A stretch of DNA of 35,839 bases, taken from assembly GCA_036172455.1 (NCBI GenBank), contig JAXKVY010000007.1, forward strand, positions 1 to 35,839. Reading direction: 5' to 3'. Shown here piece by piece: positions 1 through 35,839 of this stretch. A program made the translations under genes and the position numbers. The notes below the pieces were generated by a model that was not told where the DNA came from, ran no database searches, and saw only the letters and a program-made list of their open reading frames with translations. Positions within the stretch are counted from its first letter, which is position 1; each line of letters opens with the position of its first letter. This DNA comes from Candidatus Izemoplasma sp. Its GTDB lineage: Bacteria; Bacillota_I; Bacilli_A; Izemoplasmatales; Izemoplasmataceae.

Positions 1-99
1 GATAACCTCACTCTTTGGTTTTCCTGATTGCACTAGTTCAACCATCTGTTTTTTGAACTTCTCTGTAAACTTTCTTCGTTTTCTTCTCTTTTGAGCCAT
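1..99 (-). CDS. IS3-family transposase OrfA, N-terminal fragment (cut by window edge)
   Basis: The first 33 codons of a gene that continues off the left edge. The predicted start reads MAQKRRKRRKFTEKFKKQ and continues with VELVQSGKPKSEVI. This is the typical basic N-terminus and first helix of the OrfA (HTH_Tnp_1) subunit of IS3/IS911-type insertion sequences, which binds the element's terminal inverted repeats. An AAGGAAG ribosome binding site lies just upstream of the ATG at 99. OrfB and the far end of the element would be to the left of the window. Family assignment rests on a short fragment, so the IS subgroup cannot be given. Confidence 0.75.
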   Translation of the reverse strand, partial: MAQKRRKRRKFTEKFKKQMVELVQSGKPKSEVI

Positions 100-159
100 G
101 TTAACTTCCTTCTTTCTTTACTTGTTTTAGTTTAACATACTCCATAAGAAAACTGTTCA
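1..159 (-). mobile_element. Putative IS3-type insertion sequence, left end
   Basis: IS3-family elements end in 5'-TG...CA-3', and the OrfA start is normally within about 100 bp of the left inverted repeat. Reading the minus strand, TGAACAGTTTTC begins at 159, 60 bp upstream of the OrfA start, and is the most plausible terminus. The matching right end is outside the window, so neither the repeat nor a target duplication can be verified. The boundary is a guess. Confidence 0.35.
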
Positions 160-171
160 ATTAATTGTAAC

Positions 172-348
172 CTATCCAATTAATGGTGATGTCACAAAAA
201 AAGGCTTAAACCTAATCATCTCTAAATTTCCAAATGGTACTTCAAGACTTTTTTTACTAATTAGTGCCAAAATCCCAAATCCTAATATACTAAACCCAAA
301 TAAATTCACAATATCTCCGACATAGTTAATGTTTGTTAAAATGTCCAA
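172..348 (-). CDS. Small hypothetical membrane protein (58 aa)
   Basis: Unrecognised small protein with one strongly hydrophobic segment (NLFGFSILGFGILALI, roughly residues 15-30) followed by a polar tail, so probably a single-span membrane peptide. I chose TTG at 348 because AAAAGGAG lies 8 nt upstream; the in-frame GTG at 357 overlaps that Shine-Dalgarno. Support that it is a real gene comes from its own control region: a promoter (444-449 / 421-426), a palindrome next to the -35 and a leader hairpin at 368-390. The stop is only about 12 bp from the putative insertion-sequence end, so the C-terminus may have been altered by the insertion. No function is proposed. Confidence 0.45.
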   Translation of the reverse strand: MDILTNINYVGDIVNLFGFSILGFGILALISKKSLEVPFGNLEMIRFKPFFVTSPLIG

Positions 349-367
349 AAAAATCACTCCTTTTAAA

Positions 368-390
368 AAACTCTACAAAAAGTAGAGTTT
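368..390 (-). terminator. Leader hairpin / attenuator-like structure before the 58-aa gene
   Basis: A perfect 9-bp inverted repeat (AAACTCTAC / GTAGAGTTT, 5-nt loop) is followed on the minus strand by six T residues. It lies between the promoter at 421-449 and the Shine-Dalgarno of the small membrane-protein gene. It resembles a weak intrinsic terminator placed as an attenuator, although the stem is AT-rich. Confidence 0.45.
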
Positions 391-420
391 AGTTGTTATC
401 CCTCTATTTCTACTTATTTA

Positions 421-465
421 ATTTTACCACTCTTTTTTAGAAAATCCAAAGGTCTTATATGACCT
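421..465 (-). promoter_or_regulatory. Promoter of the 58-aa gene with adjoining palindromic operator candidate
   Basis: Minus strand: -35 TTGGAT (444-449), 17-bp spacer, extended -10 TGG-TAAAAT (421-426). Abutting the -35 is a dyad, AGGTC-(6)-GACCT at 450-465, well placed for a regulator. The stretch 466-550 shows no gene or clear signal. Confidence 0.5.
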
Positions 466-550
466 AATTTAACATATAACTGGTTATAATCAAATATTTC
501 ATATACACGTTTTTTTATCTGGTTTTACTAATAGGAAAGGGTACAAAAAA

Positions 551-628
551 AGAGTTTATTTCTTAACGATTTCTAATGCAACGACAGGGATAATCCCTAG
601 TAATATGCGAAATCTTGAAATAAACTCT
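551..628 (-). ncRNA. Nested stem-loop in the tRNA-Cys trailer, ending in a U-tract
   Basis: Reading the minus strand directly after tRNA-Cys, four coaxial stems are visible: a perfect 12-bp outer stem (551-562 with 617-628), a 6-bp stem GATTTC/GAAATC (568-573 with 609-614), GCA/TGC (578-580 with 606-608) and an apical 6-bp AGGGAT/ATCCCT (586-591 with 593-598). Seven T residues follow on the minus strand. It surely can end transcription, but at 78 nt with several conserved-looking helices it is larger than an ordinary terminator. It may be a small RNA processed from the tRNA precursor or simply an elaborate terminator. Confidence 0.45.
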
Positions 629-640
629 GATATCTCAATA

Positions 641-715
641 TGGAGGTCCCGACCAGATTCGAACTGGTGATCACGGAGTTGCAGTCCATTGCCTTAGCCA
701 CTTGGCTACGGGACC
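641..715 (-). tRNA. tRNA-Cys (anticodon GCA), CCA encoded
   Basis: Full cloverleaf on the minus strand: acceptor GGTCCCG/CGGGACC, D-arm closed by GCC/GGC, anticodon stem ATGGA/TCCGT with loop CTGCAAC (GCA at positions 34-36), four-base variable region and T-arm ACCAG-TTCGAAT-CTGGT. The discriminator is U, the expected identity base for CysRS, and CCA is encoded. The GCA anticodon starts with G34 and reads UGY codons. The promoter is at 737-765. Confidence 0.97.
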
Positions 716-736
716 AATTTTTAATGTCCGTTAAAT

Positions 737-765
737 ATTATAGTGGTTTTACCCTTTAAAAGCAA
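737..765 (-). promoter_or_regulatory. Promoter of tRNA-Cys
   Basis: Minus strand -35 TTGCTT (760-765), 17-bp spacer, -10 TATAAT (737-742), about 21 bp before the mature tRNA 5' end. Confidence 0.7.
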
Positions 766-784
766 GCAATTTAATGAAAAGATT

Positions 785-811
785 CAAAAAATCCGGTCCT
801 TTTTAGGACCG
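785..811 (-). terminator. Intrinsic terminator of the feoA-feoB-mbfA operon
   Basis: CGGTCCT/AGGACCG stem (794-800 with 805-811) with a 4-nt loop, followed on the minus strand by a T-rich run. It lies 7 bp past the mbfA stop. Confidence 0.85.
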
Positions 812-818
812 AATTTTA

Positions 819-1679
819 TTATACTCCAAGCCAAGCTTTTATCACAAAACTAAACAAAAATGAGAAGGTGGCTACACCAAGTGATATAGTAACCATCTCT
901 AAGAATCGTTTTTTGAAATTTAAGTCTTTCGCAATAGAAATATAAAAGTTAAAGACAAAAATAATGACAATGACGATAGCTACCATAATGCCTAAAGCAA
1001 GATAAGGATTAAGACCCAGTAAGTATGGCGATACAAGCAACATTACTGCGACTAAATAAGCGCCTCCTGTATATAGACTCGAAGTAATAGCTTCTTTGTG
1101 AGACGCATCTTGTTTTGTTGCTAGGTATTCACTTGACGCCATTGAAAAGGCTGCGGCAACACCAGTAATAAGACCTGCTAAGGCGACTGTTTTAGGATTT
1201 GCCAAGGCAAAGGTTAATCCAGCAAGAGCCCCTGTCAACTCAACAAGCGCATCATTTAAGCCGAGCACAATACTACTCACATATTTTAACCGTTCTTCAT
1301 TAAACGCGTTAATTAATTCGGCTTCATGACGTTCTTCATCTTCAATAACCTTTTGAATCCCTGGTACATCCTCTTCGAGAGTTTCATAAATCTCTTGTGC
1401 ATCTTCTTCGGCTGCCTCGAGTAATTTTGCAATAAAGGTAACCCCAAACAACCAAGATAATACAAGTAAAAACATCACACGGAAACGATTCGGTTTTACC
1501 TCAATACCCGTAATCTCTTTGAAGAACGCATTGTGTCGAAACTCATCATTCGCAATCGCTTCTAACATGTCTTTGGTATCTTCATTCTTTGCACGTTTTG
1601 CCAGTTTTTGATAGAGTAAGCCACTGGTCACTTCGTCTTTTTGCATACGTATTATTTGTTTTTTTATTGCGTTATCCAT
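819..1679 (-). CDS. mbfA: Erythrin-VIT1 fusion iron transporter (MbfA type)
   Basis: Membrane-bound ferritin-like protein fused to a VIT1/CCC1 transporter; family members export or sequester Fe(II). The N-terminal ~130 residues form a rubrerythrin-like four-helix domain with diiron ExxH motifs (EFRH near residue 46, EERH near 112) and a hydrophobic stretch inserted near residues 68-85. The C-terminal part from about residue 135 has the VIT1 signature LGLNDALVELTGALAG and five hydrophobic segments. It starts behind AGGAGGA, 9 nt after the feoB stop, so it is the last gene of the feo operon. An exporter co-transcribed with an importer suggests iron buffering or overload protection. The 286-aa length fits the family. 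Confidence 0.85.
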   Translation of the reverse strand: MDNAIKKQIIRMQKDEVTSGLLYQKLAKRAKNEDTKDMLEAIANDEFRHNAFFKEITGIEVKPNRFRVMFLLVLSWLFGVTFIAKLLEAAEEDAQEIYETLEEDVPGIQKVIEDEERHEAELINAFNEERLKYVSSIVLGLNDALVELTGALAGLTFALANPKTVALAGLITGVAAAFSMASSEYLATKQDASHKEAITSSLYTGGAYLVAVMLLVSPYLLGLNPYLALGIMVAIVIVIIFVFNFYISIAKDLNFKKRFLEMVTISLGVATFSFLFSFVIKAWLGV

Positions 1680-1688
1680 CTTATCCTC

Positions 1689-3686
1689 CTATAAGAAAAT
1701 CATTAATATTAATCGAACAATCAAAGCAACGATATACGCTACTACAAAAGAATATCCGATACTAAATAACATCCATTTTTTACTTTTTGTTTCTGCTTTA
1801 ACTGTTGCGACAGTAGCGATACACGGGACATACAGACTTGCAAAAACAACATATGTCATTGCTGCTGTTAAACTAAACGCAGAAGCAATAGCTGTTTCAG
1901 AACCATATAATACAATTAGTGATGAAACAACAATCTCTTTCGCTAAAAATCCACTAATTAAACTACTGGTAGCTTGCCATGTCCCAAAGCCTAATGGGTA
2001 AAATATTGGTGCTATATAACTAGCTATAATGCTTAAAAAACTATCATCTTGGGTTATATCAATCCCACCCGGTCCAACATTACTTGAAATCCACAAAATT
2101 GCAGATCCTATTAAGATAAAGGTTCCTGCTTTTTTCAAAAACCCTTTTGCTTTATCTAATGCTTGATAACTGATTGTTCTAAACTGAGGGACACGGTAAG
2201 GTGGCAACTCTAAAATGAAATCTTGACCGCTTCCTTTAAAATATGATAAACTGAACACTTTTGCACTCACTAGCATGACAATAACCCCTAATAGGTATAT
2301 TGCCAACATGACAAACGCTTGGTAACGATTGAAAAAGAGTCCAATGAAGATAACATAAATTGGTAACCGAGCACTACATGACACAAACGGTATTGTTAAG
2401 ATTGTCAATAATCGCTCGTTTTTATTACGGATTGTTCGAGTCGCCATAATCGCTGGTACAGTACATCCAAATCCTGTAATCATAGGCACTATACTTTTCC
2501 CATTAAACCCAAACTTACTTAAGAAGCGATCCATTAAAATAGCGACACGCGCCATGTATCCAACGCCTTCTAATACAGATAATAAAAAGAAAAGAATCAG
2601 TATTTGTGGTAAGAATACTAACACACCACCAACCCCGGCGAGGAGTCCATCAACTAAAAGACCATGCATAAAACCTGTAATACCAATGAATTCAAGCCCG
2701 ACACTACTATAGTGGATGACAAGACTATCCCACCCCCACTCAAACCACTCAGTCAGGATGGTACCCAGTCCTATACCACCAAAACTAATTTGATAAATCA
2801 ATAACATAATCGTAAAGAAGATTGGTAATCCAAAGATGGGATGGGTGAGTACTTTATCTATCTTTTGATTAAAGTATTTTGAATGTTCTTTTTCTTCTAC
2901 ACGAATTAAACACTCATCAACAATTGTCTCAATAAATTCACGTCGTGTATTAAAGATCGCTCCTTTTAAGGAACTAGCAATGCCTTCATCAATAACTTTT
3001 GTTTCAACCTCTTTAACAACCTGACGTATCTTATCAGCCTTTACTAAATTAAGTTGATCAAAAATCCCTTCATTTCCTTCTAAAATTTGGAGAGCTAGCC
3101 ACTTCTTTTTAACTTGTAATGTATCATGTCTTAGTAAATCATGGATACGTTGTATACCCCACTGAATAGTTTGGGGGTAATCAAGTTCAATTGCTTTAAA
3201 TGCGCGCATATTCTTAATTTCTTCAGCAATCCGTTGATCGTCTTTAGGATCACGTTTTGTTGAACTAATACTAATCGCATCACAATTAAGCAACTTTGAC
3301 ACTTTGTCAGTATCAATAACATATCCATCATTTCTAAGTGCATCATTTAGGTTGAAAACAAGTAACATTGGCATCCCAAGTTCTAAAAGTTGAATAGTGA
3401 GATGTAAATTACGTTTCATATGTGTTGAATCAATGATGTTTAGTATTCCCTTATAATCTTCATGTAATAAAGAATACGTAACAACACCTTCATCTTCAGC
3501 GCTTGGACTGACATTGTAGGTTCCAGGTAAATCTACAAGATTTGCGCCTGGATAATGTTTGATTGGGTGAACCCGCTTTTCAACAGTGATCCCACTATAG
3601 TTACCAACATGCACATTTGATTTTGTCATAAAATTGAAAAAGGTACTTTTTCCAACATTTGGATTCCCTGCGAGCAAGTAAATCAT
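1689..3686 (-). CDS. feoB: Ferrous iron transport protein B
   Basis: G-protein-coupled Fe(II) importer of the inner membrane. The N-terminal GTPase domain shows G1 GNPNVGKS (residues 7-14), G3 DLPG, G4 NLND and a G5-like SSTK. After a helical spacer come two Gate regions with the diagnostic GFGCTVPAIMATR and SCSARLP motifs, which carry the pore cysteines, and many transmembrane helices. At 665 aa it is compact but complete. The start overlaps the feoA stop by 4 nt (ATGA), a sign of translational coupling. The downstream partner is mbfA. Transcription comes from the strong promoter before feoA. Confidence 0.97.
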   Translation of the reverse strand: MIYLLAGNPNVGKSTFFNFMTKSNVHVGNYSGITVEKRVHPIKHYPGANLVDLPGTYNVSPSAEDEGVVTYSLLHEDYKGILNIIDSTHMKRNLHLTIQLLELGMPMLLVFNLNDALRNDGYVIDTDKVSKLLNCDAISISSTKRDPKDDQRIAEEIKNMRAFKAIELDYPQTIQWGIQRIHDLLRHDTLQVKKKWLALQILEGNEGIFDQLNLVKADKIRQVVKEVETKVIDEGIASSLKGAIFNTRREFIETIVDECLIRVEEKEHSKYFNQKIDKVLTHPIFGLPIFFTIMLLIYQISFGGIGLGTILTEWFEWGWDSLVIHYSSVGLEFIGITGFMHGLLVDGLLAGVGGVLVFLPQILILFFLLSVLEGVGYMARVAILMDRFLSKFGFNGKSIVPMITGFGCTVPAIMATRTIRNKNERLLTILTIPFVSCSARLPIYVIFIGLFFNRYQAFVMLAIYLLGVIVMLVSAKVFSLSYFKGSGQDFILELPPYRVPQFRTISYQALDKAKGFLKKAGTFILIGSAILWISSNVGPGGIDITQDDSFLSIIASYIAPIFYPLGFGTWQATSSLISGFLAKEIVVSSLIVLYGSETAIASAFSLTAAMTYVVFASLYVPCIATVATVKAETKSKKWMLFSIGYSFVVAYIVALIVRLILMIFL

Positions 3687-3907
3687 TTGTGCACCTCAAT
3701 CAGTTTAGCATCTTTTTCTCTAATACAAAGTTCAATATTATCTACTTCAATTAAATATAAGTTTCCAAAAGATAATCGATTTAACAAAATGACTTCAGCA
3801 TCTTTATAAAGGCCAACATCCATTAACCTTTGCACATAATCTGCTGCGAGATTATCTAATGAAACTACTTTAGCTGAATCTTTTATTTCCAGCTCTGTCA
3901 ATTTCAT
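3683..3907 (-). CDS. feoA: Ferrous iron transport protein A (SH3-like)
   Basis: Small cytoplasmic SH3-like partner of FeoB. The 74-residue protein shows the family pattern: an N-terminal LTELEIKDSAKVVSL strand, a helix with RLMDVGLYKDAEV (the conserved RL..GL..G-like segment) and a C-terminal ELCIREKDAKLIEV strand resembling the usual IALR..EA..I. First gene of the feoA-feoB-mbfA operon, preceded by a near-consensus promoter at 3929-3957 and an AT-rich dyad further upstream. Confidence 0.92.
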   Translation of the reverse strand: MKLTELEIKDSAKVVSLDNLAADYVQRLMDVGLYKDAEVILLNRLSFGNLYLIEVDNIELCIREKDAKLIEVHK

Positions 3908-3928
3908 AATACCACTCCTACAACGAGC

Positions 3929-3957
3929 ATTATAGCGAAAATTGTCTCTTTTCTCAA
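3929..3957 (-). promoter_or_regulatory. Promoter of the feoA-feoB-mbfA operon
   Basis: Minus strand -35 TTGAGA (3952-3957), 17-bp spacer, -10 TATAAT (3929-3934). The predicted start leaves a short leader of about 15 nt carrying TAGGAG. Confidence 0.85.
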
Positions 3958-3974
3958 CGTTTTATGGACTTTTT

Positions 3975-4000
3975 ATAAATAACTATTTATATTATAAATA
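3975..4000. promoter_or_regulatory. AT-rich overlapping dyads upstream of the feo promoter
   Basis: Two overlapping inverted repeats: ATAAAT-(4)-ATTTAT (3975-3990) and TATTTAT-(3)-ATAAATA (3984-4000). They lie 18-43 bp upstream of the -35. They could bind Fur, but the base composition makes such dyads common by chance. Confidence 0.3.
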
Positions 4001-4019
4001 AAAAAAGCCTTTCGGCTTT
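3999..4019 (-). terminator. Intrinsic terminator of fur
   Basis: AAAGCC/GGCTTT stem (4004-4009 with 4014-4019) with a GAAA tetraloop on the minus strand and a T-run. It overlaps the fur stop codon and separates fur from feoA, so the two have separate promoters. Confidence 0.8.
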
Positions 4020-4503
4020 ATTTATCTTGTTTCCCTAAAGTTGCTAAGAAACACTTACCATCCTTGTGACAACTTCTTTTTTCCACGTTTTTACAAACGC
4101 CTTCTACTTGAAGTTGAATCTTATCAATGTCAAAATTCTCAAACACAGGATGGTTTTTGATTGTATCAAAAATATCGCTGTGGTTTATTTCAATAATCTT
4201 GTTATCAACTTTACATGTAACGTGGATATGTGAATCCGCATCATGGCTTTCTTCATCAATTGTTAGGTCATAATGTTTCTTTCCATTAATAAACAGTTGT
4301 GTTACTATCTTGTGTTCTAACAGGAAGTCAATATTATTATACACAGTTCCGAGGTTTTTAAATCCGCGTTTCTTAAGCGCTGAATAAATCTCTTGAATGG
4401 TTAAATGGCTATCCTCTAACACATCGATGATGGCTCTTCTTTGCTTAGTTATTCGAATATTATGCTTTCTTAATTCATCAAATAGTTGTTCTCTTTTATC
4501 CAT
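4018..4503 (-). CDS. fur: Fur/PerR-family metalloregulator
   Basis: Fur-superfamily repressor: winged-helix domain (RITKQRRAIIDVLEDS, then LGTVYNNIDFLLEH as recognition helix and wing) followed by a dimerisation domain beginning HIHVTC. The gene sits beside feoAB-mbfA, so an iron-sensing Fur is the best guess. The usual first structural-zinc CxxC is reduced to one cysteine (HVTCKVDNK), while the C-terminus has an extra cysteine group (GVC, SCHKDGKC). At 161 aa it is slightly long. A perfect palindrome at 4504-4523 spans its ribosome binding site and suggests autoregulation. PerR or Zur activity cannot be excluded from sequence. Confidence 0.85.
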   Translation of the reverse strand: MDKREQLFDELRKHNIRITKQRRAIIDVLEDSHLTIQEIYSALKKRGFKNLGTVYNNIDFLLEHKIVTQLFINGKKHYDLTIDEESHDADSHIHVTCKVDNKIIEINHSDIFDTIKNHPVFENFDIDKIQLQVEGVCKNVEKRSCHKDGKCFLATLGKQDK

Positions 4504-4523
4504 ATGTTATCACCTGATAACAT
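4504..4523. promoter_or_regulatory. 20-bp perfect palindrome over the fur ribosome binding site
   Basis: ATGTTATCA-CC-TGATAACAT: 9-bp arms around a 2-bp centre, touching the fur start codon and containing its AGGTGA Shine-Dalgarno. The half-site TGATAA is the core found in Fur-box elements. It could be an operator or an RNA hairpin masking the start. Confidence 0.65.
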
Positions 4524-4532
4524 TTTAACATT

Positions 4533-4538
4533 ATTATA
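4533..4538 (-). promoter_or_regulatory. -10 element of fur
   Basis: TATAAT on the minus strand about 30 bp before the fur start, with a T-rich but poorly matching -35 region. It lies just upstream of the 4504-4523 palindrome, which would fall at about +5 to +25 of the transcript. Confidence 0.5.
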
Positions 4539-4558
4539 AATAAAACAAAAACAAAACA

Positions 4559-4589
4559 CTCATAAATAAAATCATTACATGATTATGAG
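4559..4589 (-). terminator. Terminator after coaD
   Basis: CTCATAA/TTATGAG outer stem (4559-4565 with 4583-4589) with an inner ATCAT/ATGAT stem. T-rich tracts follow on both strands, so it may act bidirectionally; its useful direction is the end of rsmD-coaD. Confidence 0.65.
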
Positions 4590-4625
4590 CGTTTTTAATT
4601 TTTTTATATTTTCTAAATAGGAGCG

Positions 4626-5105
4626 TTATCTAAGTTTTTTCATCAGTTGTTTTTCAACATATTCAGGCACAAACTGAGATAAGTCACCTTCATAATCCGC
4701 TATTTCTTTAACTGTTGAACTCGATAAAAAGATATATCTGCTGTCGGTCATAAAATAAATACTATCAACAGAACGATCTAAAACACGGTTCGCATGAGCC
4801 ATTTCAAATTCATACTCAAAATCTGTTACCGCACGTAATCCCCGAATAATATGTGAGGCATTTAACGCTTTTGTTTGCCTAACAGTGAGATCATTACTCG
4901 TACATACGCGAATCCTATCTTTTACATCAGACAAACTCTCTTTAATCATATCAATCCGTTCTTCGGCTGTAAATAAAGATGTTTTCTTTGGGTTTGTACT
5001 TACCAAAATTACCAGTTCATCAAATACTTTTAATGCTCTTTTAGCAATATCCATGTGGCCAAATGTAATCGGATCAAAGCTTCCTGGATATACTGCAACA
5101 CTCAT
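4626..5105 (-). CDS. coaD: Phosphopantetheine adenylyltransferase
   Basis: Converts 4'-phosphopantetheine and ATP to dephospho-CoA, the fourth step of CoA synthesis. Cytoplasmic nucleotidyltransferase of the HxGH superfamily: VYPGSFDPITFGH (nucleotide-binding T/HxGH at 14-17), the conserved RGLRAVTDFEYEFEMAH segment and a C-terminal SSSTVKEIA corresponding to the ISSTxVRE motif. 159 aa is the normal size. The start codon follows the rsmD stop directly (TAG-ATG); rsmD-coaD is a widespread pair. Confidence 0.97.
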   Translation of the reverse strand: MSVAVYPGSFDPITFGHMDIAKRALKVFDELVILVSTNPKKTSLFTAEERIDMIKESLSDVKDRIRVCTSNDLTVRQTKALNASHIIRGLRAVTDFEYEFEMAHANRVLDRSVDSIYFMTDSRYIFLSSSTVKEIADYEGDLSQFVPEYVEKQLMKKLR

Positions 5106-5651
5106 CTAATCACTCCATTTAAGAAAAACGATTTTTGTAATCCCTTTAATTTTTGTCTTATAGTCAATTATACCATGTTTATGACGATTTAACACCTCTG
5201 ATTTATGCATTAAAACAACGATTAACCCATAAGGCTCTAAGCGTTTTTCTGTTTCTATCATATCAATCAGTTGATCGAGGTCATAAGTCTTATATGGAGG
5301 ATCAAGCAAGATAATATCATACCTTTTATGACATTCTTTTAAAAAGGCCTCATAATTCGACTGAAACACCTGACACTTAGAGGCAATATCTAAGGCCTTA
5401 ATATTGCGTTGAATCACTGTAACGGCTTGGTTGCTCTGATCGATAAAGTCACAATGTTTAGCCTCACGACTCAATGCTTCAATACCAAGCGCGCCACTGC
5501 CAGCAAACAAGTCTAAAACAGTCGCATCAACCACATCAAAATGGATAGCATTAAAAAGACTTTCTTTAACGCGATCTTTGGTTTCTCTCGTTTTGTTTGA
5601 ATCAACCCGTTCTAATTTTCTTGATCGATATTTACCACTTATAACTCGCAT
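5106..5651 (-). CDS. rsmD: 16S rRNA (guanine966-N2)-methyltransferase
   Basis: Rossmann-fold SAM-dependent methyltransferase that modifies G966 of 16S rRNA during 30S assembly. It starts with the family N-terminus MRVISGKYRSRKLE, then has VLDLFAGSGALGIEALSR (SAM loop) and the catalytic LLDPPY. I placed the start at the ATG at 5651 (181 aa), because translation from further upstream would run through the terminator hairpin of the preceding peptidase gene. GGTGAT lies close upstream. It abuts coaD. Confidence 0.95.
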   Translation of the reverse strand: MRVISGKYRSRKLERVDSNKTRETKDRVKESLFNAIHFDVVDATVLDLFAGSGALGIEALSREAKHCDFIDQSNQAVTVIQRNIKALDIASKCQVFQSNYEAFLKECHKRYDIILLDPPYKTYDLDQLIDMIETEKRLEPYGLIVVLMHKSEVLNRHKHGIIDYKTKIKGITKIVFLKWSD

Positions 5652-5665
5652 CGTCATCACCAAAT

Positions 5666-5688
5666 AAAAAGCCAAATAATGGCTTTTT
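5666..5688 (-). terminator. Terminator of the M42 aminopeptidase gene
   Basis: AAAAAGCC/GGCTTTTT 8-bp stem (5666-5673 with 5681-5688) with a 7-nt loop, overlapping the peptidase stop codon. No clear promoter for rsmD is seen between this hairpin and its start, so rsmD-coaD may depend on readthrough. Confidence 0.75.
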
Positions 5689-6746
5689 TATTGGTACGTA
5701 ATCTTTTCAACTGTTTCTTGGTCAAGACCTTTAACCATTTCAGTTACCAATCTTACCATTGCGTCATAATCTTTTTTATGCATGATAGATGTATGAGAAT
5801 GCAAGTATCTTACTGGCACACATAACGCAATTGTTGGCGCACCTTCGGCATTCATATGGATTGAACCACCATCAGTTCCTCCGCGTTCAAGATAGGTTAA
5901 TTGATAAGGTATATTTTTTTCTTCACATAAATCTAAAACATAATCACGTAACCCTTTATGTCCGACCATACTGCTGTCTTTAAACATGATTCCAACACCT
6001 TTCCCAAGTTCTGTATTCTTACTTCCCTTTGGAAAATCAAATGCAATGGTCGTATCTAAAGCAATCCCAATATCTGGTTGGATTTTGTGAGCACTTGTTT
6101 TAGCCCCACGTAATCCTACTTCTTCCTGAACGGTACCTACCGCATAATAACGGTTATCATGTTTTTCATCTTTTAAATTATTCAATACGTCGATTGCTGC
6201 TGCGCATCCGACACGGTTGTCCCAAGCTTTTCCTAATAAAAAGTTTTTGTTTGTTAACTCAGTAACCTCAATATATGGCGTAATCATATCTCCAGGACGA
6301 ATTCCTAGATCTTTTGCTTCATCTTTATCTTCAACCCCAATATCTAAAAACATGTTTTTCATATCAACAGGTTTTTTACGGTCTTCAGGACTTAAAATAT
6401 GTGGTGGTTTTGCCCCTATAACACCACGAATTTCTTTACCATCTTTAGTCGTAATGATAAATTGTTGAGCAAGCATTACTTGTGACCACCATCCACCAGC
6501 AGGGGTAAATTTAATATACCCTTCATCAGTAATTGTAGTAACTAAGAAACCTACTTCATCCATATGACCAGCAACCATGATTTTTGGTCCATTCTCTTGC
6601 CCTACTTTTTCTCCAATGATACTTCCTAAGTTATCAAATGATACTTTAGCAAGACCATCCATTTTTTCACTCATATATTCTCTTACTAATCGTTCATTAC
6701 CAGGAATACCTTTTAACATCGACATTTCTTTTAATATTTTACTCAT
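5688..6746 (-). CDS. M42-family metal-dependent aminopeptidase
   Basis: Cytosolic dinuclear-metal aminopeptidase of the glutamyl-aminopeptidase/FrvX/endoglucanase-M group, forming large tetrahedral oligomers that trim peptides. Metal and catalytic residues are recognisable: AGHMDEVG (His61, Asp63), AWDNR (Asp176, bridging), QEEVGLRG (Glu208/209), ALDTT (Asp231) and YLHSHTS (His316 or 318). Length of 352 aa is typical. AGGAGGAACGT precedes the ATG. A -10 TATAAT lies at 6779-6784. A second, diverged M42 paralogue is at 24057. Substrate preference cannot be read from sequence. Confidence 0.93.
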   Translation of the reverse strand: MSKILKEMSMLKGIPGNERLVREYMSEKMDGLAKVSFDNLGSIIGEKVGQENGPKIMVAGHMDEVGFLVTTITDEGYIKFTPAGGWWSQVMLAQQFIITTKDGKEIRGVIGAKPPHILSPEDRKKPVDMKNMFLDIGVEDKDEAKDLGIRPGDMITPYIEVTELTNKNFLLGKAWDNRVGCAAAIDVLNNLKDEKHDNRYYAVGTVQEEVGLRGAKTSAHKIQPDIGIALDTTIAFDFPKGSKNTELGKGVGIMFKDSSMVGHKGLRDYVLDLCEEKNIPYQLTYLERGGTDGGSIHMNAEGAPTIALCVPVRYLHSHTSIMHKKDYDAMVRLVTEMVKGLDQETVEKITYQ

Positions 6747-6778
6747 ACGTTCCTCCTATGATATTCTTTTCTAAGGCT

Positions 6779-6784
6779 ATTATA
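6779..6784 (-). promoter_or_regulatory. -10 element of the M42 aminopeptidase gene
   Basis: TATAAT on the minus strand, 33 bp before the start codon; the -35 region matches poorly. Confidence 0.45.
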
Positions 6785-6820
6785 TCATACCTAAAGCCAT
6801 AAGAAAAACCCTAAACTATT

Positions 6821-6843
6821 AAAAAACTCACAAAGTGAGTTTT
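6821..6843 (-). terminator. Terminator of the MarR-family gene
   Basis: AAACTCAC/GTGAGTTT stem (6824-6831 with 6835-6842), 3-nt loop and six T residues on the minus strand. Confidence 0.85.
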
Positions 6844-7276
6844 AATTTTGTTCGTTAATACGACGCTCTTGATTCAAGATAAATAAATCTAAAATACGTA
6901 CGAAGTGCTTTGTATCTTCTTCGCTAATCCCATTAACAAGATTATGGATACATTCTTCTTCTAAGACATTAACGCGGCGACAAATGTCTTTGCTTCCTTG
7001 TGATAAGAAAATATTACGGACACGACCATCTTTTTTATTCTTAACACGGTAAATGTAGTTATCGCGTTCTAATCGAGAGATGATTCCTGATAAAGTCGCT
7101 TTATCAGTATCCATTTTCATCAAAATCTCTTTTGCTGTAATACCAGGTTCTGCATCAATAACACGTAGAACCATTAATTGTGCATATGTAATATTTAATT
7201 TTTCTAAATGTTTTGACATAATCCGTTTGTATAACATACTACTTTTATTAAGTTTGTAACACATTTCTTTAACCAT
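6842..7276 (-). CDS. MarR-family transcriptional regulator
   Basis: Dimeric winged-helix regulator, 144 aa. Typical MarR pattern: N-terminal dimerisation helix, then LNITYAQLMVLRVIDAEPGITAKEIL, the recognition region DKATLSGIISRLERDNYIYR and the wing KKDGRVRNIFLS (conserved DxRxxxxxLT-like element). A consensus promoter precedes it and a terminator follows, so it is a single-gene unit. Its target is unknown; the adjacent membrane-protein genes are candidates only by position. Confidence 0.9.
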   Translation of the reverse strand: MVKEMCYKLNKSSMLYKRIMSKHLEKLNITYAQLMVLRVIDAEPGITAKEILMKMDTDKATLSGIISRLERDNYIYRVKNKKDGRVRNIFLSQGSKDICRRVNVLEEECIHNLVNGISEEDTKHFVRILDLFILNQERRINEQN

Positions 7277-7313
7277 AGTTTATTCTCCTTTAAATAGTTA
7301 GTTTACCAAATTA

Positions 7314-7341
7314 ATTATACACGACATAGAATATTTGTCAA
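7314..7341 (-). promoter_or_regulatory. Promoter of the MarR-family gene
   Basis: Perfect -35 TTGACA (7336-7341) and -10 TATAAT (7314-7319) on the minus strand with a 16-bp spacer. The stretch 7342-7470 holds no gene or other clear signal. Confidence 0.85.
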
Positions 7342-7469
7342 AGAAAATGTTTTATTTTTAAAAATTCAATAATTGTCGTATAGGTCAGCACCCTAAATGC
7401 TTATAGATAATTGTAATTAACTATTTTATATTAATTGGTCAATCATGTTTATTGGTTTCTTGAAGGCTC

Positions 7470-7498
7470 AAAAAAAAGGTATTGCGTGGCAATACCTT
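7470..7498 (-). terminator. Terminator of the DUF308-like gene
   Basis: 10-bp stem AAGGTATTGC/GCAATACCTT (7476-7485 with 7489-7498), 3-nt loop, eight T residues on the minus strand. Confidence 0.9.
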
Positions 7499-8132
7499 AA
7501 CTAATGATATGATCTTGTGGTAAGTCATCGTCTTGATCGGGAACACGTTTTTCAACATCAGGTTTTTTGACATCTTCAGCCTCAAATGTCTTATGTTTGC
7601 GGTAGAGATGATAGCCATTGAATCCATCATAAGATAAATATCCTCCCGCAACAATACTGAATACTAAGATAATATTAATCAGTACCCCAGGTACAAAGTC
7701 GCCTCTAAAGAATACATAACTACCAACAATTAATGCAGCAATATGATAAACAAATAAGATCCAATCACTGTTTTCCTTATGCGTTGATATACTGAAGAAA
7801 TGAACGGTTCCTCTAAACATTAAATAAAAACCAAGTAAGTACCCAAAAAAGTTTTGTAATCCTTCCTCGGTAAATAATGTGACAAGGATAAAGGCCAGTC
7901 CAATAGCAAAATCAATCGTGATTTCAATGATGTTTACCGTCTTAACCAAGTCACTAGACTGGGTTTTGACAAATGGTACAAGTCGAACCACACTACTGAC
8001 GATAATGGCTGCGCCAATGAATGGAATTACAATTTCTTCACCATTTCCAAACTTTAAATAGATGGCAAGAGCAACGAGTAACGCTGCGCCAACGAGTTTA
8101 ACAACCCAAGTATATTGACTAAATAATTTCAT
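7497..8132 (-). CDS. Multi-pass membrane protein, HdeD/DUF308-like
   Basis: Integral membrane protein of about 211 aa with six hydrophobic segments in pairs and glycine-rich turns (LVGAALLVALAIYL, IPFIGAAIIVSSVVRL, IAGLAF-like, FGYLLGFYLMFRGTVHFFS), followed by a charged cytoplasmic tail from about residue 180. The arrangement resembles HdeD/DUF308 proteins, whose function in Gram-positives is unknown. The start is ATG at 8132 because AAAAGGAGG sits 6 nt upstream; an in-frame ATG 24 bp earlier lacks one. It overlaps the end of the YwaF-like gene by 14 nt, so the two are probably co-translated. Confidence 0.7.
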   Translation of the reverse strand: MKLFSQYTWVVKLVGAALLVALAIYLKFGNGEEIVIPFIGAAIIVSSVVRLVPFVKTQSSDLVKTVNIIEITIDFAIGLAFILVTLFTEEGLQNFFGYLLGFYLMFRGTVHFFSISTHKENSDWILFVYHIAALIVGSYVFFRGDFVPGVLINIILVFSIVAGGYLSYDGFNGYHLYRKHKTFEAEDVKKPDVEKRVPDQDDDLPQDHIIS

Positions 8133-8886
8133 ATGTAACCTCCTTTTGGTTTTCAAACAATTGATATTTTAGTTTCTTCATAAACTGATACATGAGATAA
8201 AATGATGCGATAACGGCAAACTCTCCAAGAATAATATAATATGGAATTCCACCAAAGTAGCGTATCGCAGGAAATTTATCAATTTTTGATGGGTCCAAAA
8301 ACACAAACATAAAATCCGTTCCGTAAAAAACGTTAAATGCGCCCATAAAGACAATCAAGCCTTGTAATATATAAAATGAAATCATCGTATTTTTATAATT
8401 TGGAAAAAAATTGTGAACAGCAGTAAAATAAATCGGTGTAAGTATTAATAAGCCATGGGCCATATAGAATTGATAATATCGATAATATCCCGAATCATAC
8501 CCTATAATTGGTGTAAGCAAGCTAATCAATCCACCTAATACACCTGTATAAAGCACAAATGAGTATAATACTTTATTCTTAGTATATAATAATATAATCG
8601 CTAAAAACATACTGATACTACATAGTTGAAATGGTAATATAATAGTATCAAACCCATATAACCGAAAACGCAATATATAATGACTACCATATAGTACTAA
8701 AAATACTGTCGCAACAATATAGCGAAAAACCTTATCATATTTGTCAGACATCTTAAAAGCGTCTCTGTAATGAATGATAATTAAAGCCAATACGACAATC
8801 ACAACCATTGGTAACATATACTCAAGAAATGATAACTCCATAAACACACCTGTTCGATATGGGCTATCGTATCTGAAAAACGCCAT
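8119..8886 (-). CDS. YwaF/TMEM164-family integral membrane protein
   Basis: 255-aa protein with about seven transmembrane helices. Features match the TIGR02206/YwaF family: TIILPFQLCSISMFLAIILL (the LPxxLC signature), GVLGGLISLLTPIIG, and YMAHGLLILTPIYF with a membrane-embedded histidine. Eukaryotic TMEM164 relatives act as acyltransferases, but the bacterial role is not established. AAGGGGGAA precedes the start. Only a weak promoter (-10 TAAAAT about 24 bp upstream of the start) is visible between it and the terminated RNA at 8944-9124. Co-expressed with the DUF308-like gene. Confidence 0.8.
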   Translation of the reverse strand: MAFFRYDSPYRTGVFMELSFLEYMLPMVVIVVLALIIIHYRDAFKMSDKYDKVFRYIVATVFLVLYGSHYILRFRLYGFDTIILPFQLCSISMFLAIILLYTKNKVLYSFVLYTGVLGGLISLLTPIIGYDSGYYRYYQFYMAHGLLILTPIYFTAVHNFFPNYKNTMISFYILQGLIVFMGAFNVFYGTDFMFVFLDPSKIDKFPAIRYFGGIPYYIILGEFAVIASFYLMYQFMKKLKYQLFENQKEVTYEII

Positions 8887-8943
8887 AATACATTCCCCCT
8901 TATCTTATTTTATCACTAAAACGAAAATTTCAAAAACAAAATA

Positions 8944-9124
8944 TAAAAAAAATCCTAAATAATTGGAAATCACCCGATGTCGAACCTCTGTTCGCCTATG
9001 GTGGTAGCCTCTTACTCATTAATTAGGGTTCCTATTGTTTCTAGGCTTCCGTCACATAATGAGTCTCAGCCCCTTTTCTATAAAGTTGGGGTCGCACTTG
9101 GGGTGATTTCCAGTCCTTTAGGAT
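8944..9124 (-). ncRNA. Unassigned structured RNA (~180 nt) with own promoter and terminator
   Basis: The 281-bp gap between two coding genes holds an RNA on the minus strand. Its ends pair twice: TCCTAAA/TTTAGGA (8953-8959 with 9117-9123) and a perfect 11-bp stem (8965-8975 with 9101-9111). Inside are a CCCC/GGGG hairpin (about 9070-9091), an 8-bp stem ACTCATTA/TAATGAGT enclosing a CCTA/TAGG hairpin (about 9014-9065), and a CGAAC-AGAG-GTTCG hairpin (8981-8994). An eight-T run follows the 3' end. The promoter at 9131-9160 fits a start near 9124. Length and closed ends would suit 6S RNA, but the multi-branched interior does not match it well; a riboswitch-like leader of the YwaF gene is also possible. 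I do not recognise the family. Confidence 0.7.
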
Positions 9125-9130
9125 ACTTCT

Positions 9131-9160
9131 ATTATAAAGGGTTTTGACTAAAGATGTCAA
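9131..9160 (-). promoter_or_regulatory. Promoter of the structured RNA
   Basis: Consensus -35 TTGACA (9155-9160) and -10 TATAAT (9131-9136) with an 18-bp spacer on the minus strand. A dyad TTTGAC-(7)-GTCAAA (9143-9148 with 9156-9161) overlaps the -35 and could be an operator. Confidence 0.8.
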
Positions 9161-9168
9161 ATAATAGT

Positions 9169-10473
9169 CTATTTTTTTAAAGTAGGTGACACATTTTCAA
9201 TTACTGCTAAAACAAGGAAAATATAGATCATATAAGTTGTGTAAAAATACATTGGTTGAAACATACCGTTAACAAATGCCGTGATATAAATTAGCGCTAA
9301 CACAAACCATTTAAATGATGTTTGCTTCTGTAGTATTACACGCGTTTTTTGCATAAATAGCCATAAGAATCCAATTAAGCCAATGGTTCCTAGTGTCGAT
9401 GCCTGGGCAATCGTATTATGATAATTTACAGCAGCATTGCCTGCTTCACTAATATGAATTCGTGATGAATATAATCCACCAGAACCAAGAATAGGATGCG
9501 CTTTGAACTTACTCCATGCAATTTTTAATAATTCGATACGATCTTGAACATATGTTAAATCACGATCTAAGACTGCTTCAATATACTGTGACACGAGCTC
9601 ATACTCTTCTGCGATATAAAGCGTGATTGCAAAAAAGAGTAAAAAACTACATCCATGAAGTAGCAGCCGAAAACGATGATCTTCATATAAAATCATAATT
9701 GGGACTAACACTATAATAAAGACACCTAATGTCAATAAACTTGAACGTGATAACGTGAGCAAAATGCCCAAACTATTCAATAAGGCAAAAAACATATAGT
9801 AAAACTTAATTTTAGAGTGGCTTATTAAATAAGCAATAAGGGGAATAGAAATGATATTCGCATAGATAACTAAATTTATATTTTCCCATCCTAAATGGAT
9901 CATACGTCTACGAATAACGTCAATCGCAAACATATCTTGTTTAATGATAAAATACACCATCTCTAATGTCACTAAAGCACCTAGATACATTAATATTTTG
10001 GCAATATATGTAATATTTTTTTCATCATCATCGATTGTATTAACAAAGTAAAAATATAACCCAAGTACACTCGCAACCTGCATGAATCCCGCAAATGTTG
10101 TGAATAAATCAGGCGAGTTGACGTGGGTAACAACCGAAACTATTAACAATAATACCAACGGAAATGTTAATCTGCCGCGTTTTGTAATTGTTCTATTTTG
10201 AATCATATCAAACACGATTAAAAAGGTTAATATTACTGTATATACTGTGGTGATTTCAACATTATCTCGTAAATCACTAAAACTCATTTGGACAAAGAAT
10301 GGCACAGGTATGACATAAAAAATACTGTTTTTCAGTACTATATTTACGATGCCAACAAGGGCGATAAAGACTAAAAAATATGTTTGCAATTCATAAATAT
10401 AACTAAAAAACGTTATTGCTAATAACGCAATTAGATAGATGTCATAACCGCCGTTTTTAATCCATTGTTTCAT
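9169..10473 (-). CDS. O-antigen ligase/polymerase (Wzy_C)-like membrane protein
   Basis: 434-aa integral membrane protein with 11-12 predicted helices and one large extracytoplasmic loop (about residues 300-370) before the last helices. The loop carries the family features: DRIELLKIAWSKFKAHPILGSG and then NYHNTIAQASTLGTIGLIGF, matching the HNxxLxxxxxxGxxG pattern of Wzy/WaaL/RfaL glycan polymerases and ligases that act on lipid-linked sugars. The start at 10473 was chosen because translation from further upstream would run through the promoter. No other glycan genes are adjacent, although UDP-GlcNAc genes lie 2 kb away. Whether it polymerises or ligates is unknown. Confidence 0.8.
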   Translation of the reverse strand: MKQWIKNGGYDIYLIALLAITFFSYIYELQTYFLVFIALVGIVNIVLKNSIFYVIPVPFFVQMSFSDLRDNVEITTVYTVILTFLIVFDMIQNRTITKRGRLTFPLVLLLIVSVVTHVNSPDLFTTFAGFMQVASVLGLYFYFVNTIDDDEKNITYIAKILMYLGALVTLEMVYFIIKQDMFAIDVIRRRMIHLGWENINLVIYANIISIPLIAYLISHSKIKFYYMFFALLNSLGILLTLSRSSLLTLGVFIIVLVPIMILYEDHRFRLLLHGCSFLLFFAITLYIAEEYELVSQYIEAVLDRDLTYVQDRIELLKIAWSKFKAHPILGSGGLYSSRIHISEAGNAAVNYHNTIAQASTLGTIGLIGFLWLFMQKTRVILQKQTSFKWFVLALIYITAFVNGMFQPMYFYTTYMIYIFLVLAVIENVSPTLKK

Positions 10474-10491
10474 TAAAATCACCGTTAAAAT

Positions 10492-10497
10492 TATACC
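10492..10497 (-). promoter_or_regulatory. Extended -10 promoter of the Wzy-like gene
   Basis: TGG-TATAAT on the minus strand 18 bp before the ATG; no good -35, which would overlap the rplT terminator. Confidence 0.5.
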
Positions 10498-10511
10498 ACA
10501 TTGCACGCATT

Positions 10512-10534
10512 AAAAAAAGCAGTATTCACTGCTT
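10512..10534 (-). terminator. Terminator of infC-rpmI-rplT
   Basis: AAGCAGT/ACTGCTT stem (10517-10523 with 10528-10534), 4-nt loop, seven T residues on the minus strand. Confidence 0.9.
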
Positions 10535-11093
10535 ATTTTAATAATTCTATGAGTTCAGCTTTACGCATTGTACTGTATCCAGTTTCGCCACGTTCTTTAG
10601 CAATATCTTTTAGTTCAGCAACTGTTAAGTCATCGCTGATGTCTACAGTATCATCGTTTTTAGTTTCTTCTTTTGGTTCAGATTTGGTTGGTTTTGGTGC
10701 TGATGCTGTTTCTGTTTTTGGTGCTGGTGTTGCTTCTCCAGCTAATCCTTTTTCTGCTAAAGCAACAATGTCAGCAAATCCTTGTTCGTCATTAACAGCA
10801 ATGTCAGCTAACATCTTACGGTTAACTTCAACCCCAGCTTTTTTTAAACCATTGATTAAACGAGAATATGACATTCCGTTCATACGTGCTGCGGCGTTAA
10901 TACGTGTAATCCATAATTTTCTAAAGTTGCTTTTACGTTTCTTACGATCACGATATGCGTAACGTAACGATTTCATCACTTGCTCATTAGCAGTACGATA
11001 TAGTAAATGTTTAGAACCAAAGTAACCTTTCGCTAATTTTAATATTTTTTTACGTCTTTTTCTAGCGACGTTTCCACCTTTTACTCTTGGCAT
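10533..11093 (-). CDS. rplT: Ribosomal protein L20 with a C-terminal SAP/Rho-N-like extension
   Basis: Residues 1 to about 119 are a complete L20 ([20 protein letters not shown], then [17 protein letters not shown]), a 23S rRNA-binding assembly protein and the autorepressor of this operon in Bacillus. L20 normally ends there. Here 67 further residues follow: a Pro/Ala/Lys/Glu-rich linker (about 120-152) and a final 32-35 residues ([14 protein letters not shown], then [10 protein letters not shown]) that look like a helix-extended-loop-helix SAP or Rho N-terminal fold, a small nucleic-acid-binding module. The reading frame is intact, with no frameshift at the junction. Last gene of the operon. 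Confidence 0.96.
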
Positions 11094-11111
11094 TGGTATT
11101 CCTCCTAATTC

Positions 11112-11312
11112 TTATTTAATATTGGAAATTTGTTTTTTGATTCGTTTTAAATCGCTTTTACTAACAAAGGTAGCACTACGATGAGCGCGTCTTGCTGATT
11201 TATTTTTATTCGTTAACAAATGTCCTCGATGTGCATGTGGCACTTTTACTTTTCCAGAAGCTGTCCGCTTCATTCTTTTTTTCGACCCAGAATGAGTTTT
11301 CATTTTTGGCAT
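11112..11312 (-). CDS. rpmI: Ribosomal protein L35
   Basis: Small basic 50S protein of 66 aa: MPKMKTHSGSKKRMKRTASGKVK, HAHRGHLLTNKN and a basic C-terminus. The start at 11312 follows AAGGAG by 8 nt; a GTG nine bases upstream overlaps that site. Lies between infC and rplT with short gaps, the standard arrangement, and is expected to share the attenuator-controlled transcript. Confidence 0.96.
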   Translation of the reverse strand: MPKMKTHSGSKKRMKRTASGKVKVPHAHRGHLLTNKNKSARRAHRSATFVSKSDLKRIKKQISNIK

Positions 11313-11327
11313 CGTCATCACTCCTTA

Positions 11328-11855
11328 TTATTTGTCTTTTTTAGGCTTCAATGTCATAAACATATTTCGGCCATCACGTTTTGGCATACTTTCAACATCA
11401 GCAACGTCTTTTACGCGATCTGCAAATTGCATCATAACTTCGCGACCTTGATCTGTGAATGCCATTTCACGACCACGAAAACGAATCGATAATTTTAACT
11501 TATCATTATCTTCTAAGAACTCACGTCCTTTACGAATTTTCGTTTGTAAATCGTGTTCTTGAATCTTCGGACTTAAGCGTAATTCTTTTAATTCAGTCGT
11601 ATTCTGATTTTTACGTGCCTCACGTTTTTTACGTTTTTGCTCGTATTTGTACTTGTTGTAATCCATGAATTTACCTACTGGTGGTTTGGCATTTGGTGCG
11701 ACTAAGAATAAATCTAGTCCTCTTTCAAAAGCCATATCAATGGCTGCATTTTTACTCATTACACCGAGTTTTTCACCATCATCACTGATCACCATTAGTT
11801 CTCTTGCTCGAATACCTTGATTCAATTTGTCTGCATCTTTACTCTTTGCAGGCAT
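11328..11855 (-). CDS. infC: Translation initiation factor IF-3
   Basis: Binds the 30S subunit, checks start-codon/initiator-tRNA pairing and prevents premature 50S joining. N-domain with KLNQGIRARELMVISDDGEKLGVMS, a lysine-rich linker (NKYKYEQKRKKREARKNQ), then the C-domain KELRLSPKIQEHDLQTK and VKDVADVESMPKRDGRNMFM. From ATG at 11855 the protein is 175 aa. The strong AAGGAGGTG is about 20 nt upstream, further than normal. A non-canonical start (ATA or ACG in frame 9-15 nt upstream) is possible, as infC often uses rare initiators. First gene of the operon, behind an attenuator leader. Confidence 0.95.
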   Translation of the reverse strand: MPAKSKDADKLNQGIRARELMVISDDGEKLGVMSKNAAIDMAFERGLDLFLVAPNAKPPVGKFMDYNKYKYEQKRKKREARKNQNTTELKELRLSPKIQEHDLQTKIRKGREFLEDNDKLKLSIRFRGREMAFTDQGREVMMQFADRVKDVADVESMPKRDGRNMFMTLKPKKDK

Positions 11856-12031
11856 TGGTTTTCCGTATCGTTTTATGCTTACACCTCCTTAAAGTGTGTG
11901 GAAAGCATAGAAAAAGTGTGCGTACATACTGCACCCACACTCAAAAATTTATAGTTTCATATTTTTGTAGCTTCTACCTATCGCTTCAGCAATCAGGTGA
12001 GAGTGGGTACTCTTCTTTCCACAGTTTAGCA
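11856..12031 (-). promoter_or_regulatory. infC leader (L20-type autoregulatory attenuator)
   Basis: About 175 nt between the predicted start site and infC. A long-range 9-bp pairing links CTTTCCACA and TGTGGAAAG (12015-12023 with 11897-11905), bringing the 5' end near the Shine-Dalgarno, and an intrinsic terminator sits inside it at 11911-11941. In Bacillus, L20 binds such a leader to favour termination before infC-rpmI-rplT. The same gene order here supports that role, although the L20 site was not modelled. Confidence 0.75.
11911..11941 (-). terminator. Attenuator hairpin in the infC leader
   Basis: AGTGTG/CACACT stem (11915-11920 with 11936-11941) extended by further pairs, followed by five T residues on the minus strand. 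It lies 50 nt before the infC start, so it must be conditional. Confidence 0.75.
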
Positions 12032-12037
12032 ATTACT

Positions 12038-12065
12038 ATTATACCACTCACAATCTATTTGTCAA
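12038..12065 (-). promoter_or_regulatory. Promoter of infC-rpmI-rplT
   Basis: -35 TTGACA (12060-12065), 16-bp spacer, extended -10 TGG-TATAAT (12038-12043) on the minus strand. The -35 overlaps the end of glmU; no separate glmU terminator is seen. Confidence 0.85.
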
Positions 12066-13443
12066 CAGAATTGTTCTTTTTAGGTCGAATATAGTTCTTC
12101 GAGTAGTCTTCTTTGTTTATTTGGCGATTTCTAGCAATTGCTAGTGCGCCAGTTGGTACATCTTTTGTCACAGTACTCCCAGCGGCAATAAAGACTCTGT
12201 CTCCTACTTCAAGTGGTGCAACCAAGTTGGTATTACATCCAATAAAGACATCGTCACCAATAATCGTTTTATGTTTTGACACACCATCATAGTTAACCGT
12301 GATACTACCACATCCAAAGTTAACTCCACTACCTGTTTCTGCATCACCTATATAGGCTAAATGCGAGGCTTTGGTATCTTCGCCTGTGGTTGAGTTCTTC
12401 ACTTCAACAAAGTTACCGATCCGGTTACTTGGCCCGATTTTAGCGCCATTTCGGATGTGGGCAAATGGACCAACAGTGGTATCACTTAAGACTTCACTAT
12501 CATATATATAACTATGTTTCACCATAACATTATGATGAATTACCGAATTATGTAACTCGGTATTTGGACCTATTTTAGACCCGCTTTTAACAACACTATT
12601 TCCCGTAATTGTTGTGTTTGGATAAATCGTTATATTACTATCAAACTTGACATTATGGCCAATTGTAATTGTTTCAGGGTTAATCAGATTCACACCATTA
12701 AGCATATGTTCTTTATTAATTTCATGTCGTAAATAGCGTTCGGCAACACTTACCGAATATAAGGTGTTGACCCCCATTACACGGTCACTATCCCAAAGTT
12801 TAAATGCGCCAACACGATAATCAGGCTGCATGATAGAGACTATATCCGTTAAATAATACTCGCCTTTACGTTCATTGACTTCAATTTTATCAACGGCTTC
12901 AAACAACAACTTATTATCAACGATATAAATTCCGGTATTTACTTCTTTGATCTGTTTTTGTTCCTTTGTACAATCATTGTGTTCAACAATTGCTTGAATA
13001 ATATCATTATCATCACGAATGATACGACCATAGCCTTTAGGATTATCATAGTCTGTGGTTACAACAGTTAAGTCATTATCTGAATCGCGGTGATACCTCA
13101 TGACTTTGTCAATCACTTTATGATTGATTAACGGCATATCACCAAGCAAAATAATCGTTGTTCCTTCTTTATCTTGTAAATGCTCTTTAGTTGCTTTGAC
13201 AGCATGTCCTGTTCCTAATTGATCGTGTTGAATGGCATATTTCACACGATCTTTTAAGATATTTTGTAAAATTTCTTTTTGATATCCGACAACTACGACT
13301 GTGTCATCAATCAAGCTTCGTTCAATATTTTCATAAATATATTCAATCATTGGTTTCTTTAGAATCGGGAACGCACATTTTGGTAACTCGGTTTTCATTC
13401 TTGTCCCTTTACCTGCGGCTAATACAATCGCATAATTTCTCAT
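12055..13443 (-). CDS. glmU: Bifunctional GlmU: GlcN-1-P acetyltransferase / GlcNAc-1-P uridylyltransferase
   Basis: Performs the last two steps to UDP-GlcNAc. N-terminal uridylyltransferase with LAAGKGTRMKTELPK, QHDQLGTGHAVK and GDMPLI; C-terminal left-handed beta-helix of hexapeptide repeats (about residues 250-445) with the acetyltransferase segment RNGAKIGPSNRIGNFVEVKN, then SHLAYIGDAETG and VNYDGVSKHKT. Length 462 aa is normal. Residues after LPK are CAFPIL rather than the more usual VLHKV-like sequence, a minor variant. The start overlaps glmM by 4 nt and has AAGGAGGAATCACA upstream. Confidence 0.97.
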   Translation of the reverse strand: MRNYAIVLAAGKGTRMKTELPKCAFPILKKPMIEYIYENIERSLIDDTVVVVGYQKEILQNILKDRVKYAIQHDQLGTGHAVKATKEHLQDKEGTTIILLGDMPLINHKVIDKVMRYHRDSDNDLTVVTTDYDNPKGYGRIIRDDNDIIQAIVEHNDCTKEQKQIKEVNTGIYIVDNKLLFEAVDKIEVNERKGEYYLTDIVSIMQPDYRVGAFKLWDSDRVMGVNTLYSVSVAERYLRHEINKEHMLNGVNLINPETITIGHNVKFDSNITIYPNTTITGNSVVKSGSKIGPNTELHNSVIHHNVMVKHSYIYDSEVLSDTTVGPFAHIRNGAKIGPSNRIGNFVEVKNSTTGEDTKASHLAYIGDAETGSGVNFGCGSITVNYDGVSKHKTIIGDDVFIGCNTNLVAPLEVGDRVFIAAGSTVTKDVPTGALAIARNRQINKEDYSKNYIRPKKNNSVDK

Positions 13444-14753
13444 TGTGATTCCTCCTTAATCTCGTTTATTACATCAACAATTTGTGTTATATATTGATCC
13501 ACTAATGCCTCAGTTTCCATACTTAGTGTGACTCTTATTACCGGTTCTGTCCCACTTGGTCTCACCAACACTTTGCCATTGTCTTGAACAGCATCTTTTA
13601 CCGTATTGATGACTGTTTGGATTCTGTTATCATCCATAATAGATTTGTCATCAACGATAACATTCACCATTTTTTGTGGCCAAAAGGTAATATCTTTTGT
13701 CAGTTCTTTTAATGTGGTTTGTTGGTCTGTTAATATTTTCAGGATAAACAATGCATTTAAGACGCCATCTCCAGTATCAAGATACCGTTTTAGGATAATA
13801 TGTCCACTATTTTCGCCACCTAATATATAGTCATGTTTCTTTAGCGCTTCTAGCACATATTTATCACCAACATCAACGATCTCAACGTCAATTCCTTGGC
13901 GCTCTAAGGCTTTAATAATTCCTAAATTACTCATTTTAGTTAAGACAACAGTATTGTTGTTTAATAATCCTTGTTGTTTTAAGTAACAAGCCATGATGTA
14001 AATCAGTTGATCGCCATCATATAGCGTACCCTCCTTATCAACAACTAAGACTCTGTCTCCATCGCCATCAAAACTAAAGCCAATATCTAGATTTTTCGAT
14101 GTGACAAGTTCTTGAATGGCTTCTATATGGGTACTTCCGACCCCATCATTGATGTTGGTGCCATTTGGTTCATTCCCAATTTGATGAAGCGTTTGTGTTA
14201 TTTCACGAAAAACGCCTAAGCTAATTAAATAATTTGCCCCATGCGCACTATCAATGCCAACACTTAGTGGGGTTTCATATAAATCTAAGGTGTCAATCAA
14301 ATCTAAATAGGTATCTAATACTTTTTCACCACTGTACAATTCACCAACACCGACAATTGTAAATTTATGGTTACTCTCAATGTAATCTTCTATCGCTTTT
14401 TCTTGATGCTTTTTCAGCTTTTCACCATTGATAAATACCTTAATCCCATTATCATGATAAGGATTATGGGATGCGGTAATCATAACACCAGTAATTTCTT
14501 TTTTCTTAGAATATAAACTAATCAACGGGGTAGATACAATCCCCGCGTTCATAACATCAACCCCTGCACTTCTTGCTCCACTAATCACATTAAAAAGCAA
14601 CTCTGAACTACTTTCTCTGGTATCCATTCCGATAACTAAGCGATTCGTTCCAATTGCCGTTGGTAAACTTTGTCCAAGTTTAAAGGCGATTCTATTATTT
14701 AATTCAGTTGGGTACCGTCCTCTGATCCCATCCGTTCCAAATTTAGCTTGCAT
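13440..14753 (-). CDS. glmM: Phosphoglucosamine mutase
   Basis: Interconverts GlcN-6-P and GlcN-1-P, the step between GlmS and GlmU. Shows FGTDGIRG at the N-terminus, the phosphoserine loop TASHNPYHDNG (Ser95), the Mg-binding DGDGDR, the sugar-binding GGENSGH and the C-terminal phosphate-binding RPSGTEPVIRV. 437 aa, slightly shorter than the usual 445-450. Translationally coupled to glmU (4-nt overlap) and 11 nt after glmS. Confidence 0.97.
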   Translation of the reverse strand: MQAKFGTDGIRGRYPTELNNRIAFKLGQSLPTAIGTNRLVIGMDTRESSSELLFNVISGARSAGVDVMNAGIVSTPLISLYSKKKEITGVMITASHNPYHDNGIKVFINGEKLKKHQEKAIEDYIESNHKFTIVGVGELYSGEKVLDTYLDLIDTLDLYETPLSVGIDSAHGANYLISLGVFREITQTLHQIGNEPNGTNINDGVGSTHIEAIQELVTSKNLDIGFSFDGDGDRVLVVDKEGTLYDGDQLIYIMACYLKQQGLLNNNTVVLTKMSNLGIIKALERQGIDVEIVDVGDKYVLEALKKHDYILGGENSGHIILKRYLDTGDGVLNALFILKILTDQQTTLKELTKDITFWPQKMVNVIVDDKSIMDDNRIQTVINTVKDAVQDNGKVLVRPSGTEPVIRVTLSMETEALVDQYITQIVDVINEIKEESQ

Positions 14754-14764
14754 AGTAACACTCC

Positions 14765-16549
14765 TTACTCAACGGTAACACTTTTGGCTAGATTACGCGG
14801 TTTGTCTATATCGTTTCCACGCTCCAACGCAGCATAATACGCAATTAACTGAGTTGGTATAACTGTTAACATTGGACTCAACACCTCATGGACATCATCA
14901 ACGATGATTTGATCATCTTGTTCGTGCACACTTTTTGTTGAAATGATTAATGCATGCGCACCACGACTTTTTACTTCATATAAATTTGAGCGTGTGTTTT
15001 TACTTGTTGCACGTTGCGAAATAATCGCAATTACAGGTGTGTTTTCTTCAATTAATGCAATTGTTCCGTGTTTTAATTCACCTGCCGCAAATCCTTCTGT
15101 CTGAATATAACTAATTTCTTTTAGCTTCAAACTCGCTTCTAAACAGGTATAGTAATCAATCCCTCGACCGATATAAAAACAGTTACGTTTCGTCAAGTAA
15201 TCTTTTACGAGTGATTTGATATAATCCCGTTTATCTATAATGTTTTCCATACTAATCGCAACACGGGATAATTCTTTATATAAATTAATATGACCATCAC
15301 TTAATCCATATGCTAAAATACTTAAAATCGCAATCTGGGCAGTGTATGCTTTGGTGCTTGCGACAGCAATTTCTGGACCTGCCATAATTTCTAGATAATG
15401 ATCTGCTTCTCTTGCAAGTGTACTTGTTTTCACATTGGTTATGGTGAGTGAGCGGTATCCTTTTGCTTTAATATTCACCAATACTGCTCGTAAATCAGCT
15501 GTTTCTCCACTTTGTGAAATAAAGATAAATAATGGATTTTTCGTTAACAGAGGCATGTTATACGCAAACTCACTTGCGATATGGACCTCGGTTGGAATGT
15601 TCGCCATTTTCTCAAATATTTGTTTACCAACAAACCCAGCATTCATACTGGTTCCTGCGGCAATAATATAAATCCGATCTGTATCTTCTAACGTTTCTTT
15701 TATCGGACCATTTAATTGCACTTTACCGTTTTTAAAATACCGTTGTAAGATATTGCGAATAACCCCAGGTTGTTCATTAATTTCCTTTAACATGAAATGG
15801 GCGTATTCACCTTTTTCAATATTACTAGCGTCAATATCAATCTCTTTGATATCATGTTCAACATGTTTACCAATAATATCTTTAATCTTATAACTTGCCC
15901 CATCAATTTCAACAAATGTTTTATCTTCTAAAGGAATGTACTCATTCGCATACCCAACACATGCCATCACATCACTTGCGACAACGATACCGTGTTGAGA
16001 TAACCCTATTAATAAAGGACTTTTGTTTTTGGCCGCATACAGTTTATGCGGATTATCACGATCAATGATTGCTAAAGCGTAAGACCCTTCTAATAAACTC
16101 ATTGTTTTACGAATGGCTTCTGAGACACTCATTTTTGAAGCGAAGCGCTCAATCAAATGCGCAATCACTTCAGTATCTGTATCACTCGCAAAGACACTGC
16201 CTTGCAAATAACTAGCAGTTAGTTCTTTGTAGTTTTCTATCACACCGTTATGTACAATAAAAAAACGGCTTCCATTAGAATAGTGAGGATGACTGTTCGC
16301 ATAATTGGGGATACCATGTGTTGCCCACCGCGTATGTCCAATACCAAGACCACTGTCAAATGAATAATCAACAATTGATTTTAAGTGCGCAATGCGCCCT
16401 TTGTCTTTATAAACGTTAAAATCATTTTGCGCATTATTTCTTAACGTAATGCCGGCACTATCATAGCCTCTATATTCTAATTTTTCTAAGCCATTTAATA
16501 TAATTTCTCTTGCATCTTTATTCCCAATATATCCTACAATACCACACAT
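14765..16549 (-). CDS. glmS: Glutamine-fructose-6-phosphate aminotransferase
   Basis: Makes glucosamine-6-P from fructose-6-P and glutamine, the entry to amino-sugar synthesis. N-terminal Ntn glutaminase with catalytic Cys2 (MCGIVGYIGN) and the GHTRWATHG and HNGVIENY motifs; two SIS domains with AAGTSMNAG, SQSGETADL and ASTKAYTAQ; C-terminus ending LAKSVTVE. 594 aa is typical. It heads glmS-glmM-glmU. The predicted leader is only about 20 nt, so there is no room for a glmS ribozyme; regulation must differ from Bacillus. Confidence 0.98.
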   Translation of the reverse strand: MCGIVGYIGNKDAREIILNGLEKLEYRGYDSAGITLRNNAQNDFNVYKDKGRIAHLKSIVDYSFDSGLGIGHTRWATHGIPNYANSHPHYSNGSRFFIVHNGVIENYKELTASYLQGSVFASDTDTEVIAHLIERFASKMSVSEAIRKTMSLLEGSYALAIIDRDNPHKLYAAKNKSPLLIGLSQHGIVVASDVMACVGYANEYIPLEDKTFVEIDGASYKIKDIIGKHVEHDIKEIDIDASNIEKGEYAHFMLKEINEQPGVIRNILQRYFKNGKVQLNGPIKETLEDTDRIYIIAAGTSMNAGFVGKQIFEKMANIPTEVHIASEFAYNMPLLTKNPLFIFISQSGETADLRAVLVNIKAKGYRSLTITNVKTSTLAREADHYLEIMAGPEIAVASTKAYTAQIAILSILAYGLSDGHINLYKELSRVAISMENIIDKRDYIKSLVKDYLTKRNCFYIGRGIDYYTCLEASLKLKEISYIQTEGFAAGELKHGTIALIEENTPVIAIISQRATSKNTRSNLYEVKSRGAHALIISTKSVHEQDDQIIVDDVHEVLSPMLTVIPTQLIAYYAALERGNDIDKPRNLAKSVTVE

Positions 16550-16576
16550 ACTATCAACTCCTTATAAGCACTATTT

Positions 16577-16605
16577 ACTATACCATATATTATGTCGTTT
16601 ATCAA
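16577..16605 (-). promoter_or_regulatory. Promoter of glmS-glmM-glmU
   Basis: -35 TTGATA (16600-16605), 17-bp spacer, extended -10 TGG-TATAGT (16577-16582) on the minus strand. The -35 overlaps the last codons of the ABC permease gene. Confidence 0.75.
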
Positions 16606-17342
16606 TGCTTTTTGTGAGTGACTACTTGGTATGTGTAACGACTATTGATGAACATAAAGAAGCTTAGACAGAGGAGCAGTATTGCGCCATACCCATAAAC
16701 GTAATAGGGCTTATATTGGCTATTTACTAACATGTCAGGGAAAACGAAATGAAGCCAATAATAAAGAGGCGTTAGGTCATTTGACTCAATGATAGGATCT
16801 GTCATAGTAAACGCTAATAAGTACCCCATTAAGGGAATCATAAACGCTAAAATGTGTTGCATATAGCAATATATCAGCGCTCCAAGCAAAAGGTAATATA
16901 CACCAAGGATGAAGATACTGATGAAGATATACAATAAATTGACTGTAAAGTCAAAGTACTCGGTAAGTAGACCAAACGCGGTTAAGATACTCCCAATAAT
17001 TATTATCACAATAGCTAGAAGAACCATTATTACAATGAGTTTAGTCGTAATAAAAACCGTTGTGTCTTGCCGACCAACGAATAAGACATCATATTGATTC
17101 GATACCTGCGCATGCATCAGTAAAAAGATGACACTCACCGTCACCATGAGTTTTAAATATGTAATCATATCTTGATAATACCGCTCTTGTAATTGGGTCA
17201 TAAAAAAGCGTTGATACGCACTCGTTGACATGACTTCTGACGTTAACCACGCATAAAGAACTGTTAAAACGCCAATAACACCTAAATATATAACAATCCG
17301 TTTTGTAAACAAAAGGTTAAACTGAACCAATAATCCTTTCAT
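16602..17342 (-). CDS. ABC transporter permease subunit, uncharacterised
   Basis: 246-aa membrane protein with six hydrophobic helices (about residues 15-35, 65-82, 105-128, 133-160, 168-185, 222-240), the ABC-2-like layout of a half-permease. It overlaps the ATPase gene by 4 nt, so the two surely form one transporter. No specific family motif is recognised. It closes a four-gene overlapping cassette whose first two products are extracytoplasmic. It ends in TGA, with UGG used for tryptophan internally, showing standard code. Confidence 0.75.
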   Translation of the reverse strand: MKGLLVQFNLLFTKRIVIYLGVIGVLTVLYAWLTSEVMSTSAYQRFFMTQLQERYYQDMITYLKLMVTVSVIFLLMHAQVSNQYDVLFVGRQDTTVFITTKLIVIMVLLAIVIIIIGSILTAFGLLTEYFDFTVNLLYIFISIFILGVYYLLLGALIYCYMQHILAFMIPLMGYLLAFTMTDPIIESNDLTPLYYWLHFVFPDMLVNSQYKPYYVYGYGAILLLCLSFFMFINSRYTYQVVTHKKH

Positions 17343-17890
17343 AAAAACACCACATCCATAATATCTTCTTTGATTACATCATCTAAATGTGAAGAGATGA
17401 TTATTTGCTTATTAACCTTTTGCATAAAATCAATTAAAGCTATTTTACCCAGTTTATCTAATCCTGAAAACGGCTCATCAAGTAAATACATATCAACCTC
17501 ACACGCAAGCGTTAGAATCAAATTAAGCTTCATTTGATTTCCTTTTGATAATGCTGTACAGGTATGTTTCAAATAGGGTCGAAATTGTAACATATCAATT
17601 AACTCATCCATGAGTGACGGATTAAAGGTTACATCCATATAATTAATCTGTGTTAATAAATCCTCACATACGATATCAATTGGAAACTTTGGATGATCTT
17701 GTGCATAACGAAATGACCCCGTTAATCCCCTTAATGAGGTCATCCCCGCCAGGACCCTTAATACCGTACTCTTCCCTACTCCGTTTGGCCCAACAAGGAC
17801 AGTTACCTGTTTCTTTAAAGGGATGTCTGGCACAGTGACTGTCGCTTGTTTGAACTTAATAGTAAATCCTTTAATCTGAGATAGGGTCAT
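17339..17890 (-). CDS. ABC transporter ATP-binding subunit, compact
   Basis: ATPase of about 183 aa, short for the class. Order of motifs: Walker A GPNGVGKST, Q-loop YAQDHPKFP, signature variant ALSKGNQMK (LSKGN in place of LSGGQ), Walker B MYLLDEPFSGLD and H-loop IISSHLDD. The start is ATG at 17890, inside the last codons of the upstream gene; an upstream in-frame extension would overlap that gene by 120 nt and has no family similarity. The Shine-Dalgarno is weak, so translation probably relies on coupling. Partner of the permease encoded next. Substrate unknown. Confidence 0.85.
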   Translation of the reverse strand: MTLSQIKGFTIKFKQATVTVPDIPLKKQVTVLVGPNGVGKSTVLRVLAGMTSLRGLTGSFRYAQDHPKFPIDIVCEDLLTQINYMDVTFNPSLMDELIDMLQFRPYLKHTCTALSKGNQMKLNLILTLACEVDMYLLDEPFSGLDKLGKIALIDFMQKVNKQIIISSHLDDVIKEDIMDVVFL

Positions 17891-18812
17891 CAATCTCAAT
17901 CCAATCATCTGTATTATCCATATGGAATAAAGGTTGTCTAATAAACGGGAAATCATCAATATATTGTGTCTTTTCAGTGCCATCAATCTCATAGGTCACT
18001 TTGACAGTAAAACGCTCAATATACTCAATTGATGCGTTATACACTAATGGCACATAAAAAGCTTTTGAAGTTTGACTCAATAACTGTATTCTTAACTCTG
18101 TAGGGACATATGTTTGAAACAAATCATAGCTTGCTAATCCGAGGATGTCACTAGGACAATCAGTATACTCAACTGGTGTATACACTTCTTTTAGTTGCCG
18201 TGTATTCGCTTTTACAGATACGCTCATAATGTCAATATCTTTAATAAGGATGTTATGATACGTTAAATTACCTAGTTCTATATATAATCCACTCACCCGA
18301 GAGCCTTTGTCATAGGTATCAATTGTCGCAGATAAGCCCCCTAAACTAAGGGATGGCTCAGCATCATGTGTAAAAACATAATTGACTTCACCAACTGGAA
18401 TATAATACGTTGTATCATTGCGATAGGTAATTTCTAAGGACGCATCATCATAAATCAGTTGTCCATCATCGAGATGAATCAATGGACGCAAATCAAAATG
18501 AACAACTGTAAAGACGGTGTCTTGATGTAGGAGTTGTTGCTTATCAATCATGATCTTATCAATTTCGACACGTGTTTTTTCATCCCCATTAACTAGCGCT
18601 ATACGCGAGATATAGTCTTCATCAAAATGAAAACTATTTGGATCATTGGTTAAGACACTAATGCGAAACGTTTCATAGCTATTGGTTTCATACATTGAAA
18701 TGACTTGTTTGCGGCTCATCATCTGTAAGGGGCGCTCTTCTTGAATAAATAATAAGAGAGTGACTATTATGATTAAAATTAAAATGATGCCACCAAGAAC
18801 TTTACCCTTCAT
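17871..18812 (-). CDS. Membrane-anchored extracytoplasmic protein, unknown function
   Basis: 313-aa protein with an N-terminal anchor (GKVLGGIILILIIIVTLLLFI, residues 4-23 core) and a long, mostly beta-strand, soluble remainder lacking further membrane spans. No conserved domain is recognised. The gene overlaps the preceding secreted-protein gene by 11 nt and the following ATPase gene by about 20 nt, so it belongs to the same translational unit. It may be a substrate-handling or accessory subunit of the transporter; that is inference from position only. Confidence 0.65.
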   Translation of the reverse strand: MKGKVLGGIILILIIIVTLLLFIQEERPLQMMSRKQVISMYETNSYETFRISVLTNDPNSFHFDEDYISRIALVNGDEKTRVEIDKIMIDKQQLLHQDTVFTVVHFDLRPLIHLDDGQLIYDDASLEITYRNDTTYYIPVGEVNYVFTHDAEPSLSLGGLSATIDTYDKGSRVSGLYIELGNLTYHNILIKDIDIMSVSVKANTRQLKEVYTPVEYTDCPSDILGLASYDLFQTYVPTELRIQLLSQTSKAFYVPLVYNASIEYIERFTVKVTYEIDGTEKTQYIDDFPFIRQPLFHMDNTDDWIEIDDPISD

Positions 18813-19440
18813 TGATTTGTTCCTTTCTTAATGAGTAATACTCTGTTGTTACGACAAAGACTTCCCAGCCACCTTTACGGACATTTCGCCAAAAGCGATA
18901 ATATTTAGCGACGCCATTACTAATTTTACCTTCTCCTTTTACTTCGACAATTAGTTTGGTCATAGGGTCGATGTCAACACGTATTTCAATATCTTCGGTA
19001 TATGTTTCTGTTGATGACGTTAAAATCTCCCAATCAAGCTCTTCTTCAAACCCGAGTTCTATGGTGTAAATCTCCCCTTCTGCGGTCATATTTAAATTTC
19101 CTGAGACATTGTACTGTTTTGTTGTTGTTTCAATACTTTTAAACTCAAATTCTTGCCGTATTGGTGTCGTTCCTTCATTGACAATGACATATAATGTATC
19201 CTTTGTAAAGGTGACGGGTTCAGCGTCATATTTGGTGTAGGTGCGCCAACCCCAAAAACGCCGACGTTTAACCTTTTTATAATATTTCTTATACATCTTA
19301 TTGGTGTACTCATCTAAAAACTTAGCCCCACTATGTTCAAACGTCACCTCTTGATAAGTTTCATAGTCACTCGCGGTGACATCTTGAATCGCAAATGCGC
19401 TTAAAAAAGCGATTAACGCGATAATCATACTTTTTTTCAT
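18802..19440 (-). CDS. Secreted protein of unknown function, first gene of an ABC cassette
   Basis: 212-aa protein with a clear signal peptide (MKKSMIIALIAFLSAFAIQDVTAS, core hydrophobic residues 5-18, likely cleaved after TAS). The mature part is rich in beta-strand patterns and aromatic residues and has a basic patch YYKKVKRRRFWGWRTY near residues 53-68. No cysteines and no lipobox. No domain is recognised. It opens a cassette of four overlapping genes ending with an ABC ATPase and permease. A hairpin at 19445-19481 contains its Shine-Dalgarno GGAGGTG, suggesting post-transcriptional control. Confidence 0.65.
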   Translation of the reverse strand: MKKSMIIALIAFLSAFAIQDVTASDYETYQEVTFEHSGAKFLDEYTNKMYKKYYKKVKRRRFWGWRTYTKYDAEPVTFTKDTLYVIVNEGTTPIRQEFEFKSIETTTKQYNVSGNLNMTAEGEIYTIELGFEEELDWEILTSSTETYTEDIEIRVDIDPMTKLIVEVKGEGKISNGVAKYYRFWRNVRKGGWEVFVVTTEYYSLRKEQINEG

Positions 19441-19444
19441 TAAA

Positions 19445-19481
19445 AAACACCTCCATCACTATAGTAGTGACAGACGTGTTT
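19445..19481 (-). terminator. Hairpin between patatin gene and ABC cassette, enclosing the next Shine-Dalgarno
   Basis: Inner 6-bp arms TCACTA/TAGTGA (19456-19461 with 19465-19470) inside outer AAACAC/GTGTTT (19445-19450 with 19476-19481). On the minus strand a T-run follows directly, so it may stop transcription after the patatin gene. GGAGGTG for the next gene lies in the 3' part of the structure and would be partly masked. Confidence 0.55.
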
Positions 19482-19489
19482 AATTTCTT

Positions 19490-20317
19490 TTATTCTTCTA
19501 AAATATCTTCAAGGTTCTCTCGTAATAGCTTGGTCATGTCGTGATAACCAAAGTTAAACCGTCTCTCTAAATATTCTTGTTTAAAGTCAAGCATTCCCCG
19601 TAGACTTTTTTTCGGATAACACACCAATAACTTAGCGCGTTTTTCACGCGTGATACGCATCATACTAAAGGTATATAAATCAATGACGATAATCACATCA
19701 CACCCTGCCTTAATTAATGGCTCATAAGGAGCGTTATCTAAGATGCCACCATCATAATACCGTTTATCATCAATTTGGACAGGTTTAAAGGCCACCGGAA
19801 TCGCGCATGAGGCTAATAAAACTTTGTTGCGTTTTGCTGCTTCGATTTTATTTATGTCATAAAAATCAACCTGATAATCTGATTTAAAGAAGTGTTTATA
19901 ATTGGTTTTGATTAAATCAAAGAAACTAGCGTTCTCATCACCTAGGCGTGTTGTTGCCACATACACTTCTTTATCTTTGATTTTCTCAAAATCAACTGTC
20001 TCTTCTATCATGGTTTTTAGTTTTTCAATATTAAAGATACCCTTATTAAAAAAATCAAGTTTCTCTTTTAAGAGGCGTTTAAAAATATCATCTTCAGTAT
20101 GAAACAAATCGGTGTTATCCCGTTTCATCCATACATCATAGGCAAGTTCATAATCTCCCATCGCATATAATACAGCGTTAAGAGAACCCACACTTGCACC
20201 ACTAAAATGTTTAACTTTTTCTAAAACTCCATATTCATTTAATGCCTTCCACGCACCAATTTGATACGCACCTCGTGCGCCACCACCGGCTAAGGCAATA
20301 CCAATTTGTTTTGCCAT
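19490..20317 (-). CDS. Patatin-like phospholipase (RssA/YlbK type)
   Basis: Putative cytoplasmic or membrane-associated lipid acyl hydrolase. All catalytic elements are present: oxyanion hole GGGARGAYQIG (residues 10-20), nucleophile elbow GASVGSLNA (Ser near residue 43), and the catalytic aspartate in DGGILDNAP (near residue 188). 275 aa, normal for bacterial members. AAAGGGGGAACGT precedes the ATG and the gene is 15 nt after mnmA. Substrate is not predictable. Confidence 0.9.
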   Translation of the reverse strand: MAKQIGIALAGGGARGAYQIGAWKALNEYGVLEKVKHFSGASVGSLNAVLYAMGDYELAYDVWMKRDNTDLFHTEDDIFKRLLKEKLDFFNKGIFNIEKLKTMIEETVDFEKIKDKEVYVATTRLGDENASFFDLIKTNYKHFFKSDYQVDFYDINKIEAAKRNKVLLASCAIPVAFKPVQIDDKRYYDGGILDNAPYEPLIKAGCDVIIVIDLYTFSMMRITREKRAKLLVCYPKKSLRGMLDFKQEYLERRFNFGYHDMTKLLRENLEDILEE

Positions 20318-20332
20318 ACGTTCCCCCTTTAT

Positions 20333-23326
<2,994 letters not shown>

Positions 23327-23337
<11 letters not shown>

Positions 23338-23914
23338 CGTCATCACCTTGATAGAGATTATTTTCTTTAATATAGTCATAAACACATTGCGGAACAAGCG
23401 CTTGGTTAAGTGTCTCTCTAAATTCTGTCGAACTCATATCGATATGAAAGTCTTCATAAATGATAAAATGCGACTTAAATTTATGTAATAACGTATTCTC
23501 TTTTATAACAGAATGAATATTAATATTGTTTCGACCTAGGATTATAAATTTAAACTCACTTAACAAACCAGACGCATTCTTCCATTGATCTAAGTACGTC
23601 AAGTTATCTGCGCCCATAACAAAGTATATGTCTTCTTCATGAAGATCACTCAAACGAATCAGTGATTGATATGTTCCTAAAAAGTCTGTATCGTTCAATT
23701 CTAATGTAGAAATTCTAACATCTTCTAATCCTTTCACCGCTAATTCAAGCATATTTAAGCGGTGATAATTACTGGCTAAACTGCTTTTGGTATAGGCATT
23801 ACTAACGGGTAAAAAGGTAAAGGTAGCGTTGGGAAACTCATCTTTTAAAAAATGATAAATATCAATGTGGGCATTGGTCACTGGATTGAATGCACCACCG
23901 AATACAATTTGCAT
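23327..23914 (-). CDS. nadD: Nicotinate-nucleotide adenylyltransferase
   Basis: Converts nicotinate mononucleotide and ATP to deamido-NAD, directly feeding NadE. HxGH-superfamily signature GGAFNPVTNAH at the N-terminus (with N in place of the usual H/G before AH), VMGADN in the middle and MSSTEFRE (ISSTxIR motif) at the C-terminus. 195 aa. First gene of nadD-nadE-mnmA-patatin. Does not carry the HD phosphohydrolase (YqeK) fusion found in some relatives. Confidence 0.93.
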
Positions 23915-23950
23915 TATGTCACATCCTTTATGCTACTAATTATCAACCAT

Positions 23951-23956
23951 ATTATA
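23951..23956 (-). promoter_or_regulatory. Extended -10 promoter of nadD-nadE-mnmA
   Basis: TGC-TATAAT on the minus strand, 37 bp before the nadD start; -35 poor. It is divergent from the promoter at 24031. Confidence 0.55.
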
Positions 23957-24030
23957 GCACTTATTGTCTTAAATTGGTACCTATTTGACAAAAATAGTCG
24001 TTCTTTGTTTTTCTCTTTCAACATGTGTGT

Positions 24031-24036
24031 TATAAT
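24031..24036 (+). promoter_or_regulatory. Extended -10 promoter of the plus-strand M42 gene
   Basis: TGT-TATAAT on the plus strand, 20 bp before ATG at 24057, with AAAGAGGTG as ribosome binding site. Confidence 0.6.
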
Positions 24037-24056
24037 TTTTTTAAAGAGGTGAAACA

Positions 24057-25079
24057 ATGACATTCAATACAGAATATATTTTAGACTTTGCAAAAGAGAT
24101 TTTACTGATTAATAGTCCAAGTGGTTATGCGAAAGATATCATTCCACGGATTAAACAAGAAGCTGATAAGTATGCATTACCCTACGAAACAACAAAGAAA
24201 GGGAATCTCATTATTACCTACCCAGGCGCATCAGAAAAAACAGTTGGGTTAAGTGTCCATGTCGATACCTTAGGTGCAATGGTGAGAAGTATTTCATCCG
24301 ATGGCAAGATAAAGTTTACCGCTATTGGCGGCCCATTATGGCCAACCTTAGATGGCGAATATTGCACGGTATTAACACGTGACAATAAAACCTATAGTGG
24401 GACATTCTTATCAACATCCCCTGCCGTTCATGTCTACAAAGATGCAAAAGATAAAGCACGGACACCAGAACATATGTATGTTCGGATTGATGAAGTGGTG
24501 CAATCTAAAGAAGATGTAGAAGCGTTGGGAATTGAAGTTGGAAACTTTATTTTTATCGACCCAAAAACGACCATCACTGATAGCGGATTTATCAAATCTC
24601 GTTTCTTAGATGATAAAATTAATGTCGCTAGTATTTTTGGCCTTATCGATAGAATGAAACGAGACAATATCACACCCAAACATACGATTAAATTCATTAT
24701 TAGTACCTATGAAGAAGTAGGTCATGGGGCATCTTATATTCCTGAACTAGATGAACTCATCGCAGTAGATATGGGCTGTATTGGCGATGATTTAACTTGT
24801 ACTGAACAAGATGTATCTATCTGTCCCAAAGATTCTAGTGGCCCATATGACTATGATTTAACCAATAATATGATTACCATCGCTAAAAATCAAAAGATTA
24901 ATCATGCGATTGATATTTATCCATATTATGGCAGTGATGTTTCTGCGGCAATGCGTGGTGGAAATGATCTTAAAGGCGCATTAGTTGGCCCAGGAGTTCA
25001 TGCATCACATGGTATGGAACGGACGCATATTGATGCGATTACATCGACCATAGAGTTGTTATACCACTATGTCAAATAA
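24057..25079 (+). CDS. M42-family aminopeptidase, second paralogue
   Basis: 340-aa dinuclear-metal peptidase related to the product encoded at 5688 but clearly diverged. Metal ligands and catalytic residues: LSVHVDTLGAM (His68, Asp70), FLDDKIN (bridging Asp), STYEEVGHGAS (Glu pair), AVDMGCIG (Asp) and VHASHGMERTH (His). Cytosolic, as no signal peptide is present. The following phosphodiesterase gene overlaps by 11 nt, so both are translated from one transcript ending at the 26183-26205 terminator. Having two M42 enzymes suggests reliance on peptides. Confidence 0.92.
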   Translation: MTFNTEYILDFAKEILLINSPSGYAKDIIPRIKQEADKYALPYETTKKGNLIITYPGASEKTVGLSVHVDTLGAMVRSISSDGKIKFTAIGGPLWPTLDGEYCTVLTRDNKTYSGTFLSTSPAVHVYKDAKDKARTPEHMYVRIDEVVQSKEDVEALGIEVGNFIFIDPKTTITDSGFIKSRFLDDKINVASIFGLIDRMKRDNITPKHTIKFIISTYEEVGHGASYIPELDELIAVDMGCIGDDLTCTEQDVSICPKDSSGPYDYDLTNNMITIAKNQKINHAIDIYPYYGSDVSAAMRGGNDLKGALVGPGVHASHGMERTHIDAITSTIELLYHYVK

Positions 25080-26184
25080 TCCAATAACACCCCCAGATTA
25101 TACGAACTCCATACTCAATGTCAGCAATTCATTGCTTAAGTATTATCATGTACCCAATCCTCACCCGACTCATAAGACTGTCGATACGTTTTTAAATACA
25201 CAATATGATCACATCATTTATCTACTGCTTGATGGACTAGGAACTAATATTATCAAATACCATTTGAACAAAAGTGATACCTTGTACACCTATATGCAAG
25301 AAGAAATCACCAGTGTTTTCCCCCCAACAACCGTTGCAGCAACGAATGCGGTTATCTCAGGGAGAGCCCCGATTGAAAATGGTCACTTAGGATGGGTACA
25401 ATATTTTAAAAAAGAAGACACCAATCTAGTTGTCTTCAAAAATGAAGATTTTTATACGGGGCATAAACCTAGTGAAAACTTACGGGACAAATATCTTCGT
25501 TATGACCGGTTAGTTGATCAAATCAAAGCCAAAAATCCCCATCTCACAACACGAGAGTTCATGCCAAATATTGTCGATCCAAAAGGACCAAAAACCTTTA
25601 AGGAACAAGTCGAACGTGTCTTACTTCATACCCATAATCATGATCAAACATTTTCTTATGTGTATTGGGTTGAGCCTGATTTAAGCCAACATGAATATGG
25701 TATTGACAGTGACGAGATACACACTTTACTTAAAGAACTAAATGAAGAGGTCACTTCACTCATAAATCAACTGCCTCAAAATAGTTTATTGGTCGGCATT
25801 GCAGATCACGGATTAACAAATGTTGAGCCGTTACCACTTTATGACAACCCTGAACTCAACAACTTATTACAGCGCAAAACAAGTATTGAGCCAAGAGCGA
25901 CAAACTTCTTTGTTAAACCACATAAACATGACGCATTTGAAAAGATATTCCAATCATCTTTTGGTGACTATTATCAGTTATATACTAAAGAGGATTTACG
26001 CAAGAGTCACTTGCTTGGTAACGGTAAAGAACATCCAATGCTTGAATCATTTTTAGGGGATTACTTAGCAATTGCCACATCAAACAAAATGTTTACACTA
26101 TCCGATAAGAAACAACACAAAGCACATCATGCTGGACTTACTGAAGCTGAAATGATGGTGCCTCTTATTCTTTATAAAAAATAA
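25069..26184 (+). CDS. Alkaline-phosphatase-superfamily phosphodiesterase/pyrophosphatase
   Basis: 371-aa member of the type I phosphodiesterase/nucleotide pyrophosphatase group. Metal- and substrate-binding elements in order: LLLDGLGTN (Asp55), nucleophile region SVFPPTTVAATNAV (Thr87 or 88), VEPDLSQHEYG, GIADHGLTN and HHAGLTEAEM. No signal peptide, so probably intracellular, unlike many secreted members. Overlaps the M42 gene by 11 nt and has no strong Shine-Dalgarno of its own. Substrate unknown. Confidence 0.85.
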   Translation: MSNNPITPPDYTNSILNVSNSLLKYYHVPNPHPTHKTVDTFLNTQYDHIIYLLLDGLGTNIIKYHLNKSDTLYTYMQEEITSVFPPTTVAATNAVISGRAPIENGHLGWVQYFKKEDTNLVVFKNEDFYTGHKPSENLRDKYLRYDRLVDQIKAKNPHLTTREFMPNIVDPKGPKTFKEQVERVLLHTHNHDQTFSYVYWVEPDLSQHEYGIDSDEIHTLLKELNEEVTSLINQLPQNSLLVGIADHGLTNVEPLPLYDNPELNNLLQRKTSIEPRATNFFVKPHKHDAFEKIFQSSFGDYYQLYTKEDLRKSHLLGNGKEHPMLESFLGDYLAIATSNKMFTLSDKKQHKAHHAGLTEAEMMVPLILYKK

Positions 26185-26205
26185 CAGTGCAAAATTTGCA
26201 CTGTT
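26183..26205. terminator. Bidirectional terminator between convergent genes
   Basis: 11-bp perfect palindromic arms (26183-26193 with 26195-26205) with T-rich tracts on both strands, serving the plus-strand phosphodiesterase and the minus-strand gene ending at 26207. Confidence 0.88.
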
Positions 26206-26206
26206 T

Positions 26207-26605
26207 TTATTGGATGGTATCAATGATATAGTACTGATCATGTATCAACCCTTTGATCCCTGATTCATTCACTGTTTTAAAGGAGACTATAAAGGTTTCA
26301 GAATGACCGTCAGACGCTAAGGTCACTTCTACGGCATCACTGCCACTGATATCGACAATTTCACTTACGGTAATGGTTTCATTCTCGAGTTCGGCTTTAA
26401 TGACGTCACAGACAGTCTGTGTTTCTTCATTAAAATGCCGGTCACATACCGTAGTCTCATCGAGGCTCGTAAAATAACTTTCGACGAGTGTGTCCTTTGA
26501 AATAAATCCTGCAGGAGTGCTAGCGTAAGCATAAAACCCATAAAGTGCCCCACCGATAATGAGCAGGATGAACACCCTTTTTATGATTTTCTTAAGTCGC
26601 TTCAT
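26207..26605 (-). CDS. Small membrane-anchored hypothetical protein
   Basis: 132 aa: a basic N-terminus (MKRLKKIIKR), one membrane anchor (VFILLIIGGALYGFYAYA, about 11-28), then a short extracytoplasmic domain with two cysteines (VCDRHF, TVCDVI) that could form a disulphide. It resembles the general layout of small NTF2-like or lipoprotein-like accessory domains but matches no family I can name. Six nucleotides after the DUF697-like gene, so likely co-transcribed. Confidence 0.6.
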   Translation of the reverse strand: MKRLKKIIKRVFILLIIGGALYGFYAYASTPAGFISKDTLVESYFTSLDETTVCDRHFNEETQTVCDVIKAELENETITVSEIVDISGSDAVEVTLASDGHSETFIVSFKTVNESGIKGLIHDQYYIIDTIQ

Positions 26606-26611
26606 AGGTAT

Positions 26612-27532
26612 TTATGACTCCTTTTTATGTTTGCGGAATGGTCTAGCGATAATGTTAGCAATACTTTTAGGGAAGAAACTTAAAGAGTCTCCAATGATCA
26701 CAGGCATTAAAGTTAAGGTATCTTTATACGCTTGTTTACGAATTTCTTTACGGTTAAGTAATTGATTGTCATTATACAAGTATTTTTCTGTAATAATTCC
26801 AACACGACACGTTAACATCGCGTTAGTGACACCACCAAGAACACTACTGGATATTGTTTTTAAAAATGGGACATCGGTAATCGTTTCTGTAAACTTTGTT
26901 GGTAAGACTTCTGATAAGTCCATTTCTTCAATACCTTCGGCAATCAGTGATGCGACCATTACACGAACAATTAATTTGATTAAATATGCGTAACTTGGTC
27001 TAAAACCAGATACTTCAACCACTTCACGAATGAGTTTAATATTAATTATCAGTGTACTAAGCATATCTAGGTTCCCGTTTTGAGACAAGGCTGTAGAAAT
27101 AAAGACATGCTTGGCATTGTCGACAATCGTTTCACGCGTTTTTGTGCGGATACTCCCTTTAAAGGCTTCTTGTAAGGCTAAGTGTAGTTTCTCATAATTA
27201 TTTAAAGATAACTGAATCGCTCGTTTTTCTTTATCACTGAGCGTATCTCCTTTTAATAATACCTTCGCCGCATTACGATAAATAATATGTTTTTGTCTGG
27301 TATCAGTAAGCATCGCATCCACCGTAAATGTGGGTGATAATAAAATAACCCGAATCGGATTTAAGATCAAAACATAAAACAAAATGGCGCTCAAACCATA
27401 AAATGCATACGCTAAATACACATGCACATTACCTAAGCGTACACCTACTTCTATAATATTACTAACTAAAATAAACACAAATACCATTAAGACACCGAGT
27501 CCAATCAGTGTCCACCATCGTTTTCGACCCAT
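26612..27532 (-). CDS. DUF697-like membrane protein
   Basis: 306-aa protein. Two N-terminal transmembrane helices (about residues 9-30 and 40-62), a helical cytoplasmic-looking middle with KRAIQLSLNNYEKL, and a C-terminal region with further hydrophobic stretches and small residues (SSSVLGGVTNAMLTCRVG). The layout and the C-terminal segment recall YcjF/DUF697 proteins, often near GTPases in other bacteria, but this is a tentative match. Promoter: extended -10 TGG-TAAAAT at 27553-27558. Confidence 0.55.
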   Translation of the reverse strand: MGRKRWWTLIGLGVLMVFVFILVSNIIEVGVRLGNVHVYLAYAFYGLSAILFYVLILNPIRVILLSPTFTVDAMLTDTRQKHIIYRNAAKVLLKGDTLSDKEKRAIQLSLNNYEKLHLALQEAFKGSIRTKTRETIVDNAKHVFISTALSQNGNLDMLSTLIINIKLIREVVEVSGFRPSYAYLIKLIVRVMVASLIAEGIEEMDLSEVLPTKFTETITDVPFLKTISSSVLGGVTNAMLTCRVGIITEKYLYNDNQLLNRKEIRKQAYKDTLTLMPVIIGDSLSFFPKSIANIIARPFRKHKKES

Positions 27533-27552
27533 ATGCGCACCACCTTTTCTTT

Positions 27553-27558
27553 ATTTTA
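27553..27558 (-). promoter_or_regulatory. Extended -10 element before the DUF697-like gene
   Basis: TGG-TAAAAT on the minus strand, 20 bp before the ATG; no convincing -35. Confidence 0.4.
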
Positions 27559-27588
27559 CCATAGACAAATTGAAACTACTAGTTAAAC

Positions 27589-27609
27589 AAGAAGCACATT
27601 GTGCTTCTT
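27589..27609 (-). terminator. Terminator of the DUF402 gene
   Basis: 10-bp arms AAGAAGCACA/TGTGCTTCTT (27589-27598 with 27600-27609) overlapping the stop codon; the T-tract is short, so efficiency may be moderate. Confidence 0.65.
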
Positions 27610-28144
27610 ATTCAGGTTTGTAATAGGTTGTTTGATATAAGGTATAATAATCCATAACTTTTTTATGATTAAACGGGCCTTCACCATTTTCAATCATTGA
27701 TTTTAGAATACTCAACTCTTTTTCTAAAATCTTTTTAAGCTTTGGTGGATAATCCATCTTGTTTTTATGTTTATTATACTCATTGCGATCTAGCGTTTTA
27801 TAACTAAAATCTTCAATCACCTTAATATCAAGATCATAATCAATATATTTTAACGCTTCTTTATCATAGACAAACGGGGACGCGATATTACAATAGTAAT
27901 GAATGCCTGTTTGTTTAATAATACCAATGATATTAAACCAATGATCATGGAAAAACCAGGTAACAGAGGGTTCTCTTGTATGCCAAAAACGGCCGTTTGA
28001 CTCAATGACTTTTGTCCGTCTATTGGCGACAACAACGCCATTTTCAATGACATCGATCACGGTTGCTTTTTCCCATATACGGTGAAGTTCTTCATCGTGT
28101 TTATAACTTTGTATTTGGATATCTTCTCCGGTTTTTAATTTCAT
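27608..28144 (-). CDS. DUF402 nucleoside tri/diphosphate phosphatase (Ntdp type)
   Basis: 178-aa protein matching Firmicutes DUF402 phosphatases (S. aureus and B. subtilis YgaC relatives). Visible family features: GEDIQIQSYKHDEELHRIWEKA at the N-terminus, WHTREPSVTWFFHDHWFNI, the IASP segment with YIDYDLDIKV, which holds the metal-binding acidic residues, and a helical C-terminus. It hydrolyses nucleoside tri- and diphosphates in characterised members. The ATG at 28144 follows AGAGGTG by 6 nt; an in-frame GTG upstream overlaps that site. Own promoter at 28163-28190. Confidence 0.88.
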   Translation of the reverse strand: MKLKTGEDIQIQSYKHDEELHRIWEKATVIDVIENGVVVANRRTKVIESNGRFWHTREPSVTWFFHDHWFNIIGIIKQTGIHYYCNIASPFVYDKEALKYIDYDLDIKVIEDFSYKTLDRNEYNKHKNKMDYPPKLKKILEKELSILKSMIENGEGPFNHKKVMDYYTLYQTTYYKPE

Positions 28145-28162
28145 CTTAAGCACCTCTTAACT

Positions 28163-28190
28163 ATTATAACAATTATACTGAAAAAGACAA
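28163..28190 (-). promoter_or_regulatory. Promoter of the DUF402 gene
   Basis: -35 TTGTCT (28185-28190), 16-bp spacer, extended -10 TGT-TATAAT (28163-28168), minus strand. Confidence 0.65.
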
Positions 28191-28192
28191 AA

Positions 28193-28711
28193 TTATTTTA
28201 GTAACCAATCTTTTCCTTTTAAGCTCTCTGGTTCAAACCGAAATAAGTCATTATAATCTTGTTGGCGTAAGATTTCATACGCTAAGACAGCAACGGTATT
28301 GCTTAAATTTAAACTTCTGACTTTGTCTGTCATTGGAATGCGTAAGCAACGCTCTAAATGTGGCCGTAAAATTGACTTTGGCATACCTGATGATTCACTA
28401 CCAAAAATCACATAGATGTCTTTGTCTTGTTCACTAAAATCCATTTGATTGGGTGCTTTTTGTCCATAACGGGTGACAAAGTAAAAGCGTCCATTATCTT
28501 GGTTCTTCTTGATAAAACTCTCCCAATCTTGATACACGGTATAATCAACATGTTCAACATAGTTTGCGGCACTCCGTCTTACAGCTTTTTTGTCTAAACT
28601 AAACCCGAGTGGTTCAATTAAATGTAGTTTCATATTTGATGCGGCACAAGTACGCATAATGTTCCCAGTATTTTGAGGGATTTCTGGATGATACAATACG
28701 ATATGATTCAT
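28193..28711 (-). CDS. trmL: tRNA (cytidine/uridine-34-2'-O)-methyltransferase
   Basis: SpoU/TrmD-superfamily knotted methyltransferase that modifies the ribose of wobble base 34 in tRNA-Leu isoacceptors. Conserved elements: HPEIPQNTGNIMRTCAA at the N-terminus, IFGSESSGMP, then RIPMTDKVRSLNLSNTVAVL forming the trefoil knot and SAM site. 172 aa is close to the minimal TrmL length. It overlaps queG by 4 nt, linking two wobble-modification genes. Confidence 0.95.
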   Translation of the reverse strand: MNHIVLYHPEIPQNTGNIMRTCAASNMKLHLIEPLGFSLDKKAVRRSAANYVEHVDYTVYQDWESFIKKNQDNGRFYFVTRYGQKAPNQMDFSEQDKDIYVIFGSESSGMPKSILRPHLERCLRIPMTDKVRSLNLSNTVAVLAYEILRQQDYNDLFRFEPESLKGKDWLLK

Positions 28712-29664
28712 TGTTTTTTCTCCTTAAATAATTGTAGTATTGTCTTGGCTGTTTCTTGATACCAAGCACTGTGATATTTGGTCATGCTTTCTTTAATAAA
28801 AGGAATCGCTTTTTTAACATTTTGATTATACAGTAAAGCTAATGCATTACGTCTAATCACCGTTGCCCCACGCCAGCTTGAAGCATTGTTCCCATAGTCT
28901 TTAAGATACGTCTTATTCGATACGGAAAGCAATTCAATCAAATTGACATTCTCAATTCCCGTTGGTTCAAATTCAGGATGACGGTGTATATCAATACCCT
29001 TACTTTTAGGGCACACTTTATAACATATATCGCAGCCATATACCATTGTCTTGAAATGCGGTATTTCAGCGCGTGTTAAAGAACGTTTTTCTTGACTTAT
29101 ATGACTTAAACAAAGCGATTGATTAAAGCCTTCATCAAGTGCCCCTGTTGGACAGGCATCAATACATGCTGTACAACTACCACAGTTATCCACAACATGA
29201 TAAGGATCATCAATATCGACATCTATAAGAATGGTTGCTAAATAGACATAGGGTCCAAAGTCCTTATGAATAAAGGCTTGATTCTTACCTCGAAATCCCT
29301 GATGGGTTAAAGCTGCGGCGAATCGTTCATCAATGGGTGATATATCAACGCTACTATATGACCTTACACCGGATGAGTCTAAAAGCGTATCGATTTGTTT
29401 TAACTTCTCTCTGAATACACTATGATAATCTGTCCCATAACTATAGCGTGATAATAGACCATAGCCTTTTCCTTTAAACTGAACTTCTTGTTTAGGATAG
29501 GCTAATCCTACAACCGCAATAGTTTGATATGGTTTCAATGCTGCATAATCATCAAACTGATCACGCTTGTTTAACGCTTGACGTTTTTCAATGTATTCTT
29601 TCACAGACACATAGCCGACAAAATCGACATAATTTAATATACTATCCGTTATTGGGTTTGTCAT
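28708..29664 (-). CDS. queG: Epoxyqueuosine reductase
   Basis: Final step of queuosine synthesis: cobalamin-dependent reduction of epoxyqueuosine at position 34 of GUN-anticodon tRNAs. Two 4Fe-4S clusters are indicated by Cys161/164/167 with Cys171 (CGSCTACIDACP) and Cys211/214/218 (CDICYKVCP) plus Cys185. The catalytic-pocket region is DISPIDERFAAALTHQGFRGKN. C-terminal helices RRNALALLY and ETAKTIL suggest a shortened HEAT-type tail; at 318 aa it is shorter than the E. coli enzyme. Consensus promoter at 29680-29708. Confidence 0.95.
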   Translation of the reverse strand: MTNPITDSILNYVDFVGYVSVKEYIEKRQALNKRDQFDDYAALKPYQTIAVVGLAYPKQEVQFKGKGYGLLSRYSYGTDYHSVFREKLKQIDTLLDSSGVRSYSSVDISPIDERFAAALTHQGFRGKNQAFIHKDFGPYVYLATILIDVDIDDPYHVVDNCGSCTACIDACPTGALDEGFNQSLCLSHISQEKRSLTRAEIPHFKTMVYGCDICYKVCPKSKGIDIHRHPEFEPTGIENVNLIELLSVSNKTYLKDYGNNASSWRGATVIRRNALALLYNQNVKKAIPFIKESMTKYHSAWYQETAKTILQLFKEKKQ

Positions 29665-29679
29665 ATTCTCACCACATTT

Positions 29680-29708
29680 ACTATACGGTTTTTTTCATGA
29701 AATGTCAA
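29680..29708 (-). promoter_or_regulatory. Promoter of queG-trmL
   Basis: -35 TTGACA (29703-29708), 17-bp spacer, -10 TATAGT (29680-29685), minus strand; divergent from the XRE gene. Confidence 0.85.
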
Positions 29709-29773
29709 AACGATTCACTGTTCTATATTGCTTCATATCAATTATTTTGTGCTTATTTAATGCTTTTTAGCTG

Positions 29774-29797
29774 AAATCTGTTCGGATTTGCTACAAT
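29774..29797 (+). promoter_or_regulatory. -10 and operator candidate of the XRE gene
   Basis: Dyad AAATC-(6)-GATTT (29774-29778 with 29785-29789), flanked by AGC/GCT, lies just upstream of a -10 TACAAT (29792-29797). Placement within the promoter suggests autorepression by the XRE protein. AAGGAGGTGATG serves as ribosome binding site. Confidence 0.5.
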
Positions 29798-29812
29798 TAA
29801 GGAGGTGATGTT

Positions 29813-30094
29813 ATGAATGATTTAGGCGAACGATTAAAGCAAATACGAAATGAAAAAGGATTTCCGCAAAAAACTGTGGCTGATTTTTTAAAACTCAACC
29901 GGACGAATTACTCTAAAATAGAAAATAATCAACAAAAAATGACAACAGATCAATTAGCGTTATTTTGTCAGTTTTTTGATGTCAGTGCAGATTATATTTT
30001 AAACTTACGGATTAAACATAAGAAGGTATTTCGATTAGATGATATCAATCAGATTTTAAAAAATATCAAAAATATTGAAACGATTATAAAATAA
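29813..30094 (+). CDS. Small XRE-family DNA-binding regulator
   Basis: 93-aa cytoplasmic protein with an N-terminal HTH_3 domain: LGERLKQIRNEKGFPQKTVADFL, recognition helix LNRTNYSKIENNQ, then TTDQLALFCQFFDVSADYIL (about residues 4-62), and a short charged, helical C-terminal tail. Typical of Cro/CI-like autoregulated repressors. It stands alone between a divergent promoter and a bidirectional terminator, with no phage genes around it. Its targets are unknown; divergent queG-trmL is possible by position. Confidence 0.9.
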   Translation: MNDLGERLKQIRNEKGFPQKTVADFLKLNRTNYSKIENNQQKMTTDQLALFCQFFDVSADYILNLRIKHKKVFRLDDINQILKNIKNIETIIK

Positions 30095-30118
30095 CTCACA
30101 ACCCGCGTTGTGAGTTAT
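30091..30118. terminator. Bidirectional terminator between XRE gene and nfo
   Basis: 12-bp perfect arms ATAACTCACAAC/GTTGTGAGTTAT (30091-30102 with 30107-30118), 4-nt loop, long T-run on the plus strand and a shorter one on the minus strand. Confidence 0.92.
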
Positions 30119-30122
30119 TTTT

Positions 30123-31034
30123 TTATTGATTCCGGATTGTTGTTTTAATATTAGGATCAAACGTTCCCTTGCGGAACATATCAATTTCATATTTATATGG
30201 CGGATACACTTTTTTCTTACTATCATCTGTTTCTGTGATATATGGCGTTTCTAATATTTTAGGTACGTCTTTCAGTTTGGGATGATGCACAATGTAATAG
30301 AGGGCATCAAAGCCAATTTCACCAGACCCTATATTCTCGTGTCGATCTTTTGCGGCTCCTAAAATATTTTTTGAGTCATTGACATGAATGACACCAATAC
30401 GACTGATTCCAATCTTGTCATCAAATTCTTTGAGTACGCTATCAAAGTCATCTCTTGTTTGATATCCTGCATCATGTGTATGACAGGTATCAAAACAGAT
30501 ACTGATTCGATCTTTTTCATCAATACCATCAATAATGTCTGCTAACTCATCAAAGCTTCTTCCGACTTCAGTTCCTTTACCAGCCATTGTTTCTAAAGCT
30601 ATTTTAACATCTAAATCTTTGGTATTTTCTATTGCTTGGTTTAATCCTTCTTGTATGTATTTAATCCCTACTTCAGGCCCTTGTCCGACATGTGCTCCTG
30701 GATGTAATACAAGATGCTTAGCACCAAGCGCGCCAGTGCGTTTTATCTCTTTCGTTAAAAAATCAACCGCAAAGGCTCTTTTTTCAGGATGTTTGTTGGC
30801 TAAATTCATTATGTATGGGGCATGTACAATAACATCTTCAGGATGCATATTGTGTTCTTTCATTAATGCATGGGCTTCTTCGATCATGAGTTTATCAATC
30901 GGTTTGCGTCGTGTATTTTGAGGTGCCCCGGTATATATCATTAATGCATTTGCACCATAACTTAAGGCTTCTTTTACACTACCCAAAAACATTTCTTTGC
31001 CTTTCATTCCTACATGTGATCCAATTTTAAGCAT
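30123..31034 (-). CDS. nfo: Endonuclease IV (AP endonuclease)
   Basis: Zinc-dependent apurinic/apyrimidinic endonuclease of base-excision repair, TIM-barrel fold. Metal ligands appear in [56 protein letters not shown] and [13 protein letters not shown], and ETPY near the end. 303 aa, slightly longer than E. coli Nfo. Its ATG follows the helicase stop codon directly; the cshB-nfo pair is also found in Bacillus. Confidence 0.97.
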
Positions 31035-32327
31035 TTATTTTCTCCTTTTCTTACGATGTGCTTTCTTTTTCGCTTCTTGTAATTTTTTATGAAATTTCTT
31101 TTTATACCCTGGTTTCACTTTCTTATTCTTCTTTTTAATATTGTATTTGTTTTTATTTTCACCTTTGGTAACATGTTGACGTTTTGCCCGTTCTTTACGG
31201 TCTCTTCGTTCAACTAATTCACCATTACGGACTTCTTTATAGACGATATTGATACCTTTTTCTTCTAAAAAGTCAATGTATGCATCGTCATCTGTATGGT
31301 ATAAACTGATGGCTTTCCCATCGTAATTAGCGCGGCCTGTACGACCTGTACGGTGAATATAAAATTCCATGTCTTTTGGTAACTCATAATTGATTACATG
31401 ACTGACACCATCAATGTCAATCCCGCGACTAGCAATATCAGAGGCAACAATATATTGAAATTTTGCTTGATTTGCTTGCTGCATGACGCGTTTTCGTTGT
31501 CTTGCAGGAATATCTCCATGAAGTTTTTCAACATTCTTACCTTGGCTGTATAAAAAGTCTGCAATCTCATCAACGGTTTCTTTTGTATTACAAAAGATCA
31601 GTGCAATATAGGGTTTAAATGTACTGATAAATTGTAATAATACATCTTTTGGTTGTTTACTTTTCACCGGAATAAAGATGTGTTCGATATTTAAATTAGA
31701 TAATTGTTTTGGGGCAATGAAGACTTCTTTTGGTTGGTCCATTAGTTTTCTTAAAAAGGGGCGCATTTGTTCAGGAATTGTCGCACTGAAGACACAGAGT
31801 TGTGTGTCTTTTTTTAATGCTTGCGTTAAATCAAAGACATTAGGTAAAAACCCTTGGTCCATAGTCATATCTGCTTCATCGACAATAAATGTCCGCGCAG
31901 TATGAATATTGAGGACCCGTTCTTGTAAAGCTAGGTCATGTAACTTCCCTGGTGTACCAATGACAATCATTGGTTGCTTTTTTTGTAACCGTTCAATCTC
32001 TTTATTCTTATCGCGTCCACCAACATACCGTCTTATATCAATAAAGTCTTTGGCATTATCACCAATGTGTGTCGCGGCTTTATAGATTTGGTTTGCTAAT
32101 TCCCTTGTTGGCGTTGTAATTATAACTTGTACTTCTTCTTTATTTGGATCTATCTTCTCAAAAATAGGAATCAGAAAAGCATGCGTTTTCCCAGTTCCTG
32201 TTTGACTACACCCAATAACATCGTCGTTATTTCTCATTAAAGGAATAATTTGTTTTTGTACGTCAGTAAATTCTTTAAATCCTAAATGCTCAATGGCGTT
32301 TTTAATAAATGGTTTTTGTACGTTCAT
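31035..32327 (-). CDS. cshB: DEAD-box RNA helicase, CshB-like
   Basis: ATP-dependent RNA helicase, 430 aa. Motifs in order: Q-motif FTDVQKQIIPLM, motif I SQTGTGKTHAF, Ia TPTRELA, Ib GTPGKL, II VDEADM (DEAD), III FSATI, then IV FCNT, V DIASRGIDI and VI HRTGRTGR. The C-terminus from about residue 380 is a lysine/arginine-rich tail suited to RNA binding. Assignment to CshB (cold-shock, ribosome assembly, mRNA turnover) rests on the adjacent nfo, as in Bacillus, and overall form. Promoter at 32349-32377. Confidence 0.9.
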   Translation of the reverse strand: MNVQKPFIKNAIEHLGFKEFTDVQKQIIPLMRNNDDVIGCSQTGTGKTHAFLIPIFEKIDPNKEEVQVIITTPTRELANQIYKAATHIGDNAKDFIDIRRYVGGRDKNKEIERLQKKQPMIVIGTPGKLHDLALQERVLNIHTARTFIVDEADMTMDQGFLPNVFDLTQALKKDTQLCVFSATIPEQMRPFLRKLMDQPKEVFIAPKQLSNLNIEHIFIPVKSKQPKDVLLQFISTFKPYIALIFCNTKETVDEIADFLYSQGKNVEKLHGDIPARQRKRVMQQANQAKFQYIVASDIASRGIDIDGVSHVINYELPKDMEFYIHRTGRTGRANYDGKAISLYHTDDDAYIDFLEEKGINIVYKEVRNGELVERRDRKERAKRQHVTKGENKNKYNIKKKNKKVKPGYKKKFHKKLQEAKKKAHRKKRRK

Positions 32328-32348
32328 GTGTGCTCACCTCTCACAAAA

Positions 32349-32377
32349 ATTATACTATAAAGCAAGATGTTTTCCAA
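32349..32377 (-). promoter_or_regulatory. Promoter of cshB-nfo
   Basis: -35 TTGGAA (32372-32377), 17-bp spacer, -10 TATAAT (32349-32354), minus strand. Confidence 0.7.
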
Positions 32378-32394
32378 ATCAAACGAGTATAAGT

Positions 32395-32400
32395 TATAAT
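32395..32400 (+). promoter_or_regulatory. -10 element of ispH
   Basis: TATAAT on the plus strand, 20 bp before the ispH start; weak -35. Divergent from and interleaved with the cshB promoter. Confidence 0.5.
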
Positions 32401-32420
32401 AGAACCAAGGAGTGATTCAT

Positions 32421-33341
32421 ATGGAGATTCAAAAACTCGTTCCTAGAGGCTATTGCCATGGGGTTGTTAATGCTATTAAGATGATTAAGCAACTTGATTT
32501 TAGCGCTAAAAAACAACCTATCTACCTTTTAGGAATGTTAATACATAATAAAAAAGTAAACGACTTTTTTGCGGATCAAGGCATTACGATATTACATAAT
32601 CCCTACCGTACACGATTAGAACTGCTCGATAACATCCAAGAAGGTACTGTGATTTTTACCGCACACGGTGTCAGTGATGAAGTAAAAGATAAAGCGAAAG
32701 ATAAAAATCTTGATATTGTTGATACAACATGTTCAGATGTCACAAAATCCTTCGATATTATTAAAACGTTTATTAATGATGGTTACCACATTTTATATAT
32801 AGGCAAAAAAGATCATCCAGAAAGCGAAGCCGCCTTAGCCATTAGTGATAAAATCACTCTCATTGAATCAGAAGATGATTTAAAAGACTTACCTGATTAT
32901 GAGAAGGTCGCACTCACTAACCAAACAACGATGAGTTTTTATGATGTCTATCGTATTCATCAAGAAGCACTGAAACACTATGAGAATTTATATTTAATCG
33001 ATGAGATTTGTGATGCGACGCGCGCTCGTCAAGACGCTGTAATTCATCAAGATGATGACAATGATTTATGTATCGTTGTTGGGGATCACTTATCAAACAA
33101 TACGAAAAAGTTAGCTGAAGTCTCTATTAAAGAAGCGGGAATCCCCGCAATTGTTATTGAGTCCATCGCAGACTTAACACTTGAGGATTTAAAAGATGTT
33201 AAGAAAGTTAGTATCACTAGTGGTGCCTCAACGCCCACTAAGATAACAAATGAAGTGATTAACTTTTTAAAAATATATGATCCAGATAATCCAAAAACAT
33301 TTAATCCATCGAGTAACATCACTGAAAAAAATGTATTATAA
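32421..33341 (+). CDS. ispH: 4-hydroxy-3-methylbut-2-enyl diphosphate reductase
   Basis: Last enzyme of the MEP pathway, giving IPP and DMAPP. Three cysteines that ligate the 4Fe-4S cluster are present: Cys12 (PRGYCHGV), Cys104 (DTTCSDVTK) and Cys197 (DEICDATRARQ). Substrate-binding residues occur in LLGMLIHNK, TAHGVSD and TSGASTPTKI. ATG at 32421 follows AAGGAG by 8 nt; an in-frame GTG upstream overlaps that site. Single-gene unit ending at a bidirectional terminator. Its presence implies isoprenoids are made by the MEP and not the mevalonate route. Confidence 0.96.
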   Translation: MEIQKLVPRGYCHGVVNAIKMIKQLDFSAKKQPIYLLGMLIHNKKVNDFFADQGITILHNPYRTRLELLDNIQEGTVIFTAHGVSDEVKDKAKDKNLDIVDTTCSDVTKSFDIIKTFINDGYHILYIGKKDHPESEAALAISDKITLIESEDDLKDLPDYEKVALTNQTTMSFYDVYRIHQEALKHYENLYLIDEICDATRARQDAVIHQDDDNDLCIVVGDHLSNNTKKLAEVSIKEAGIPAIVIESIADLTLEDLKDVKKVSITSGASTPTKITNEVINFLKIYDPDNPKTFNPSSNITEKNVL

Positions 33342-33344
33342 TAA

Positions 33345-33370
33345 AAAAGAACTCCAAGTGGAGTTCTTTT
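33345..33370. terminator. Bidirectional terminator between ispH and the repeat-protein gene
   Basis: 11-bp arms AAAAGAACTCC/GGAGTTCTTTT (33345-33355 with 33360-33370), 4-nt loop, T-runs on both strands. Confidence 0.92.
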
Positions 33371-33378
33371 AGTTTGGT

Positions 33379-35839
33379 TTAATTACCTGCGTCAACAAAT
33401 GTGCGAGAGGCAAAGTCGGTTTCTACTTCACCTTGTCCAGCAACATCATTCAAGTCTGCTTGGGCAGCAACTAAGACTGTGTAACTAGCACCATCAGTAT
33501 GATCGAATCCTACGAAGGTGATTGTCGTCGTGCTATTTTCTGGATTAACGCCTGCGACTTGATCAATATCAACTGTAGCAACTAAGACACCATTTTGATA
33601 TAAGTAAGCTGTCCACTCAGTATCATTAGCAACATTGTCAGTATCATCACCAATTGTGACATCTAAGGTTAAGTCAGGAGTTGAAGTCCATGCACTTGCT
33701 TGTTCTATGGTCACGTCTGGAGTAATTAATTCGATTGTCGTAAATGTGTGGGTATAAACAACACGTTCTGCTATTCCTTCACCTGTTTCATAGGTTCCTG
33801 AGATATCTAATGTGTACTCATAGCCGCTTAATAGATTAAGCATATCAATCGTTGTCACGGTATCTTTACTTACGATGTATGTTCCGACTTGTGTCGCTCC
33901 CTGATAAAGTGTTGCAGTCAAATTACCGGTAATAATATCTTTGTTGTCATCGACAACAATATCAAGAACATTTGACTTTTTAGCTACTGTTTCGTTTTGA
34001 ACAGTGATAATATCTAGGTCTAATGTGGTCTGATTAATTGTATCAAGCACTGAGTTTGTTTGAACGCCTGTACCATTAATTAAGTCATAATCAACACGTA
34101 CTTGAATGTCATATGATGTTTCTGGCAGTAATCCTGTAAAGGAGACAGTGTTTGTCCCATCTATGATACTACTTGAGTTTACTAACGCACCTTCATAAAA
34201 TATCTCTACAATACGATTACCTGTAATGACACCATCTGGGTCTAGTAGTTCTACGGTAATATCAATTTGATTAACATACGTATTATCTACTGTAATAGTA
34301 CCTGATGGCACCGTATAAGATAAGGTTGTTGTAGTAGACTCTGCTAAAGTGTTGGTTTCAATACCTACGCCTTCATTTAAGTTATATGTTCCTTCTACAG
34401 TAACACGATATTCAGTTTCCGTATTGAGTGTTGTGAAGGTAACATTATTAGTTCCAGCAGTAACTGTTTCAGAAGCGATAAGTGTTAACCCATCATAAAC
34501 ATTGGCTGTAAATGTTCCTATACCATCCGGATCGGTTACATTTACTGTAACATCCATATTTTGTTGTTGCGTATCATCTATAACCAAACTAGCGCTTGGT
34601 TCTACTAGCGTTTCAGTAGTATAAATTTCTGAACGCATTATGTAGTCTGAGTAAGTGTTATTTCCGTCTCCATTATCATAATCAGTTTCAAATTCAACAC
34701 GATATTCTAACCCGGACGTTAATCCTGTGAAATTAACCGTTTGTGTAGGTGAACTTATGGTAACACGTGATACCTCGCTATTGTCTTGATATAAAATAGC
34801 TTCTGTTGTTCCATTGATGACGCTATCATCATCAAGAACAGAGACATCAAATGTTATTGATTGATAAGTAGTTGTTGCGTTGTATACGTTAACTTCAGGT
34901 TTCAACTTATTATGCTCAATAAAGAATCCTTCAGCTAGACTAACAGCTGGATGTGGTCCTTCACCGTCTAATAAATTATAATCTGCGACAACTAAAACAG
35001 AATACGATTCTCCATAATCAGCTATATGATTAAAAGTAACTGTAGTCATATTAGTGGTTAAACCGATACTCTCTATTTCAGTCTCGGTATTATCAAATAA
35101 TTTAATTGCAAAATTACCTGTAATGACAGCATCGACGTCACTGATATCTAAATCAACAATAATCCCTTGTTGAGTGACATCAATATCATTAATATTAACT
35201 GACGGTGTTGCATAAGCAATCGTGCTAAATGACGCTTCGTGTATCACGGCATCAATCTGATCACCAGTACCATCACTAAGATTATAATCTCCGATGATAT
35301 GGATATCAAATGCTTGATCTGCTAATAGTCCTGAAATATCAAAATAAATTGTATTGGTTGTAATGTTTTTCTGCGCTTGAACCACACCATCAACGACCAA
35401 CGCAGCTTGAAGTGTCGTATTTAATAAGACATCATCAATATCATTATATGCGAAATCAAACTCAACACTTTCTTTTGTTACGTTTGAATCAGATATTGTG
35501 ATAAGCGGTGTAACTTTAGCAACAGTTGTTGCTGTATTAGTTGCTAAATTAGCTCCTGTTTCTACCGTTTTTCCATCTTCCAAATCGTAATCAGCAATCA
35601 CGTTAATGGTGTATGTTTGATCGCTGAGCAATCCTGTGAACTGAACTGTTTCCGTATTGGTAGAAAGTGCTTTTGTATCAATCAGTGTATTTGCTTCATC
35701 ATAAATTGAGACAGAGCAATTACCTGTAATGACACCATCTGGGTCTAGTAGTTCTACGGTAATATCAATTTGATTAACATACGTATTATCTACTGTAATA
35801 GTACCTGATGGCACCGTATAAGATAAGGTTGTTGTAGTA
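33379..35839 (-). CDS. Giant tandem-repeat surface protein, C-terminal part (cut by window edge)
   Basis: At least 819 residues are in the window and the frame stays open to the right edge, so the start is missing. The visible part consists of about eight tandem beta-sandwich-like units of roughly 95-110 aa. Each starts with a TP/PS-x-T-I-like strand, contains an acidic turn (DPDGVITGN, DDDSVINGT, DVDAVITGN), then a FTGLLxxxxYxIxVxxDYDLxxGxG strand pair. This pattern suggests fibronectin-III/Ig-like stalk domains of an adhesin or S-layer-like protein. No LPXTG motif or C-terminal membrane anchor is seen, as it ends FVDAGN. Composition is rich in Thr, Val, Asp, with very little Cys. Function is not assigned. 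Confidence 0.85.
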   Translation of the reverse strand, partial: TTTTLSYTVPSGTITVDNTYVNQIDITVELLDPDGVITGNCSVSIYDEANTLIDTKALSTNTETVQFTGLLSDQTYTINVIADYDLEDGKTVETGANLATNTATTVAKVTPLITISDSNVTKESVEFDFAYNDIDDVLLNTTLQAALVVDGVVQAQKNITTNTIYFDISGLLADQAFDIHIIGDYNLSDGTGDQIDAVIHEASFSTIAYATPSVNINDIDVTQQGIIVDLDISDVDAVITGNFAIKLFDNTETEIESIGLTTNMTTVTFNHIADYGESYSVLVVADYNLLDGEGPHPAVSLAEGFFIEHNKLKPEVNVYNATTTYQSITFDVSVLDDDSVINGTTEAILYQDNSEVSRVTISSPTQTVNFTGLTSGLEYRVEFETDYDNGDGNNTYSDYIMRSEIYTTETLVEPSASLVIDDTQQQNMDVTVNVTDPDGIGTFTANVYDGLTLIASETVTAGTNNVTFTTLNTETEYRVTVEGTYNLNEGVGIETNTLAESTTTTLSYTVPSGTITVDNTYVNQIDITVELLDPDGVITGNRIVEIFYEGALVNSSSIIDGTNTVSFTGLLPETSYDIQVRVDYDLINGTGVQTNSVLDTINQTTLDLDIITVQNETVAKKSNVLDIVVDDNKDIITGNLTATLYQGATQVGTYIVSKDTVTTIDMLNLLSGYEYTLDISGTYETGEGIAERVVYTHTFTTIELITPDVTIEQASAWTSTPDLTLDVTIGDDTDNVANDTEWTAYLYQNGVLVATVDIDQVAGVNPENSTTTITFVGFDHTDGASYTVLVAAQADLNDVAGQGEVETDFASRTFVDAGN
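34216..34336. repeat. 121-bp exact direct repeat, copy 1
   Basis: Identical to 35719-35839, offset 1503 bp (501 codons, so in frame). It encodes the start of one repeat unit (PSGTITVDNTYVNQ to DGVITGN). Copy 2 reaches the window edge, so the full length could be greater. Confidence 0.97.
35719..35839. repeat. 121-bp exact direct repeat, copy 2 (reaches window edge)
   Basis: Second copy of the block at 34216-34336. Neighbouring repeat units differ strongly at DNA level, so this identity stands out as a recent duplication or gene conversion. Confidence 0.97.

Follow-up and report, generated by a model that had tools for sequence, protein, structure and literature searches.

A diverged 6S RNA gene below the Rfam threshold in the Izemoplasma branch

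The window analyzed here, a stretch of 35,839 nucleotides from Candidatus Izemoplasma sp., carries on its minus strand a gene of ~180 nt (8945-9124) for a 6S RNA (ssrS/bsrA type) whose sequence has diverged so far that the standard database model scores it too low in this lineage. This is almost certainly a canonical 6S RNA gene, present once in the genome of an Izemoplasma-like bacterium, with a primary-sigma promoter of its own and a product that would act as an open-promoter mimic. 6S RNA is well known in bacteria as a promoter mimic that holds RNA polymerase in check. The gene was overlooked because its sequence has drifted. Rfam alignment, folding, an alignment of homologues and a covariance model establish the gene, its strand, promoter, structure, covariation, orthology and family membership; its mechanism of action is the one expected from other members of the family.

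The promoter is on the minus strand. TTGACA at 9160-9155 and TATAAT at 9136-9131, separated by an 18-nt spacer, match the consensus at 12/12 positions, and both hexamers are kept in homologues: the match is 12/12 at 21 of 27 homologous loci and 11/12 at four, and the spacing between promoter and RNA does not change. Judged by sequence, such a perfect and conserved primary-sigma promoter would allow independent transcription. A T8 tract (8952-8945, minus) directly 3' of the closing stem is the probable termination site. The 5' end is placed near 9124 from the promoter and the 3' end from the U-tract. The first-pass annotation had described a standalone non-coding RNA with a consensus promoter and a terminator U-tract and gave no strand. 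On the minus strand these features are indeed present, and conservation of the RNA extends over the order.

The strand itself can be read from pair counts. In the 27-sequence alignment, G·U pairs number 125 vs. 13 A·C pairs, so that selection acts on the RNA of the minus strand; promoter, U-tract and pair statistics all point to this strand. Folding of the minus strand gives -56.0 kcal/mol (z -4.4), and none of 200 dinucleotide shuffles folds as low. The plus strand folds equally well (z -5.1), which is to be expected of a near-palindromic rod, but it has no matching promoter pair of such quality, and the G·U/A·C counts favor the minus strand. In the genomes of the family, the covariance model derived from the window also gives opposite-strand matches, but these are weak echoes of the minus-strand ones at identical positions.

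The conserved structure is a rod, composed of a closing stem, a central bubble and an apical arm with a terminal loop, plus one hairpin on the 3' side of the bubble. The outer closing stem is formed by ATCCTAAA (9124-9117) and TTTAGGAT (8959-8952, minus) with 8 bp, and the inner one by GGAAATCACCC (9111-9101) and GGGTGATTTCC (8975-8965, minus) with a perfect 11 bp, or 12 bp including the flanking U-A; a short internal loop separates them. The two strands of the closing stem, 9101-9124 and 8952-8975, correspond to the doubly closed ends seen at first reading. In the alignment, this stem has 23 covarying pairs, 16 of them changed on both sides, and 95.2% of cells are paired. The 5' side of the central bubble (9074-9100) contains a nearly invariant block, GCGACCCCAA (9095-9086), visible in the conserved columns and in the Rfam alignment. 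The apical arm (9003-9073) consists of the helices GGGGCU/AGGCUACC and ACUCAUUA/UAAUGAGU and the terminal loop; its helices 2-4 have 98.8%, 94.4% and 92.5% of cells paired. The small hairpin on the 3' side of the bubble (8979-8996, helix 5) has a CGAAC-AGAG-GUUCG core and is the weakest part of the structure: 88.6% of its cells are paired, covariation is modest and one pair is changed on both sides, with a compensatory C-G for A-U swap in the genus of the window. RNAalifold proposed that GACC and GGUU pair across the bubble; the hairpin was preferred because there is hardly any variation in these columns and because a hairpin is present in B. subtilis 6S-1. The earlier description of a multi-branched RNA does not survive this analysis. 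Its "at least three internal hairpins" hold only in part, since the conserved form is the rod with one small 3'-bubble hairpin.

Covariation was scored on the 48 pairs of this structure in the 27-sequence alignment. 94.3% of cells can pair, vs. 81.0% in shuffled alignments. Changes on both sides occur in 30 of the 48 pairs, amounting to 188 double-change cells vs. a shuffled mean of 51; these shuffles ignore the kinship of the sequences, and a control in which the 3' partners were slid, which accounts for kinship, agrees, since it destroys the signal. By these counts, covariation is strong. The overall form is that of 6S RNA, namely a closing stem, a bubble and an apical arm with terminal loop within ~180-200 nt; helices 1-4 are supported by covariation and the bubble is open. 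This agrees with the architecture given for 6S RNA in the literature (PMC8876501).

The rod of 6S RNA imitates an open promoter and occupies the primary-sigma polymerase, and the enzyme is freed when it copies the 5' bubble side into a short pRNA (PMC8876501). In Firmicutes 6S-1, the central bubble remains open on its 5' side and forms a small hairpin on its 3' side (PMC8876501). The hairpin at 8979-8996 is at the position of this 3'-CB hairpin of B. subtilis 6S-1 (bsrA), which was compared by its published description (PMC8876501), B. subtilis itself being matched only as a control for RF00013. By analogy, the central bubble in the rod of the ~180-nt RNA would imitate an open promoter. When growth slows, it would bind the primary-sigma RNA polymerase and lower transcription from ordinary promoters. 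On return of nutrients, the polymerase would make a short pRNA on the 5' bubble side, where the nearly invariant block is the expected template region, judging from E. coli and B. subtilis 6S. The RNA would then refold and the polymerase would be released.

It seems improbable that the drift of the Izemoplasma 6S RNA extends from sequence to function, for example to its preferred sigma factor or polymerase form or to its mode of release. Another reading is a 6S-like RNA with an altered target, either one that binds core polymerase like actinobacterial Ms1 or one that has lost the ability to template pRNA. Ms1 is also a rod-shaped, polymerase-binding RNA (PMC9130861). In favor of this reading, the sequence of the window RNA is far from the Rfam consensus, and its function is a prediction from the 6S family. 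However, Ms1 belongs to another lineage, RF00013 already explains the structure, both the central-bubble motifs and the 3'-bubble hairpin expected of Firmicutes 6S-1 persist, and there is almost no variation in the 5' bubble block, as would be expected if holoenzyme binding and pRNA templating were retained. An altered target is thus very improbable, and the RNA is best read as a canonical 6S RNA.

Why this 6S RNA escapes annotation is seen from its score. At Rfam's own thresholds, nothing was reported at the locus, and a genome-wide Rfam search of the genome of the window did not report it at E<=10. With lax thresholds, RF00013 (SsrS) is the best-placed match, on the minus strand at 8948-9127 over the full model (1-187), with 20.6 bits where the gathering score is 46.4 bits (E 0.041 when 501 bases are searched); the matches to snoMe28S-G3255 (E 3.8) and RAGATH-19 (E 3.5) are put down to chance. 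The Rfam check suggested at first reading gave a score below the gathering score together with an end-to-end 6S alignment on the minus strand, which speaks against the earlier view that the core differs from 6S. By itself, the 20.6-bit match is a lead and not a test. Orthologous loci of the same family, at the syntenic place in sister genera, score 17.7-44.8 bits over the full model (for example 17.7, 30.3 and 36.2 bits in G019, G004 and G010), and even the best of them does not reach the cut-off. The window RNA resembles RF00013 in length, in its rod, in its own promoter, in being usually single-copy and in full-length alignment; it differs in the sequence drift of its family, in which 0/49 genomes exceed the gathering threshold. 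Default annotation misses 6S RNA across the family because the scores stay below this limit. A gathering threshold is a curator's limit rather than a biological feature. No further 6S gene of canonical type came up in these genomes in the Rfam search.

The link to accepted 6S genes was made with a covariance model, R1, built only from homologues of the window RNA and without reference to Rfam. BLASTN found the same RNA in genomes of the genus and family. The named relatives that carry it are metagenome assemblies labeled 'Candidatus Izimaplasma', 'Candidatus Izemoplasma', 'Mollicutes' or 'Tenericutes/Mycoplasmatota'; the nearest named relative at this locus is isolate Tobar14m-G22. Two DNA-pattern matches, in Celeribacter and in a Pirellulaceae MAG, have no synteny and were taken as chance. 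R1 marks one place per genome in 43/49 genomes of the family and in 76/90 of the order; most misses are incomplete assemblies. In a class-wide sample, R1 gave 59 matches outside the order, and 48 of these coincide with RF00013 matches in place, strand and ends, 31 above the Rfam cut-off and 17 below. Two of the other 11 were run through Rfam and scored as 6S RNA at 51.7 and 42.5 bits. Because R1 thus finds Rfam-grade 6S RNA in other orders, the window RNA is tied to accepted members of the family. Distant 6S genes aligned by sequence only are poorly aligned in the closing stem and were left out of the counting.

These results bear on the first-pass assignment to an unknown family. A new structured RNA that shares with 6S nothing but the rod shape would account for the low RF00013 score of the window copy. 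However, homologue scores rise steadily to the 6S cut-off, R1 matches Rfam-grade 6S RNA of other orders with identical coordinates and strand, and a common start, end, strand and conserved bubble motifs are not expected of two chance rods. A new family is therefore extremely improbable, and the membership in 6S RNA stands.

In some other genomes of the class, 6S copies are in tandem, unlike the single copy in the genome of the window: two in G209 (L115 and G209:C102:3721-4149), three R1 matches in G118 (G118:C73:3304-3897) and six RF00013 matches in G154 (G154:C113:11953-13392). About half of the sampled class genomes, some of them small (0.7-1.1 Mb), have no 6S match by either model, which could be true loss or further drift.

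The gap containing the RNA is flanked by a Wzy_C/O-antigen-ligase-like gene (9169-10506, minus) and, downstream, by a TMEM164/YwaF-like gene (8119-8886, minus; Pfam). The syntenic order starts upstream with infC-rpmI-rplT, followed by the Wzy-like gene at some loci, then the RNA, then the TMEM164-like gene at some loci, and finally DUF308-like (our own label for a protein with no Pfam match), MarR-like and M42 peptidase genes; this neighborhood differs from that of B. subtilis 6S-1. The first-pass suggestion was that the RNA could be a leader of the YwaF-like gene, which lies immediately downstream on the same strand; such a leader would act in cis as a riboswitch or attenuator. This can practically be dismissed: since, in 22 of the 30 loci that have downstream sequence and an assigned gene, a DUF308-like gene comes next and the TMEM164-like gene is missing beside an unchanged RNA, the RNA is not its leader, and moreover the U-tract closes the RNA ahead of the gene, Rfam searches of the locus matched no aptamer family, and loss of the RNA upon change of the downstream gene was looked for across loci and not seen. 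Nearby, ribosomal protein L20 (10533-11093, minus) has a C-terminal extension in which a SAP-like Rho_N domain (PF07498, E 4.1e-7) follows a low-complexity linker; the variable length of matches in relatives suggests that this extension varies.

The understanding of 6S RNA itself is unchanged by this finding. What is filled is a gap in annotation: a whole order of Mollicutes-related bacteria has one conserved 6S RNA that lies below the Rfam cut-off. Adding the 27-sequence alignment would broaden the Rfam model and make claims of 6S absence in the Izemoplasma branch safer.
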